From Paludisphaera mucosa (GTDB lineage Bacteria > Planctomycetota > Planctomycetia > Isosphaerales > Isosphaeraceae): DNA of 64,000 nucleotides. A model generated the notes under the pieces. That model was not told the DNA's origin. It saw nothing but the letters and a program-made list of their open reading frames with translations, and ran no database searches. The position numbers and the translations under genes were made by a program. Positions 1-64,000 of this stretch are shown in pieces. Position 1 is the first letter of the stretch; each line of letters begins with the position of its first letter. The stretch is taken from assembly GCF_029589435.1 (NCBI RefSeq), contig NZ_JARRAG010000002.1, positions 2,418,001-2,482,000 of the forward strand. Reading direction: 5' to 3'.

Positions 1-1119
1 AGCGGCGTAGTCCGAGGCTGCCCGGCTTAAAGCCTCGGCATCCGCTCGATAATGGGCCGCGATCGTCGGGTCAGCCGGCGACTGCATGGCTGCGGCGGTC
101 TCGCCGAGCGCCGCGGCGAGCAGCCAACGGCGGTGCGTATAGGGAGCGTCGTTGAAGTCGCCTTTCGCGGCGACCCCTGGGGTCGCCAGCCATCGGGCGG
201 CCGCATCAAGCTTCGGCAGGTACCTGGCGAGGACCGTCGGGGCGTCCGAGGCGTGGGATTGCGCCGTCAGCAATAGCGCGCGGGCCGCGGCCTCGACGAA
301 CATGGACGTGCTGTGGAATGCGTCGCCCGTGCCCACGAAGCTCCCGTCGACCGCCTGACGGGCGAAGCCCCAGTCGAGGATCTTCCAGCCGCGTGCGACG
401 AGCGCCGCGTCCCCGCGTACGAGGCCCGCCTGGACGAAATCGGCCCCATATCGCTGCTGCTCGATGAACCAGGAGTTCGAGCCGCCGGCTTCCCAGGCGG
501 CGTTCACCCCGATCGCTCCGCTCTCGGCGATGTCGCTCGCCATGCGGCCGGGCGTGCTGTAGAGGATCGACGAGAGCAGCGAGTCGTCGGCAAGGCTGTA
601 CAGAGAGGGCGGCATCGGCCCAGTAGGAGGCGCCGCGACAAGGATCGGGGCCTGCGGAAGTACCGCGCCGGCCGAGAGCAGCTGACGCCCTTCCAGGCTT
701 TCCAGCATGTCCGGCCGGCTGCGCCTCGACGGCCGCCCGAGCTTTACGCCGGCGATCGATTCGACGGTCGACGTCGGACATCGCGTATGGAAGGCCAGGC
801 GGATTAACGAGGTTCCGTCGGCGCACGCGTGGATGCCTCGGATTTCCGCCGCGACCTCCCTACGACCATGTCCGTCGCCCAGTACGACCAGCACTGACGC
901 CAGGAGCAAGGGCGCGACCCCGACCGCCCGCAACGCGGCACCGCCCCGGCTGATGTTGGCGACGCTCGCCGCGACCTCGTGGCTGCCTCGATGGTCCGCC
1001 CACACGAGCATCACCCGCGCCGAGGAGACGAAGCGGTGGTCGGTCCGTCGTTCGTCGACCAGAGGTAGGTTCAAGCCCAGGGCGGAGAGGCCCGCCATCA
1101 TTCGATCGATCAGGTCCAT
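1..1119 (-). CDS. PilZ-domain / LEPR-XLL exported protein (partial)
   Basis: This reading frame stays open from an ATG at 1119 to the window edge (373 codons, no stop seen), so the C-terminus is missing. Residues about 20-112 carry both PilZ signatures: RRTDHR (RxxxR, R25-R29) and NISRGG (NxSxxG, N55-G60). PilZ domains bind cyclic-di-GMP in the cytoplasm. Residues 139-150 read LESLEGRQLLSA, a planctomycete LEPR-XLL-type export motif that normally sits at the N-terminus. After it comes a helical region (YSLADDSLLSSILYSTPGRM, SNSWFIEQQRYGADFVQAG) that resembles an alpha/alpha-toroid glycan-active fold, which is only a guess. A cytoplasmic PilZ domain in front of an export motif is odd. Either this is a true fusion, or an undetected frameshift joins two genes: an alternative frame starting near 779 offers a basic N-terminus just before the motif. 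Confidence 0.6.
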   Translation of the reverse strand, partial: MDLIDRMMAGLSALGLNLPLVDERRTDHRFVSSARVMLVWADHRGSHEVAASVANISRGGAALRAVGVAPLLLASVLVVLGDGHGRREVAAEIRGIHACADGTSLIRLAFHTRCPTSTVESIAGVKLGRPSRRSRPDMLESLEGRQLLSAGAVLPQAPILVAAPPTGPMPPSLYSLADDSLLSSILYSTPGRMASDIAESGAIGVNAAWEAGGSNSWFIEQQRYGADFVQAGLVRGDAALVARGWKILDWGFARQAVDGSFVGTGDAFHSTSMFVEAAARALLLTAQSHASDAPTVLARYLPKLDAAARWLATPGVAAKGDFNDAPYTHRRWLLAAALGETAAAMQSPADPTIAAHYRADAEALSRAASDYAA

Positions 1120-1945
1120 CCCGAATCTCCAGGTCGCCGATGTTAGCGATGCGCGAGTCCGCCGACGCGAGGCGTGTCCGGTTTCCCCACGAGGGAGGTG
1201 TCAGGCCCCGCACCCGGCAGGTTGGGGCCGCGGTAAGTCTCGAGGGTCGCCAGAGAATCCTAGGATGCGGATGGTGAGGGCCGGAGGACTCGTGGTCGGG
1301 CGCGTCCCTCGAGCGACGTGAGCTTCTCCGAAGTTGCCGAGGAGCCACGGCTGTGCGGATGCTCGGCCCCAAGCGGTCCAGACGAAGCGAGGCATCCCGA
1401 CGCGACGCCCCGAAGCGACGCTCCGCCGCAAATCTCCGTCCCTCGCATCATGGGTTGAAAATGAGCGACGTCCGCGAGTCGGATATCGAGGATTCGGCCG
1501 TGATCGCGTTCAGAAAGGCGATCGGTCCGGTATCCATAACCACCGAATATCCCGAACAGAGACCTTCGTCGCTTCATCGACGAGAGTCGAGACGCCGATC
1601 GAGGTCGATAGGGGGATTGTCCAGGTCGCGACGTCGGAGGCCGATCGCCATCGCGATGCGCCCGCTCGACGCCATTGAACGACGCCCAGCCTCCACCTCG
1701 CCGCGGAGAGCTAGGGTTCTCGTGGGACGGGGCTGAACCTGCGTGGGCGTCGCATCGCCGATGTCCGGCCCGCCGCGACGTCGACGCAAGATCTTGGTCC
1801 CAGCCCCGAACGAAGGCTCGATGACGCGAGCGGCTCGCCGAAAGGCGACGAGAAGCCTTGGGAAGCGTCCACGTCGTTGTGGATTCTCCGATGTCCTGGA
1901 TCCGAAGCTGGAGGCCCTCCTCCCGAAGGAGGGTTGCACTAAAGC
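1120..1945. other. Intergenic region, no gene recognised
   Basis: About 825 bases lie between the divergent exported-protein genes. Short open frames occur on both strands, but none shows a recognisable motif or a convincing start. It presumably holds the promoters of both neighbours. A GGAGG lies 13 bases before the ATG at 1946. Confidence 0.4.
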
Positions 1946-4900
1946 ATGTTGAATAAAATTCGATCTGAACATCACCATGGAAAGCGACGCAAGTTCCGGG
2001 CTAGGCACGAAACCCTGGAAGTCCGGCAGCTCATGACCGCGTCGATCAATCTCGACGCGAAGTCGGCGGTTCTGTCCATCATCGGATCTGCGGGCGCCGA
2101 TCTCGCGCGGGTCGAGTTCGGCACGAAGACGATCTCGGTGCAGGGCGTCGTCCAGAGCGTCTCCGACCCCACTACGATCAACGTGACGCTGCAGACGGAT
2201 CAGGCGGTCTCGCTCCGGAAGAGCTTCGCGGCCTCCTCGGTCAAGTCCGTGAAATTCGATGGACAAGGGGGAGTCGATCTGCTGTCGAATCTCACGACCG
2301 CCGCGTCGACCTGGTCGACGACCAACGGAGGCGTGGTCAACACGAGCCTGCTGGTCGGCAGCCCCGGCTACAAGAACACCGCGAGCGTGAGCCAGGTCGG
2401 CGTGTTCCAGGTTGGTGCGACGGGCCAGGTGGGGGTCGACTACCTCTATCGGGGAGCCGGCTATGCGGGGCAGCTGGCGATCTTCAGCCTCGAAGGAATG
2501 GACGCGTACACGCCCGGTTCCGCCGAATACATCAAGGAGGCCGCCCGCCGCGCGCTCAGCGACGGCCCGCAAGGCCACGTCGTCATCAAGACGCAGCAGG
2601 AGGGCGCCAAGTACACCGCCTCGCTCCCCTGGGAAGGGAGCCTCAATAAAGGCGCCTACCTCGGCGTGCATACGGTGACTATGAAGCCTGGCGATTCGTT
2701 CGCGGCGATGCTGGTCCCCAGCGGCACGGTGGAGCAAGTAGCCGCCAATCCCGCCGCCGGTGGTTCGATTCGGCCCCTGTTCTCCGTTCCCGCGGCGAAT
2801 CCGGCGCCGCTCGACGCCCAGTTTCTCGGCCAGATCGGCGACCTCGACGGCAGGGGCTCCCTATTCGCCTTCGAGGACCAGCGCCTCGACGGCGCGAGCG
2901 ACCGCGATTACAACGACATGGTCTTCCAGGTGACGGGTGCCAGGGGGACGGCGACCCCGGTCTCGCAGGTAATCAACCCCAGTCATAATTTCATCGCCAG
3001 CACGATCTTCCAAGAGCTGGACGCCTACGCCGTCCGGCAGGAGCAGAACGACTCCGTCAGCAAGGTCGGCTCCTACGCCCCCGGTGGCTTCCAGGTGGGT
3101 GCCTCGGGGGCGATCTCGGTCGACTACGTGCGAGACTGGGCGGCGACCCTTGGCGAGGTGGCGGTGTTCAGCCTTCAAGGCATGGGAAATCTGGTGCCGG
3201 GCTCGGCGGCGTACGTCAAGGAAGCGGCCCGTCGGGCCCTCTCGGACTCGACCCTGGGCCACGTCGTCGCCTCCGACCTCTTCGAGGCCCCGCAACAAGG
3301 GAGCAATTCGACCTCGGCGACCTACCAGGGGCAGAAGAACTATGCCATGACGCCCGGCGACTCCTTCGCCGCGTTCTCGATAGCGAACGGGACGGTCTGG
3401 CAGCTCTACAACGGGGCGATCGGGGCGGGGGACGTACGCTTCTCGACGAAGGACGTCAACACGGGCGGGTCGGTCGTCGCGCCGACGCCCGGTAAAGCGG
3501 CGACGTGGACGCTCGGACTGGGCGCCTCGGCGGTCAACCTGGCCGGCGTGACGGCGAATCCTACGGATCCTTCGTCGCTGGCCCCCGCCTCGGTCTGCAC
3601 TGTGGTCTACCTTGACCTCCAGGACAACGGAAAGATCGACCCCGGCGACCCGAGCCTGCCGGGCGTCTCGGTCAAGCTCGTCGGCGCCGACTTCGCCGGA
3701 CACGCCGTGCAGCGATTCGCGACCAGCGGGCCGGACGGCTGCGCCGAGTTCGCCAACGTCCCGCCCGGCATTTATAGCGTCACGGCGACCGATGCGAGCG
3801 GCGGGACCCTCGTGAGGGGGTCGCAGATCGGGGCCAATGGCGGGCTGGCCTCGGCCGGCGGCCTCTCCGGGATCGTCTTGCTGCCAGGGGATCGTGCGGA
3901 GGGCTACGCGATCGGCAGGGTCCAGCCGGCCACTTTGTCGGGCTGCGTCTTCGCCGACGCCGACCGCGACCGGGTGCATGACCCGAGCGAGCCGGGGATC
4001 GCCGGCGTCGCGCTCCAGCTCATCGGGGTCGACGACCTCGGCGCCAACGTCAGCCTGTCCACGACCTCGGGCGCCGACGGGACCTACACGTTCGCGGGCC
4101 TCCGCCCCGGCGCCTACTCGATCCTGAAGACCCAGCCGGCGGGCTATGCCGGGGGCCGCCAGTCGATCGGCTCCTTCCTCGGCCAGGCCCATCCGATCGG
4201 CCGCAACGGCCAGATCGGGACCGATCGCTTCAACGGCATCCAGATCGGGTCCGGCGAGACGGGCTACAACTACAACTTCGCCGAGTGGACCGGCGGGGCG
4301 ACGGGCGACCCGAGCTACGCTCGGGAGATCGACCTCCAGGGGACGTCCGGGAGCGACGTCGTCACCATCGTCCTCGGCGCGACTTCCCATCGGGTCACGA
4401 TCAACGGGGTCACGTCCACGATCGACGCGGACGTCTCGACAATCGTGAACTTCAGCGGCCTGGGCGGCGACGACCTCGTCACGATCACCGGGATTCCGGG
4501 GTCGGAGACGCTGACGGTCGCCCCGAACGTGGCTACCCTGATCGCGCCCAGACTCCGCCTGGAAATCGAGGGGGTCGCTCGGATCGCCTTCAGGGGCGGC
4601 GTCAACGACCGGGCCTATCTCTACGATTCTCGCGGCAACGACGTCTACAAGGCGACGCCCACGCTGCAGCAGCTTGACGGCCCCAACTATCACGTCGCTG
4701 TGAGCGGGCCCGACCGGGTCTACTGCTACGCGGTCAACGGCGGCGATGATCAGGCGGTCTTGTCCGACTCGGCAGGCGACGACGACTTCAAGGCGACGCC
4801 CATCGACGCCCGCCTCTACGGGGCGGGCTTCTACAACTACACGCGCGGTTTCGACCACGTCGTGGCGACCTCGCAAGGCCTAGGGAAGGATCGGGCCTAC

Positions 4901-5800
4901 CTCTACGATTCGGCCGGGAACGACACGCTCACGGCCGGCCCCGGCTCCGCCAAGCTGGCCGGCAAGGGGTTCGACGCGACGGCGAGCGGCTTCCCGAGGG
5001 TCGACGCCTATTTCAACGTCGGCGGCAAGGACGGCGTCGTGCTCACCGGTTCCGCCGGCGACGACCGCTTCTATGCGAGCCCCGCCGAGACCGAACTGGT
5101 GGGGACGGGCTTCGACCTGCAGGCGCACGGCGTCGCCGCGGTCGTCGCCGACGGCGGGCCGGGAGGCGCGGACAAGGCGTACCTCACGGGCACGCAATCC
5201 GACGACGTCCTGACGGCCTCCGCCGCTTCATCGCGATTGACCGGCCCCGGCCTGGACGCGACGGCCAGGGCGTTTTCCTGGGTCCTCGCCTCGGGAGGAT
5301 CGTGCCTCGGCTTCGACGTCGCCAACCTCGCCGACACCGCAGGGAACGACACGCTCGACGCCAGCCCCGGCTCGGCTCGGCTCTACGGCGTCGGGTACAC
5401 GATCCGTTGCGAGGGCTTCAATAAGCTGGTCGCGACCGCATCGGCGGGAGGCGTCGACCAGGCGACCTTGCACGACTCGCCCGGCGACGACACTTTCGTC
5501 GGCTCGCCGATGGCGGGACGGTTTTACGGGGTCGGATTCGACAACTCGACGATAGGCTTCGCCAAGCTCGTCGTCGACGGCTCGGCCGGCGGCAACAACG
5601 TCGCCATCCTCAGCGACACGACCGGCGACGACCTGCTGACGGCCGCCGGCGATTCCGTGACGCTCGCCTCGGCGACCCAGAGCCTGAACTTCAAGGGATT
5701 CAGGACGGTCACTGCGAGCTCGCCCCTCGGCCGCAACCGGAAGCGGATCTCCGCGATCAACTTCACCCTCAACGTCTCAGGAGAATGGATTCCCGTCTAA
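1946..5800 (+). CDS. Large secreted protein with DUF4114-like, SdrD-B-like and 47-residue repeat domains
   Basis: The 1,284-residue product begins with a basic stretch and ETLEVRQLMTA, a LEPR-XLL-type export motif, so it is probably extracellular or envelope-bound. Residues about 150-335 include AIFSLEGMD and FEDQRLDGASDRDYNDMVF, the acidic signature of DUF4114; a second related half follows at about 370-520. Residues about 550-615 and 663-735 resemble SdrD-B (carboxypeptidase-regulatory-like) beta-sandwich modules (VYLDLQDNGKIDPGDPSLPG; GADGTYTFAGLRPGAYS). Residues about 888-1260 are eight tandem 47-residue repeats. There are no transmembrane helices after the N-terminus. An adhesin or surface structural role is inferred from the architecture. 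GGAGG 13 bases upstream supports the ATG at 1946. Confidence 0.8.
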   Translation: MLNKIRSEHHHGKRRKFRARHETLEVRQLMTASINLDAKSAVLSIIGSAGADLARVEFGTKTISVQGVVQSVSDPTTINVTLQTDQAVSLRKSFAASSVKSVKFDGQGGVDLLSNLTTAASTWSTTNGGVVNTSLLVGSPGYKNTASVSQVGVFQVGATGQVGVDYLYRGAGYAGQLAIFSLEGMDAYTPGSAEYIKEAARRALSDGPQGHVVIKTQQEGAKYTASLPWEGSLNKGAYLGVHTVTMKPGDSFAAMLVPSGTVEQVAANPAAGGSIRPLFSVPAANPAPLDAQFLGQIGDLDGRGSLFAFEDQRLDGASDRDYNDMVFQVTGARGTATPVSQVINPSHNFIASTIFQELDAYAVRQEQNDSVSKVGSYAPGGFQVGASGAISVDYVRDWAATLGEVAVFSLQGMGNLVPGSAAYVKEAARRALSDSTLGHVVASDLFEAPQQGSNSTSATYQGQKNYAMTPGDSFAAFSIANGTVWQLYNGAIGAGDVRFSTKDVNTGGSVVAPTPGKAATWTLGLGASAVNLAGVTANPTDPSSLAPASVCTVVYLDLQDNGKIDPGDPSLPGVSVKLVGADFAGHAVQRFATSGPDGCAEFANVPPGIYSVTATDASGGTLVRGSQIGANGGLASAGGLSGIVLLPGDRAEGYAIGRVQPATLSGCVFADADRDRVHDPSEPGIAGVALQLIGVDDLGANVSLSTTSGADGTYTFAGLRPGAYSILKTQPAGYAGGRQSIGSFLGQAHPIGRNGQIGTDRFNGIQIGSGETGYNYNFAEWTGGATGDPSYAREIDLQGTSGSDVVTIVLGATSHRVTINGVTSTIDADVSTIVNFSGLGGDDLVTITGIPGSETLTVAPNVATLIAPRLRLEIEGVARIAFRGGVNDRAYLYDSRGNDVYKATPTLQQLDGPNYHVAVSGPDRVYCYAVNGGDDQAVLSDSAGDDDFKATPIDARLYGAGFYNYTRGFDHVVATSQGLGKDRAYLYDSAGNDTLTAGPGSAKLAGKGFDATASGFPRVDAYFNVGGKDGVVLTGSAGDDRFYASPAETELVGTGFDLQAHGVAAVVADGGPGGADKAYLTGTQSDDVLTASAASSRLTGPGLDATARAFSWVLASGGSCLGFDVANLADTAGNDTLDASPGSARLYGVGYTIRCEGFNKLVATASAGGVDQATLHDSPGDDTFVGSPMAGRFYGVGFDNSTIGFAKLVVDGSAGGNNVAILSDTTGDDLLTAAGDSVTLASATQSLNFKGFRTVTASSPLGRNRKRISAINFTLNVSGEWIPV
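4607..5726 (+). repeat. Eight tandem 141-bp (47-residue) coding repeats
   Basis: Units begin near residues 888, 935, 982, 1029, 1076, 1124, 1171 and 1218 of the secreted protein. Each opens with a pattern like DxAxLYDSAGND, followed by TAxPxxAxLxGxGFD, a GFxxVxA strand and GG. Seven of the spacings are 47 or 48 residues. The DNA has diverged although the protein period is kept, which argues for old duplication under selection and not a recent slippage array. Confidence 0.85.
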
Positions 5801-5927
5801 GCGACGTCCCTCGAAAGGCGTGGACCCGGGGCGTTCGCTTTCCTTCCATGGGCGGCCGCCTTCGTAGGGGAATCGTCCGACGGGTGGGGCCGAGTAAGCT
5901 GTTGAAACCATGTGGACGGAGCCAGGG

Positions 5928-8900
5928 ATGGCCATCGTCGATCCGGAATCGAAAAGGGACGCCGCGTCCACGTCTCGCGCGACGCGCTCGTATTGGTGTT
6001 CTATGCTTCCAAAGGGGGAGCCTCGAACATCGATTCGACCGCCCCGCCTGATTCGATTCCCGAATGGAGAAGACGAGCGGATCGCGGGGACGCCCCTGGA
6101 GATGGGGCCCGCCGGATCATCCTCGTCCTTCGAAGGCAGTGACGCCGTGAATCTCGCGATCAGGCTCAGGAAACTCCTCCCCCGCTTTCGATCCGAGACC
6201 GGTCGATCGAACCGCGTGTGGAGTTCGATCTCGACGCTCATCTTGTTGACGTCGCTTTCCGGCCTGCTCCTGGGCCTGGCTCTCGGGCATTGGCGTTCCA
6301 GCCCCGGACCTTTCATCCGGCGGCTGCACATGGGCGGGGACTGGATCAAGGCCCCGGGGCCTCCTACGTACGCCGGCTACTTCCGGCGGCACGTCAGGCT
6401 CCCCGGACCGGTCAAGCACGCCTGGGTCTCCGTCGCGGCTCGCGAGGGATTCGAGATCTGCGTCAACCAAAATCCCAGCGGCAGATGGTACCTCTGGCGG
6501 CCGACCCGCCCCTTCCAAACGGGCCTCAGCGAAGCGGGCCAGCTCCTCAACCCAAGCCCACCCACGCTGGCCTTGAATTTCCCGAGGGAGTACCAGTGGT
6601 CGTCGCACCGCAACGACTGGCTGCCGGTCTTCCTCGACATCACCCAGCACCTCCGGCCCGGCCCCAACGTCATTACCCTGGAACTTGAGACGCGGTCGGC
6701 CCCGGCCATGGTCAAGCTGGAGGGCGAGATCCTGCTCTGGTCCGGGGAGCGGATCCGGATCGACTCCAACGACGAATGGCTCGCCGAGCCGGTACCCCCG
6801 TTCGACATCCGGCACGATTGGACCGAGAAGGACTACGCCGACCGATCGTGGCACCAGGCCGTCGACGTCTCCCGCTCGGGACGGGCGCCCGGCGACCTGC
6901 ATTTTCAATCGTTCGACGAACGGCTGCTGACGACGCCCTTTGCAGGGCGATGGGTCCGGAGCCGCGAGGCTGGGGCGGGCGACGCCGTCTGGTTCTCGAT
7001 GGAGTGGGACCTCCCTTCGATCCCCGACGACGCCTGGATCCGACTGGTCGCGAATCGCACGTTCGACCTCTTCGTCAATGGCCGGAGAGTGATGTTGCCC
7101 CTGTTGGGGAATCCGGATCTCGACTCGGGCGACTGGTTGTTGGGGACTCCGCGCGGGGCCGACCTCCCAGCGGCGCCCGAACTTCTCGACCCCGACGAGG
7201 TCGGATCGCTATTCGTCGGCGATCGCTTCGAGTCGCCCCGACACGGCGACCCGTCGTCGACCGTTTTCAGGGACCGGTGGGCCAAAGAGAAGCAATGGAA
7301 CAAGACCCGAGACGTATCCCGCGCGACCACGCGAAGCGACCTCCCCGGAACCTACGACCCGATCAAGGCCGAGGGCGAGGACGTCATGCCCCACGACCTG
7401 ATGCCCCCCCAGCCGGAGCCCCATCAGCCAAAGGCGCTCGGACGCGATCGGGCGATCGGCGGGCTGCTCGCCTACAACATACGGTCGATGATCCGCGCCG
7501 GCCGGAACACCATCGAGGTCCGGATGATCCCGCCCCTCAGCCCCGAGGGTTTCAGCTGGGCGCCCCAGCTGGCCGTCGACGGCGAGGCGCTCTTCCGAGA
7601 CGGCTCGCGGGTCGCCCTTGAGGTAGGCTCGGGCAGCCGAATCGGCTGTCGGACTCAGGAGCCGTCGGGCGCCGTTTCGGAATGGCGGTCCGCGGAGGTC
7701 CTCGGCCCCGCGCGAGTCCTCGGCAAGAGCTGGCCCACGACGGTCTACCGCGGGATCGCCCATGATCCCTCACAGATCCTCGTGCAGAAGGTCGGATGGG
7801 TACTTGGTTCCCTCCTGGCTTCGACGACGGCGATCGCTCTCGCCCTGGGGGTGGCGTATTGTCGCGAGCGTCGAGCCGCCGGCGAGCCGTCGGCCGCCCT
7901 GGATCAGGCCGCGAGGTCCCTCGGCCGGTTCATCCTGCCGCCCATCGCGATCCTGTTCGCGGCACTCCTCACGGAGGCGTCGTGGGCCGAACGTCACGAG
8001 GCTATCCTCTTCCGGATCCCGCGAGTCTGGCCGGCGGTCTTCATGCTGGCGGCCGCCTCGCCCATCCTCCTCTGCGCGCCGTTTCGCTCTCTGGGCGACC
8101 GCCTGGTCCGCCTTCCGAAGACACGGGCGTGGATCCCGCTGGTCGGGGTGGTACTCGTCCTGTGCGGCGTGCTGAGGATCTACAAGATGGATTTTCAGCC
8201 GCTCGATGACGACGAATACGCCTCCTGCCAGGCCGTGCTCGGGATAGCCCGATCGGGAGCCCCCAAGTTCGTGCCCGATGGGGTGTATTACACCCGCAGT
8301 CCGGCGTATCACTACCTCGTCGGCGCCATCGTCTGGGCGTTCGGGGAAAATCTCTGGGCGATGCGGCTCCCATGCGCGGCTCTGGGAGTGGCCACCGCCC
8401 TCCTGATGTATCGGCTCGCCGATCGGCTCATGCACCGGCCGTGGGTCGGCCTCGGCGCGATGCTGCTCTACACGCTCCACCCGTTCGCGATCTTCTCGGC
8501 CCACCTCGTGCGATTCTATCAGCAGCAGCAATTCTTCTCTCTGCTCGCGGTCTACTGGTTCTGCGAGGGATTTCTCGGGACGCCCTCCAGGAAGTATCGA
8601 TACCTCACCGTGATCGCATTCTTCCTCGCCGTGGTCAGCCAGGAGATCACCGCGATCATGGCGTTCCAGCTTCTGCTGGGCCTATTCTGGTTCGGGCGAG
8701 ACGCGGGATGGAAGGCGAACATAAAACTGGGGATCGTCGGGGCGCTCGCGGTCGCTTTCATCGTCCTCGATCTCCTGGTGTTCCAGACGCGCTGCCTGAC
8801 GCGCGTCGAAGGGGTCTCTCCGAACGTCGAGGCGGCGATCAAGCCGCATTACTGGGACCCCTACAACTTCGTCTCCCTCTTCCTCGCCTATTCAAGGCTC

Positions 8901-9680
8901 CACGTGGCTCCTTCCTTGATCATGGTCCTGGCCTTGCCGCTCCTGATCCGCCGCGGAGGCCGGGTCGTCTGGGCACTCCTCTTCTTCATGCTGACCGGGA
9001 CCATCCTCACCAACTTGATGATCACGCATGTCAGCCTGAGATATCAGTATTGGCTGATCGTCCTGTGGCTCCTGCTCGCGATCCGGGGCCTGGCCTTGAT
9101 CGCGGAGCGACTTGCCGTCCATACCCAGCGATCGGGAGGAACCAACGCCAGGAGCTTCGCCGCGATCCTCGCCGCACCGATCTACGTGGCTTTCCTGCTC
9201 GACTGGGCGCCCTGGCGGATCGTCGATTCGTATGACTGCAAGATCCTCAACGACTCGACGGGCGCTTTTCGATTCATCCGCGGTCAACTCAGGCCCGGCG
9301 ACGCGATCGCGGCGAATGAGCCGCATCCTCATGCGGCCTACCTCGAAGCGGGACATGTCGAGTATGACCTCACGGTCCCGTTGCTGCAGGACTTCGTGAT
9401 GCTCCAGAAGGGCCGGCTCATCGACAGGAACGGCGGAGGCGAAGTCATCGGTTCGCTCGACGATCTCGTCGAGGCCTGCCGAAAGCACGACCGGCTCTGG
9501 GTCGTCGTCAACCGCGAGAAATTTCGCACCCGGGGAAAGAACATCCGCTGGGAATACCCTGCGGCGCGGATCGAGCTATTCCTGCGGAAAAACTTTCAGA
9601 TTGCATTTCGTGGATACCTTTGGACAGTATATTTGTGGGATTCCTCGCGAGGCAGCTATCAGGGATTTCGCGGAAATTGA
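5928..9680 (+). CDS. Polytopic glycosyltransferase (ArnT/PMT-like) with extracytoplasmic sugar-binding-like region
   Basis: About 1,250 residues. The ATG at 5928 is chosen because GGAG ends six bases before it; an in-frame ATG at 5910 and a GTG at 6147 are alternatives. One membrane helix (WSSISTLILLTSLSGLLLG) is followed by about 500 soluble residues with two segments like the jelly-roll sugar-binding domain of GH2 enzymes (YFRRHVRLPGPVKHAWVSV; DAWIRLVANRTFDLFVNGRR). A multi-spanning C-terminal half follows. After its first helices comes PLDDDEYASCQ, the acidic first-loop motif typical of PMT_2/GT83 lipid-phosphate-sugar glycosyltransferases, then YYTRSPAYHYLVG. A polyprenyl-phosphate donor is inferred from the family; the acceptor is unknown. 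It lies 127 bases downstream of the secreted repeat protein, so the two may be linked (surface glycan or protein glycosylation). Confidence 0.7.
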   Translation: MAIVDPESKRDAASTSRATRSYWCSMLPKGEPRTSIRPPRLIRFPNGEDERIAGTPLEMGPAGSSSSFEGSDAVNLAIRLRKLLPRFRSETGRSNRVWSSISTLILLTSLSGLLLGLALGHWRSSPGPFIRRLHMGGDWIKAPGPPTYAGYFRRHVRLPGPVKHAWVSVAAREGFEICVNQNPSGRWYLWRPTRPFQTGLSEAGQLLNPSPPTLALNFPREYQWSSHRNDWLPVFLDITQHLRPGPNVITLELETRSAPAMVKLEGEILLWSGERIRIDSNDEWLAEPVPPFDIRHDWTEKDYADRSWHQAVDVSRSGRAPGDLHFQSFDERLLTTPFAGRWVRSREAGAGDAVWFSMEWDLPSIPDDAWIRLVANRTFDLFVNGRRVMLPLLGNPDLDSGDWLLGTPRGADLPAAPELLDPDEVGSLFVGDRFESPRHGDPSSTVFRDRWAKEKQWNKTRDVSRATTRSDLPGTYDPIKAEGEDVMPHDLMPPQPEPHQPKALGRDRAIGGLLAYNIRSMIRAGRNTIEVRMIPPLSPEGFSWAPQLAVDGEALFRDGSRVALEVGSGSRIGCRTQEPSGAVSEWRSAEVLGPARVLGKSWPTTVYRGIAHDPSQILVQKVGWVLGSLLASTTAIALALGVAYCRERRAAGEPSAALDQAARSLGRFILPPIAILFAALLTEASWAERHEAILFRIPRVWPAVFMLAAASPILLCAPFRSLGDRLVRLPKTRAWIPLVGVVLVLCGVLRIYKMDFQPLDDDEYASCQAVLGIARSGAPKFVPDGVYYTRSPAYHYLVGAIVWAFGENLWAMRLPCAALGVATALLMYRLADRLMHRPWVGLGAMLLYTLHPFAIFSAHLVRFYQQQQFFSLLAVYWFCEGFLGTPSRKYRYLTVIAFFLAVVSQEITAIMAFQLLLGLFWFGRDAGWKANIKLGIVGALAVAFIVLDLLVFQTRCLTRVEGVSPNVEAAIKPHYWDPYNFVSLFLAYSRLHVAPSLIMVLALPLLIRRGGRVVWALLFFMLTGTILTNLMITHVSLRYQYWLIVLWLLLAIRGLALIAERLAVHTQRSGGTNARSFAAILAAPIYVAFLLDWAPWRIVDSYDCKILNDSTGAFRFIRGQLRPGDAIAANEPHPHAAYLEAGHVEYDLTVPLLQDFVMLQKGRLIDRNGGGEVIGSLDDLVEACRKHDRLWVVVNREKFRTRGKNIRWEYPAARIELFLRKNFQIAFRGYLWTVYLWDSSRGSYQGFRGN

Positions 9681-9803
9681 CGCTCGCACCGACGTTAAAG
9701 CCGTCTTCGTGCTCCACGGAGGTGTGGTGTCATTCGCGATCGACCCTGGCATCGAAACACCGCATATATAAACAATAACATGATGATCGACCTCCGTAAC
9801 CAT

Positions 9804-10115
9804 TCACGCCTCGGCAGAGACGAGCGAGGGCGGCGTGCCGCTTGAGCGGTGGGCGGAGACGGCTTCGATGAGGAAGCCGAGCAGGTCCCGGGACTGGCGG
9901 CGGCAGGATTCGATCGACGTCTGGATGCGTTCGACGAACCGCGAGCCGGCCGCCGATTCGGTCCCGAAGTTGGTCTTGCGCCGGCAGACGGCGTAACGCA
10001 ACGCGCGTTCGGCGGCGTAGTTCGGATCGACGCCCTCGACCTTCGCGAAGGTCGAGGCGACGGCTCGACCTTTAGCATCTCGCGGCAGGCCGCCGCGGTC
10101 TTCGTCGACCCGCAC
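9804..10115 (-). pseudogene. IS66-family transposase C-terminal remnant
   Basis: The frame encodes the characteristic IS66 TnpC tail: AAERALRYAVCRRKTNFGT, then SRFVERIQTSIESCRRQ and DLLGFLIEAV. The rest of the transposase and the accessory tnpA/tnpB genes are missing, so this is a dead fragment. It is a different, more diverged copy than the IS66 element near 15-17 kb. Confidence 0.75.
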
Positions 10116-10290
10116 CTCGCGCCGCGTCGCAGGAGAGCCCCCCCCGCGACACAGTCACGGCAGGACCCTCGTCGCGAACGTCCCTCGCGAGGTCGCGTGG
10201 GACGCTGGACGGGGCGACCCGTAGCTCGACTCGCCGGATGACGGGACCAGTGATCTCGATGTTCGGCGATACCCGTTCCGCCGCGGAGTT

Positions 10291-11082
10291 TCAGGCAGTC
10301 GTGAGAGGCGAAGACGCCTCATCGGAGGATGGCGGTGCTTTTTTCCTGGGGACGGACAACAAGGCTTCGAACGCGGCCGCATCGAGAATCCCCCGAAGCT
10401 GCAATTCGATCGCCACCGCCTGGACTTGGGGCCACTCGACGTCGAGGGCTTGGGCGGCCCGCTGACGAAGGCGTTCGTAATAGAGGGGGATGCAATGGAG
10501 CCTATGACGAGCCAGGGAGAAATCGCCGGGGCCGGGCAAAGTAAGGCATTCGCAGCCGCGAAATTGCGCTTCCGTCATATTCACTCGGATCCCGAGGGCG
10601 TCGCTACCCTTCAATCGTCGACGGTTCGGGGCCTCCCAATCCGGACGGCCACGATAGCGATACTCCGCCATGGGTCCGCCCATGATCGCCATGATGGTTC
10701 GCTCGGCCCACTCGCCTCCGGAAACCGACCTGGGTCGTTCGTCGCCGAACGATGCGCTTCCGTACGAATCAATCAGGGCGGCGAACCGACCTCCCGACTG
10801 ATTGGGCTTGAAGCCGATTTCGATCCGGCTGACGTCCAGGCCGAAGTGCCACGCCAACACTGCGTGCCCTGACTCGTGGTAGGCGCTCGCCGTGCGACGC
10901 CTTCGGAATGCCTGCTCCTTTATAATTAACATATGATTATACAATTTTTTGTGCCAGACGAGCAGGGGCCCATGCCGCTCGGCCCACCGCTCGTCGGCGA
11001 GGCCGTTGGCGTGGACATGCCCCTCAGCCTCGACCTCGCCGAGGAATTCTCCACCGTAAGTTCGGACGAGCCATGTGGACAT
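10291..11082 (-). CDS. M41-like HExxH zinc metallopeptidase-like protein
   Basis: The core AYHESGHAVLAWHFGLDVSR carries the HExxH zinc site in the context seen in the M41 peptidase domain of FtsH. The product is only 263 residues and lacks the AAA+ ATPase part. SYGSASFGDERP and MAIMGGPMAEYR follow, in the order found in M41 folds, where a conserved acidic residue gives the third zinc ligand. The start is uncertain. The ATG at 11082 adds a 50-residue N-terminus (VRTYGGEFLGEVEAEGHVHA); an ATG at 10932 sits just after an AT-rich TATAAT-like stretch that is unusual for this DNA. It lies between two transposase remnants, so it may be cargo or a stranded gene. The substrate is unknown. Confidence 0.6.
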   Translation of the reverse strand: MSTWLVRTYGGEFLGEVEAEGHVHANGLADERWAERHGPLLVWHKKLYNHMLIIKEQAFRRRRTASAYHESGHAVLAWHFGLDVSRIEIGFKPNQSGGRFAALIDSYGSASFGDERPRSVSGGEWAERTIMAIMGGPMAEYRYRGRPDWEAPNRRRLKGSDALGIRVNMTEAQFRGCECLTLPGPGDFSLARHRLHCIPLYYERLRQRAAQALDVEWPQVQAVAIELQLRGILDAAAFEALLSVPRKKAPPSSDEASSPLTTA

Positions 11083-11108
11083 ATCCCGGCCCCCCCGTGA
11101 CGTCGTTG

Positions 11109-11292
11109 CCGGCGTCGTGTCTAAAGGTGGCGATGCGCGTCATGTCTTACTACGAGAAGCGGTGGCTGGTCGAGGCGGTCAACTCGATGCTCAAGCGTCA
11201 TCTGGGATCGGCCCTCCGTGCGGAGCGAGCCGTCGCGGGCCCGCGAGATCGCCCTCCGGGCCGTCACCCACGATGGTTTCATCGTGCAACTA
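11109..11292 (+). pseudogene. DDE transposase C-terminal remnant, frameshifted
   Basis: SYYEKRWLVEAVNSMLKRHL followed by GSALRA matches the end of IS4/IS5-type transposases around the catalytic glutamate region. The continuation (REIALRAVTHDGFIV, then a stop) is in another frame, so the fragment is broken by an indel near 11222 and lacks its N-terminus. The family cannot be fixed from this piece. Confidence 0.6.
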
Positions 11293-11300
11293 AAGGTCTT

Positions 11301-12318
11301 CTACGGGGCAGCGTCACGTGGCCCCAACAAGAGCCGACCCCTACTGTCGATGGCCGATAGGAGGGGGCCGATCGCGCGGAAGTAGGCGGCCATGGCACCG
11401 TCGGGATCGAGCGTGACGTAGGCGTTCAAGACGTCCCCGGGCGCGTGGCCCGTCAGATTCCTCAGCTCGAGCCCCGGCACCCCGGATCGGTTCATCTCCG
11501 TCGTCACTGCCGCCCTCGCGTCGTAGAATCGGACCCCCCGGACGATCCCCAGGCCCCGGAGCAAGCCGCCGAACTCTCGGGACAGCCGATCACAGGACGC
11601 CCCGCCCATCGTGCGGAGCAGGCGGCGGAAGGCGGCCTTGGCGTCCTGCTCGGTGAGCACCGTCCCGCGGCCGGCGGCGGCGAGCGTGGCCTTGTAAGTC
11701 GTCTCGATCTCACCGTCCTCGAGTACATTCGGCCCGGGCGAAGCCAGGCCCTCGAAAACGCCGCGACCCCGATGCAGCGGGCCCGCCCCCCGGCCCGCGA
11801 CGCAGGCCCGGAGGACCGGCTCCAACTCGGCCGGGAATGGGACCTCGAACGATTGCCGGCCCTTGTTGAAGTCGCGGCCGCCGAGCCGGGTCCCGAAACG
11901 GAGCCGGCGGCGCTCGAAGTCGACGTCGGCGATGAGCAGGCCGGTCGCCTCGTCGGGGCGCATCGGCAGGACCAGCGAGGGGGCCAGGTGGCAGAGCTGC
12001 CAGGCGTCCATCGCCTCGACCCGGCGGATGCGAAGCTCCTGCGGCAGCTTGACGGCCCGCAGTGGATCCTTCGCAGGCTTCCGGCCGACGACGTCGGGGC
12101 CCAGCGGGTTCACGAACTCCGCGGGGAGCGTCCGGACGTCGGGGCGCAGGGCCCAAGCCAGCATCCCGCGCAGGGTCGCCAGGACGTTGTGGACCTGCCG
12201 GACGGACATGGACCTGGGAAGCGCCCCGGCGCGGCCGTTCCCCGTGACCTGCGCGTCGAAGAGCGAGGCCCGCAGGCCGACGGCGAACTCGCGGTCCAGG
12301 TCCATGGCCAGGGTCATC
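11301..12318 (-). CDS. Tyrosine recombinase/integrase, catalytic part of a split gene
   Basis: This carries the catalytic domain: LPMRPDEATGLLIADVDF (first Arg), a KGRQSFEVPF beta-hairpin Lys, FYDARAAVTTEM in the HxxR position (Tyr-Asp-Ala-Arg here, a departure from the usual His), RNLTGHAPGD (second His) and NAYVTLD with the likely Tyr nucleophile. Its ATG at 12318 overlaps the stop of the upstream N-terminal part in an ATGA junction. The two parts read as one continuous integrase (RLSPTLWFADARAARRR continuing to AMDLDREFAVGL), so this is a gene split by a one-base shift. Translational coupling could still let both halves be made. Its attachment sites were not identified. Confidence 0.65.
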
Positions 12319-12769
12319 GGCGGCGGGCGGCCCTGGCGTCCGCGAACCAGAGGGTCGGCGACAGTCGGGATAGATACGTCCCGGCCGTCCGCTTGCCTGG
12401 CAGCCGGCGGACCTCGGCCAGGTAGACGTCGCAGAGCTGCCGGAAGTCGAGCCGGGGGACGGGGCCGCCCCGGAGCGGGCGTTTTCGGGCCGCCCTGGGA
12501 GGGACGAAGGTCCCCTCCTCGATCTCGGTCAGCAGGCGGCGGAGCCGGGATGCGGCCTGGGGGAGGTCGCCGCCGAGGGTCTCCCCGTAGGCCGTCCCCC
12601 GGTAGCGGCCCCTGGCGATGTACTTGCCGGCCCTGCTGTAGATGTGCACCTGAGCCCGGCACACGGTCGTGTGCGAGTGCTGGCCGAGCAACTCGGCGCG
12701 GACCATCCGGCGATCGGATGTTCCGTCGTTCTTCTTGGTGCGCTTTGGGATCTTGGAAGATTGTGACAC
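12314..12769 (-). CDS. Tyrosine recombinase/integrase, N-terminal part of a split gene
   Basis: The 151 residues hold an arm-binding region (RAQVHIYSRAGKYIARGRYR) and the first half of the SAM-like core-binding domain (FRQLCDVYLAEVRRLPGKRT). The frame ends at a TGA that overlaps the ATG of the catalytic part (A-TGA). An intact relative would be a single protein of about 490 residues. Whether the split is a real mutation, a sequencing error or a functional two-part recombinase cannot be told from the sequence. Confidence 0.6.
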   Translation of the reverse strand: MSQSSKIPKRTKKNDGTSDRRMVRAELLGQHSHTTVCRAQVHIYSRAGKYIARGRYRGTAYGETLGGDLPQAASRLRRLLTEIEEGTFVPPRAARKRPLRGGPVPRLDFRQLCDVYLAEVRRLPGKRTAGTYLSRLSPTLWFADARAARRR

Positions 12770-13448
12770 TGGGGTGAAACCCCCTCAGGGCAACGTCCGG
12801 AACCCTATACTGGCTCACGGATTCAGCCGGTGTGGTCTGGGCGGTCCGTGCGGCCGATCGAAGTCCAGCCATTGCCGAGTAGGTGATCCCCTGCCCCCCT
12901 GTCGAATTGGGAGGAAGCCCACCCACCGGTATTTGCTGGCCAACGACCTTCCGTCACGAAGCCAAGGGAATGCCGGATGATTTCCTCCACCAGAACGGGA
13001 ACGGCGGGCCGAGAAAGGCGAGTCACCTGGCCCGCCGACCTTGGCTCTGTCGAACGCCCGGATCCCGGCGACCTATCCCACACCATGGCTGAGGCCCGCG
13101 ACTTGGAGTCATAGCTGGTCGGCCGACTGGCACCTTGACGGCGGGACCTGTCATCGAGTCATGATCAAGGCCCGACGCGGAATCGGCGACGGCAAGGGAT
13201 TCGGGCCGCAGGAGTAAACCTCCAGCCCCCCTCCCCTACGGGCCGTGCTAAGCACCTCCCGATCTACGCCGAAGTCGTGGCCGCCTGGCCCACAAACTCC
13301 GAGGCGATTCGGGACGGCATCCTGGCGATGCCCCGTCCCAGCTCGGGGATGTGGAGGGGCGAGAAAGATAGCGACTCGTCGGCCAGCACGCCGCGATCTT
13401 GATCTGGAAGCTTGGTCCGGACCTCGAGGACGCTTGCAGGCTCGATTA
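12770..13448. other. Intergenic region, no gene recognised
   Basis: About 680 bases upstream of the split integrase and left of an IS5 element. Only short, motif-free frames are seen. It may contain the integrase promoter or a former attachment site, but no direct repeat was found by eye. Confidence 0.35.
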
Positions 13449-14354
13449 GGCCCTGTTGACGTTGGTTGCACTATGCAGTTATCGAGTTACGTCAATCGAT
13501 GACTTGCACCCAACGTCAGGGAGTCCATGCGGTACATGATCACGGACGGGCTGTGGGCGGCGATGGAGCCGCTGGTCAACCAGGCTAAGCGACACCGAGG
13601 CGGCCATCCGCCCGTACTTCCGGACCGGATGTTCTTCGAGGCCCAGCTGTATCTCGCACGCACCGGGGTGCCGCTCCGCGACCTGCCCGGCGAGTTCGGG
13701 GCCTGGGACGCCGTGTACAACCGGTTCCGACGGTGGGTCGCCTCCGGGGCCTTGGAGCGCCAGTTCGAGTCGATGACCGCCGACCCGCAGTTCGGCGCGG
13801 TCCGGCGGGTGCTCGTGGACTCCACCGATGTTCGCGCCCACCGGCATGCGGCGGGGGCGGCGCGGAAGACGAAACACCTCGGGGCGGCGACCTCGGCGCG
13901 GCGGCAGGGGCTGGGGCGCAGCCGGGGCGGGCTGACCAGCAAGATCATCGTGACCGCGGCCGACGAGGATACGGCGATCGCGGTGGACGTGCGGCCGGGC
14001 CGGGCCCACGACGCGCCGCTGCTGAAGCCGATGCTCCGGCGTGCCGCCGCCCGGGTCGAGGCGATCGACCAGGTGGTGGGAGACAAGGCGTTCGACGGGG
14101 CGGCGCAGCGGCGGGCCTGCGCGGCGATCGGGGCCGAAGCGGTCATCCCGGCGAAGGCCAACCGCGTCGATCCCGAGCCGCTGGACGAGGCGGCCAATCG
14201 CGAGCGGAACCGGGTGGAGCGGCTGTTCGCCAAGTTGAAGGAGTTCCGACGGGTGGCCACGCGGTACGAAAAGCTCAAGGCGACGTTTCTGGGGATGATT
14301 CACCTGGCCCTCGGGTTCATCCGCCTACGAGCCAAGACCAACGTCAACAGGGCC
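13449..14354 (+). mobile_element. IS5-family (IS427-like) element, apparently intact
   Basis: Perfect 18-bp terminal inverted repeats, GGCCCTGTTGACGTTGGT at 13449 and its complement ending at 14354, are flanked by TA on both sides (13447-13448 and 14355-14356), as expected for TA target duplication. Length is 906 bp with one transposase gene. Confidence 0.85.
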
Positions 14355-14357
14355 TAA
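13527..14357 (+). CDS. IS5/IS427-like DDE transposase
   Basis: A single uninterrupted frame of 276 residues. It has the N-terminal IS5 domain (MFFEAQLYLARTGVPLRDLP, EFGAWDAVYNRFRRW), the first catalytic Asp in VLVDSTDVRAH, the second in DQVVGDKAFDG, and the Glu in NRVERLFAKLKEFRR; it ends ATRYEKL...VNRA. The start at 13527 has GGGAG just upstream. The TAA stop uses the TA target duplication plus the next host base, so the element supplies no stop of its own. Unlike the other IS5-type genes here it needs no frameshift. Confidence 0.9.
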   Translation: MRYMITDGLWAAMEPLVNQAKRHRGGHPPVLPDRMFFEAQLYLARTGVPLRDLPGEFGAWDAVYNRFRRWVASGALERQFESMTADPQFGAVRRVLVDSTDVRAHRHAAGAARKTKHLGAATSARRQGLGRSRGGLTSKIIVTAADEDTAIAVDVRPGRAHDAPLLKPMLRRAAARVEAIDQVVGDKAFDGAAQRRACAAIGAEAVIPAKANRVDPEPLDEAANRERNRVERLFAKLKEFRRVATRYEKLKATFLGMIHLALGFIRLRAKTNVNRA

Positions 14358-14847
14358 TCCAATGTCCGGCAACGCCTCGGCTTGTCCGGCATGGTGTAGG
14401 ACCGAGGGGAGGGCGAGGTTGGTCGTGGCGATCAAATCAAATCGTCGGGCCTGTCAGACCGGATTGCCCTGTCATGCCGTTCGGATCGAGGGCTCCGTCC
14501 TGTCGACAAGGTGAGCCATGCGTTCTGGGATCGGCCCGGGCCGGCTGTTGCCAGGCCACCGACCGCTGGCGTTGGCCCGACCAGCTCGATCAATTCCTCC
14601 ACCGGGCCTCCGTCGGGATCGAGTTCCCGGACTTTCGCGACGCCATACCCCCGGATCGACGCGACGGCCGTCTGCGCTGAAGCTCACCGTCTTGACGACC
14701 TCGTTGTGAACAACGGGGGCGTAATCGGTCCTCCGGTGACAGAACGCGGCGTGCCAGAGTCCGGTGTCCCTCCGGCCAAGGGCATCTTCGATTCCGGGCA
14801 GCGACCCGCGATGATCGCTCTACCAAGACTTCATCGGAGGGCGCCCG
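14358..14847. other. Intergenic region between IS5 and IS66, no gene recognised
   Basis: About 490 bases with no recognisable protein motif. The right part should contain the left terminal repeat of the IS66 element, but its ends could not be matched by eye. Confidence 0.3.
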
Positions 14848-15232
14848 ATGGCCAGACGATCTCTACAAGTAGTTGACTGGGCGAGCCTCTGCCGCGAGTG
14901 GCGCGACAGCGGCCTGACCCAGCCCGAGTTCTGCCGCCGCCGCGGCGTCCCGCTCCACATCTTCCGTCGCCGGCTCTATCGTCTCCCCGCCGGGCCGGGG
15001 GGTGATGCGACGCGACCGGCCGCACCGCCCGCGGGCGATCGGGCACCCGCCTTCCACGCGGTCCGAGTCGTCGGGGACGATCGAACGTCGCCGGCCTCGG
15101 GCCCGCAGCCGACGCCCGGCGGCGCCGTGGAGGGTCATCCTTGGCGGCGGGCGCCGCATCGTCATCCCCCCGGGCTTCGACGCCGGGGCGCTACTCCAGG
15201 TCATCGCCGTCCTGGAGGTGCCAGGATGCTGA
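14848..15232 (+). pseudogene. tnpA: IS66 tnpA, frameshifted
   Basis: The N-terminal half (WASLCREWRDSGLTQPEFCR) is an IS66 TnpA helix-turn-helix region. The conserved C-terminal piece (ILGGGRRIVIPPGFDAGALL) is in another frame and ends at 15232 in a TGA that overlaps the tnpB start. The shift lies at roughly 15060-15130. The normal product is a small accessory protein of IS66 transposition. Confidence 0.7.
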
Positions 15233-15624
15233 GCTGGCCGTCGTCTGTCCGCATCTTCGTCTCGGCCCGGCCGGCGGACATGAGGCGCGGGTTCGAGGGC
15301 CTGGCCCGCATGGCGACAGAGGTGATCCGGCAGGACCCGCTCTGCGGCGCGTCGTTCGTCTTCCGTAATCGGAAGGGGGATCGGATCAAGGTGCTCTACT
15401 GGGCCGGCGACGGCTTCGCCCTCTGGTACCGCCGCCTGGAGCGTGGCACGTTGCGCTTCCCCGCCTGCGACGGCGACGTCGCGGAGATCAGGGCCATCGA
15501 CCTGGCCATGATCCTGGGGGCCATGGACCTGTCCTCGATCCGGCGGCGGCCTCGCTACGCCCGGCCATCCCCGGCAACTCAAGTCGTCGTCGGACCTCAT
15601 CCCGGGGGCGAGAAAACCGGATGA
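15226..15624 (+). CDS. tnpB: IS66 accessory protein TnpB
   Basis: A 132-residue IS66 Orf2-like protein starting MLSWPSSVRIFVSARPADMR, with RKGDRIKVLYWAGDGFALWY and RRLERGTLRFP, the signatures of the family. The ATG overlaps the tnpA stop (ATGCTGA), the usual IS66 layout. Because of the tnpA frameshift it is also in frame with the tnpA N-terminus, giving an artificial 258-codon open frame from 14848. It looks intact, but its partners are broken. Confidence 0.8.
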   Translation: MLSWPSSVRIFVSARPADMRRGFEGLARMATEVIRQDPLCGASFVFRNRKGDRIKVLYWAGDGFALWYRRLERGTLRFPACDGDVAEIRAIDLAMILGAMDLSSIRRRPRYARPSPATQVVVGPHPGGEKTG

Positions 15625-15664
15625 CGGGCTTGCGCCAGGCCTTTGCGGCGGCCAGAATGGGGAC

Positions 15665-17186
15665 ATGGAGACCGCCGCGTTGCCCGACGATTTGGCCACG
15701 TGCCACGGCATGATCCGCGAGCTGGCGGCCAGCCTGCGGGACGCCCATCGCCAGGTCGAGCAGCTAGGCCACCGACTCGACCTCCTTTTGAGGCGGCTCT
15801 GCGGACCTCGATCCGAGCGAGTCGATCCCAACCAGTTGCCCCTCTTCGCCGACCAGGCCGAGGACGATTCCGGCGTCGTGCCAGCTCCCGGGTCGCCCGC
15901 GGAGCCACCGGCCCCGTCTGCCTCGGGACGGGCCAAGGGGCACGACCGCAAGCCGCTGCCGGCCGACCTGCCCGCGAGCGTCGGGTCCATGTGATCCCCC
16001 CGGAGCAGCGGGCCTGCCCCGGATGCGGCCATTACCGCAGCCCCATCGGCGAGGAGGTGAGCGAGCATCCCGCCTCGCTGTTCGTCGTCGAGCACGTGAC
16101 GATCGAGGTCGCTTGCCGGCATTGCCAGGGGCACGTCCCCGTCGCGGACAAGCCGCCCCAGCCGATCGAGAAGGGGCTGCCCGGCCCGGGGCTCCTTGCC
16201 CAGGTGATCACGAGCAAGGTCGCCGATCACCTGCCTCTCTACAGGCAGAAGGGGATCTTCGCCCGTCATGGCGTCGAGCTGTCGCGCAAGACCCTGTGCG
16301 GCTGGATGGCCCAGTCGGCCTGGCTGCTGGAGCCGATCTGGAAGGCCGTGAAGGACGAGGTCCTCAAGTCGCGAGTGATCCAGACGGACGACGCCACCGT
16401 GCCGGTGTTGGACCGTCGGCTCGATCGGGCCCGCACCGCCCGGCTGTGGGTCTACCTCGGCGATCGGGAGCGTCCTTATGTCGTGTACGACTACACGGCC
16501 GACCGCAGCCGGGACGGCCCGGAGCAGTTTTTGGGGGACTACGAGGGCTACCTCCAGGCCGATGCTTACAGCGGCTACGACCGGATCTACTCCCGGGGCG
16601 TCGTCGAGGTCGGGTGCTTCGCCCAAGCGCGCCGCAAGTTCTACGACGCCCGCACCAGCGACCCCGAGCGGTCCCACGAGGCGTCGGCGCGGATCCGCGC
16701 CTTCTACGCCGTGGAGGCGACGGGCACGGGCCTGGACGACGAGGCTCGCCTCGCATTGCGACGGGACCGGTCCGTCCCGTTGCTGACACGGCTCGGGACC
16801 TGGCTGGACGAGCAGGCCCGGGTCGTGCTGCCGAAGAGCCCGATCGGCGCGGCGATCGGCTATGCCCGGTCGAACTGGGCGGCGTTGAACCGACTCGCCG
16901 AGGCCGGATACCTGTCGATCGACGACAATGCCGGCGAGCGGGCCGTGAAGCCGATCGCCCTCGGCCGCAAGAACTGGTTGTCCGCCGGGAGCGAGAGTGG
17001 TGGCTGGACCGCGGCGATCTTGCTCTGCCTAGCGTCGACTTGCCGGGCCTTGAAGATGGACCCTTCGCCTACCTCCGCGACGTTCTGGATCGGGTCTACG
17101 CCCACCAGGCCCGGCGGGTCGCGGAATTGCTGCCCGATCGCTGGTGGGCTCTCCGATGCGTCTCGGGATCAGCCCTGGCGGGGTGA
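15665..17186 (+). pseudogene. tnpC: IS66 transposase (tnpC), two frameshifts
   Basis: Three frames together encode an IS66 transposase. 15665-15994 gives the coiled-coil N-terminus (HRQVEQLGHRLDLLLRRLCG). A second frame gives the zinc-finger (CPGCGHY, CRHCQGHVPV) and DDE region (VIQTDDATVPVLD; GYLQADAYSGYDRIY; NWAALNRLAEAGYLSIDDNA). A third gives the tail (FAYLRDVLDRVYAHQARRVA) ending at 17186. The shifts lie near 15975 and 17055. The element is therefore inactive unless helped in trans. Confidence 0.8.
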
Positions 17187-17409
17187 TCACGGCCGCCACC
17201 GATGGCTGGTGTGGCGTCCCGCTCGACCTGATGACACCGGACCGCCAAGTCCGGCGACGACGAGCAGTACCCGGACCACGGCGGCGTCCCCCGTAGCCAG
17301 GTCGACGGGGCGTGGCGAGGGGGCAATCCGGCCGGGTCGGGGTCGTTTTTGCTGCGCCTTCGGGGCCGCGCCGGCCCTGCCGCGTCGGCAGGTCGCGGGC
17401 GCGGACCAC

Positions 17410-17661
17410 GTGAACCAGACGATGACGCCTTCAGGCGTTGAGCAGACTTCACGGCGACGACCAAGGAGGACGGCTCGCTACTGTGAACCAGACGATGACG
17501 CCTTCAGGCGTAGAGCAGAATTTGGGGCGTGATCGTGATGGATGGCGGCGTCGGTAACCAAGACGATGACGCCTTCGGGCGTTGAGCAGGCCTGGCAGCC
17601 GGCCTCCGGGTTTGCGGGCCACGATGTGACCAAGACGATGACGACGGACCCCGGAGCGCCT
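17410..17661 (+). CRISPR. Short CRISPR-like array: three repeats plus a degenerate fourth
   Basis: A 36-base unit starts at 17410, 17483, 17554 and 17626 (spacings 73, 71, 72). Units begin GTGAACCAGACGATGACG and contain the hairpin ACGCCTTCAGGCGT, then TTGAGCAG. The first two differ at one base, the third at a few, and the fourth keeps only its 5' half, as the last repeat of a CRISPR array often does. The spacers (37, 35, 36 bases) are unrelated to one another. No cas gene is in the window; a broken IS66 lies immediately left. An orphan array remnant fits best, but four units leave room for another kind of dispersed repeat. Confidence 0.5.
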
Positions 17662-17667
17662 CGTGGT

Positions 17668-19605
17668 TCAGCCCGCGAGTCCGGCGTCCGCGAGGTATTC
17701 CAGCACACGCGCGAACGGCACGTCCGCCAACGCCCCGAACCTCTTGTCCCGAGTGAGCTTCGCCCGGCTCGTCGCCGGGGAGGACAGCCCGCAGAGGAAC
17801 CGGGCCATCTGCCGGGGGGTCGCCAGGGCCGGGTGCGCCTGGGCTTGCAACGCATCGACGAGCATCCCCTCCGCCCTGCCCAACGGCCGGACGGGCGTGG
17901 GGACCGGCGGCCGCGGACCGACGCCCAGGCAGGGCCCGCAGTGGCCGCAATCGCCGGCCAGATCCTCCCCGAAGTAGGACAGCATCCGGCGGGTCAGGCA
18001 GCCCGCCTCGTGGGCGAAGGCCAGCATCCGATGCACACGCTCGGCCTCGCGTGCCTCGCGCCGCCGGAAACGGGCCCACATGGCCTCGACGAGGACCGCG
18101 AGCCCGGGCCCCCCGGCCGAGCGACGATAGCCCTGGCGCAGTCCCGTGGCCTGGAGGACGACTTCGCCCTGCTCCTCGAGGTAGGTCAACGCCTTGGACA
18201 GCCTGGCTCCAGATTCGCCCAGGGCCGTGGCCGCCGCGCGCACGTCGAGCGTGAGCCACCGGTTCCCCTTCCGTGCCTGGCCGAACACTCGGCCCAGGAA
18301 CTCGGCCCGACGTTCGTCGAACCGCGCGAGGATCTCTTTCAGGGGCCGCGTCGGCTCGACCTTCAACTCGGCGTAGAATGGTCCGGTCGACTCCGCGACC
18401 CCCTCGAATTCGAGGTAGGTGAGCAGCGTCTCGACGACGAGGGGCCGGATGTCGTGGGCGACGGACAGCCCCTGGATCGAGACGTCGAACTCGTCGCCGC
18501 GGGCCAGGACGTCGGCCAGCAACGAGCCGATAGCCTCGCGCGTGGGGGTGTCGCCGTGGGCGAAGTTCTCCAGCGTCACGACGTCCTCCGGGCAGGCCAG
18601 AAGTTCGCAGGCGGCGGGCCGGCCGTCGCGGCCCGCGCGGCCGATCTCCTGGGCGTGATTCTCCGGGCCCTTGGGCAGGTTGTAGTGGTAGACGGCGCGG
18701 ATGTCCGCCTTGTCGATCCCCATGCCGAAGGCGATCGTCGCCACGACGATCATCGAAGTCGAGGCCATGAACCGGTCCTGCACCGCGTGCCGGACCTCGT
18801 CGCCCAGCCCCGCATGGTAGGCGTGCGCGTCGTGGCCGTGCTCGACGAGCCGGCGGGCCAGGCCCTCGGCCGTCCTCTGGAGCGTGACGTAGACGATCGC
18901 CGGGCCCGGCGGGCGGGCCGCCAGGCGTTGCAGCAGGAACTCGTCTCGCTCGGCGGACGAGCATGGCGTGGCATGCAACTCGAGGTTGGGCCGGTGGAAC
19001 CCGGTGCGGACGACGTCGCCCGGCGAGATCCCGAACGCCTCGGCGATCGAGCGGGCGACTTCGGGCGTGGCGGTGGCCGTCAGCGCCAGCACCCGGCCGA
19101 CCGCCAGGCCCCGCGAGACGCGGGCCAGCCGCAGGTAGTCGGGGCGGAAGTTGTGCCCCCACTCGCTGATGCAGTGCGCCTCGTCGACGGCCAGCAGCGC
19201 GATCGGCCGCCCGGACACGGTGGCGACGAACCGCTCGCCGGCCAGCCGCTCCGGGGCGATGAAGAGGATCCGGAGCCGGCCGGATCGGAGGTCGGCGTGG
19301 ACCCGCCCGGCCTCGTGCGCATCGAGGCTGGAGTCGAGCCGTGCGGCGGCGACGCCCCGGGCGACCAGCGAGTCGACCTGGTCCTTCATGAGGGCGATCA
19401 GGGGGCTGACGACGACCGTCAGGCCGTCGAGCAGCAGGGCGGGCAGTTGATAACAGAGGCTCTTGCCGGCGCCGGTGGGGAAGATCGCCAGGACTGAACG
19501 GCGATCCAGAAGTCGCGAGACGACCGCCTCCTGCCCCTCGCGGAATTCGGCGAAGCCGAACACCCGGCCCAGGGTCGCTCGGGCCTCGTCGATGGTGGCG
19601 GTCAT
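17668..19605 (-). CDS. recQ: ATP-dependent DNA helicase RecQ
   Basis: A 3'-5' superfamily 2 DNA helicase of 645 residues. The start at 19605 follows AAGGA about nine bases upstream; a longer frame to 19740 lacks family similarity. Seen motifs: FPTGAGKSLCYQLP (Walker A, residues 42-55), VDEAHCISEWGHNFRPDY (Walker B plus the RecQ aromatic loop, about 140), TATATP, YVTLQRTAEGLA, IGRAGRDGRP (motif VI), and the zinc site C...CGHCGPC around 535-558. The C-terminus ends PRQMARFLCGLSSPATSRAK and VPFARVLEYL, as in short RecQ proteins that lack a full HRDC domain. It acts in recombination and replication-fork repair. It is the only clearly intact housekeeping gene in this mobile stretch. Confidence 0.92.
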   Translation of the reverse strand: MTATIDEARATLGRVFGFAEFREGQEAVVSRLLDRRSVLAIFPTGAGKSLCYQLPALLLDGLTVVVSPLIALMKDQVDSLVARGVAAARLDSSLDAHEAGRVHADLRSGRLRILFIAPERLAGERFVATVSGRPIALLAVDEAHCISEWGHNFRPDYLRLARVSRGLAVGRVLALTATATPEVARSIAEAFGISPGDVVRTGFHRPNLELHATPCSSAERDEFLLQRLAARPPGPAIVYVTLQRTAEGLARRLVEHGHDAHAYHAGLGDEVRHAVQDRFMASTSMIVVATIAFGMGIDKADIRAVYHYNLPKGPENHAQEIGRAGRDGRPAACELLACPEDVVTLENFAHGDTPTREAIGSLLADVLARGDEFDVSIQGLSVAHDIRPLVVETLLTYLEFEGVAESTGPFYAELKVEPTRPLKEILARFDERRAEFLGRVFGQARKGNRWLTLDVRAAATALGESGARLSKALTYLEEQGEVVLQATGLRQGYRRSAGGPGLAVLVEAMWARFRRREAREAERVHRMLAFAHEAGCLTRRMLSYFGEDLAGDCGHCGPCLGVGPRPPVPTPVRPLGRAEGMLVDALQAQAHPALATPRQMARFLCGLSSPATSRAKLTRDKRFGALADVPFARVLEYLADAGLAG

Positions 19606-19914
19606 GCGGGGTGATCCTTCTCTCGGCAAGTCCGACCGGAGGCCCCGGCCGGCATCCACGAGACGGATCTCGACGGGGGGCTCCATTGTTGCCGATACGC
19701 CCCGCCGCGAGAACGTCAAGATCCAGCCGGCGGTCCCCATCCCGCCGCGTACATTCGGGGTGGAGAATGCCCGACGAGGATGGGACTCGGCGGCTCGACG
19801 TCGACCCGCTCGCGGGCTCGGCCGAGTCTGCCGGAGGTCACCAGCCGCCCCAGGTCATCCCCGTCGATCCGTCTTTCTCCATAATCCGGCCGCTGCACGC
19901 AGGGCCAGCGGCAA

Positions 19915-20113
19915 CTAACGTGTTGATCCGATAACGACTTGCATGAGGAAGTCTCCGCTCCGGCCTCAGTAGCGGCGTTTCGCGGCGACGCTCTGACGGC
20001 CGGGGTGCTGCCTCAGCAGGGAGAGGCAGAATCGGTTCATCCAGGCCATATTCTCGCGCAGGTGCACCTCGCGGATGCGGGACTCGTCCTCGCGGAACGT
20101 CGCATCGGGGGTC
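19915..20113 (-). pseudogene. ISAs1-family transposase C-terminal remnant
   Basis: The minus strand reads TFREDESRIREVHLRENMAW, then MNRFCLSLLRQHPGRQS, an internal stop, and GDFLMQVVIGSTR, closely matching the end of the ISAs1 transposase at 50.9-52.1 kb. The right terminal repeat (CAGGGCCAGCGGCAA near 19900) survives. The N-terminal part is cut off where the composite IS630 begins at 20114. Confidence 0.8.
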
Positions 20114-20840
20114 TAGTGTTTCACCACACCTGAGTTTGTGGTTTCCAGGACCGGGTACAGCCGCTTGAGCTTGACCCGGGCGTCCGCCGTCGCGAACTGC
20201 CAGTCGACCTTCACGGCGGCCGCGTTCCGGCCGGCCTCCCAGGCCGCCACCTCGAGCCTGAGCGAGCCCATGTCGGGGATGCGGCGGTCGAGGCACTGGC
20301 GGGCCAGGACCGACAACTCGCACTCCGCCACGTTCAGCCAGCTCCCATGCTTCGGCGTGTAGACGAACTCCAGTCGCCCCAGGATCCGCCGCGCCTCGGC
20401 CGGCTCGAACGCCTCGTACAGGGCCGCCGGCTTGTGGGTGCTCAGGTTATCGACCACGAGCGTGACCCGCTCCGCGTCCGCGTACCACTCGTCGGCGATC
20501 CGCTTCAGCAGCCGGGCGAAGTCGGCCTTGGTCTTCCGCTCGGTCACTTCCACGCGCCGCTCCCCCGCCAGCGGCTCGAAGGCCATGAACAGGTTGGCCG
20601 TCCCGTGCCGGACGTATTCGTAGTCCTCCTTGGCCGGACGCCTCGGGCGGACCGGGAGCGGCGGCCGGGCGTCGCCGATCAGCTGCTTGCCCCCCTCGTC
20701 GGCGCAGACCACCGGCCGCCTCGGGTCGTAGGGCCGGGCGTAGACCTCCAGCACGCCCTCCATCGCGCAGACGAACTCGGCGTTCGCCTTCGGCGGGATG
20801 ACCCACTGCTGCTTCAGCCAGGGCTTGAGCGCGTTTTTTT
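20113..20840 (-). pseudogene. IS630 transposase C-terminal part (separated from its N-terminus)
   Basis: This holds the DDE catalytic domain: CADEGGKQLIGD (first Asp), LVVDNLSTHKPAAL (second Asp) and VYTPKHGSWLNVAECELSVL (Glu). It has no start of its own. Reading would enter at the A-run (20834-20840), which was the -1 frameshift site of the intact gene. The TAG stop is formed by the TA target duplication plus the next outside base. Confidence 0.75.
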
Positions 20841-22542
20841 CTAGGACGGTAGAGCCGGCTTGATCGGTAGTTTGCCATCGGTTCTCCTGGGGAAGCCCTC
20901 CAGGAGTCGACCGATGCCCAAGCCCAAGCGGACGCCACGACCGGCCCCCACTCGCACCGTCGAGCTGACGACCGCCACCCGCGTCTGCCCCGGGTGCGAC
21001 CGGCCCCTCTGGGCCGCCTACAAGGGCCGCCGCGTCGTCGCCACCCTCGAGGGGCTCACCCGATTCGCCGTCCAGGTCCGACGCTGCCGCGATGCCGACT
21101 GCCCCCGCCACAACGTCTCGCTCCGGGCCGAAGCCGAGGGGGCCATCGCCCTGCCGCAGCAGGAGTTCGGCCTGGATGTCATCGCCCTGGTCGGTCGCCT
21201 CCGCCATGTCGAGCACCGCGGCGTCGCCGAGATCCACGCCGAGCTGACCCGACGCGGGGTGGGCATCTGCGTGCGGAGCGTCTCCTGCCTGCTGGACCGC
21301 TACGACGAGCTGCTCGCCCTCTCGCTGTCCGACCCCGCCCGACTCCGCCGGGTCGTCGCCGAGGCCGGGCGGGTGATCCTGGCCATCGATGGGCTCCAGC
21401 CCGACGTCGGCCACGAGGTCCTCTGGGTCATCCGCGACGTCCTCTCCGGCGAGATCCTCCTGGCCCGGAGCCTTCTCTCCTCCTGCCGGGCCGACCTGGC
21501 CAAGCTGCTCGGCGAGGTGAGGTCCGCCCTCCAGCCCGAGGCCGAGGGGGCCGCCGGCGTGCCGATCGTCGGGGTGATCTCCGACGGCCAGCATTCCATC
21601 CGCGACGCCGTGGCCGAAGCCCTGCCCGGCGTGCCGCACCAGCTCTGCCAGTTCCATTACCTCCGCGAGGCGGCCCGGCCGATCTACGAGGCCGATCGCC
21701 ACGCCAAGGTCACGCTCAAGAAGAAGGTCCGGGGCATCCGCCCGATCGAGCGGGCCGTCGAGGGCCGCGACGACGACGAGGCGACGGCGATCCGGGGCTA
21801 CTGCGCCGCGGTCCGCACGTCGCTGACCGACGACGGCCGGCCGCCGCTGGCGGCCTCGGGCCTGGTGCTGCGGGACCGGCTGGCGAAGGTCGCCGAGGGC
21901 CTGGACGAGGTCGGCGCCAAAAGGGGCTCCCGAAAGAACTGACGCGGCTGCGTGCGATCCTGGCCGGGGGCCTGGAGGCGACCGATTCGGCGTGGCCCGA
22001 GGTGCGTGCGGCGTTCGGCCGGGTGCATCGCGCCGCGGCGATCCTGCGGAACAAGGCGGGGCTCGACGCCGCCGGGGTGCGGCGTCGGTTCGTCGGGCTG
22101 ATGGGGGAGATAGGGCGGCATCGCGATGCCGCCGGGGGGCTGGACGACGCGGTCGGCCATTTCCTGAAGGTGACGCGGAGCTACTGGCCCGGGCTGTTCG
22201 CCTGCTATGACACGGCCGGCCTGCCGCGGACCAACAACGACCTGGAGCAACTGTTCGGCTCGTATCGCCATCACGAGCGGCGTTGCAGCGGCCGCAAGGT
22301 GGCGTCGCCGGGGATGGTGGTGCGGGGCTCGGTACGGCTGGTCTCGGCGACCGCGACCCGGCTCCGGCCGATCGAGAGGGCCGACCTGGTGCCATCGGAC
22401 CTCGCGGCGTGGCGGGCGCTCCGCGGTGGGCTGGAGCGGAGGCAGGAGGTCAGGAAGATGGGCCACCGCTTCCGCCGCGATCCCGCGGCTTACCTGCTGT
22501 CGCTTAAGGAGATCATGATCAAGCCGGCTCTACCGTCCTAGT
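20841..22542 (+). mobile_element. MULE-like transposon inserted in the IS630 frameshift site, copy 1
   Basis: Perfect inverted repeats of 25 bases begin CTAGGACGGTAGAGCCGG at 20841 and end at 22542. Seven T residues lie directly outside each end (20834-20840, 22543-22549), consistent with a 7-bp duplication of a poly-T target. One transposase gene is carried on the plus strand. Family assignment is open (ISNCY-type). Confidence 0.8.
20914..22541 (+). CDS. MULE-like DDE transposase in two frames, copy 1
   Basis: The ATG at 20914 has AGGAG seven bases upstream. The N-terminus has a possible zinc site (RVCPGCDRPLW; RCRDADCPRHN). Then come ILAIDGLQPDVGHEV (first Asp) and VISDGQHSIRDAVAEALPG followed by HQLCQFHYLREA (second Asp and the C/H motif typical of MULE-type transposases). 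The first frame stops at 21942. The rest continues in the -1 frame from about 21917 and contains LPRTNNDLEQLFGSYRHH (likely catalytic Glu). The junction GCCAAAAGG is not a textbook slippery heptamer, yet the same arrangement is present in both copies. It may be an unusual programmed shift or a mutation that was copied. Confidence 0.65.
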
Positions 22543-22986
22543 TTTTTTTAGGACCCGGCGGACCGTCTCGTCGCTGACGGCGTCCACCGACTCCAGCTCG
22601 ACCAGCCGGTCGGCCAGCATCTTGAGCGTCCACCGAGCCTTCCCGTCCGGCGGCGAGGAACAGGCCAGTGAGACGAGCCGGGCCTCTTGCGCCCCGTCGA
22701 GCTTGCGGTATCGTCGGCCGGTCGGCTTCCTGCGGTGAAGGGCCGCGTCGAGCCCGCACTCGGCGAACCGCTTGCGGACGCGGGCGACCGTGCCCTCCGA
22801 GCACTCGATCGCCTCGGCGATCGCGGCGTCGCCCAGCCCGGGCCCGCTGGGGCCGACGTCCGCCTTGAGCAGGATGCGGGCGTGGACGAGGGCGGCCGCG
22901 GCGTGGCGGCCCCCGGCGATCATCTTCTCGAGCTGCCTCCGTTGATCGTCGGTCAGCCGGACGAGGCGCTTGTCCTTCAGGGCCAT
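22519..22986 (-). pseudogene. IS630 transposase N-terminal part, copy 1
   Basis: The start at 22986 follows GGAGGAG. It encodes the helix-turn-helix region of IS630 (DAAIAEAIECSEGTVARVRK, ECGLDAALHRRKPTGRRYRK) up to ETVRRVLKK, where the original A7 slippery run lay. The last residues come from the inserted MULE-like transposon. Alone it could bind DNA but not catalyse. Confidence 0.75.
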
Positions 22987-23049
22987 GGCGGATCTCCTCC
23001 TTCGTGGAAGAGATCCTACCAAAACCGTCAACTCAGGTGTGGCGGACCA

Positions 23050-24081
23050 CTAAGCGGCCGGTCGTAGTCTTTCTTCAGGTTTTCGAGGGAGCCGACGGCC
23101 GTAGCCGCTGAACGCCTCCTCGACGGCCTCGCGTAGGCCGACTCGGGTCGTATAGCTCCGTCGCGGCATCTCCTGGTACTTGACCTGGCGGAAGACCGGC
23201 TCCGGCTCGTTCAGTTCGGGGCTGTAGGGCGGCAGGTAGTACAGATGGATCCCCTCCCGGGCCAGACGCGGCTTTGCGGCGCGAACGACCTTGCCGGTGT
23301 GCAGCCCGGCGTTGTCCAGCACCACGACCCTCGGCGCCTTCGCCGTCGGCAAGGCCCTCAGGAAGCCCAGCAGGTCGTAGGCGTCCCATGTCCGCTCGGC
23401 CGTGAAGACGTCCAGCCGCGGTGCCGGGCCGTGAGGCCGGTAGGCCGCGATCGCGTCGACGCGCCGGCCCTGCGGGGCCTCGTACTCGACGAGCTTCCGG
23501 TCGCCGGCCAGGGCCCAGCTGCATGCGGTCGGCAGCGTGGGGGCGAAGCCGCACTCGTCGAGGTAGTAAAGCCTCAGCCGTCCGGCGGCCGCCTTATCCT
23601 TCAGGTTCGCCAGCACCCGGCCGGCCCGCTCGGCCTTCTCGGGATCCTGCTTATGCCGGAGGGTCGAGCCGGTGCGGCGGTAGCGGGCGCCCATCCGCTT
23701 CAAGTAGCGGCGGACCTGCCTCGGCCCCATGCCGATGCCGCGGCCGGCCAAGGCCTCGGCCAGCTGGCGGCTGGTCCAGGTGCGCCGCTCGCCTAGCATC
23801 TCGCCCAGGGCGGAGACGACCCGGTCGCTCCGCTCGGCGTCGGGGGCCGGGCCGCTGGCGAAGGGGCGCAGGGCCGCCACGCCGCGGGCGTTGAATGAGC
23901 GGAGCAGGTCGCGGACGGTCTGCGGGCGGCGGCCGAGATGGTCGGCGATCCTCGGGGCCGACCAGCCGACGTCCGAGAGGGCGACCATCTCGATGCGTTC
24001 GCGTACCTTGGGCGGCAGGTCGGCGCGGCGGAGGGCGCGAAGTTCGTCGCGGGTGGTGTCGTCGAGCATGGTGCGGATCAT
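23050..24081 (-). CDS. IS630-family transposase, intact
   Basis: 343 residues in one frame. Two helix-turn-helix segments come first (SAPRIADHLGRRPQTVRDLL; TSRQLAEALAGRGIGMGPRQ), then the DDE domain: LYYLDECGFAP (Asp), VVVLDNAGLHTGKV (Asp) and YLPPYSPELNEPEPVFRQVK (Glu). The TAG stop spans the right-hand TA of composite copy 1 plus one of its bases, so the stop was supplied by the neighbouring DNA. This gene belongs to a different IS630 subgroup from the interrupted one and needs no frameshift. Confidence 0.88.
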   Translation of the reverse strand: MIRTMLDDTTRDELRALRRADLPPKVRERIEMVALSDVGWSAPRIADHLGRRPQTVRDLLRSFNARGVAALRPFASGPAPDAERSDRVVSALGEMLGERRTWTSRQLAEALAGRGIGMGPRQVRRYLKRMGARYRRTGSTLRHKQDPEKAERAGRVLANLKDKAAAGRLRLYYLDECGFAPTLPTACSWALAGDRKLVEYEAPQGRRVDAIAAYRPHGPAPRLDVFTAERTWDAYDLLGFLRALPTAKAPRVVVLDNAGLHTGKVVRAAKPRLAREGIHLYYLPPYSPELNEPEPVFRQVKYQEMPRRSYTTRVGLREAVEEAFSGYGRRLPRKPEERLRPAA

Positions 24082-24113
24082 GCCGAATTATAGAAAGACC
24101 AGGTCCACCCGCT
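23053..24113 (-). mobile_element. Second IS630-type element
   Basis: The ends match as imperfect inverted repeats over about 25 bases (AGCGG..GG.C.T.GTCTTTCT). TA lies on each side: 23051-23052 is shared with composite copy 1 and 24114-24115 is shared with the IS5 element to the right. Confidence 0.75.
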
Positions 24114-24115
24114 TA

Positions 24116-24994
24116 GGCCGTATGGACACGAGGTAGGCGTTCTGGGTGATATGGCGATCGAGCCGGACACCACGAGGGTCATCGATGAGCCATCGCCACG
24201 CGATCTCCGACACCGACTTCCGCCGCATCGAGCGCTTGCTGCCGGGGCGGCCCGGGCAGCATGGCGGCGTCGCGCGGGACAACCACCGCTTCCTCGACGC
24301 GGCCCTCTGGATCGCACGGACCGGGGCGGCGTGGGCCGACCTGCCCGAGCGGCTGGGCAACGGCAACAGCCAGTGGCGGCGGTTCGACAGCTGGGCCGCC
24401 GAGGGGCGGTGGGACCCGATCCTGGCCGAGCTGCGCGACCCGGACCTCGACCGCCTGATCCTCGACTCCACCGCCGTCCGCGCCCACCCCTGCGCCGCGG
24501 GGGCGAAAAAAAGTGGGACGGCGCCGGCGGCCAGGCCGATCAGGCCCTCGGCCGCAGCCGGGGCGGGTTCGGCACCAAGGTCCACATGAGCTGCGACGGG
24601 CTCGGGCACCCCGTCGAGCTGCTGCTGACGGGCGCGCAGGAGTCGGACATCGCGCAGGCCGAGGCGCTGCTGGCCGACCACCGGCCCGAGGAGGTGATCG
24701 CCGACCGGGGGTACGACAAGAAGGCGCTGGTGGAGGAGATCGAGTCGTGCGGTGCGCGGGCCGTGATCCCGACGCAGCGGGGCCGCAAGGTCCAGCGGCA
24801 GGTCGACCGCCACGCCTATCGGGAGCGGAACGTGTGCGAGCGGTTCTGGTCGAAGGCCAAGCAGTATCGGCGGGTGGCGACGCGGTACGAGAAGAAGGCG
24901 GCCAACTACCTGGCGTTCGTGAAAGTGGCCGCGATGATGGTCATGCTCCAGTAGCCTGGACGTCGCAGTTTCCCTACCTCGTGTCCATACGACC
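24116..24994 (+). mobile_element. IS5-family element with 22-bp terminal repeats
   Basis: Left end 24116-24137 (contains CGTATGGACACGAGGTAGG) and its complement ending at 24994 match at 21 of 22 positions. TA flanks both ends (24114-24115, 24995-24996). Length 879 bp. Confidence 0.85.
24185..24954 (+). CDS. IS5-family transposase made by -1 frameshifting
   Basis: The first frame (24185-24589) starts MSHRHAISDTDFRRIERLLP and reaches LILDSTAVRAHPCAAGAKK (first catalytic Asp). At the run near 24507 (GCG AAA AAA AGT) the frame can slip by -1 on A-AAA-AAG into the second frame, which continues ALGRSRGGFGTKVHMSC, EEVIADRGYDKKAL (second Asp) and NVCERFWSKAKQYRRVATRY (Glu), ending at 24954. Slippage on this heptamer is an established IS5/IS427 strategy. 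Both halves look intact. Confidence 0.85.
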
Positions 24995-25224
24995 TAGTGC
25001 CAAAGCGGCTCAACTTTCCTCGGACGCCAGGCCCGGAGCCATCTGTCGCCATGTCGCCGTGCTCCGCTTCATCTTTCAAGAAGGCGCAGGAGGCTGCCCT
25101 CGGACCGGCCTGAACCAGGGACCTGGTCTCGGCCGCTGGAAAGGAATCGTGTTCTTCATCCCATGAACTTGCAAATACATATCAACGCGAACGCGGCCGG
25201 CGTCGCCGCGGCCGGGCGTGGACG

Positions 25225-26962
25225 ATGATCCTGAACGTCCCCGGCTCGCTCCTGGTCGTCGACGACAACGAGCTGAACCGCGACATGCTCTCGCGGCGGC
25301 TCCAGCGGAAGGGCTACGACGTGACGGCGGCCGAGGACGGCCGACGGGCGCTCGACCTGGTCGCGGGACGTCCCTTCGATCTGGTCCTCCTGGACGTCAT
25401 GATGCCGGACCTGAACGGCCTGGAGGTCCTGTCCATCCTCAGGAAGTCGCGAAGCGCATCCGACCTGCCGGTGATCATGGCCACGGCCAAGAGTCGTAGC
25501 GAGGACGTCGTCGAGGCGCTCAACCTCGGCACCAACGACTACGTGACCAAGCCGCTCGACTTCCCTCGGCCTGATCAACGACATCCTCGATCTCTCCAAG
25601 ATCGAGGCCGGCAAGATGGACCTCTACCTGGAGACCTTCGACGTGGCCGAGCTGGTCCGCGGCGTGGTCGGCACCATCGAGCCCTTGATCGCGAAGAACG
25701 GCAACGCGCTGGCGGTCGACTGTCCCGGCGACCTCGGGACGATGCACGCCGACCTGACGAAGGTCCGTCAGGCCCTCTTCAACCTCCTCAGCAACGCCGC
25801 CAAGTTCACCGACCGGGGGACGATCACCCTGCGGGCGGCGATCGAACGGGCCGAGGACCGGGGGTGGGTCGTGCTGACCGTCCGGGACAGCGGGATCGGG
25901 ATGACGCCCGACCAGCTGAAGCGGCTGTTCCAGCCGTTCACCCAGGCCGACGCCTCCACCACGAGGAAGTACGGCGGGACCGGCCTCGGCCTCACCATCA
26001 CCCGGCGCTTCTGCCAGATGATGGGGGGCGACATCATCGTCGAGAGCGAGTCGGGCCGCGGATCGGCCTTCACGATCCGGCTCCCGGCCGAGGCGAGGAA
26101 CGACGTCGCGGACTCGGATCCCTCCGAGGCCGTGGACGACGCGCCCGCCTCCGAGGCGTCGACCCCCGACGCGCCGCCCGATCTCGGGGACACGGTCCTC
26201 GTGATCGACGACGACCCGACGGTCCGCGACTTGATGCGTCGGGCCCTGAAGAAGGACGGCTTCCAGGTCGCTTACGCCGCGGGGGGCGAGGAGGGCTTGC
26301 GGCTGGCGCGCGAGATCCGCCCGGCGGCCATAACGCTCGACGTGATGATGCCCGGGATGGACGGATGGGCGGTTCTCGAAGCCCTGAAATCGAGTCCCGA
26401 CGTGGCGGAGATCCCGGTGGTCATGGTGACCATCGTCGACGACAAGAACCTGGGCTATGCGTTGGGGGCCTCGGACTACCTGACCAAGCCGATCGACCGC
26501 AAGCGGCTTACGACGGTCCTGAAGAAGTACCGCCGGACCTGCACGGACTGCCGCGCCCTGGTGGTGGACGACGACGCGGCGACTCGTCAGATGGTCCGCC
26601 ACTCGCTCGAGGCCGACGGATGGGTCGTGTCCGAGGCCGAGGACGGCCGGGTCGGGCTGGAACGCGTGGCGGAAGCGACGCCCGACCTGATCGTCCTGGA
26701 CCTGATGATGCCCGGGATGGACGGGTTCGGCTTCGCCCAGGAGCTGCGCCGACGCGAAGCGTGGCGGACGATCCCGATCCTCGTGTTGACGGCGAAGGAC
26801 GTCACCGCGGAGGACCGCATCCGGCTCAACGGGCACATCCTCGGGGTGGTCCGGAAGGACGCGTATTCGCGGGGGCGGCTGCTGGACGAGATCCGCCGCG
26901 AGGTGGTCGACCGCGTCCGTAAGCGTTCGGCCCGCCCCGCCGACGTGCAGGGATTGGGATGA
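25225..26962 (+). pseudogene. Hybrid histidine kinase with an internal deletion
   Basis: 25225-25565 encodes a receiver domain (VVDDNELNRDM, LVLLDVMMPDLNG with the phospho-Asp, TNDYVTKPLDFP). The sequence then jumps in another frame straight into the end of a HisKA helix (LINDILDLSKIEAGKMDL), leaving out the linker and the phosphorylated His. The second frame continues with an ATPase domain (LLSNAAKF, DSGIGM, KYGGTGLGL) and two receivers (LDVMMPGMDG; LDLMMPGMDG), ending at 26962. Loss of the His and the frame change show a deletion that removed the kinase's phospho-acceptor. From 25616 an ATPase-REC-REC protein could still be made. A CheY-like gene follows 39 bases later. Confidence 0.7.
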
Positions 26963-27001
26963 CGTATCGCCGGGAGGACCCGGCGGGAGAGATGCGGATC
27001 G

Positions 27002-27379
27002 ATGCCGAAGATCCTCCTGGTCGAGGACAACGAGCTCAACCGCGACATGCTCTCCCGGCGCCTGGAGCGCAAGGGCTACGACGTTTCGATCGCCGCCGAC
27101 GGGCGGGAAGGGGTCGACGCGGCCCTGGCGGGCGAGTTCGACCTGATGCTGATGGACATGAGCCTTCCCGAGCTGGACGGTTGGGAGGCGACGCGACTTC
27201 TCAGAGCCGACCCGCGGACCTCATCGACGCCGATCATCGCCTTGACGGCGCACGCCATGCCCGGCGATCGCGAGCGCGCGATCGACGCCGGGTGCGACGA
27301 CTACGACAGCAAGCCGGTCGACTTCGCCCGGCTGCTCGCCAAGATCGAGTCCGGCCTCGACGCGCGGCCGGGGTCGTGA
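27002..27379 (+). CDS. Single-domain response regulator (CheY/DivK-like)
   Basis: 125 residues forming one receiver domain: ILLVEDNELNRDMLSRRLER (acidic pair), LMLMDMSLPELDGWEA (phospho-Asp), PIIALTAHAMPGDRE (Thr/Ser switch) and DDYDSKPVDF (Lys). There is no output domain, so it likely relays phosphate or acts by protein contact. Its N-terminus is nearly identical to the receiver at 25225 (VEDNELNRDMLSRRL), which suggests tandem duplication. Confidence 0.9.
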   Translation: MPKILLVEDNELNRDMLSRRLERKGYDVSIAADGREGVDAALAGEFDLMLMDMSLPELDGWEATRLLRADPRTSSTPIIALTAHAMPGDRERAIDAGCDDYDSKPVDFARLLAKIESGLDARPGS

Positions 27380-27668
27380 GCTCGATCCGAAGAGCTGCAT
27401 CGACCCGGGACGCGACGGAATCCTCGGGACCCGAATGGCGGCGGATCCCATGTCGGCGGTTCATTGGCGCCCTGCCAGGGCCTGGCAGCCGAGTCCGATC
27501 ATGGGCGTTATGTGATTTCATGATCAAATGTAGTGATTGCGCGGCCTGGGACGGCTCGCGGACGGCGGCGTCCCGATATGGTTTTTATGTCGAATTGTGT
27601 TAATTCGTAGCGATCGTGCCGCCTGGATCGTCTTCCGAACGCCACATGATCGACCGGGCTGGCTGCCC

Positions 27669-31583
<3,915 letters not shown>

Positions 31584-31680
31584 TCGATGCGGATCCGATC
31601 TCACCGGAGAGTTCAAGCAGGGCAGCGATACAGTCATCGGTTCAGGGGCGAGAGACCTGCCGATTCCGATCGTCCCGCCG

Positions 31681-34600
31681 TCAGGTGTGGAGCGTATCGA
31701 GGTAGCGATTCGCCTCTTGTTCAAGGCTCTCCCAGCGATCCCGGACCAGTCGATGGACCCTCTCGATCGCGGCAGGGTCCTTCCCCTCGCCGAGCGCCAT
31801 CAGCTCCTGGCAGGCCACGGCCAGGTCCCCGGCCCCGACGGTGGCGAACGCCCCCTTCAGGCTGTGCGCCTCGCCCGAAACCTGGGCCCCGTCACCCGCG
31901 AGGATCGCCGCACCCAGACGGCCCAGCCGCACCGGCACCCCATTCAGCATCAATTCCACGACCTTGCGGATCAGCTTCGGATCGCCCCCGCAGGAGACCT
32001 GGAGGCCCTCGTAGAAAGGCGTAGGGGCCTCGTCCCCCGGGCGTGGCCCTGCCTCGATCGGCAATCGCTCGACCTGGCCGCCCCAGGCGCGGAGGGCCTC
32101 CGCCAGCGGGCCGGGGCGGATCGGCTTCGACAGGTAGTCGTCCATCCCCGCCGCGATGCACCGGGCCCGGTCCCCCTCCATCGCGTGCGCCGTCAGCGCT
32201 ATGATCGGCATGTGCCGGCCCGCGCCCCGCTCGCCCTCGCGGATCGCCGCGGTGGCCGCGAACCCGTCCATCACCGGCATCTGCACGTCCATCAGGATCA
32301 GGTCGTGCCGGTCGTAGTCGAGCAATTCGACCGCCTCCCGGCCGTCCCGGGCCGCCTCCACCCGGCACCCCAGCCGCTCCACCATGCCGATGGCCACCTC
32401 GCGATTGACCTCGTTGTCCTCCGCCAGGAGGATGCACAGGGATGAGGCCAGCTTCATCGCCCCCGACTCGGTGGCCGGACGCCGGGCGTCGAGCGGGCCG
32501 GGGACCTCGACGGCCCGGCAGAGGGTGTTGTACAGCAGCGAGCGGCGGACCGGCTTCGCCATCCGCGCCGCCCACGGCCCGACCTCGACCGCCTCCGGCC
32601 CGGCCGCGCCGGAGGCGCCGAGCAAGATAATCGGCACCCGGGCGTAGCGTGGGATCGCCCTGATCACCCGGGCGGTCTGCTCGACGTCCATCCCCGGCAT
32701 CTCCTGGTCGAGGACGATCAGCACGAACGGATCCTCGTCCAGGTCCACCAGCAGTCGGGTCAGCGCCTCGGCGCCCGAACCCACCACCTCGGGCCGGCAC
32801 TCCCACGAGAGCAGCAGTCCCCGGAGGTGCTCGCGGTCCGACTTCTGGTCGTCGACTACCAGCACACGCAGCCCCTCGAGCGGGGCGGCCGGCAGGTCCG
32901 CCTCGCCGGCCTCCTTGCCCAGCGTGACCTCGAACCAGAACGTGCTCCCCTCGCCGGGGCGGCTCTCCACGCCGATCCGCCCGCCCATCAGGCCCACCAG
33001 GCTCCGGCAGATCGTTAGCCCCAGCCCCGTCCCACCGTGGAGTCGGCTGGGCCCTCCCTCGATCTGCGTGAAGCACTCGAAGATGTCCCTCTGGCGATCC
33101 GGCGGGATCCCGATGCCGGTATCGCGGACCATGATCCGGACCATCGCCCCGGCACCGTCATCGATCGCGAGGAACGCCTCCAGGACCACTTCGCCGCTCT
33201 CGGTGAACTTGACCGCGTTGCCGGCCAAGTTGGTGAGGATCTGGCGGATCCGGACCGCGTCGCCCACCAGCCGCCGGGGGACCTCCCGATCGACCCGGCA
33301 ATCGAGCTTCAGGCCCTTCCGGACGGCACCGGGGGCGAGCAGGTCGGTCAGCTCGTCCATGAGCGCGCGGAGGTCGAATTCGACCAGCTCCAGGGTGAGC
33401 TTGCCGGCCTCGATCTTCGAGAAATCCAGGATTTCGTTGATCACCGTCAGCAGCGCCTCGCCGCTGCCGTGGACCGTCCGGGCGTAGCTCCGCTGGAGGT
33501 CGTTCAGTGGGGTGTCCAGCAGGAGGTCGGTCATCCCCAGCACGCCGTTCATCGGCGTGCGGATCTCGTGGCTCATGTTGGCAAGGAACTCGCTCTTGGC
33601 CCGCGACGCCGCCATCGCCTCGTCGCGGGCCTCGCGCAGCGCCACCTCGGCCTTCTCGCGCTCGGAGAGGTCGCGGGCGATCCCGGTGTACATCCGCCGG
33701 TCGCCGAGGGACAGCTCGCTCACCGCCAGGTGCATCGGGAACGTCGTCCCGTCCTTCCTCCGGCCCGTGACCTCGCGGCCGATGCCGATGACCTTCTTCT
33801 CGCCCGTGGCCCGGTAGTTGGCCAGGTAGCCGTCGTGCTCGCCGTAATAGGGCTCGGGCATGAGCATCTTGAGGTTCCGCCCGAGCAGCTCCGAAGCCGG
33901 ATAGCCGAAGAGGCGTTCGGCGGCCGGGTTGAGCGACTCGACCAGGCCTCGCTCGTCGATCGTGAGGATCGCGTCGGCGGCGGCGTCGAGGATGGCCCGC
34001 GTGCGGGCCTCGCTCTCCCGGAGCGCCTCCTCGGCCCGCTTCTGCTCGGTCACGTCGCGGGCGATCATGGAGCTCCCGACGATCCGACCGGCACGGTCCT
34101 TGATCGGGGAGATGGTCAGCGAGACGTCGATCGACCGCCCGTCCTTGGCCAGCCGCACCGACTCGAAATGGTCCACCCGCTCGCCGCGGCGGAGCCGCTC
34201 CAGGATGATCGACTCCTCGACCAGGCGGTCGGGCGGGTACAGAAAGGTCATCGGCCGATCGACGGCCTCGTCGACAGCGTAGCCGAAGATCCGCCGGGCT
34301 CCGCTGTTCCAGGAGGTGACGATGCCGTCGAGGTCCTTGGACACGATCGCGTCGTCCGAGGACTCGACGATCGACGCCAACGACGCCTGCTCCAGGCTCA
34401 GTTCATCGAGCGCCCGCGTCCACTCATCGGTCCGCTCGGCGATCACGCGCTCCAACTCGGCGGGGCTCCTCATCGCCATCAGCGCCGGCCAAGCCCTGCG
34501 GAGCGACCATGCGGTCCAGCATGAGATCAGACCAGTGAAGACCAGGACCAGCCCCGAGAGTCGGTACATCGGGTGGAAGAAGGCCAGCATGTCGAGGAAG

Positions 34601-34848
34601 TGGCCCAGCCCGCACAGGCCGATGAACAACGCGAAGGAGAGGACGACGCCACGGAATGGTTTCCAATCCGGCCGTCGGACCCTGAGCCGCCAGATCATCA
34701 TCGGCATGGCCACGTAGGCGATCCAGACCAGCGCGTTGCCGGCGAGGTGCTCCCAGACCAGCCAGTCGGGCCACAGTCCGCAGACCCGACGCGGGACGAA
34801 CCCGTCGGCGCTGAACAGGCGACCAAGGGTCTCCAGGGGCGAGTTCAT
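31681..34848 (-). CDS. ETR1-like three-helix hybrid histidine kinase
   Basis: 1,055 residues from the ATG at 34848. Three N-terminal helices resemble the plant/cyanobacterial ethylene receptor domain: IAYVAMPMMIW in helix 1 and FALFIGLCGLGHFLDM in helix 2, so Cys79 and His83 match the ETR1 copper ligands Cys65/His69. The position of ETR1 Asp25 appears to be Asn38. Then come two PAS domains (SIVESSDDAIVSKDLDGIVT; AILDAAADAILTIDERGLVE), HisKA (SHEIRTPMNG, His near 428), ATPase (NLAGNAVKF, GGTGLGLTICR), a receiver with LIVLDQEMPGMD, a receiver with MDVQMPVMDG, and Hpt (AHSLKGAFATVG, about 994). Ethylene or another small ligand bound through copper is inferred from the motif. It likely shares output partners with the phytochrome next to it. 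Confidence 0.85.
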   Translation of the reverse strand: MNSPLETLGRLFSADGFVPRRVCGLWPDWLVWEHLAGNALVWIAYVAMPMMIWRLRVRRPDWKPFRGVVLSFALFIGLCGLGHFLDMLAFFHPMYRLSGLVLVFTGLISCWTAWSLRRAWPALMAMRSPAELERVIAERTDEWTRALDELSLEQASLASIVESSDDAIVSKDLDGIVTSWNSGARRIFGYAVDEAVDRPMTFLYPPDRLVEESIILERLRRGERVDHFESVRLAKDGRSIDVSLTISPIKDRAGRIVGSSMIARDVTEQKRAEEALRESEARTRAILDAAADAILTIDERGLVESLNPAAERLFGYPASELLGRNLKMLMPEPYYGEHDGYLANYRATGEKKVIGIGREVTGRRKDGTTFPMHLAVSELSLGDRRMYTGIARDLSEREKAEVALREARDEAMAASRAKSEFLANMSHEIRTPMNGVLGMTDLLLDTPLNDLQRSYARTVHGSGEALLTVINEILDFSKIEAGKLTLELVEFDLRALMDELTDLLAPGAVRKGLKLDCRVDREVPRRLVGDAVRIRQILTNLAGNAVKFTESGEVVLEAFLAIDDGAGAMVRIMVRDTGIGIPPDRQRDIFECFTQIEGGPSRLHGGTGLGLTICRSLVGLMGGRIGVESRPGEGSTFWFEVTLGKEAGEADLPAAPLEGLRVLVVDDQKSDREHLRGLLLSWECRPEVVGSGAEALTRLLVDLDEDPFVLIVLDQEMPGMDVEQTARVIRAIPRYARVPIILLGASGAAGPEAVEVGPWAARMAKPVRRSLLYNTLCRAVEVPGPLDARRPATESGAMKLASSLCILLAEDNEVNREVAIGMVERLGCRVEAARDGREAVELLDYDRHDLILMDVQMPVMDGFAATAAIREGERGAGRHMPIIALTAHAMEGDRARCIAAGMDDYLSKPIRPGPLAEALRAWGGQVERLPIEAGPRPGDEAPTPFYEGLQVSCGGDPKLIRKVVELMLNGVPVRLGRLGAAILAGDGAQVSGEAHSLKGAFATVGAGDLAVACQELMALGEGKDPAAIERVHRLVRDRWESLEQEANRYLDTLHT

Positions 34849-35278
34849 GGGGCGCGACTCCAATCTCGATGAGTCCCAATGATGGGTGCGGGGCGACGAC
34901 CGGCGCCAGGGCCGAGAACGGTGCCGGCGTAGTTCACCCTGCCGCCGGGCTGACTCGAAGGCGGGCGGTTCCCGCCGCGAATTACGGCCGATCGCGGGCC
35001 GCAACCGGCAACGCCGAAGGCTGCGAGATCCCTGCCCCTATCGATGAGCGTACGCGATCACGATCAAGGAAACTTTTAAATTTTATGAATGAGAACGAGT
35101 TGACGCGATTTAAAGCCTCCGCCCGGCCGGGATGCCGGCGAGGCCGTGACGATCGGGACCCTTCGCGATCGCCCGACCCGGCCCGCATACCACGGCGGGG
35201 ATCGGGGCAGGTCGGGGCATCCGGTCCGCCTGGTCTCGGGCCACCTCGTAGTGCTCGGGGAGGACGCGGGTGCCATGC
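34849..35278. other. Region between ETR1-like kinase and broken Ser/Thr kinase, no gene recognised
   Basis: About 430 bases. A minus-strand frame at 35110-35298 (EHGTRVLPEHYEVARDQADR) has no family I recognise. It begins where the kinase gene is cut, so the DNA probably records the event that truncated it. It also holds the upstream region of the 34848 gene, including an AT-rich stretch near 35070. Confidence 0.35.
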
Positions 35279-36019
35279 TCAAGGCCGCCGCCGTTCACAC
35301 TTCACGAGGCGGACGGCGGCGGGCTGGTCCTCCGCGTAGGCCGGGAGCCGGCGATCGAGCCCCTCCCCCTCGATCAGGCGCATCGCCAAATACGGCTGGC
35401 CGTCGTGCTCGCCGACCTCGTAGACGGTGACGATGTTCGGGTGGTCAAACCCCGCGGCGATCTCCGCCTCCTTGCGGAATCGCCGCCGCTGCTCGTCCGA
35501 GTCCGTCGCGTCCCCGCGAATCGTCAGGGTGACCGGGCGGTGGAGGCTCGTCTGCATCGCCCGATAGACGACGCCCATCCCGCCGCGCCCGAGCAGGCCC
35601 CGCAGCTCGTAGTCACCGAAGTAGCGAACGTGCTCGCCGTCCGCCGGGTCGTCGTACTCGCGGTCGCCCCGGGCGCTCGCCGGCCGAGCCTCGCCCGCTT
35701 GACGCGTGGCGGACTCGCCCGGCCGGGTCTCCGATTACAGGACTCCGAAGGCCGCGCGGACCGCCAATTCGTCGTCGGGGAACCGGCCGAGGTACTCGGC
35801 CGGTCCGGGCGTCTCGCCGACCCGGCGTCGGTAGGCCAGGTCCAGGGCGATCAGTTCTTTCAGGAGCAGGTCGCGGCCGGACGCGACCAGGGCGAGGAGC
35901 TCGTCCTCGATCTGCGGACGCCCGCCGTCCCGCAGGGCGGCCTCGAAACGGTCGCAGATCCGCTCGACCTCGGCCACATGCCCGGGGGCCGGCGCGCTGG
36001 GATCGAGCTCATCCGTCAT
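35279..36019 (-). pseudogene. Serine/threonine protein kinase, nonsense-mutated and truncated
   Basis: It starts at 36019 (MTDELDPSAPAPGH) with the helical N-terminal region usual in planctomycete kinases (YRRRVGETPGPAEYLGRFPD). An in-frame TAA at 35735-35737 interrupts it. The frame then resumes with YELRGLLGRGGMGVVYRAMQ (glycine-rich ATP loop) and EAEIAAGFDHPNIVTVYEVG (alpha-C Glu region), then loses similarity after LIEGEGLDRRL. The usual catalytic Lys appears to be missing (RPVTLTIRG) and the HRD and DFG motifs are absent. It overlaps the sigma factor gene by 11 bases, the usual planctomycete ECF/kinase layout. Confidence 0.75.
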
Positions 36020-36604
36020 GATCCTGGTCCTGCCAGAGTGCGCGTATGGCCTTGAGCTTGCGCTCGATGGTGGTCTCGACGCAGCCGAGTCGCCCGGCGA
36101 TCTCGGCGTTCGTGTATCCTTGTAGCTTCCAGACGGCGACCGAGCGGAGCGTCTCGTCTCCCAGACCGTCGAGGAGCCGGCGGGCGTCTTCATCCATCCG
36201 GGCCGCGTCCTCGAGGGTCGGCTCTCGCTGGAGTACGTCCCGCATGTCGAGGCCGTCGACGGCGGTCGCCGAGGCCACTCGCCCCCCCCGCGTCAGGCGC
36301 GAAGGTCGTGCCGGGCCCGATTGACGGCCTTGCGGGTCGTGATGACGAAGAGGAGCCGCCAGAGATCTTCCCGGTCGTCGAGGCGGGGGAACTCGCCCCG
36401 CTCGGCGCGTCGGCAGAAGCTTGCGAAGGCGCTCAGGGCGACGTCCTCCTCGTCGGCGACGGATCGCGCGGCCCGATCGAGCCGGCCCCTCGCCAGGCCC
36501 ACCAGTCGGTGGAAGTACGCCTCCCACAGCCGCCTGATCGAGTTGCGGTCGCCGCCCTTCCAGGCCCGGAGGGCTCCGGTGATCGAGCCGCCGTCGTTCG
36601 ACAT
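36009..36604 (-). pseudogene. ECF-type RNA polymerase sigma factor, frameshifted
   Basis: The first frame (36604-36293) encodes region 2-like sequence (RDSIRRL-type start, LWEAYFHRLVGLARGRL, EDVALSAFASFCRRA, LWRLLFVITTRKAVNRARHD). Region 4 (RLLDGLGDETLRSVAVWKLQ, then YTNAEIAGRLGCVETTIERK) is in another frame that ends at 36009. The shift is next to a run of G residues near 36283-36290, so it could be a homopolymer sequencing error. Since the kinase gene behind it is also broken, true decay of the pair is more likely. The C-terminus overlaps the kinase start. Confidence 0.75.
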
Positions 36605-37179
36605 GGGCCTCCAGGAGTCGGGGACCGGGCCGGGGCTCCGGACGAGCCCCGAGGATAGCCGTGCCGGATGCGTCGCTCCAGGACCGTTCGCCGAGCGGAC
36701 GCGAATGATCCGTCCGGCCCAATGCGGCCGGCGGATCGACGCTTCCCGATGGGGAGATCAAGATCGGACCTTGGTCCCCGCAACACGCTCCCAGATTTTC
36801 TGGTCGCAACGGCCCGTTTCAGGCAGACGGACCTTACGAAGGCCTCCACGAGCTGCGAGGCCCATTTCAACGCGTGGGGCGTTCCGACGGACGGAAACAG
36901 GAGCCCGGGTCCGCCATCGTGCGATGCATCCGGACTTTTCAGGCGCTCTGACGATGCGGGATCGCAATCGGAATTTCGCCCCGGCCGTAGGTTCGATAAT
37001 GGCGATAATGTATGCGGGCGTCAAATGATCCGATGATCACGGTCGCAACGGAGCTTTCGCGTGGCGACCGTCGCAAAAGGCCCACATGCCCAGAGGGAGT
37101 GGACCTACGGCTTCGTATCGCCGGTGAACGGCGGCGGGAAAGTGGCTCTCCCGCACTCCTGATACTGCTGGCGAATTCC
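36605..37179. other. Intergenic region, no gene recognised
   Basis: About 575 bases upstream of the sigma factor gene. Short frames on both strands have no motifs I recognise. It presumably carries the sigma factor promoter. Confidence 0.3.
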
Positions 37180-37395
37180 TCACGCCGCGTTTGCGGGGGC
37201 CATCAACGTCGCGAAGGCCGACCTCCGGGTGCCCTCCCGTGGCCTTTCCTCCAACCAATCGCTGATCCGCGCCACGTTGATCGCCGCCGCCGTGGCGACG
37301 TGCTGCAAGTGCGTTTTCGTTTCACCGATATACCGCGACCGACGCAGGCCGAAGGATCGCACTCCCTGGGATGACCTGCCCCCTTCAAACGAGTC
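37180..37395 (-). pseudogene. IS1182-like transposase C-terminal fragment
   Basis: FGLRRSRYIGETKTHLQHVA followed by TAAAINVARISDWL and RRSAFATLMA matches the C-terminal end of IS1182/IS5-type transposases, where GLRRARY...KxxLQHxxTAAAxNLxR is typical. Nothing of the catalytic core remains. It lies just left of the IS3 element. Confidence 0.65.
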
Positions 37396-37501
37396 CGGCC
37401 TCGATGTGATCATCGCGATTTTGACGTGCCCCCGGGAAAGTGGACCATCGCATTCGCGAGTTCGGATACGATGAGGCTCCCTCGATAAGGAGCCTTGAAC
37501 C

Positions 37502-37768
37502 ATGAGGAAGTCGAAGTTCACCGAGGAGCAGATCGTCTTCGCCTTGAGGCAGGCCGAGGCCGGCCTGGGCGTCGAGGAGACGTGTCGTAAGCTCGGAGTC
37601 AGTCAGGCCACGTTCTTCCGATGGAAGGCGAAGTACGGCGAGCTCGGGACGCCCGAGTTGCGGCGGCTGCGCCTCCTGGAGGAGGAGAACCAGAAGCTCA
37701 AGCAGCTGGTGGCCGACCTGAGCCTCGACAAGCGGATGCTGCAGGACGTCCTGGCAAAAAAATCCTGA
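37502..37768 (+). CDS. IS3 OrfA (helix-turn-helix protein)
   Basis: 88 residues: FTEEQIVFALRQAEAGLGVE and CRKLGVSQATFFRWKAKYG form the helix-turn-helix, followed by a leucine-zipper-like coil (LRRLRLLEEENQKLKQLVAD). The frame ends just after GCA AAA AAA TCC, where a -1 slip on A-AAA-AAA leads into orfB and gives the OrfAB transposase. The ATG at 37502 is preceded by AAGGAGCC. Confidence 0.88.
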   Translation: MRKSKFTEEQIVFALRQAEAGLGVEETCRKLGVSQATFFRWKAKYGELGTPELRRLRLLEEENQKLKQLVADLSLDKRMLQDVLAKKS

Positions 37769-38625
37769 GCCCGCCGCAGCGGAGGAAGGCCGTGGCGGAC
37801 CTGACGGTCCGCTACGGCGTGAGCGTGCGGCGGGCTTGCGAGGCGACCGGCTTCCCTCGCGCGACCCACAACTACAAGGCCCGTCGCGCGTCGCAGGAGC
37901 CCTTGAGGATGCGCCTCCGCGAGTTGGCGACGGATCGGGTCCGCTATGGATATCGCCGCCTGCACGTCCTGCTCCTGCGCGAGGGCTGGTCCGTCAACGT
38001 CAAGCGGGTCTATCGCCTCTACGGCCTGGAGCGATTGACGTTGCGGCGGAAGAATCCGAGGCGTCGGGTGAGCTCTCGCCATCGCGACGACCGACCGGTC
38101 GTCGACGGGGCGGACCAGGCCTGGGCGATGGACTTCATGAGCGACGCACTCGCAGACGGGCGCAAGCTCCGCGTGCTCACCGTGATCGACGTGTTCACCC
38201 GCGAGAGCCTGGCCGTCCGCGTGGGCGTGCGGTTCACCTCGGGGCAGGTCGCCGAGGTCCTGGCGGAGGTCGCGGCCGGTCGGGGGACGCCCCGCGAACT
38301 CCGGGTCGACAACGGCCCGGAGTTCACGGGGCGGATGCTGGACCTGTGGGCGCACCTCAACGGAGTGACGCTGGATTTCAGCCGCCCCGGCAAGCCGACG
38401 GACAACGGGTTCATCGAGTCGTTCAACGGGCGGGTCCGTGAGGAGTGCCTGAATCAGGGCTCCTTCACCAGCCTGGAAGACGCCCGCGAGAGGGTGGAAT
38501 CCTGGCGGGTCGAGTACAATGAACGCCGCCCCCACAGCGCCCTGGGTTACCTGGCCCCCGGGGAATTCGCAGCAACGCAGGCCGGCATGAACAAGGCCTC
38601 ATCGGGCCGAAAAACTCTCGTTTAG
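37760..38625 (+). CDS. IS3 OrfB (DDE integrase domain)
   Basis: Read by -1 frameshift from orfA. It has the IS3 linker (YGYRRLHVLLLREGWSVNVK, RRLYGLERLTLRRK-type) and the rve domain: AWAMDFMSDALADGRKLRVL (Asp), ELRVDNGPEFTGRML (Asp) and DNGFIESFNGRVREECLN (Glu), ending with YNERRPHSALGYLAPGEFA. The full catalytic triad is present, so the element may be active. The fused product would be about 375 residues. Confidence 0.88.
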
Positions 38626-38763
38626 CCGGTCCAGCTTCCCGGGGCGCCTCAATCGTATCCGAGTTCTCGAATGCGATGGTCCACTTTCCTGGGGGCACGT
38701 CAATTCCGGGAGAACCGTTTTCTCACCGGCCATCACACGTGCTCCGACGCGAACCACTACCGA

Positions 38764-39219
38764 CTACCGACAGAGCGATCCAACCCAGCCGTCAGGATCG
38801 GCGGTACCAAGAGACAAGGCCCAGAAGAAAGCACACGCGGCTGTGGAAGAAACTCTCAGCTCGGCTTCCGGTCCGAAGAGCGTGGCGAGCTGGGAGGCGG
38901 CATTGCTTCGCTTTGGACCGACGAGGAGATGAGACTTGCTGATGGCACCCGCCACGACTTCACGAAACTTCGGATCCATCCCCGCGACGAACCCTGCGAA
39001 CAGGCGATTCCATGCATCCGCGGTCGACTGGTCGGGTACCTGAGTCAGGACGAACTCCAGCGTGGCGGTGGCACTGTGGCTCGTGTACGAGAACCTGAGT
39101 TCATCCAGCTGCACCGAGGCGACAGCCTTGTGGCGTCCGTAGTCGATCCCTTCAACAACGAGCCGCTGCGTCCCTTGCTGAACTACATGTCGAAATCCAT
39201 TATTCAGTTTGTCGCTCAT
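38764..39219 (-). CDS. Hypothetical protein
   Basis: A 151-residue frame from an ATG at 39219 (MSDKLNNGFRHVVQQGTQRL). I do not recognise it. It contains an ordinary mix of hydrophobic and charged residues, including SATATLEFVLTQVPDQSTAD and AWNRLFAGFVAGMDPKFREV, with no signal peptide or clear membrane helix. The base composition is slightly less GC-rich than its neighbours. It sits directly right of the IS3 element, so it may be a transferred or stranded gene. Confidence 0.45.
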   Translation of the reverse strand: MSDKLNNGFRHVVQQGTQRLVVEGIDYGRHKAVASVQLDELRFSYTSHSATATLEFVLTQVPDQSTADAWNRLFAGFVAGMDPKFREVVAGAISKSHLLVGPKRSNAASQLATLFGPEAELRVSSTAACAFFWALSLGTADPDGWVGSLCR

Positions 39220-39779
39220 ATTCTCACCCTGTTGTGTTGCAAGCCTGTCACGGGGGTCGCCCGCCCAACCTTAACTAGACGAGCGAAATGTCGTTGAAAG
39301 TTGCGACAGTTTCATCGTTTAATCCGGGGTTGCCCAGTTTAGTGATTACTTTGTTGTCCGAGATCTCGCCCGGCTCTCATGAACACGCATTCGACATGTG
39401 CCGCCTCCCCGCGTCAACGGAAAAACGGCGAGATCCGGAGCGGTTGGCAAGCCGGATTCCCGACCGGACGCACCGACGGCCCTCCGCACTGCTTACATCG
39501 GGCACTTATCTACGTTCCGGTTGACTTACCAAACGGCCGCTTTCAGGACGGTCAGTCGGAACGCCAACAAGAGAGGCACCCCGGTCTCCCCGATCCTAGA
39601 CATGGGTATTCGGCCCGAGTCTAATCATGTTTGGGAGACTCGGGCGAGGTCGCAAACGGCGGGGTCAACGCTCATCCGAGTAATCCTGAAAGAGTCTGTA
39701 GGCGTGGTTTCATCCGCTTGGTCGACCGACTCAAGGGCCTGGGGGACTCGGGACTGGGCAAATTGAGGGGGGCTCCGAG
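39220..39779. other. Intergenic region, no gene recognised
   Basis: About 560 bases, less GC-rich than the surroundings near 39290-39360. Overlapping short plus-strand frames lack motifs. It probably holds the promoter of the secreted protein at 39780. Confidence 0.3.
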
Positions 39780-41297
39780 ATGTCCATCTTGAGAACGAAG
39801 TGCCTTGACGCGGCAGCGCCCGGCCCCGCGTTACTCGCGGTCATCCTGACGTCGATCGGACTGGCCGGATCGTCACGTGGCGAGGATCTGTTCGCGCCGA
39901 ACCTCAAGGTCACCTACCGCCTAGTGCCCCACGGCGACGCTCTGGCGGCGGAGCTCACGCGGTACCCCGAGCCCAGATCTCCGGCGCACCGGATCCGGCT
40001 CCCCGCGGCCGACCAGATCGCAAGCCTCGAGCCCGGCGACCGGATCCTGGCCCTGGACAACCGGCCTATTCGCTCCGAGGCCGACGTGCGCAGCGGCGTC
40101 GGTGCGGCGAAGATCCGGTTCATCGACGGCCGCACTGGCGAGGCCCTCGTCGGCACAGTGGACCTTCCCCGAGTGGTGTGGCCTCCGGAGCCCCCGCCCC
40201 GCCTCTTCCCCGAAGGCTCATCAAAATGGCCCCCCGAGAAGGAGCCCCGACTGGGGGTCGAGCTGAGCGACACCTGGTACCCCTGGCCCTTTAGGCATGA
40301 TGATTACTCATTCGAGGGAATGGTTGTGCTGCGGTCGCCGGAGGGGAGGTCCCCAGCTCGCCGAGTCCGGCTCGAGGACGGGAAGATCGTCGCGCTCAAG
40401 CCTGGCGATCTCATCCTCTCGATGAACGAACGGGCCAATCCGACCATCGAGAACTTGGCCATGATCCCCGAAGGCGACGCGCCCCTCTCCCTTCTGGATG
40501 TTGAGACGGGCCAGCTCGTCCGAGGGTCGGTCCGGCTCGACGCCAAGGTGCCGGCCCGGGAGAGGCCAGGTGCCGGGGATGGTGAAGCCAAAGACCCGGG
40601 GGAAGCCCCGGCCGCGTTGGCCCGGAGCCAGCCGGAGCTCCGCGCGATTGTCGCCGAGGAGGTCCGGACGGGCGGCATCCGCGTGAGAGCCCCAAGCTTC
40701 TCGAGCGATGGCCCGTATCTCCTCTGGGATTTCGGGCCGTGTTACACCGCGGAACCACTCGACGAGACGACCAAGTGGCAGGTGTGGATCGAGGGTTTTC
40801 GCCAGGGGACGGCAGAACCGATGCGTTCCGAATGGGAGCCCATCCTGGGGCGGGCGGAGGGCGTGCTCGGCCGGGAGATGGAACGTCGAAATCGGGCAGG
40901 GCCCCTCCCATCCACAGTGGACAGGGATTTCCGGCGTGCGATGTTATATGTCTTGCTAGACGGCTTGGGCGCTTCGATGAGGACCCAGGGCACGCGGTTC
41001 CCGCCGTATCATGTCCCGCCGTCGGGCGGGGGGGGAGGGACCGGGCTTTTGCGGGTGAACTTGACCACGCGGACCGGGACGGGGACCATCCACTACATGA
41101 ACCGGCTCCACTGGCGAATAATCACCGAAAGCCAGAAGCGGGAGCCCAAGCCCGGCGAGTGGATGACGTGTCGAGCGGGTGACGGAGTCTCTCTGGCCGG
41201 TTGGTACGCCTACTTCGTCGAGTATCCCGAGGGGAAGAAGTCGGCGATCCGGCGGGACCTTCACATTCGGCGAGATGGAGCCGTGACTGTGGATTGA
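39780..41297 (+). CDS. Secreted protein with two PDZ-like regions
   Basis: 505 residues. The N-terminus has a signal peptide-like stretch (ALLAVILTSIGLAGSSRGED). Two regions resemble PDZ carboxylate-loop folds: IASLEPGDRILALDNRPIRS and IVALKPGDLILSMNERANPT, each followed by a beta segment (LPRVVWPPE; VRGSVRLDAK). The C-terminal half (about 300-505) has no family I recognise; it includes TGTGTIHYMNRLHWRIITES and ends KSAIRRDLHIRRDGAVTVD. No protease catalytic triad is visible. An envelope scaffold or regulatory role is possible. The TIR protein follows on the same strand 129 bases later. Confidence 0.65.
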   Translation: MSILRTKCLDAAAPGPALLAVILTSIGLAGSSRGEDLFAPNLKVTYRLVPHGDALAAELTRYPEPRSPAHRIRLPAADQIASLEPGDRILALDNRPIRSEADVRSGVGAAKIRFIDGRTGEALVGTVDLPRVVWPPEPPPRLFPEGSSKWPPEKEPRLGVELSDTWYPWPFRHDDYSFEGMVVLRSPEGRSPARRVRLEDGKIVALKPGDLILSMNERANPTIENLAMIPEGDAPLSLLDVETGQLVRGSVRLDAKVPARERPGAGDGEAKDPGEAPAALARSQPELRAIVAEEVRTGGIRVRAPSFSSDGPYLLWDFGPCYTAEPLDETTKWQVWIEGFRQGTAEPMRSEWEPILGRAEGVLGREMERRNRAGPLPSTVDRDFRRAMLYVLLDGLGASMRTQGTRFPPYHVPPSGGGGGTGLLRVNLTTRTGTGTIHYMNRLHWRIITESQKREPKPGEWMTCRAGDGVSLAGWYAYFVEYPEGKKSAIRRDLHIRRDGAVTVD

Positions 41298-41426
41298 GCG
41301 CAGAGGGGGCGTGTCGGAGGATGATGCGCAACCTCTCTCGTGCCTAGGCCTCGGCGGATACATCGGCGGGTGTCAACCTCCCGGCTCGCCTTCCGCTGCT
41401 TGAGCCCTCGTTCCAGGTATCCGGAC

Positions 41427-42575
41427 ATGACCCCTCCACTACCCAGACCCGGTCCCATCGGAGTCTTCTTCTCCTACGCCCACGAGGACGAGCTTCTCCT
41501 GAAGGAGTTGGTGAAGCACCTAGGGATCCTCAAGCGGCGTGGGGTCGTCCGCGCCTGGCACGACCGCGAAATCACCTCCGGGACGGAGTGGAAAGGGCAG
41601 ATCGATCGTCACCTCGAGACCGCCGAGGTGGTCCTCCTGCTGGTCAGTTCCGACTTCGTCGCCTCCGATTATTGCTGGGACATCGAGATGGCGCGGGCCC
41701 TAAAGCGGCACGACCGGGGGGAGGCCCGCGTCATCCCGGTGATCCTGAGGTCCGTCGACAACTGGCAGGCCACTCCCTTCGGGAAGCTCAGGGCGGCTCC
41801 GACCGATGGTCGACCGGTGACCAACTGGCCCGATCGCGACGAGGCGTTCGCCGATGTTTCGCGCCACATCCGAAGGGCCGTGGAGGATCTCCGAAACCCC
41901 AGAGCCGGGCAAGGTATCGGGGACCCCGCGCCACCGGGCAGGAACGAAGGTTTCTCGGAACGGCCTGATGCGATCCGGCAGCCCCCCGACGGCGACGGCC
42001 CGCGGCTCCGAGGGCCTGCGGACGGGGTGGCGGCCTCTCGCAGTCGGTGGGTCGAGGTCTCGGCTTCCGTGGCGGTCCTGGTCGGACTACTCGCATTGGC
42101 ATCGGCGTTGCGGGCCTCACCACCTTGGCCCGATGGCGGAATCATCTGGGTCTTATCGCTCGTGGGTGCAGCCCCGGCTTTCCTGGCCCGAGGTGCGGTA
42201 GGTCCGACAGGGTCGCGGCGGCTGTTCGTCGCCGCTGTGATCTTTGCCGTCGGGATGCTGCTCGGCTATGCAGCCTGCTGGAGCGCCTTTGTCTACGAGG
42301 CGAACCCAGATCCATCTCGGTTCACCTGGTATCGACCAGCACCGAAGCTGGTCGGTGGCTTTATCCTGAAGGCCGACGTCCACACCTTGATGGCCGAGAA
42401 CGTCGGATTCAACGAGGAGGCCGCCCTCAGCGAGGCCGGCTGGGACCCGTTCCTGGTCTGGGAGCCGTGGACAGTCCGTCTGGCGCAATGGCTAGTGCTG
42501 ACCTTCTGGCTCGCAGTCTGCGCGAGCCTCGTTCTGGCCGTCGCGACCTTCCCGTTCAAGACGGACCGGCCCTGA
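41427..42575 (+). CDS. TIR-domain protein with four C-terminal membrane helices
   Basis: 382 residues from the ATG at 41427; an upstream frame extension lacks similarity. Residues about 10-150 form a TIR domain: IGVFFSYAHEDELLLKELVK, VVRAWHDREITSGTEWKGQI, VVLLLVSSDFVASDYCWDIE (Glu in the position of the NADase catalytic Glu) and VIPVILRSVDNW. A Pro/Gly-rich linker is followed by four predicted membrane helices (EVSASVAVLVGLLALASALR; IIWVLSLVGAAPAFLARGAV; LFVAAVIFAVGMLLGYAACW; WLVLTFWLAVCASLVLAVAT). Bacterial TIR proteins often cleave NAD or signal in immunity or conflict. The membrane anchor would place this one at the cytoplasmic membrane. No partner gene typical of known TIR defence systems is adjacent. 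Confidence 0.8.
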   Translation: MTPPLPRPGPIGVFFSYAHEDELLLKELVKHLGILKRRGVVRAWHDREITSGTEWKGQIDRHLETAEVVLLLVSSDFVASDYCWDIEMARALKRHDRGEARVIPVILRSVDNWQATPFGKLRAAPTDGRPVTNWPDRDEAFADVSRHIRRAVEDLRNPRAGQGIGDPAPPGRNEGFSERPDAIRQPPDGDGPRLRGPADGVAASRSRWVEVSASVAVLVGLLALASALRASPPWPDGGIIWVLSLVGAAPAFLARGAVGPTGSRRLFVAAVIFAVGMLLGYAACWSAFVYEANPDPSRFTWYRPAPKLVGGFILKADVHTLMAENVGFNEEAALSEAGWDPFLVWEPWTVRLAQWLVLTFWLAVCASLVLAVATFPFKTDRP

Positions 42576-42601
42576 CGGAGGGGCCAAACGTATCTCATTG
42601 A

Positions 42602-43450
42602 TTGCACGAACGACTCGGCCGCCCAGTCGTACCAGCGCGGCCCCTCCGAGCCCGCCCCGGCGCCGAGCTTGCGCCAGGAGCGGGCCGGCAGGCGGTCGGC
42701 GATCGAGTCGACCCGGTCCCGCCACCGGCCGTCGAAGAGCATCTGGTCGCTCTTGACCGCCAGGACGTACGGCTGGCCCTTCGACTCCAGGGCCCGGCGG
42801 AAGTGCACGTCGTCGCCGTAGACCGCATCCCCGGTCACCCAGGCCGCCGCGACGCCGGCCTTCCACGCCCTCTCGAGCATCCGCTCGGCCAGCCGGGGCT
42901 TGGTGGCGACCTCGACCTCCTCCGGGATGCGGGCCTCCTTCCGCCGTTCGGCGTCGGCGGCCCAATCCTTGGGCAGGTACAGCTCGCGGTTCAGGAGGGC
43001 GTGACCCCCGCGGCCGGCGAAGGTGAGGAAGACGCCGACCTGACAGTTCTCGATCCGGCCGGCCGTCCCGGAGTGCTGCCGCTGCATGCCGGCGGACTTC
43101 GTCCCCTTGTTGAGGGTCCCCGTCTCGTCAACGATCAGGACGCCCTTCGGATCGGCCAGGCACTCGCGGACGTAGGCGACCAGGTCGTCGCGGATCCGAT
43201 CGGCCTCCCACGGCCCGGCCCAGGAGGTGAGGTACTGGACGCCGTACGGCGACGGAACGCCGGCGTGCTCGGCGAGCTGCCAGCCATTCTTTCGCTCCAC
43301 GCCCGAGAGCAGGCCGCGGAGGTATTCGACGGCCCGGCTCCGCGGCTCGGAGCGGGTGAAGCGGCGGGCCAGGCGCTCGCCCACGACGTCGAGTACCCCG
43401 GCCCAATCGCGTACCTCCTCGACCGTCGGCTATGCGGGCATGGCTCGGCC
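42602..43450 (-). pseudogene. IS701-like transposase, N-terminal nonsense and C-terminal truncation
   Basis: The frame matches IS701-type transposases: FTRSEPRSRAVEYLRGLLSG, VERKNGWQLAEHAG, PKGVLIVDETGTLNKGTKSA (first Asp), GRIENCQVGVFLTFAGRGGH, LYLPKDWAAD and AWVTGDAVYGDDVHFRRALE (second Asp). An ATG near 43448 is followed after three codons by TAG, and the C-terminal third is missing beyond SEGPRWYDWAAESF, where it meets the DNA after the TIR gene. No terminal repeats are seen. Confidence 0.75.
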
Positions 43451-43502
43451 TCCATGCGCAACACGCTACACGGCAATGACTTCAATTGCAACTGTAGTAC
43501 TA

Positions 43503-44401
43503 GGGCCTGTTGACTGTCCGGAGGCTGTTGCGGTAAAGGTTTAAGGCGGATCACGACCCAGGAGGGGGGCCGACGCCGCCATGCGATACCTGATCACGGA
43601 CGAGACTTGGTCCGTCTTCGGCCCTATGGTCGAGAAGTGCCGCTCGAAGCTGGGCCCCGAGCCGGAGCTGCCCGACCGCATGTTCTTCGAGGCGGTCCTC
43701 TACTGGGCGAGGACCGGCATCCCCTGGCGCGACCTGCCGGCCGAGTTCGGGGCGTGGGACGCCGTCTACAACCGCTTGCGCCGCTGGATCCACTCGGGCC
43801 GGCTCAAGAAGCTGTTCGACCTGATGTCCGGGCGGACCGAGTGCGAGGACGCCCGGCGGCTGATGATCGACTCGACGATCGTCCGGGCCCATCAGCACGC
43901 CGCCGGGGCCGGGCGAAAAAAGGGGGGGCCGAGGCGCAGGCCCTCGGCCGGTCGCGCGGCGGCTTCTCGACCAAGGTGATCGCCGTGGCCTGCGACGAGG
44001 ACGGCGTCGTCGCCCTGGACGTGGCCGAGGGTCAGAGGAACGACGCCCCTCTGGCGAAAGGCGTGTTGATCGAGGCCCACGACGCGGTCGGCGAGGTCGC
44101 CGAGGTGCTCGGCGACAAGGGGTTCGACTCCGACGCCGTCCGCGACGTCGTCCTGGACGACCTCGACGCCCTGCCGGTGATCCCCAACCGGAGGTGTCGC
44201 AAGGAGCCGTGGCCCTGGGACGACGAGATGAGGGAGATCTACAAGCAGAGGAACCGCGTCGAGCGGGCGTTCGCGAAAGCCAAGCAGTTCCGACGGTTCG
44301 CCACGAGATATGAGAAATTGAAGGACGTCTACCTCGGCGTCGCCCGCCTCGTCTTCGGATTCATCCACGTCCGGAAGCTCGCCCAATCCGTCAACAGGCC
44401 G
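43503..44401 (+). mobile_element. IS5-family (IS427-like) element next to composite copy 2
   Basis: The ends share GGCCTGTTGAC in inverted orientation (left begins GGGCCTGTTGAC at 43503; right ends GTCAACAGGCCG at 44401). TA flanks it at 43501-43502 and 44402-44403; the right TA is also the left TA of the composite IS630. Length 899 bp. Confidence 0.75.
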
Positions 44402-44404
44402 TAG
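43581..44404 (+). CDS. IS5/IS427-like transposase made by -1 frameshifting
   Basis: The first frame (43581-43979) starts MRYLITDETWSVFGPMVEKC and reaches RRLMIDSTIVRAHQHAAGAG (first Asp). At CGA AAA AAG GGG near 43915 a -1 slip on A-AAA-AAG opens the second frame: ALGRSRGGFSTKVIAVACDE, VAEVLGDKGFDSDAV (second Asp) and NRVERAFAKAKQFRRFATRY (Glu). The TAG stop is made of the flanking TA plus the first base of the neighbouring element. It is related to, but clearly diverged from, the element at 13.4-14.4 kb. Confidence 0.85.
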
Positions 44405-45128
44405 TGTTTCGCCACACCTGAGTTTGTGGTTTCCAGGACCGGGTACAGCCGCTTGAGCTTGACCCGGGCGTCCGCCGTCGCGAACTGCCAGTCGACCTTC
44501 ACGGCGGCCGCGTTCCGGCCGGCCTCCCAGGCCGCCACCTCGAGCCTGAGCGAGCCCATGTCGGGGATGCGGCGGTCGAGGCACTGGCGGGCCAGGACCG
44601 ACAACTCGCACTCCGCCACGTTCAGCCAGCTCCCATGCTTCGGCGTGTAGACGAACTCCAGTCGCCCCAGGATCCGCCGCGCCTCGGCCGGCTCGAACGC
44701 CTCGTACAGGGCCGCCGGCTTGTGGGTGCTCAGGTTATCGACCACGAGCGTGACCCGCTCCGCGTCCGCGTACCACTCGTCGGCGATCCGCTTCAGCAGC
44801 CGGGCGAAGTCGGCCTTGGTCTTCCGCTCGGTCACTTCCACGCGCCGCTCCCCCGCCAGCGGCTCGAAGGCCATGAACAGGTTGGCCGTCCCGTGCCGGA
44901 CGTATTCGTAGTCCTCCTTGGCCGGACGCCTCGGGCGGACCGGGAGCGGCGGCCGGGCGTCGCCGATCAGCTGCTTGCCCCCCTCGTCGGCGCAGACCAC
45001 CGGCCGCCTCGGGTCGTAGGGCCGGGCGTAGACCTCCAGCACGCCCTCCATCGCGCAGACGAACTCGGCGTTCGCCTTCGGCGGGATGACCCACTGCTGC
45101 TTCAGCCAGGGCTTGAGCGCGTTTTTTT
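44329..45128 (-). pseudogene. IS630 transposase C-terminal part, copy 2
   Basis: Same DDE domain as the copy at 20113-20840. The flanking base after TA does not make a stop here, so the frame reads on through the IS5 end for about 25 codons (HYGLLTDWASFRTWMNPKTR) to 44329. This shows that the element has no stop codon of its own. Confidence 0.75.
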
Positions 45129-46830
45129 CTAGGACGGTAGAGCCGGCTTGATCGGTAGTTTGCCATCGGTTCTCCTGGGGAAGCCCTCCAGGAGTCGACC
45201 GATGCCCAAGCCCAAGCGGACGCCACGACCGGCCCCCACTCGCACCGTCGAGCTGACGACCGCCACCCGCGTCTGCCCCGGGTGCGACCGGCCCCTCTGG
45301 GCCGCCTACAAGGGCCGCCGCGTCGTCGCCACCCTCGAGGGGCTCACCCGATTCGCCGTCCAGGTCCGACGCTGCCGCGATGCCGACTGCCCCCGCCACA
45401 ACGTCTCGCTCCGGGCCGAAGCCGAGGGGGCCATCGCCCTGCCGCAGCAGGAGTTCGGCCTGGATGTCATCGCCCTGGTCGGTCGCCTCCGCCATGTCGA
45501 GCACCGCGGCGTCGCCGAGATCCACGCCGAGCTGACCCGACGCGGGGTGGGCATCTGCGTGCGGAGCGTCTCCTGCCTGCTGGACCGCTACGACGAGCTG
45601 CTCGCCCTCTCGCTGTCCGACCCCGCCCGACTCCGCCGGGTCGTCGCCGAGGCCGGGCGGGTGATCCTGGCCATCGATGGGCTCCAGCCCGACGTCGGCC
45701 ACGAGGTCCTCTGGGTCATCCGCGACGTCCTCTCCGGCGAGATCCTCCTGGCCCGGAGCCTTCTCTCCTCCTGCCGGGCCGACCTGGCCAAGCTGCTCGG
45801 CGAGGTGAGGTCCGCCCTCCAGCCCGAGGCCGAGGGGGCCGCCGGCGTGCCGATCGTCGGGGTGATCTCCGACGGCCAGCATTCCATCCGCGACGCCGTG
45901 GCCGAAGCCCTGCCCGGCGTGCCGCACCAGCTCTGCCAGTTCCATTACCTCCGCGAGGCGGCCCGGCCGATCTACGAGGCCGATCGCCACGCCAAGGTCA
46001 CGCTCAAGAAGAAGGTCCGGGGCATCCGCCCGATCGAGCGGGCCGTCGAGGGCCGCGACGACGACGAGGCGACGGCGATCCGGGGCTACTGCGCCGCGGT
46101 CCGCACGTCGCTGACCGACGACGGCCGGCCGCCGCTGGCGGCCTCGGGCCTGGTGCTGCGGGACCGGCTGGCGAAGGTCGCCGAGGGCCTGGACGAGGTC
46201 GGCGCCAAAAGGGGCTCCCGAAAGAACTGACGCGGCTGCGTGCGATCCTGGCCGGGGGCCTGGAGGCGACCGATTCGGCGTGGCCCGAGGTGCGTGCGGC
46301 GTTCGGCCGGGTGCATCGCGCCGCGGCGATCCTGCGGAACAAGGCGGGGCTCGACGCCGCCGGGGTGCGGCGTCGGTTCGTCGGGCTGATGGGGGAGATA
46401 GGGCGGCATCGCGATGCCGCCGGGGGGCTGGACGACGCGGTCGGCCATTTCCTGAAGGTGACGCGGAGCTACTGGCCCGGGCTGTTCGCCTGCTATGACA
46501 CGGCCGGCCTGCCGCGGACCAACAACGACCTGGAGCAACTGTTCGGCTCGTATCGCCATCACGAGCGGCGTTGCAGCGGCCGCAAGGTGGCGTCGCCGGG
46601 GATGGTGGTGCGGGGCTCGGTACGGCTGGTCTCGGCGACCGCGACCCGGCTCCGGCCGATCGAGAGGGCCGACCTGGTGCCATCGGACCTCGCGGCGTGG
46701 CGGGCGCTCCGCGGTGGGCTGGAGCGGAGGCAGGAGGTCAGGAAGATGGGCCACCGCTTCCGCCGCGATCCCGCGGCTTACCTGCTGTCGCTTAAGGAGA
46801 TCATGATCAAGCCGGCTCTACCGTCCTAGT
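45129..46830 (+). mobile_element. MULE-like transposon inserted in the IS630 frameshift site, copy 2
   Basis: Same 25-bp inverted repeats and flanking T7 runs as 20841-22542; moved together with the surrounding IS630. Confidence 0.8.
45202..46829 (+). CDS. MULE-like DDE transposase in two frames, copy 2
   Basis: As far as I can read it, the protein is identical to the copy at 20914-22541: the first frame ends at 46230 and the rest lies in the -1 frame to 46829. The frame break at GCCAAAAGG (near 46206) is conserved. Either it does not prevent function, or it arose before the composite was duplicated. Confidence 0.65.
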
Positions 46831-47274
46831 TTTTTTTAGGACCCGGCGGACCGTCTCGTCGCTGACGGCGTCCACCGACTCCAGCTCGACCAGCCGGTCG
46901 GCCAGCATCTTGAGCGTCCACCGAGCCTTCCCGTCCGGCGGCGAGGAACAGGCCAGTGAGACGAGCCGGGCCTCTTGCGCCCCGTCGAGCTTGCGGTATC
47001 GTCGGCCGGTCGGCTTCCTGCGGTGAAGGGCCGCGTCGAGCCCGCACTCGGCGAACCGCTTGCGGACGCGGGCGACCGTGCCCTCCGAGCACTCGATCGC
47101 CTCGGCGATCGCGGCGTCGCCCAGCCCGGGCCCGCTGGGGCCGACGTCCGCCTTGAGCAGGATGCGGGCGTGGACGAGGGCGGCCGCGGCGTGGCGGCCC
47201 CCGGCGATCATCTTCTCGAGCTGCCTCCGTTGATCGTCGGTCAGCCGGACGAGGCGCTTGTCCTTCAGGGCCAT
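46807..47274 (-). pseudogene. IS630 transposase N-terminal part, copy 2
   Basis: Same helix-turn-helix part as 22519-22986, starting at 47274 after GGAGGAG and ending inside the MULE-like transposon. Confidence 0.75.
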
Positions 47275-47340
47275 GGCGGATCTCCTCCTTCGTGGAAGAG
47301 ATCCTACCAAAACCGTCAACTCAGGTGTGGCGGACCACTA

Positions 47341-47600
47341 GGGACGTCGGCCCCAAACGGTTCGGCGAGGCGGTCCGGGGCCACTGGTCGATCGAATCGA
47401 TGCACTGGGTCCTCGACGTCGTCTTCCGCGAGGACGACCGCCGCACCCGCGAACGCGTCCTGGCCGACAACCTCAGCTGGCTCCGCCGCTTCGCCGTGAC
47501 CCTCCTGAAACGCCATCCCGTCAATGACAGCATCCGGGGCAAGATGCTCGCCTGCGGATACAACACCGACTATCTGACGCAAGTCTTGGACATCACATAG
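47341..47600 (+). pseudogene. ISAs1-family transposase C-terminal remnant
   Basis: The frame reads VRGHWSIESMHWVLDVVFRE, ERVLADNLSWLRRFAVTLLK and NTDYLTQVLDIT, the end of an ISAs1 transposase, cut at its left by composite copy 2. The outer repeat (GCGCTGGCCCTG near 47615) follows. It is a different subtype from the copies at 19.9 and 51 kb. Confidence 0.75.
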
Positions 47601-47681
47601 CGTCTATATGCGCTGGCCCTGTCGCATCAGGAATCAGGAGACGTGCAATGACCAGGCGAAGACCCTCGCAGAAGACTGACG

Positions 47682-47880
47682 GGGGTGCAGTCCGATGACG
47701 TCTCTGAGGCGACGTTCTACCGCTGGAAGAAGCAGTTCGGCGGGATGGGCGTCGTGGAGCTGAGGCGGCTGAAGCAGCTCGAGGAGGAGAACCGCAAGCT
47801 GAAGCAGCTGGTCGCCGACCTCAGCTTGGACAAGAGGATGCTCCAGGACGTCCTGTCAAAAAAAGCTAGGGCGGCAAAGC
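47682..47880 (+). pseudogene. IS3 OrfA fragment
   Basis: SEATFYRWKKQFGGMGVVEL and LKQLEEENRKLKQLVADLSL match IS3 OrfA, ending at an A7 run (near 47868) like the orfA/orfB slip site. The N-terminus and all of orfB are missing. Confidence 0.7.
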
Positions 47881-48103
47881 CTGTTTGCTTGGGAGCGAGG
47901 GGGATGTTAGAGGCCATCCGGTAACCAATCCCTGATTTTCACGATATCTGAAGGGCGCGGGCGGATTGCATGGGTCGGGTTCTAACGTCCGGAGCATGCG
48001 ATGGATCGACCCGACCATGATCATCGCCTCGGACGAGCGTTCGAGCCGCTCGTAGTCGCGGCTGTTGCGGCGCGAGCGGCCGATCCAGGCGAAGGTCCGC
48101 TCG
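47868..48103 (-). pseudogene. IS5-type transposase C-terminal part
   Basis: Reads RTFAWIGRSRRNSRDYERLE and SSEAMIMVGSIHRMLRTLEP. Joined to the N-terminal part it gives EKRWVVERTFAWIGRSRR, the expected Glu region of the DDE domain, exactly in frame. The frame continues past the IS end to a stop near 47868. Confidence 0.8.
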
Positions 48104-48124
48104 ATGGTCTAATCGCAAATGACA
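48100..48124. other. Predicted attachment junction, left (attL)
   Basis: Core CTCG(A) followed by the half site ATGGTCTAATCGCAAATGAC. The left flank is transposase sequence. Confidence 0.6.
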
Positions 48125-50013
48125 AATTCTGCCTGGCACGCTCCCGCCGGCTGGCCCTGAGGCCGCGCCGGCCCAGATGATCCGGGCGGGCCCTGGGCTT
48201 GTCCCGTACCTTCTCCCCGAGGCACATCGCCTCGGGGAGGCGGCCATGCACCACGACTGGCGGACCACCCGCCGATTCGCGTCCCGCCCGGACGGGCAGC
48301 GCCGATGGGATCGCGCCTACCAGCTGCTCCTGGGCTGGTCGCCGTCCGGCCCCGGGCCGGCGCGAGCCAAGCCCGACGAGCCGGGCCATCCCACCACCGC
48401 GGAGGAGACGACCGATGAAGATCGCGATATATGCACGCGTCTCGACGCAGCGGCAGGCCGAGGCGCAGACCATCGACGAGCAGATCGGGCGGCTGCGGGA
48501 GCATGCCCGAGGCCGGGGCTGGGACCTCCAGGAGGCGAACGTCTTTCGTGACGACGGCTACAGCGGGGCCGCGCTCAAGCGGCCCGGACTCGACCGCCTC
48601 CGCGACGCGGCGGCCATGGCCTCGTTCGACGCGATCCTCCTGACCGACCCCGACCGGCTGGCCCGCAACTTCGTCCACCAGACCCTCCTGCTCGAGGAGC
48701 TGCAGTCCAAGGGCTGCAGGGTCGAGTTCCTCGACCGGCCGATGTCCCGGGACCCGCACGACCAGCTCCTGCTCCAGATCCGCGGCGCCGTCGCCGAGTA
48801 CGAGCGGACCTTGATCGCCGAGCGGACGCGCCGCGGCCGCCAGCGTCGATATCGGGCCGGGGAGATGCTGCCGTGGACCCGGGCCCCGTACGGCTACCGG
48901 ATGGCGGTCGACAGGCCCCGCGACCCCTCGGGCGTCCACCTCGACCCGTGCGAGGCCGCGGTCGTCGCCGAGATGTTCGCCTGGTACTCCGAGGGACGAC
49001 GCACGCTCCACGGCCTCGTCGACCATCTACGCGACCTCGGCGTCCCTTCGCCCTCGGGCAAGGCGTGCTGGAGCGACGCCTCGGTCCGCGGGATCCTCCG
49101 AAATCCGGCCTATACGGGCCGCGTCTACGCCGGACGGCACCGATACCGCGAGGCCCGAGCGCGACGCTCGGCGACCCACCCGATCGGCCGCCCCCACGGG
49201 ACGGCCGAGCCGACGCCGCGCGACGAGTGGATCGACGTCGGGCCGATCCCCGCGGTCGTCGATCCGGGGCTGTTCGAGCGAGTGCAGGCGAAGCTGGCGG
49301 CCAACCGGTCGTTCTCGTCCCGCAACAACAAGGTCGGATCCTATCTGCTGCGGTGCCTGGTCAGCTGCGGCCACTGCGGCCTGGCGAGCATCGCGAGGCG
49401 ACGCCCGCCCCACTACGGCTACTACACCTGCACCGGCAAGTCCCGGGCGGCGCGGAATCGCAACGGGGCGACCTGCGGCTCGCGGTTCATCCCGGCGGCG
49501 GTCCTGGACGACCTGGTCTGGGGCGACCTATGCGAGCTGCTGCGAGATCCGGCCGCGGCGGGCGGGGCGTTCCGTCGGGCGGCCGCCGGGAGCTGGCACC
49601 CGCAGGAATTCCAGGCGAGACGGGAGCGGCTGCGGCAGGGGAAGGCGTCGTTGTCGGGCCAGCTCGATCGGCTGACCGAGGCCTACCTCGGCGGCGTCGT
49701 CCCACTGGAAGAGTATCGCCGCAGGCGCGGGGAATTGGAGTCGAGGCAGCAGACCCTGGCCGAGCAGGAGGCCCGGCTCGCCGGGGAATCGGAACGCCTC
49801 GACGAGGTCGTGGGCATGGCGGCGACGCTCGAAGCGTTCTGCGGGCGGATCGCCGCCGGGCTCGAGACGGCGACGTTCGACGGGAAGCGGCAGTTGGTCG
49901 AACTGCTGGTCGACCGAGTGGTCGTCACGGGCGACGAGGTCGAGATCCGCTACGTCCTGCCCACGAGCGATAAAAGCGAGAACATCCGCTTTTGTCATTT
50001 GCGTTCAGACTAT
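48104..50013 (+). mobile_element. Serine-recombinase element integrated in an IS5-type transposase gene
   Basis: The 1.9-kb insert begins ATGGTCTAATCGCAAATGAC and ends with an imperfect inverse (18 of 21 positions). CTCG lies directly outside both ends (48100-48103, 50014-50017); with the next base, CTCGA is shared. This is the pattern expected when a large serine recombinase joins a roughly 46-bp attP, made of two inverted half sites, to an attB inside the transposase gene. Confidence 0.75.
48243..48551 (+). CDS. Small ORF upstream of the serine recombinase
   Basis: An ATG at 48243 opens a frame beginning MHHDWRTTRRFASRPDGQRR and WDRAYQLLLGWSP, which looks protein-like up to the recombinase start and then overlaps it in another frame until 48551. 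Function unknown. It lies wholly inside the mobile element and could be a regulatory leader protein or chance. Confidence 0.3.
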   Translation, partial: AMHHDWRTTRRFASRPDGQRRWDRAYQLLLGWSPSGPGPARAKPDEPGHPTTAEETTDEDRDICTRLDAAAGRGADHRRADRAAAGACPRPGLGPPGGERLS

Positions 50014-50760
50014 CTCGACGACCCATCGCTTCTCGACGTGGACGAACCCGACCGAGCCGGGCGGCCGCTCGGCGACCTCCACGACGTAGGCCCCGACCTT
50101 CCGCCCGTCGGCCAGCCAGGCGTCGAGCGAGTGGTTGCGGTACTTGGCGTCGCCCCGGACGGCCTCCAGCCGCGTGCACTGCCCGGCGGTCAGGCGGGCC
50201 AGGACGTGCGACGCCCACGTCCCGTCGTCGAGGTTCGCCGCCGAGACCAGCACGACCAGCAGCAAGCCCATGGAATCCACGACGATGTGGCGTTTCCGGC
50301 CCCGCAGCTTCCTGCCGCCGTCGTAGCCCCGCGAGCCGCCGACCTCCGTCCCCTTCACGGTCTGGCTGTCGATGCAGCCGACCTTCGGCGCGGGGTCGCG
50401 ACCGGCCGCCTCGCGGACCTTGCGACGCAGGGCCTCCTGGATCCGCCGCCAGGTGCCGTCGTCGCGCCACCGCGCGAAGTGATCGTAGACCGTGCTCTTC
50501 GCCGGCAGGTCGTGCGGCAGCATGTCCCACTGGCATCCCGAGCGGTCCAGGTAGAGGACGGCGTTGACCACCTCTCGAATGTCGACGACCCGCGGCCGAC
50601 CGTCCGTATTGATCGGGATCATGGGCTCAAGGATCGCCCATTGCTCGTCGGTCAAATCCGAAGGATAGGGCTTGCGCATCGCGGGTCGTCCTTGAGGCCG
50701 TCGATCGATGGGGCGTCCTTCCGCCCCAACAGCTTACGGCCCACAAGCCTTACCGGATAG
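48415..50760 (+). CDS. Large serine recombinase (element integrase)
   Basis: The start MKIAIYARVSTQRQAEAQTI at 48415 is preceded by GGAGGAGACG; Ser10 is the nucleophile. Resolvase domain (VFRDDGYSGAALKRPGLDRL, AVAEYERTLIAERTRRGRQR), recombinase domain (PYGYRM, ACWSDASVRGILRNPAYTGR), zinc ribbon (VSCGHCGLASIA...CTGKSRAARNRNGATCGSRF) and a coiled coil (LDRLTEAYLGGVVPLEEYRR) follow in the usual order. The element-encoded part ends at about residue 533 (50013). The open frame then reads antisense through the IS5-type gene to 50760, since the element provides no stop codon before its right end. In the excised circle it would read on across attP instead. Confidence 0.88.
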   Translation: MKIAIYARVSTQRQAEAQTIDEQIGRLREHARGRGWDLQEANVFRDDGYSGAALKRPGLDRLRDAAAMASFDAILLTDPDRLARNFVHQTLLLEELQSKGCRVEFLDRPMSRDPHDQLLLQIRGAVAEYERTLIAERTRRGRQRRYRAGEMLPWTRAPYGYRMAVDRPRDPSGVHLDPCEAAVVAEMFAWYSEGRRTLHGLVDHLRDLGVPSPSGKACWSDASVRGILRNPAYTGRVYAGRHRYREARARRSATHPIGRPHGTAEPTPRDEWIDVGPIPAVVDPGLFERVQAKLAANRSFSSRNNKVGSYLLRCLVSCGHCGLASIARRRPPHYGYYTCTGKSRAARNRNGATCGSRFIPAAVLDDLVWGDLCELLRDPAAAGGAFRRAAAGSWHPQEFQARRERLRQGKASLSGQLDRLTEAYLGGVVPLEEYRRRRGELESRQQTLAEQEARLAGESERLDEVVGMAATLEAFCGRIAAGLETATFDGKRQLVELLVDRVVVTGDEVEIRYVLPTSDKSENIRFCHLRSDYLDDPSLLDVDEPDRAGRPLGDLHDVGPDLPPVGQPGVERVVAVLGVAPDGLQPRALPGGQAGQDVRRPRPVVEVRRRDQHDQQQAHGIHDDVAFPAPQLPAAVVAPRAADLRPLHGLAVDAADLRRGVATGRLADLATQGLLDPPPGAVVAPPREVIVDRALRRQVVRQHVPLASRAVQVEDGVDHLSNVDDPRPTVRIDRDHGLKDRPLLVGQIRRIGLAHRGSSLRPSIDGASFRPNSLRPTSLTG
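49993..50017. other. Predicted attachment junction, right (attR)
   Basis: Half site TGTCATTTGCGTTCAGACTA, one more T, then core CTCG. It also encodes the end of the recombinase (FCHLRSDY), so coding and recombination site overlap. Confidence 0.6.
50014..50679 (-). pseudogene. IS5-type transposase N-terminal part
   Basis: Starts MRKPYPSDLTDEQWAILEPM at 50679. Contains AVLYLDRSGCQWDMLPHDLP, the first Asp in KVGCIDSQTVKGTEVGG, RKHIVVDSMG-type strand sequence, and the second Asp in LEAVRGDAKYRNHSLDAWLA. It is cut after EKRWVVE by the recombinase element. Confidence 0.85.
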
Positions 50761-50783
50761 CCTCTTATACCTGGAGCGAGGAT

Positions 50784-52084
50784 CAGGGCCAGTGCGCACT
50801 TATAGGTAGATTTGGCTGAGTTTGACGACTTGCGCCCGGATCCGGATTCGGTTAGATCATCTTCCATGCGGCTTTCCGAGTCGGAGCATGGGGGGCGGTC
50901 GATGGCGGGCTCGCGTCGGTTCGGTCTGGACGAGGTCGTGGCGTATTTCCAGGGGCTTGAGGATCCGCGGTCGGAGATCAACCGCAAGCATCCGCTGGCC
51001 TCGGTGGTGGTCATCGCGCTGATCGCCGTGCTGGCCGGGGCGTCGGGGCCCACGGCGATCGCGCAGTGGGCGGCGCTCAAGGAGGGACTCCTGGCGTCGG
51101 TGCTGCCGCTGCCGTACGGGGCCCCCTGCAAGGACGTCTTCCGTCGCGTGCTGATGGCGCTACGTCCCGAGGCGTTCCAGGCGTGCTTCGCCGCCTGGGT
51201 GCGCTCGTTGCGCGACGAGGCCGCGGCCGAGACCGGCGTCGAGCGGCCAACGTTGGCGGTCGACGGCAAGACCTTGCGCCGCAGCCACGACCGCAAGGGC
51301 GGCCTCGGGGCGTTGCACGCGGTGACCGTCTGGGCGAGCGAATACGGCCTGTCGCCGGGCCAGGTCGCCTGCGACGAGAAGTCCAACGAGATCACGGCGA
51401 TCCCCGAGCTGCTGAGGCTGGTGGACGTCTCCGGCGGGATCGTGACGATCGACGCGATGGGCTGCCAGAAGGAGATCGCCGCCGCGGTCGTCGCCGCGGG
51501 AGGGGACTACGTGCTGGCGTTGAAGGGGGAACCAGGCGACGCTGCATCAGGCGGTCGTCGATCATCTGATGGGCCGCTGGGACGCGGATTTCGCCGGCGA
51601 CGATGTGGGCCGTCGTCAGGCCGAGGAGACGGGCCACGGCCGCCGCGAGTCGAGGACGTACATCCAGCTCGAAGCCCCGCAGGACTTGCCCGGGCTCAAG
51701 ACGTGGCGAGGGCTAAAGTCGATCGGCGTGGCGATCTCCGAGACCCTGCGCGACGGCAAGGCCGTGGACGAGGTCCGTTACTACATCAGCAGCCTGCCGG
51801 TGAAACCGGACGCGAAGGCGTTCGCCCACGCGGTGCGCTCGCACTGGGGCGTGGAGAACGGCTGCCATTGGACCCTCGACGTGACCTTCCGCGAGGACGA
51901 ATCCCGCATCCGCGAGAGGTGCCTGCGCGAGAACATGGCCTGGCTGAACCGCTTCAGCCTCTCGCTATTGAAGCAACACCCAGGGCGACAGAGCGTCGCC
52001 ATGAAACGACGCTCCCGCGGATGGAGCGTCGACTTCCTCATGCAAGTCGTTATCGGATCAACACGTTAATTGCCGCTGGCCCTG
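50784..52084 (+). mobile_element. ISAs1-family element
   Basis: Inverted ends CAGGGCCAG...(50784) and CTGGCCCTG (ending 52084), with a weaker match inward (GTGCGCACTTA versus GTTAATTGCCG region). It carries one transposase gene that is frameshifted. Confidence 0.75.
50866..52069 (+). pseudogene. ISAs1-family transposase, one-base frameshift
   Basis: The first frame has FGLDEVVAYFQGLEDPRSEI, HPLASVVVIALIAVLAGASG, TLAVDGKTLRRSHDRKGGLG (first Asp) and GIVTIDAMGCQKEIAAAVVA (second Asp) up to DYVLALKG. The remainder (NQATLHQAVVDHLM, YISSLPVKPDAKAFAHAVRS, HWTLDVTFREDESRIRERCL) is in the next frame, so an extra G in the G5 run near 51525 breaks the gene. Either a real mutation or a homopolymer error. 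Confidence 0.8.
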
Positions 52085-52203
52085 GAGGTCGGAGGGATCG
52101 CCGCCGCGTCCTCGCGCGACGTTCGATCCATCAGGGCCTCCTCGCATCCTGGGGACGGGCGGGCGCCCCAAGGACGGCGAGGGGGCCCCGACCCGACGGC
52201 CGG

Positions 52204-52872
52204 CTACGAGTGGCCGGAACCGGAGACGGCGGTCGCACCGACGGCCCTCGCCTCGCGCGACGGGACCTCGACCTCGCCATGGAACCGCCGCCAGGAGTCG
52301 TGCAACTCCCGGCGCAGTTGGGCCACCCGGGCGGCGGAGACGCCGAAACGCCGGGCCACCTCGCCGGTGCCGTGCCCGACGGACAGGTCCTCGGCGACTC
52401 GACGGTCGCGCGGCGAGAGCCGGGACAACCATTCGGGGAAGTCGATGCGAAACCAGGCCTGGTCCGCCACGGCCGTCCGGGCGTCCTCCGCCACGGCTTC
52501 CGCCCATCGCCCCCGCTCGCCGTCGAACCTTTCGAGGCTCTCGACGGTCCATCGATTCCGCCGCCGGGCGTACGGCGACGAGACGTCCCAGGCGTTCGAG
52601 GACGTCCCGATCAGACGCCCCTGCCGGACCTGGGCCGCGGCGAAGCGGGCCAGTGCGGACGGGAAGGCACGTTCCGGGCAGCCCCGCCGGAACAGTCGCT
52701 CGAACGCGACGCACGCGTTGGCCACCGCCTCCTGGACGGCGTCGTCGAGGCGTTCGCCGTGCAGGTGGCGGAAGCAGGCGCGGACGGATCGGCGGATCGC
52801 CGGGAGCATGGCCAGGAAGGCGGGGTGCCAGTCGGCGGGCGAAGGCCCGGGAGCCGGGGATGGAACGTTCAC
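52204..52872 (-). CDS. Sigma-70-like factor (ECF-type, divergent)
   Basis: 222 residues from a GTG at 52872, chosen because GGAGAT lies six bases upstream. Region 2-like helices (MLPAIRRSVRACFRHLHGER, LDDAVQEAVANACVAFERLF) and a region 4 helix-turn-helix (LSPRDRRVAEDLSVGHGTGE, then VARRFGVSAARVAQLRREL) are visible. The middle (SSPYARRRNRWTVESLERFD) is not typical of ECF factors. It may be a phage- or element-encoded sigma-like regulator, since it sits at the edge of the recombinase/replication element rather than beside a kinase or anti-sigma factor. Confidence 0.65.
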   Translation of the reverse strand: MNVPSPAPGPSPADWHPAFLAMLPAIRRSVRACFRHLHGERLDDAVQEAVANACVAFERLFRRGCPERAFPSALARFAAAQVRQGRLIGTSSNAWDVSSPYARRRNRWTVESLERFDGERGRWAEAVAEDARTAVADQAWFRIDFPEWLSRLSPRDRRVAEDLSVGHGTGEVARRFGVSAARVAQLRRELHDSWRRFHGEVEVPSREARAVGATAVSGSGHS

Positions 52873-53059
52873 GGGGCGATCTCCAGGGTGCAGTGAGACC
52901 GCCCCGGCGGGGCGGTCGTGTCGTGAGACGCAACGGCCCGCGCGGCGCGCGAGGCGAACGGGGTTCGGGCGAAGAGCGAGGCCCTGCCGAAGCGAGGGAG
53001 AGGCGGATCGAGGGGGGAAGGGATCGCCGGGACGTGGCGATGCGACGGGAGGGGACGGA

Positions 53060-53703
53060 TGCCGCCTGCTCGGCCTGGATCTGGGGATCTCCACGCTCCG
53101 GCGGGCGTTCGGCGAGATGGGCCTGACCCATAAAAAGGTCAGGGGTCCGCCGAGCGGGACCTGTCGGACTTGGCCCGCGACTGCGGGCGCGAGCCCATGC
53201 CCGGCCTGGACCCGAAACCCCTCGCCTACGGCGACGAGATCTGGGTGAGAACGAAGATGACCCGGCCCCGGGGCCGCTTCCCGGCGGCGTGCGGCCGGTC
53301 ATGGCCGTGCCGCACGGCCGCTGGAATACGACGACGTTCGTGACCGACTTGCGGGTCGACGGGGCGATCGACGGCGAGTTTTCGCCGCCGACTTCCGCCG
53401 GCAGTTCGCGCCGGCCTTGCGGTTGTGCGACGTGGTGACGACGACCTCGCTTGCCACGATCGGCAAGGAGCCGGCAAGGCGATAAAGGGGGCGTGCTGCC
53501 GGCTGCTGCGCCGGCCGCCTTATAGCCCCGATTTCAACCCAATCGAGCAGACCTTTGCCAAGCTCAAGAGGCTCTTCCGCGAGGCTGACGAGATCACCGA
53601 GTCCGCGGCCGCCTCGATCCCCGACTCGACCGGGAGGTCTTCGGCCGAGGGGCAACACCCTCAGGACTTCGATCGATCGGTTCAGCCCGAGCTTCCGCCT
53701 TGA
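53060..53703 (+). pseudogene. IS630-family transposase remnant, several frameshifts
   Basis: Scattered frames give STLRRAFGEMGLTHKKVR-type sequence, then RRPPYSPDFNPIEQTFAKLK and RLFREADEITESAAASI, the last catalytic Glu region of IS630. The middle catalytic Asp block is broken by indels. No start or terminal repeats remain. Confidence 0.7.
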
Positions 53704-53815
53704 GCCGACGTGCGATCTCGACGGCCAGGAGGGTCAGTAGTCGCGGGATCTCGGGGCGGGGGCGGCCCTCCAGATCGGATTGGTCGGGAGAAACGGACGA
53801 ATCGGCGATTGTCAT
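53594..53815 (-). CDS. Small hypothetical protein downstream of the recombinase
   Basis: 73 residues from an ATG at 53815 with GGAG seven bases upstream: MTIADSSVSPDQSDLEGRPR, then EIPRLLTLLAVEIARRLKAE, a likely amphipathic helix. I do not recognise it. Its 3' part lies antisense to the IS630 remnant, which weakens the case. The terminator-like hairpin before it would separate it from the recombinase transcript. Confidence 0.35.
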   Translation of the reverse strand: MTIADSSVSPDQSDLEGRPRPEIPRLLTLLAVEIARRLKAEARAEPIDRSPEGVAPRPKTSRSSRGSRRPRTR

Positions 53816-53840
53816 GAGTGAGCTCCAAACTCTAGAAATG

Positions 53841-53874
53841 AAAAAGCCCCCGACCGCGGATTGCGGCGGGGGCC
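53841..53874 (-). terminator. Rho-independent terminator of the serine recombinase gene
   Basis: On the minus strand, a GC-rich stem (GCCCCCGCCGC pairing with GCGGTCGGGGGC around an AATCC loop) is followed by TTTTT. It lies about 40 bases beyond the recombinase stop at 53914. Confidence 0.7.
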
Positions 53875-53913
53875 CTGGGCGTCGTGACGCCGTCGTTCGT
53901 CGATCGATCCGGA

Positions 53914-55866
53914 TCAGGCGGCCCTGGGGCCGTCGACGTCGCTGGGCGACCAGCCGGCCAGCGGCTCGAAGCGGTAGCGGGGGTGGCGGTGCCGACGAGT
54001 CCTTTTCGAGTCCTCGAGCGGCCCGGTCATGCGGACGTAGGGGTCGGCCAGGCCCTTCTCGTCCATCAGGCGGTCCAGCGAGGCCGCCCGTTGGGTGGCG
54101 GTCACTGTCAGTCCCAACTGCGCGGCGACCTTCTTCTCGGACGATCCGGAGGCCCTCAGCTCGACCACCCGCTCGCGGAAGGCGACCCGCTGGGGCGGCT
54201 CGAAGAGGTCGACGACCAGCTCGAGCTTCAGCGGGGCCAGCCGGCCCTCGAGCGCCCCGGTGCCGGGCACCAGCGCCGTCAGGTCGACCGTCAGGTGGGC
54301 CCGGGGCTCGACGGCCTCGCCGTCGCAGAGCCGGTAGGGGATCACTTCCAGCCTCGGCAGCAGCCGCCGGGCCAGCCGGGCGGCCTCCTGGGAGTCGGTC
54401 AGGAGACCCTCGAACGCCTCGCCGGCCAGGGCCCGGAGCCGCTCCTTCGTCGGCAGCACGAGCGGCTCGGCCGGCGTCCGCGCCAACTCGGCCAGTTCGA
54501 AGTCCAGCCGCTCGCGCTCGGCTTCCAGCTCGTGGAGCTTCTCCACCAACGCCGCGCTCGGCCCGGCGGCCGTCATCGCGGCGACGACGTTGTCGACCTG
54601 GCGGGCCGCCTCGGCCGCGTCGCGACGCAGGCCCGCGGCCGTCCTGCCCTGCTCGGCCTCGACCAGCTCGACCTCCCGCTCCAGCTCGGAGCGGAGGGCT
54701 GCGTCGAAGTCGCACATCCCTTCCACCCCGGCCAGGACCGCCCGCGCGATCATGCGGGCGGCCAGGCCGGCCCCGACGGTCGCGCCGTTCCAGCAGCGGT
54801 GGTCCCGGGCCCCGCTGCAGATCAGGTGATCGGCCCGTCCGTGGCCGCCGTAGTAGCAGAGCCGCCCGCAGATCCCGCAAGTCAGGTGCTGGCCGGGGAA
54901 GGCCGTCCGCTTTCGCGAGACGCCCTTGCGGGCGTCCAGGCCCTTGGCCTTGTACTTCGCGGTGCGGCGTTTGATCAGCGCGACGACGCGGTCGTAGCGA
55001 TCCGGATCGATGAACGCCAGGTGCGGGACGTGCCGCACCAGCAGGTCCTCGGGAGGGGCCGGGACGTTGTGCGAGCGGCCCGTCTTGTTCGTCCGCTTCG
55101 CGATCATCCTGTTGCGGACCCTTTCGCCCTTGAGGATCGGGTTGAGCGTGGCGCCGCGGACCCGGGCGATGTTCCAGGTCGCCGAACGGCAGGCCGGCCC
55201 GGGGCGGACGCCCAGGCCGTTGAGCCAGTCCGCGACCTCGGCGTAGGTGGCGCCGCCCTCGAGGAGCCGGAACCATTCGTCGTAGATCGCCTCGGCCTCG
55301 GGGGCCTTGACGACGTCGGCGTCGGACGCGGCCCCCGGCGGCTTGATGTAGCCGTAGACGAGGGTCTGGACCACGCCGCCCTGGGCGAACCGATTGCGCA
55401 GCGAGCGGCGGATCCGCCGGGAGGTGTCGCGGCAGGAGGCCTCGTGGCGGAAGACGTTGAAGAAGGCCCCGAGGTGCCAGTCGTCGCGGGCGGTATCGAC
55501 GAAGTCGTTGACGGCGATCAGCCGGGCCCCGTGGTCCTGGGCCAGCTCGCAGATCTCGTAGGCGTGGGCGCGGCGGCAGATCCGGGCCAGGTCCTCGGCG
55601 ACGACCAGGTCGAAGCCGCGGCCCTCGATAAGCCGCTCGATCTCGAGCAGTTCCACGCGGTCGAGGTGCTGGCCGGAGCCCCGGCTGGCGATCACCTTCA
55701 CATCGACGCGGCCCTCGTAGGCGGCCGCGAGGTGGTCGCGGAGCATGGCCTCCTGGTCGGCGAGGCTCTTTACGTCCTGCTGCTCGGTGCTGATCCGGCA
55801 GACCATGAGGACGCGGAGGACCTGGCCGGACCTCGGGGCCAGGGGCGGGTCGAGGCGACCGCTCAT
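53914..55866 (-). CDS. Large serine recombinase
   Basis: 650 residues. Ser26 in VLMVCRISTEQQDVKSLADQ is the nucleophile. Then come DLVVAEDLARICRRAHAYEI, RHEASCRDTSRRIRRSLRNR (resolvase domain), TLVYGYIKPPG and ATLNPILKGERVRNRMI (recombinase domain), a zinc ribbon (LTCGICGRLCYYGGHGRADH...CSGARDHRCWNG), a coiled coil and an unusual C-terminal helix-turn-helix (SGSSEKKVAAQLGLTVTATQ). It may integrate or excise the element that carries the tyrosine integrase and replication genes to its right. It is transcribed away from them and has its own terminator. Confidence 0.88.
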   Translation of the reverse strand: MSGRLDPPLAPRSGQVLRVLMVCRISTEQQDVKSLADQEAMLRDHLAAAYEGRVDVKVIASRGSGQHLDRVELLEIERLIEGRGFDLVVAEDLARICRRAHAYEICELAQDHGARLIAVNDFVDTARDDWHLGAFFNVFRHEASCRDTSRRIRRSLRNRFAQGGVVQTLVYGYIKPPGAASDADVVKAPEAEAIYDEWFRLLEGGATYAEVADWLNGLGVRPGPACRSATWNIARVRGATLNPILKGERVRNRMIAKRTNKTGRSHNVPAPPEDLLVRHVPHLAFIDPDRYDRVVALIKRRTAKYKAKGLDARKGVSRKRTAFPGQHLTCGICGRLCYYGGHGRADHLICSGARDHRCWNGATVGAGLAARMIARAVLAGVEGMCDFDAALRSELEREVELVEAEQGRTAAGLRRDAAEAARQVDNVVAAMTAAGPSAALVEKLHELEAERERLDFELAELARTPAEPLVLPTKERLRALAGEAFEGLLTDSQEAARLARRLLPRLEVIPYRLCDGEAVEPRAHLTVDLTALVPGTGALEGRLAPLKLELVVDLFEPPQRVAFRERVVELRASGSSEKKVAAQLGLTVTATQRAASLDRLMDEKGLADPYVRMTGPLEDSKRTRRHRHPRYRFEPLAGWSPSDVDGPRAA

Positions 55867-56265
55867 CGGCCACCCCCCCGCCCCGTTCGGCCGGCGTCGG
55901 AGAGTGACGTTTCCAGAGCGCCGACGGGGCCGTCGACCTGTGCTGAAATTGTGCTGAAAGGGATGCGAGACGACCCCAAACGACCGGGGATGACCGCGGA
56001 GGACGGGCTCGGCTCAAACCTAGCGGGCGTCAGGCCTTGGGCCGTAAATCGTGTGTCGCCTGAGGGTTGCGTGGGGCGGGTCTTGCGAATCCCCCCCTCT
56101 CCGCTGAGTTTTCCCGCCGGTCGCCGCAAGTCGATAATCATCATCGAGTTGCGGCCATAATCCTGCCTGCCGACGACCGCCCTGGTGCACGTTTGGTGCA
56201 CGGACCGTGCACCGGGAGCGTGTCCCTTGTCCCGGCCCCGTCGACCTCAGCCCTCGCGACATCGC
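55867..56265. other. Divergent promoter region between serine recombinase and tyrosine integrase
   Basis: About 400 bases. Features seen: a direct repeat TGTGCTGAAA (55939 and about 55950) upstream of the recombinase, and three GTGCAC motifs before the integrase. No gene is recognised. Confidence 0.45.
56185..56212 (+). promoter_or_regulatory. Three GTGCAC palindromes spaced 11 bases apart
   Basis: GTGCAC occurs at 56185, 56196 and 56207, exactly one helical turn apart, about 54 bases before the likely integrase start. This suggests an operator or an arm-type binding site for a recombination or regulatory protein. Confidence 0.5.
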
Positions 56266-57582
56266 GTGGGTCGCGTCTCGTATTACCTTCGCAACGGCTC
56301 CTGGCACATCTACTACCGCGACGGCGAACGCCAGGTCCGACGCCGCGTCGCCCCGACCGAGGAAGAAGCCGCGCGGATCGCCGCCCAGGTCAACTCCCAG
56401 CTGCTCTCCGCGGCCCCGACCCTGCTCGCCTTCACGCCCCTCGGGGTCGCCGAGCTGCGTCGCCGGTTCCTCGACCATCACGAGCTGGTCCAGCGGTCCT
56501 CCCTGGCCACCCTCAGCCGCTACCGGGCCGCCACGCGATACCTGGAAGACTACGCCGCCGGCCTCTCCCCGGCCGCCGCCATGGCCCACGAGCTGCGGCC
56601 CCAGGCCTTCGTCGCCCACCTCCGCTCGCTCTCGGTCGCCCCCAACGGGCACCCGAACACGGCCCGGCGGCCGCTCCGCGACAAGGGGGTCCGCTACATC
56701 CTGGAATGCTGCCGCTCGATGTACGGCTTCGCCGCGAGGATGCGCCACCTGCCCCCCTACGCCGGCAACCCCTTCGCCGAGCTCAGGCTCGACCGGATGA
56801 AGCTCGAGGACGCCAAGCCGGTCTTCGTCTTCGACGAAGCCGCCGAGCTGGCCTTCTTCCGGGCCGCCGACGACTGGGCGTTCGCGGTCCACTTCACGCT
56901 GGCCAAGACCGGGATGAGGCCCGGCGAGCTGGCCCACCTGCTGGTCGAGGACGTCGACCTCGACGCGGGCTGGCTGCACGTTCGAAACCGGCCTGCGTTG
57001 GGCTGGCGGATCAAGACGGGCAAGGACCGCTCCCTCCCCCTGATCGAGGAGCTGGTCGAGGTGCTGAGGCGCGTGATCGGGGCTCGTCCGGCCGGGCCGA
57101 TCTTCCTGCGGCGGCGGTACGACCCCGGCTCCTCGCCGGCGGGGGCGTCGGACCAGTCGGCTTTGGTCCGGCTCCTCGAGAAGAGGGCCGCAGCGGAAGC
57201 CGATCTAGCGGGACGCGCGTTGACGCGGGCCGAGCGGGCCCGGGTCGCGCGCGGCGTCTGGCGGGACGCCGGCGCCATCGACCCGGACCAGGCCCGCACG
57301 GCGTTCCTTCAGACGACAAGGGCGATGGGGCTCGCCGGGGCGACCTGCCCGAAGAGCTGGAGGCACACCTTCGCCACGCTGCTGCAGGACGCCAACGTCG
57401 ACCCGCTGATCAGGCAGGTGACCCTGGGCCATCAGCCCGGCTCGCCGGGCTCGGGGGCGCTGGGGATGACGGGGGTCTACACCCACTCGCGCCCCGAGAC
57501 GCAGCGTCGCGAGATCCTCCGCGCCCTGCGGCTCTGGCCGCTGTCGCTGCAACACGCGCGTGACCGGGCCCGGGTCGGATAG
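56266..57582 (+). CDS. Tyrosine recombinase/integrase
   Basis: About 438 residues from a GTG at 56266 (GRVSYYLRNGSWHIYYRDGE), preferred over the GTG at 56185, which would translate the GTGCAC repeats. Arm and core-binding parts (VQRSSLATLSRYRAATRYLE) precede the catalytic domain: LAKTGMRPGELAHLLVEDVD (Arg near 215), GWRIKTGKDRSLPL (Lys), CPKSWRHTFATLLQDANVDP (HxxR box; the first His position appears to be Lys), TLGHQPG (His) and GVYTHSRPETQR (Tyr near 404). Apparently intact. An excisionase-like gene lies 76 bases downstream on the opposite strand. Confidence 0.88.
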   Translation: MGRVSYYLRNGSWHIYYRDGERQVRRRVAPTEEEAARIAAQVNSQLLSAAPTLLAFTPLGVAELRRRFLDHHELVQRSSLATLSRYRAATRYLEDYAAGLSPAAAMAHELRPQAFVAHLRSLSVAPNGHPNTARRPLRDKGVRYILECCRSMYGFAARMRHLPPYAGNPFAELRLDRMKLEDAKPVFVFDEAAELAFFRAADDWAFAVHFTLAKTGMRPGELAHLLVEDVDLDAGWLHVRNRPALGWRIKTGKDRSLPLIEELVEVLRRVIGARPAGPIFLRRRYDPGSSPAGASDQSALVRLLEKRAAAEADLAGRALTRAERARVARGVWRDAGAIDPDQARTAFLQTTRAMGLAGATCPKSWRHTFATLLQDANVDPLIRQVTLGHQPGSPGSGALGMTGVYTHSRPETQRREILRALRLWPLSLQHARDRARVG

Positions 57583-57658
57583 ATCGACGCTTCCACGGGA
57601 CCCGTCGGCGAGAGGAAATCACCGCCGACCTCGACGACGGGCGAGCGACCAGGTCGGC

Positions 57659-57868
57659 TCAGGAGTCCGCCGGGGGGGCCGTCGCCCTCCCGGCGATCGC
57701 CCGGCGGATCCGTTCGACGTCGATCTCGCTGAAGAGGCGGCGGCCGGGCACCTGGAGGGATGGGCCCGGGACGTCGCCTCGTTCGATCCAGTAGGCCAAC
57801 CGCCATCGGGAAACCCCCAGCCGGGAGGCGACCGGGCCGATCGTCGAGAGATTGTCCGTCCGACGCAT
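57659..57868 (-). CDS. Excisionase / MerR-type helix-turn-helix protein
   Basis: 69 residues from the ATG at 57868: LSTIGPVASRLGVSRWRLAY, WIERGDVPGPSLQVPGRRLF, SEIDVERIRRAI. This is the winged-helix pattern of Xis-type excisionases (HTH_17). It lies convergent to the integrase and likely controls the direction of recombination. A longer open frame to 58126 adds no recognisable sequence. Confidence 0.65.
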   Translation of the reverse strand: MRRTDNLSTIGPVASRLGVSRWRLAYWIERGDVPGPSLQVPGRRLFSEIDVERIRRAIAGRATAPPADS

Positions 57869-58122
57869 ATGCGACCATCCGTCCGTCGTGGGCCACCGAA
57901 CATTTACGTCCACATCGAGTGGGGGAACGCCGGATGAAACCGTGGCGCACATCGCCGGTTTCACCGGCGTCGCTACCCGTGTCGCGAATTCGGCCGGGAT
58001 CGCCCGTCCTCGTGGGGAGGGCAGGATCATCCAGGCTGAACGGGCCGGGGACGAGGGATTTGGGTCGGACCCGCCATGATCGGACCGAAACACGGTCGTC
58101 CTCCGGCCCGGCGGAGTCGTCG

Positions 58123-59625
58123 TCAATCGTCGTCGGGTTGCTCGCCTCCAACGCCCAGGACGACCCTGCCAACCGCCCCGATCTCGGCCCGGTCCGTGAT
58201 GAGCGGAATGATGAATTCACATCCCGGATTCAGGCAGGCGTAGGTGATCGTGATCGGGTCCCTTTCTGGGTCGTCCACCGTCGCTTTCGGTGACGGCGTC
58301 GAACAGCCGCAACCCAGCCCCCTCGATTCGAGGATTCGCATCACGATCAGGGCGAGTCTGTCCACGATCGGCTCGGGTGCCGCGTCCCTCTTCTCATCGA
58401 AGACGAGGGTGGCGGGTCGCTTGATTTCGCAGTCGAGTCGGCGGCGTTCCGAATTCAGATCGACGTAAGATTGCATAACCTGATGCAAGACCCTGACGTG
58501 GTCCGAGTCGCCGGGATTCTCGCAGAGGTTTCCGAGCGATCCCTCGAGGAACTGGAAGCGGTCGACGAGGAGGATCATGGGGAGGCCGCCGAAGTGCGGT
58601 TGGGGTAGGTGCATCCCCTCGAAGATGCGACGTTCGCGGAGGCTCAGCGGTACAGGCAGGGCCTTGGCGACGGCCAGCATCAGGTAACCGACACACTCCG
58701 CCACGTAGCCGTGGGCATTCCAGCCGAGCTGGATGAGAGCCCGACGCACCATCGGTCCCTTCAAGATCCCACCCCGAGCCTTCTTCCGGCCGCCGATTTG
58801 CTTGACGAGGCTGCTGCCACGGCCCGAAAACCAGCCGTTGTAACGGGCTGCCGGTTTCTCGAGGTGGCGGCCAAGTGCGTCGCAGAGCCTCTCGACCACC
58901 ACGGCCTCGCTTACGGCATCCTCCGGGTTGCTCTCGAAGCCGACCCCGAACACGACGGACCGGATCAAGTCGGAGACGTTTGCGACGGGGGGCCCAGGGT
59001 TCGATCGGGCATGGGCGGCGAAACCGTAGCTGATGCTCTGCCCATACGAGGGATCATCAATACCCGCCTCGCGGGCGTCGTTGCGTCCTGCGTCGAGCAG
59101 GGTCTCGATCGGGTCCCGACCGAGTCCCGGGCCATAAAGGGGGTAGAGCCCGTCCACGAGGGTGTGATTCGACGATCCACCGGATCCGGCGATGCGGAGG
59201 TCCTTCGGGCTGTTGAACTTCCTCAGGCAGAACTCCTTCGTCCTGCGTGCGCGCTGGATGGCCAGGAACGCCAGCCGATGACGGAAGATGTTCTCGGGGG
59301 ACAAATCTCCATCCCGTTCGCGCATCGCCAACCCGGCCTCGCCCATCACCGCGACGACAAGGCCGGCCAATCCCCCCGCGGGCGTCCCCTTCGGGCGTTC
59401 TTTCGGCCCGACCGCGGAGATGTAGCGGATTCCATCCGCCCCGACGTGGATGCGTATGGGCAGGCATAAGCCTCGAGGTAGTGGGTTAGGGAGGTCGTCC
59501 GGGGGAGTCCACACCCACATCGTCGACCGGGCCTGCACGACCGTCCCCATGGCCTCGCTCAAGAGGGAGGGAGCGCCGCGATCATCCGTGGGCGTGAGCT
59601 TGCCCCAATCCTTGGTCGAATCCAT
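58123..59625 (-). CDS. Protein of unknown function, 500 residues
   Basis: The frame from an ATG at 59625, with GGGGGA upstream, looks like a genuine soluble protein, but I do not recognise it. Visible segments: MWVWTPPDDLPNPLPRGLCL, ENIFRHRLAFLAIQRARRTK, YNGWFSGRGSSLVKQIGGRK, APEPIVDRLALIVMRILESR, and a C-terminal Cys-rich piece (GLGCGCSTPSP...YACLNPGCEFIIPL) that could bind zinc. There is no signal peptide or membrane helix. It lies between the integrase/excisionase and the replication genes, so it is probably element cargo or a replication/maintenance factor. Confidence 0.65.
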   Translation of the reverse strand: MDSTKDWGKLTPTDDRGAPSLLSEAMGTVVQARSTMWVWTPPDDLPNPLPRGLCLPIRIHVGADGIRYISAVGPKERPKGTPAGGLAGLVVAVMGEAGLAMRERDGDLSPENIFRHRLAFLAIQRARRTKEFCLRKFNSPKDLRIAGSGGSSNHTLVDGLYPLYGPGLGRDPIETLLDAGRNDAREAGIDDPSYGQSISYGFAAHARSNPGPPVANVSDLIRSVVFGVGFESNPEDAVSEAVVVERLCDALGRHLEKPAARYNGWFSGRGSSLVKQIGGRKKARGGILKGPMVRRALIQLGWNAHGYVAECVGYLMLAVAKALPVPLSLRERRIFEGMHLPQPHFGGLPMILLVDRFQFLEGSLGNLCENPGDSDHVRVLHQVMQSYVDLNSERRRLDCEIKRPATLVFDEKRDAAPEPIVDRLALIVMRILESRGLGCGCSTPSPKATVDDPERDPITITYACLNPGCEFIIPLITDRAEIGAVGRVVLGVGGEQPDDD

Positions 59626-60164
59626 CCGAGTACGTCCCCCATCGAAATAGCGATCGGGAAAAAATCATCCGGCGTTCCCATGACCACTGAAGGGTGATCG
59701 CTGGCCACCAATCGATGGGCATCCGGACCTGGCGACATCGTGTAGGAATATCTTGATCCTACGTCGTAATCCTCATTCGTACAGATGAATTTTTGGCCAG
59801 CAGCATTTTATTGGTTCTGGCTGGACGAAAGACCAGGCCGAGCGAGGCCAGGCGAAATTCAGAAGCGACGGTGGATTGCAGCCGAACCGGGGGTCGCCCG
59901 TGTGCTCGATGGGGCGCGGGCGATCCGCGAGCAGCCGATGGACGTACACGCAAGGAGGAAGAAATTTGGATGCGCTGATCAGGGGGGATCGAAATCGACC
60001 GCCGCGATCCGGGGGGGATCATGATCCCCGTCGCGTCCGGGGTGTTCGTCGAGGACGCGGCGGGGGCCGCCAGATGCACCCCCGCCGCCCGTGCTACGCC
60101 CCGACGCCGGCCCTGGACCGCCGGCGTCGACACCGAGCTTGACGTTCACCAGGAGCCTTGCGCG
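59626..60164. other. Divergent intergenic region before the replication genes
   Basis: About 540 bases, AT-richer around 59740-59820, with no recognisable gene. It probably holds divergent promoters for the 500-residue protein and the primase-like gene. Confidence 0.35.
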
Positions 60165-60917
60165 ATGAACACCGACCCCGACGTCCGAGAGGCGCTCTAC
60201 AACGACCGCCCCACGGGCCCCGTGCATCAGATCCAACTGCCGACCGAGCGGATCACCGTCCTGCACGGCTTCATGCTCGACCTCGACCCGAAGCTGCTGC
60301 GCCCCGGCAACGCCCTGTTCCCCCCGGACCCCGACCCGAGGCGGTTTTACGAGAACATCAGGCCGGTCCTCCTACGGCACCCGATCGTGCGCCACGCCGA
60401 GATCCGGGCGAGCGGGACCGGGCTGCACGCCCTAGTCCACCTCGAGCCGCCCGTCGAGCTGACGTCGGCGGCCGACCAGCGCCGCTGGGCCGCCCTGGTC
60501 CGGTCCGTCCAGTGCACCCTGCCCTCCGACCCGGCGGCGCCGGGCATCACCGCCCTGACCCGGCCGGTCGGCTCGACCAATTCGAAGAACGGAGCCGTGG
60601 TCGAGACCCTCTGGGCCGGCGAGCCCATCGCCCCGGGGCGGCTCGAAGAATTCGTGGGGTCGGTGATCGCGGACCCGTTCCGGGCGGTGGCGACGATCCT
60701 GCTCGGGGCCGATCAGGTCCGCCCCTGCCCGGTCTGCCGCGGCGAGGGCAGCCGTCTCGACGTCCTCGCCCGTCACGGCTTCTGCTACGAGGGCTGCCGC
60801 AAGATCGACCTGGGGAAGCTTCTCGACGCGATCTACAAGACGGACGAGCCCGTCGCCCCCGATCGCGACGGGCCGGGGACGGACGCTCGCAAGAAGGCCG
60901 TCAAGGCCCGGGACTGA
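60165..60917 (+). CDS. Primase-like (AEP-type) replication protein
   Basis: 250 residues from the ATG at 60165 with AGGAG nine bases upstream. EIRASGTGLHALVHLEPPVE and GITALTRPVGSTNSKNGAVV resemble the sugar/nucleotide-binding strands of archaeo-eukaryotic primase/polymerase domains in mobile elements. PCPVCRGEGSRLDVLARHGF with CYEGC gives a four-Cys zinc site near 188-210. The expected N-terminal DxD pair is not obvious (FMLDLDPKLL may be it), so activity is inferred. It is followed 150 bases later by the helicase-like gene, suggesting one operon. Confidence 0.6.
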   Translation: MNTDPDVREALYNDRPTGPVHQIQLPTERITVLHGFMLDLDPKLLRPGNALFPPDPDPRRFYENIRPVLLRHPIVRHAEIRASGTGLHALVHLEPPVELTSAADQRRWAALVRSVQCTLPSDPAAPGITALTRPVGSTNSKNGAVVETLWAGEPIAPGRLEEFVGSVIADPFRAVATILLGADQVRPCPVCRGEGSRLDVLARHGFCYEGCRKIDLGKLLDAIYKTDEPVAPDRDGPGTDARKKAVKARD

Positions 60918-61066
60918 CGCATGTTCGACGAGGCGGCCGCCGCGGAGCGACGCCGGCTCGAACGTATGCGTTGAGAATAACACCGAAGACGAGTCGACGG
61001 GGGCCGCAGGCGATCCCGACGGCCCCTGCGGCTCCCGCCGATGCATCACGAAAGGGCGATCCCATC

Positions 61067-62896
61067 ATGGCCAGCACCGCGTCCCCCGGCAAGTCCATGG
61101 CCGCCACGCTGCACGACAGCCTCCTCGCCAGCCGGATCGGCGCCGCCGCCGGCGATCACGCCCGCCAAATCATCGCGGGGGTCACCCCCGACGGCTCGTT
61201 CGTCGACGGTATGACCGTCGACGCCTTCGTCCACCAGGCCGGCCAGGTCCTCCTGGACAGCGGCCGCGTCTATCGCTATGGCAACTCGATCGTCCAGGAG
61301 ACCGACCGGCCGGGGGACCAGAGGCTCACGAGCCTCGCCGTGCAGCACCGGGCCGAGCCCAACGCCGCGCACGTCCTGACGAATCACTTCGGCATCGCCT
61401 ACCAGGGCAAGCAGGGCGACGTCCAGAGCCTGCTCACACCGAAGCTCGTCGGTGCCCTCCTGGCCGACGAGGGCCTGTGGCGGCACCTGCCCGAGATTCG
61501 CTACCACACCCGGCTGCCGACCTTCGACGCCGACTTCAACCTTTGTTGGCAGGGCTGGAACTCAGCCTCGGGCATCCTGGTCCACGGCCCCGAGATCGTG
61601 CCCGAGACCACGCCGTCGTCCTACGCCCCGGACGCACGGGCCGTCGACCGACTCCCGCACCGCCTCCGCGGGCTCTTCCGGGAGTTCTACTGGCGTTCCG
61701 ACGCCGACATGGTCAACGCGATCGCCATGCTCCTGACCGGGCTGCTGGGCAACCACTTCGTCGACGCACCCCACCCCGGCGGCATCGTCGACGCCAACCA
61801 GCCGGAGCTCGGCAAGACCCTGCTGGTGCAGTGCATCGGCCGCGTCCTCGACGACGCCGAGCCGCCCCGGATCTCCCTGGCCCGCGACGAGGAGCTGGAG
61901 AAGCGGCTCTGCGCCCAGCTCCGCAGCTCGAAGACGAGCCTGTTCTTCTTCGACAACGTTCGCACCAGGATCGAATCGGCGGTCATCGAGCAGAACATGC
62001 TCTCGCCCCTGATCAGCCTCCGCATCCTGGGCCTATCGGCCACGATCGAGCGGCCGAATACGTACCTCTGGTTCATCACGAGCAACTTGACCGCGGGCAC
62101 CCCCGACTTCATCGGGCGGTGCGTCCCGATCCGGCTCCATTACGAGGGGGACCCGAAGGGGCGCATGTTCTCGGGAGACCCCCTGGCGTACGCCGCCGAA
62201 CACCGCCTGCCCATCCTCGCCGAGCTGGCCGGGATGGTCCTGCGCTGGGCCCAGCAGGGCCGACGCCCGGGAGACCACAAGCATCGCTGCAGGCGCTGGG
62301 CTGCCACCATCGGCGGCATCCTCGACGCCGGCGGCCTGGGCGAGTTCTTCCTGGCCAACGCCGCCGAGGCCGGGGCGGCGATGGACGAGGGCATGCAGGA
62401 CCTCGCGACCCTGGCCGAGCACGCCGTCGGTAAGAATCTGGCCGACACCCACGGTCTCGCGGAACGCGATCCGGCCCCCAGGGGGCGGACCCCGGGCGAA
62501 TGGGTGGTCCTGTTCGCGGAGACCCAGGTCCTCAAGGACCGGCTCGCGGTGGGCACCGTCAGGGGCAGGGCGACGGTCGTCGGCATCTTCCTGAGCGATA
62601 AGGTGGGCCGCACCGTGACCATCGAGACGGCCGACGGCACGCGTGAGGCAACCCTCCGCAGGCGCGACGAGAGCGGCAACACGAAGTTCTACTATTTCTC
62701 GATCGCGTTCCAAAAGTCCGCCGTCCCCGGGTCGGCCTCGTCGGCGGCCTCGGCGGCCGCGAGTCACGGAGCCGCAGTACCAGCGCCGGCCGCGGCCGGG
62801 GGGGCTGCCCCGACCGCCGCCTCTCCTCCCCCGGCCGACGCGGCCTCGATCGGCGAACCCGCCCCCCCGACCACGGAAGACCTGGAATGGATTTGA
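61067..62896 (+). CDS. Replicative helicase-like ATPase
   Basis: 609 residues from the ATG at 61067. The core has IVDANQPELGKTLLVQCIGR (Walker A-like GKT near residue 249), SKTSLFFFDNVRTRIES (Walker B-like near 292) and NTYLWFITSNLTAGTPDFIG (sensor Asn), an order seen in virus- and plasmid-type AAA+ or SF3 helicases that act with primases. The N-terminal part (AGQVLLDSGRVYRYGNSIVQ) resembles the region before such helicase domains. The C-terminus is a low-complexity Ala/Pro tail. With the primase-like gene before it and the iteron-like motifs and DNA polymerase after it, a role in replicating the element is likely. Confidence 0.65.
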   Translation: MASTASPGKSMAATLHDSLLASRIGAAAGDHARQIIAGVTPDGSFVDGMTVDAFVHQAGQVLLDSGRVYRYGNSIVQETDRPGDQRLTSLAVQHRAEPNAAHVLTNHFGIAYQGKQGDVQSLLTPKLVGALLADEGLWRHLPEIRYHTRLPTFDADFNLCWQGWNSASGILVHGPEIVPETTPSSYAPDARAVDRLPHRLRGLFREFYWRSDADMVNAIAMLLTGLLGNHFVDAPHPGGIVDANQPELGKTLLVQCIGRVLDDAEPPRISLARDEELEKRLCAQLRSSKTSLFFFDNVRTRIESAVIEQNMLSPLISLRILGLSATIERPNTYLWFITSNLTAGTPDFIGRCVPIRLHYEGDPKGRMFSGDPLAYAAEHRLPILAELAGMVLRWAQQGRRPGDHKHRCRRWAATIGGILDAGGLGEFFLANAAEAGAAMDEGMQDLATLAEHAVGKNLADTHGLAERDPAPRGRTPGEWVVLFAETQVLKDRLAVGTVRGRATVVGIFLSDKVGRTVTIETADGTREATLRRRDESGNTKFYYFSIAFQKSAVPGSASSAASAAASHGAAVPAPAAAGGAAPTAASPPPADAASIGEPAPPTTEDLEWI

Positions 62897-62899
62897 AGC

Positions 62900-63216
62900 G
62901 TGGACCTCCGCGGCGGGCGTGGACCTCGCCCGAACCTCCGAATAGCGAGGTCAACGATTGCAAGACTTCGACACATATAGGTTTAAGGCCTGGCCGTTAA
63001 CCTTGTTAACCTCTCGAGGGCAGCTGCAGCCCCGGGCGTGAAACGTGTCGCCATGGGGCGATTCCCGTGACCTGGCGTGGGGGGCGGCCGAACCCGCACT
63101 CGAGGTCAACGAGGTTAACGGACGCGACGAATGTGTTTGACGTTGAAGCCTCTAAGGCCTGTCGACCTTGTCGGCGAGAGGTCAACTCGAGGTCCACGTG
63201 CAGGCGTGAGGTCCAC
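62900..63216. repeat. Iteron-like array (GAGGTYMAC), putative replication origin
   Basis: Nine copies of GAGGTCCAC, GAGGTCAAC or GAGGTTAAC. Plus strand: 62947, 63102, 63111, 63178, 63189, 63208. Minus strand: 62900-62908, 62919-62927, 63005-63013; a near copy is at 62996. Several spacings are 9, 11 or 19 bases. The 20-base blocks at 62994 and 63102 form an inverted repeat, and TAAGGCCTG recurs at about 62984 and 63153. The stretch is AT-richer than its surroundings and has no gene. Iterons beside replication genes commonly mark a plasmid-type origin. Binding by the upstream gene products is inferred. Confidence 0.65.
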
Positions 63217-63257
63217 CGGCAAGAGGCCGCACCGCACCGATTCAGGAGCACCCCGCC

Positions 63258-64000
63258 ATGATCGAGATCGTCCTCGGCACCCATCGATGCCCGTTCCGCG
63301 ACTGGACGCCGGAGCAGGGCCGCGTCTTCGGCGGCCTCTTCGCCTACGACGTCGAGACGACCCGGTTCGACGACCGCGTTTACCTGACGCCGTCGCTCGT
63401 CCTGGCCACCGCCTGCGACGGCGGGCGGGGTTGCTTCGTCCCCCGCGACCTGGTCCCGGCGTTCTTCGCCGCCCACGCCGGTCAGGGCTTCATCGCACAC
63501 AACGCCGCCTTCGACCTGAAGGTCACCCAGGCCGTCCTGGGCGACCGGCTCGACCTTTACGACCTCGTCGACGAGGGCAAGATCTGGGACACGCTGATCC
63601 TGAAGCGGCTCCTGTCCCTGGCCACCGCCGGCCACACCGCCCGCAACGAGTGCGGCCTGGACGACTGCGCAAAGGCCCACCTCGGCCTGGAGCTGCCCAA
63701 GGACGTCAAGGACGCCGACGGCTGCGACGTCCGCACCGGCTTCGGCCGCTATCTGGGCCGGCCGTCCCGCGAGATCCCCGAGGAGCACCTCCGCTACGCC
63801 GCCGGCGACTCGCTGGCGACCTGGCACCTGTTCTGGGAGCTGAACCGGCTGATCAAGGTCGTCCTGCAGGACGCCTCCGGGGTCTGGGGCTACGTCGACG
63901 ACGCCTGGCTGCGGGACGCGATCCGCCGCTTCGGCCCCCTGACGCACCACATCCAGCTCCGCGCCAGCATCGTCACCGACGTCCTCAGCGCCACCGGCGT
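63258..64000 (+). CDS. Family A DNA polymerase, 5' part (partial)
   Basis: Open from the ATG at 63258 (AGGAG nine bases upstream) to the window edge, 247 codons. The visible part is a DEDD 3'-5' exonuclease: LFAYDVETTRFDDRV (Exo I, D31 and E33), GQGFIAHNAAFDLKVTQAVL (Exo II) and EEHLRYAAGDSLATWHLFWE (Exo III, Tyr...Asp near 180). This precedes the polymerase domain in phage- and plasmid-type family A polymerases; the palm domain would lie outside the window. The gene starts just after the iteron-like array. Confidence 0.75.
   Translation, partial: MIEIVLGTHRCPFRDWTPEQGRVFGGLFAYDVETTRFDDRVYLTPSLVLATACDGGRGCFVPRDLVPAFFAAHAGQGFIAHNAAFDLKVTQAVLGDRLDLYDLVDEGKIWDTLILKRLLSLATAGHTARNECGLDDCAKAHLGLELPKDVKDADGCDVRTGFGRYLGRPSREIPEEHLRYAAGDSLATWHLFWELNRLIKVVLQDASGVWGYVDDAWLRDAIRRFGPLTHHIQLRASIVTDVLSATG

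Follow-up and report, generated by a model that had tools for sequence, protein, structure and literature searches.

A mobile stretch of planctomycete DNA with its own copying set: primase, helicase, a patterned putative start site and a proofreading DNA polymerase

Can a mobile element of a planctomycete bring along its own machinery for copying DNA? To our knowledge, few mobile-element replication systems have been described for Planctomycetota, and our literature search for such systems found none of the kind reported here. We analyzed a 64-kb stretch of the Paludisphaera mucosa genome (hereafter the window), which holds mobile DNA with its own DNA-copying set: a primase, a helicase, a patterned putative start site and a proofreading DNA polymerase. 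A first-pass annotation had placed these components in order on one strand, and this order holds: the three open reading frames (ORFs) are intact, consecutive and on the plus strand, with the array between the second and the third. Extending the sequence to the right completed the polymerase ORF at 65570, with IS elements directly beyond. The module comprises:

60165–60917, plus strand: AEP-type primase, 250 aa (conserved residues in 12 homologues, AlphaFold model, fold match)
61067–62896, plus strand: AAA+/SF3-like replicative helicase, 609 aa (alignment, PHROG matches, distant plasmid homologues)
62483–62713, plus strand: C-terminal domain of the helicase, three helices followed by three strands, proposed iteron-binding winged helix
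62897–63257, no strand: putative replication origin, a mirrored 9-bp iteron array filling the helicase–polymerase gap
63258–65570, plus strand: family A DNA polymerase, 770 aa (the window ends at 64000; L002:5258–7570)

The primase gave no usable sequence match in Pfam, NCBIfam, PHROG or PDB, and its identity came from fold alone. Its AlphaFold model (pLDDT 88.6) matched the AEP domain of the cyanophage S-2L PrimPol in Foldseek (6zp9; E 4e-5, prob 1.00), followed by RepB' (3h20; prob 0.97). The model thus places the protein in the archaeo-eukaryotic primase superfamily, with a predicted RRM-like AEP fold. The AEP catalytic motifs hDhD, sxH and hD are present, and the residues invariant in 12 homologues include DxD (D39, D41), SGxGLH (G84, G86, H88), D122, R133, N139 and K141, as well as a zinc-like CPxC..C segment (C188, C191, C207). 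The invariant D122 is likely the third catalytic acid. A search for a plasmid homologue of the primase found none.

In the helicase, the alignment shows a Walker A motif (ANQPELGKT), a Walker B-like motif (FFFDN) and a sensor-like N340. Its matches are all distant and lie among phage and plasmid replication proteins (phrog_10537, E 1e-26; phrog_19930, ‘DNA polymerase/primase’, 6e-5); it is also homologous to the helicase parts of actinomycete plasmid primase-helicases. The Pfam SF3 and D5 profiles did not match, and a profile search of the PDB returned chance matches only, so the SF3 assignment is a proposal drawn from the P-loop motifs and the distant homology to primase-helicases of mobile elements. 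After the C-terminal domain come a linker and an acidic tail that is conserved and includes an invariant Trp (TEDLEWI in the window copy, GNDExW in relatives). In L037–L041, L065 and L066 the domain is encoded as a separate small ORF. It had no match among PDB sequences and nothing significant in Foldseek; VIA-align found a weak resemblance to the winged helices of Zur, Fur and ORC2 (best Z 4.9).

The polymerase matches both DNA_pol_A (PF00476, E 2e-29) and DNA_pol_A_exo1 (PF01612) above cut-off. It combines 3'-5' exonuclease and polymerase domains and has no 5'-3' exonuclease. Pol motifs A, B and C and the exonuclease motifs DxE, D and YxxxD identify it as a family A enzyme, and the catalytic residues D31, E33, D86, D184, D408, R461, K465, H678 and D679 are invariant in the alignment.

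Does the helicase–polymerase gap look like an origin? The first-pass annotation had counted nine copies of GAGGTYMAC in about 320 bases, and all nine copies in the window indeed lie at 62900–63216 (317 bp). When the entire window was shuffled with dinucleotides preserved, the word turned up 1.77 times on average and never more than 6 times. In the 60 kb surrounding the module (window 38 kb to ~98 kb) there was just one further, scattered copy. By position, GTCGACCT (63161) and GTTAACCTT (62996) also form part of the array, which then counts at least 11 sites. It is arranged as follows, without strand:

62900–62955: left outer iteron group, with sites 62900–62908 and 62919–62927 in one direction and 62947–62955 in the opposite one
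62956–62995: left arm, AT 0.55 as against 0.37 in the rest of the gap
62996–63119: central module, consisting of a tandem doublet (62996–63013), a spacer and an inverted doublet (63102–63119)
63120–63160: right arm, with a site-to-site distance of 49 bp
63161–63216: right outer iteron group, with sites 63161–63168 (variant), 63178–63186, 63189–63197 and 63208–63216

The repeats first annotated as iteron-like are therefore real, but they are not simple direct iterons: direct and inverted copies are combined in a mirrored arrangement. The iteron sets face each other, as in SaPI/PICI elements. In SaPI/PICI elements such sets flank an AT-rich region; in the window array the stretch between the doublets is GC-rich and the AT-richer stretches lie in the arms, the left arm being a possible site of unwinding.

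The same gene order is shared by 14 further planctomycete loci, 13 with all three genes and one (L070) with the polymerase cut by the contig end; the truncated loci L046 and L069 are additional instances. No close copy was found outside Planctomycetota. The three genes are co-inherited, as their pairwise distances correlate with one another (Mantel r 0.79–0.94; 0 of 5000 permutations). A 9-bp repeat array occupies the helicase–polymerase gap in nearly all loci and keeps its layout: tandem doublets 8–9 bp apart, 48–50-bp arms and an inverted doublet pair. With word variants for each locus partly chosen by eye beforehand, the 48–50-bp arm (site to site) occurred in 10 of 15 loci (random mean 1.1, maximum 5; 5000 randomisations), the doublet in 14 (mean 1.4, maximum 6) and the array centre in 13 (mean 0.08, maximum 2). 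Arm interiors are only 35% identical across loci. L066, L068 and L070, inspected once the geometry was known, fit it; the array is partial in L040, L041 and L065, and the L042 gap showed no clear array.

Comparable arrangements occur on complete circular actinomycete plasmids, where helicase homologues adjoin or are fused with AEP primases and inverted short-repeat arrays lie just 3' (CGGGTAG x14 in L119, GCAGGGA x13 in L117 and AAACCCG x10 in L118, pCM32). pCM32 and the Streptomyces plasmids (NZ_KM260754, NZ_CP109084, NZ_CP108372) share 25–28% identity in the helicase, and pCM32 also carries an HTH protein and an integrase. Unlike the planctomycete module, these plasmids have no polymerase adjoining the array, and repeat words and spacing differ. 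On L122 and L123, plasmids that are more distantly related, no array was found behind the helicase.

Is the module on a mobile element? Domain matches confirmed the two adjoining site-specific recombinases reported at first pass, and a further small gene lies beside the integrase:

53914–55866, minus strand: large serine recombinase (PF00239, PF07508)
56185–57582, plus strand: tyrosine integrase (PF00589, E 2e-14; phrog_1, E 2e-36)
57659–58126, minus strand: MerR-type HTH protein (PF13411, E 4e-7; weak phrog_66 excisionase match), possibly an excisionase or regulator

The integrase ORF is intact and lies on the same side of the module and in the same direction as in L039, L040 and L044. No counterpart of the serine recombinase was found near the module in relatives, and it may belong to another insertion. 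Four planctomycete copies adjoin an integrase at tRNA-Val, -Pro, -Lys or -Gly, and the tRNA 3' end recurs as 43–47-bp copies 57, 76, 146 and 124 kb away. These four relatives thus have the two marks of a tRNA-targeted integrative island, an integrase at a tRNA gene and a distal repeat of its 3' end. The window copy has no tRNA nearby and no convincing repeat. The relatives' short contigs showed no terminal overlap as a sign of circularity.

Conserved gene order and array geometry, plasmid homologues with arrays and tRNA-sited copies together point to the replication module of an integrative island, and we hold this reading to be highly probable: a helicase-bound array, an AEP primase and a dedicated polymerase would let the island copy itself after excision. 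The helicase would bind the 9-bp repeats directly downstream of its own gene through the winged-helix-like C-terminal domain; two hexamers would probably assemble face to face, on the mirrored sets of repeats, and melt the DNA that lies between. Primers on the opened strands would come from the separate AEP primase, and the proofreading polymerase would extend them. Within the module we recognised no ligase, SSB, clamp or 5'-3' exonuclease, and host help is therefore still expected. What had been proposed as a self-contained replicon with its own polymerase thus stands, by comparison with relatives, as a well-supported prediction that a mobile element carries a self-contained initiation set and a dedicated polymerase; independence from the host does not. 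Such a module suggests a minimal replicon as a possible vector.

The accompanying claim that typical integrative elements differ by relying on the host was too strong. SaPI/PICI, SGI1 and SCCmec elements bring an initiator and an iteron origin of their own, and several of them a primase as well (PMC6092414, PMC7433901, PMC7581432). PICIs have the order int-xis-pri-rep-ori (PMC6092414), and the window, L039, L040 and L044 likewise have int, then pri, rep and the putative ori directly 3' of rep. The resemblance covers the integrase, primase, initiator helicase, facing iteron sets directly 3' of the helicase gene (PMC6092414, PMC7581432) and, as proposed here, a DNA-binding C-terminal helicase domain. 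The planctomycete module differs in its three-part mirrored array with fixed 48–50-bp arms, in island size (57–146 kb) with no packaging or phage-interference genes seen, and in the proofreading family A polymerase past the origin. By analogy, we conclude that it probably works like SaPI/PICI pri-rep-ori, plus this polymerase.

The linked proofreading family A polymerase is the unusual trait, in that an integrative island joins such an enzyme to its own primase, helicase and putative origin. The nearest known case is the SCCmec Cch2 operon (CCPol-MP-Cch2), which also combines a family A polymerase and an initiator helicase on an integrative element (PMC7581432, PMC10061031), and whose helicase uses its C-terminal domain to bind short repeats lying 3' of the helicase gene, as we propose here. 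CCPol, however, has no exonuclease and is paired with the SSB-like MP as primase, with host synthesis assumed; the window module has a separate AEP and an intact 3'-5' exonuclease, and about 11 array sites as against three. The phage P4 alpha protein and the pRN1 replication protein likewise combine primase, helicase and a C-terminal winged helix (PMC4234260), which in P4 binds repeats at the origin. Each is a single fused protein with no linked polymerase described; the P4 primase is of Toprim type, and pRN1 has a stem-loop instead of iterons. The genomic island SGI1 excises and replicates by means of an iteron origin that it carries downstream of rep (PMC7433901); it uses a RepA_C initiator with a DnaA box and direct iterons of 17 bp, and no polymerase of its own is described.

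How much synthesis falls to the island polymerase can be read in two ways. Tentatively, we propose a planctomycete-wide island family with a nearly complete replisome and a three-part mirrored origin of fixed 48–50-bp spacing, in which the island polymerase, not the host's, would perform bulk synthesis. It is also conceivable, if somewhat short of an even chance, that helicase and primase initiate at the array and leave the bulk to the host replicase, with the island polymerase only repairing or extending the first primers. SCCmec CCPol has been proposed to leave bulk synthesis to a host polymerase (PMC7581432), and no polymerase adjoins the array on the related actinomycete plasmids. Yet the exonuclease and polymerase catalytic residues are all invariant, the gene is found in every relative locus not cut short, and CCPol differs from the island polymerase in having no exonuclease. 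The array immediately precedes the start of the polymerase gene, and a simple scan of 59600–63300 found no sigma-70-like promoter, which would suit an operator or promoter region controlling the polymerase gene, or autoregulation of the operon, in place of an origin. Promoter-region repeats are often binding sites for regulators. This is unlikely, however: up to 13 mirrored sites over ~300 bp with fixed 48–50-bp arms exceed the usual needs of an operator, and the homologous actinomycete arrays are not upstream of a polymerase gene.

An ordinary prophage, named at first pass as the alternative, or a phage satellite would account for the PICI-like gene order (PMC6092414) and for a marine viral contig (L051) with an operon of D5-like helicase, AEP primase and orthologous polymerase. 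However, no homology was detectable between the viral helicase and primase and those of the module, no array was found near that operon, and the module's primase was not found in IMG/VR. The 57-kb G070 island, the one island scanned, has no capsid, portal or large terminase in PHROGs or among the Pfam families listed. No terS, packaging or phage-interference genes were recognised beside the module, and the sole terS-like gene of G070 lies within a second, tandem island. The prophage reading is not supported by the island scanned, and a prophage or satellite origin is very improbable. Whether the window's own island still moves is a separate matter. It could well be a relic, a doubtful but real prospect, with genes intact and ends broken by IS elements: IS630- and IS4-type elements lie directly downstream and many multi-copy IS leftward, the island ends could not be placed among them, and a search for an att repeat of the integrase gave only 20-bp matches, near chance. 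Same-genus flanks yielded no empty site, the left being swamped by IS copies and the right having no shared flank. Against this, all module ORFs, the full array and the integrase ORF are intact.

Across the planctomycete loci, the array word changes by lineage (GTKRACCTC, GGTGAACCT, GGTGGACCT, RTTAACCT, GGTGAATAG, GGTGGATRK, GTGAAGNN) and the spacing is kept. GGTGAACCT is a word that may resemble the P4 repeat, a likeness that carries no weight in the argument here. Iteron word and C-terminal domain showed no covariation beyond that with the helicase core (partial r 0.10). The loci form a series of natural putative origins in which the word varies at constant spacing, useful for learning how an initiator helicase reads spacing versus sequence.

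The window belongs to contig 2 of an 8.2-Mb genome in nine contigs, and near its right end primase, helicase and polymerase genes follow one another on one strand, as the first-pass annotation had it. Extending the contig rightward, we read the polymerase gene to 65570.

Genes of the module and the gene before it
58123-59625, minus strand: 500-aa protein between an HTH gene and the primase gene; no known family matched
60165-60917, plus strand: AEP primase gene, first in order; AEP by model fold match
61067-62896, plus strand: helicase gene, second in order; P-loop ATPase
63258-65570, plus strand: family A polymerase gene, third in order; end read from the extended contig

No family could be assigned to the primase by sequence. 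A comparison of its structure model (pLDDT 88.6) pointed to the AEP domain of cyanophage S-2L PrimPol (E 4e-5, probability 1.00) as well as to RepB', and across 12 homologues the DxD and SGxGLH positions and the cysteines do not vary. The helicase, whose P-loop ATPase core is invariant among homologues, is related to PHROG replication proteins and to the helicase parts of plasmid primase-helicases, and we infer that it is SF3-like. It ends in a confidently predicted helix-helix-helix-strand-strand-strand domain with weak winged-helix matches, then a linker and a tail with an invariant Trp; several copies of Gemmataceae type encode this domain as a separate small ORF, whose start coincides with or closely follows the helicase stop. 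The polymerase is a family A enzyme with a 3'-5' but without a 5'-3' exonuclease, and all its catalytic residues are invariant among homologues.

With an AEP as primase and a polymerase that retains its exonuclease, the module is not an SCCmec-type CCPol-MP operon. The same three activities occur in an operon of a marine viral contig (L051:2896-9191, IMG/VR 3300000114_000001), which encodes a D5/DUF5906 helicase with a weak RFX-type DNA-binding match, an AEP Prim-Pol, an unknown protein and a polymerase. That polymerase is orthologous to ours (hhalign E 3e-103), whereas comparison detected no relationship between the helicases or the primases, so the set may have been assembled more than once.

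The nine GAGGTYMAC copies first annotated between helicase and polymerase (62900-63216) are the only ones in the 64-kb window (1.77 expected), and the motif is not equally dense elsewhere. When the commonest word in each helicase-polymerase gap was compared with shuffles, it exceeded every shuffle in 7 of 11 loci. The word varies among loci (GTKRACCTC in the window's own copy, GGTGAACCT in L035 and L036, GGTGGACCT in L043, RTTAACCT in L044, GGTGAATAG in L038-L041, GGTGGATRK in L037 and L066), whereas the layout is constant: a central module, made up of a tandem doublet (8-9 bp apart), a spacer and the same doublet inverted, is separated on either side by a 48-50-bp arm from one of two mirrored outer groups. 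Facing sites inside the outer groups are mostly ~17-20 or 28-29 bp apart, a difference of about one helical turn.

We then compared this geometry with equal numbers of randomly placed sites per locus (15 loci, 5000 runs). The arm was observed in 10 of 15 loci against 1.1 at random (maximum 5) and the central module in 13 against 0.08 (maximum 2), for loci that are related to one another and word variants picked by eye beforehand. Since the arms are only 35% identical among loci, spacing is kept while sequence drifts. The layout also fits L066, L068 and L070, inspected after it was recognised; the array is partial in L040, L041 and L065, and no clear one was found in the L042 gap.

Complete circular actinomycete plasmids encode helicase homologues (25-28% identity) next to or fused with an AEP primase, with mirrored short-repeat arrays directly behind the helicase gene: CGGGTAG x14 in L119 (shuffle maximum 7), GCAGGGA x13 in L117 (5), AAACCCG x10 in L118, pCM32 (6), and a weaker array in L120. 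As circular plasmids need an origin, the window array is a candidate origin, and these parallels are its strongest support short of experiment. In SaPI Rep and SCCmec Cch2 the C-terminal domain recognises repeats that closely follow the helicase gene (PMC7581432). By analogy, the module's helicase would load onto the mirrored array, in a layout suited to two facing hexamers, and open the DNA, which would pass to the primase and then the polymerase.

The module's anatomy is conserved. Of 119 related genomes, 32 encode its helicase (E 0.001 or better), and the complete gene order is present in 10 fetched loci plus three from a scan of ~85,000 species genomes; in a fourth from the scan, L070, a contig end cuts the polymerase. 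Primase matches in that scan fall exclusively in Planctomycetota. Paludisphaera soli, of the same genus, has the window's primase; its copy (L046) and L069 are partial, cut by their contigs. The three proteins have a common history, as their distances correlate (Mantel r 0.79-0.94). In the related genome G070, which carries the module twice, the two polymerases share 56% identity, yet one of them is 81% identical to that of a copy in G112, a pattern consistent with horizontal movement.

At four loci the module is accompanied by a tyrosine integrase close to a tRNA gene: tRNA-Val in L039, tRNA-Pro in L040, tRNA-Lys in L042 and tRNA-Gly in L044. Copies of the tRNA 3' ends, 43-47 bp long, recur at distances of 57, 76, 146 and 124 kb. 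These distances may span more than one island, as a second integrase lies beyond the 57-kb repeat. The 57-kb G070 island between tRNA-Val repeats (C1:3972368-4029495) has a cargo that includes Cas genes and sigma factors, and a scan of it recognised no virion genes; on this one island we reject a prophage. The idea of a self-contained replicon is well supported, but its contrast with host-dependent integrative elements was overstated. The window's own copy keeps the order integrase, HTH gene, module; IS elements crowd both sides, and island ends sought among them were not located.

The CRISPR-Cas genes of the G070 stretch are Cas3-like, Cas5, Csd1, Cas7 and Cas1, accompanied by a UvrA-like gene. 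A second G070 island of ~12 kb lies in tandem at the same tRNA-Val repeat (C1:4029551-4034170); it encodes an integrase of its own as well as proteins resembling a replication initiator and a terminase small subunit, and is possibly a phage satellite in a planctomycete. Upstream of the primase, several copies have a DUF1580 gene (L039:7667-8122, L036:2550-2834) in the position expected for an excisionase. Two proteins encoded after the window's polymerase (extended contig, L002:7768-8896), one of 298 aa and a short one with 'STGPKTxxGKARSAxNG', matched no family in a search; relatives of them are encoded close to the module in L040 and L042. Farther downstream, a pair of related, oppositely oriented IS4-type transposases (L002:10639-12051, minus; L002:12244-13698, plus) adjoins an IS630-type element on its right side. 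Recent IS activity is evident at 44402-47341, a 2.9-kb stretch 100% identical to C2:2438114-2441052, ~24 kb leftward, parts of which are repeated exactly at further places.
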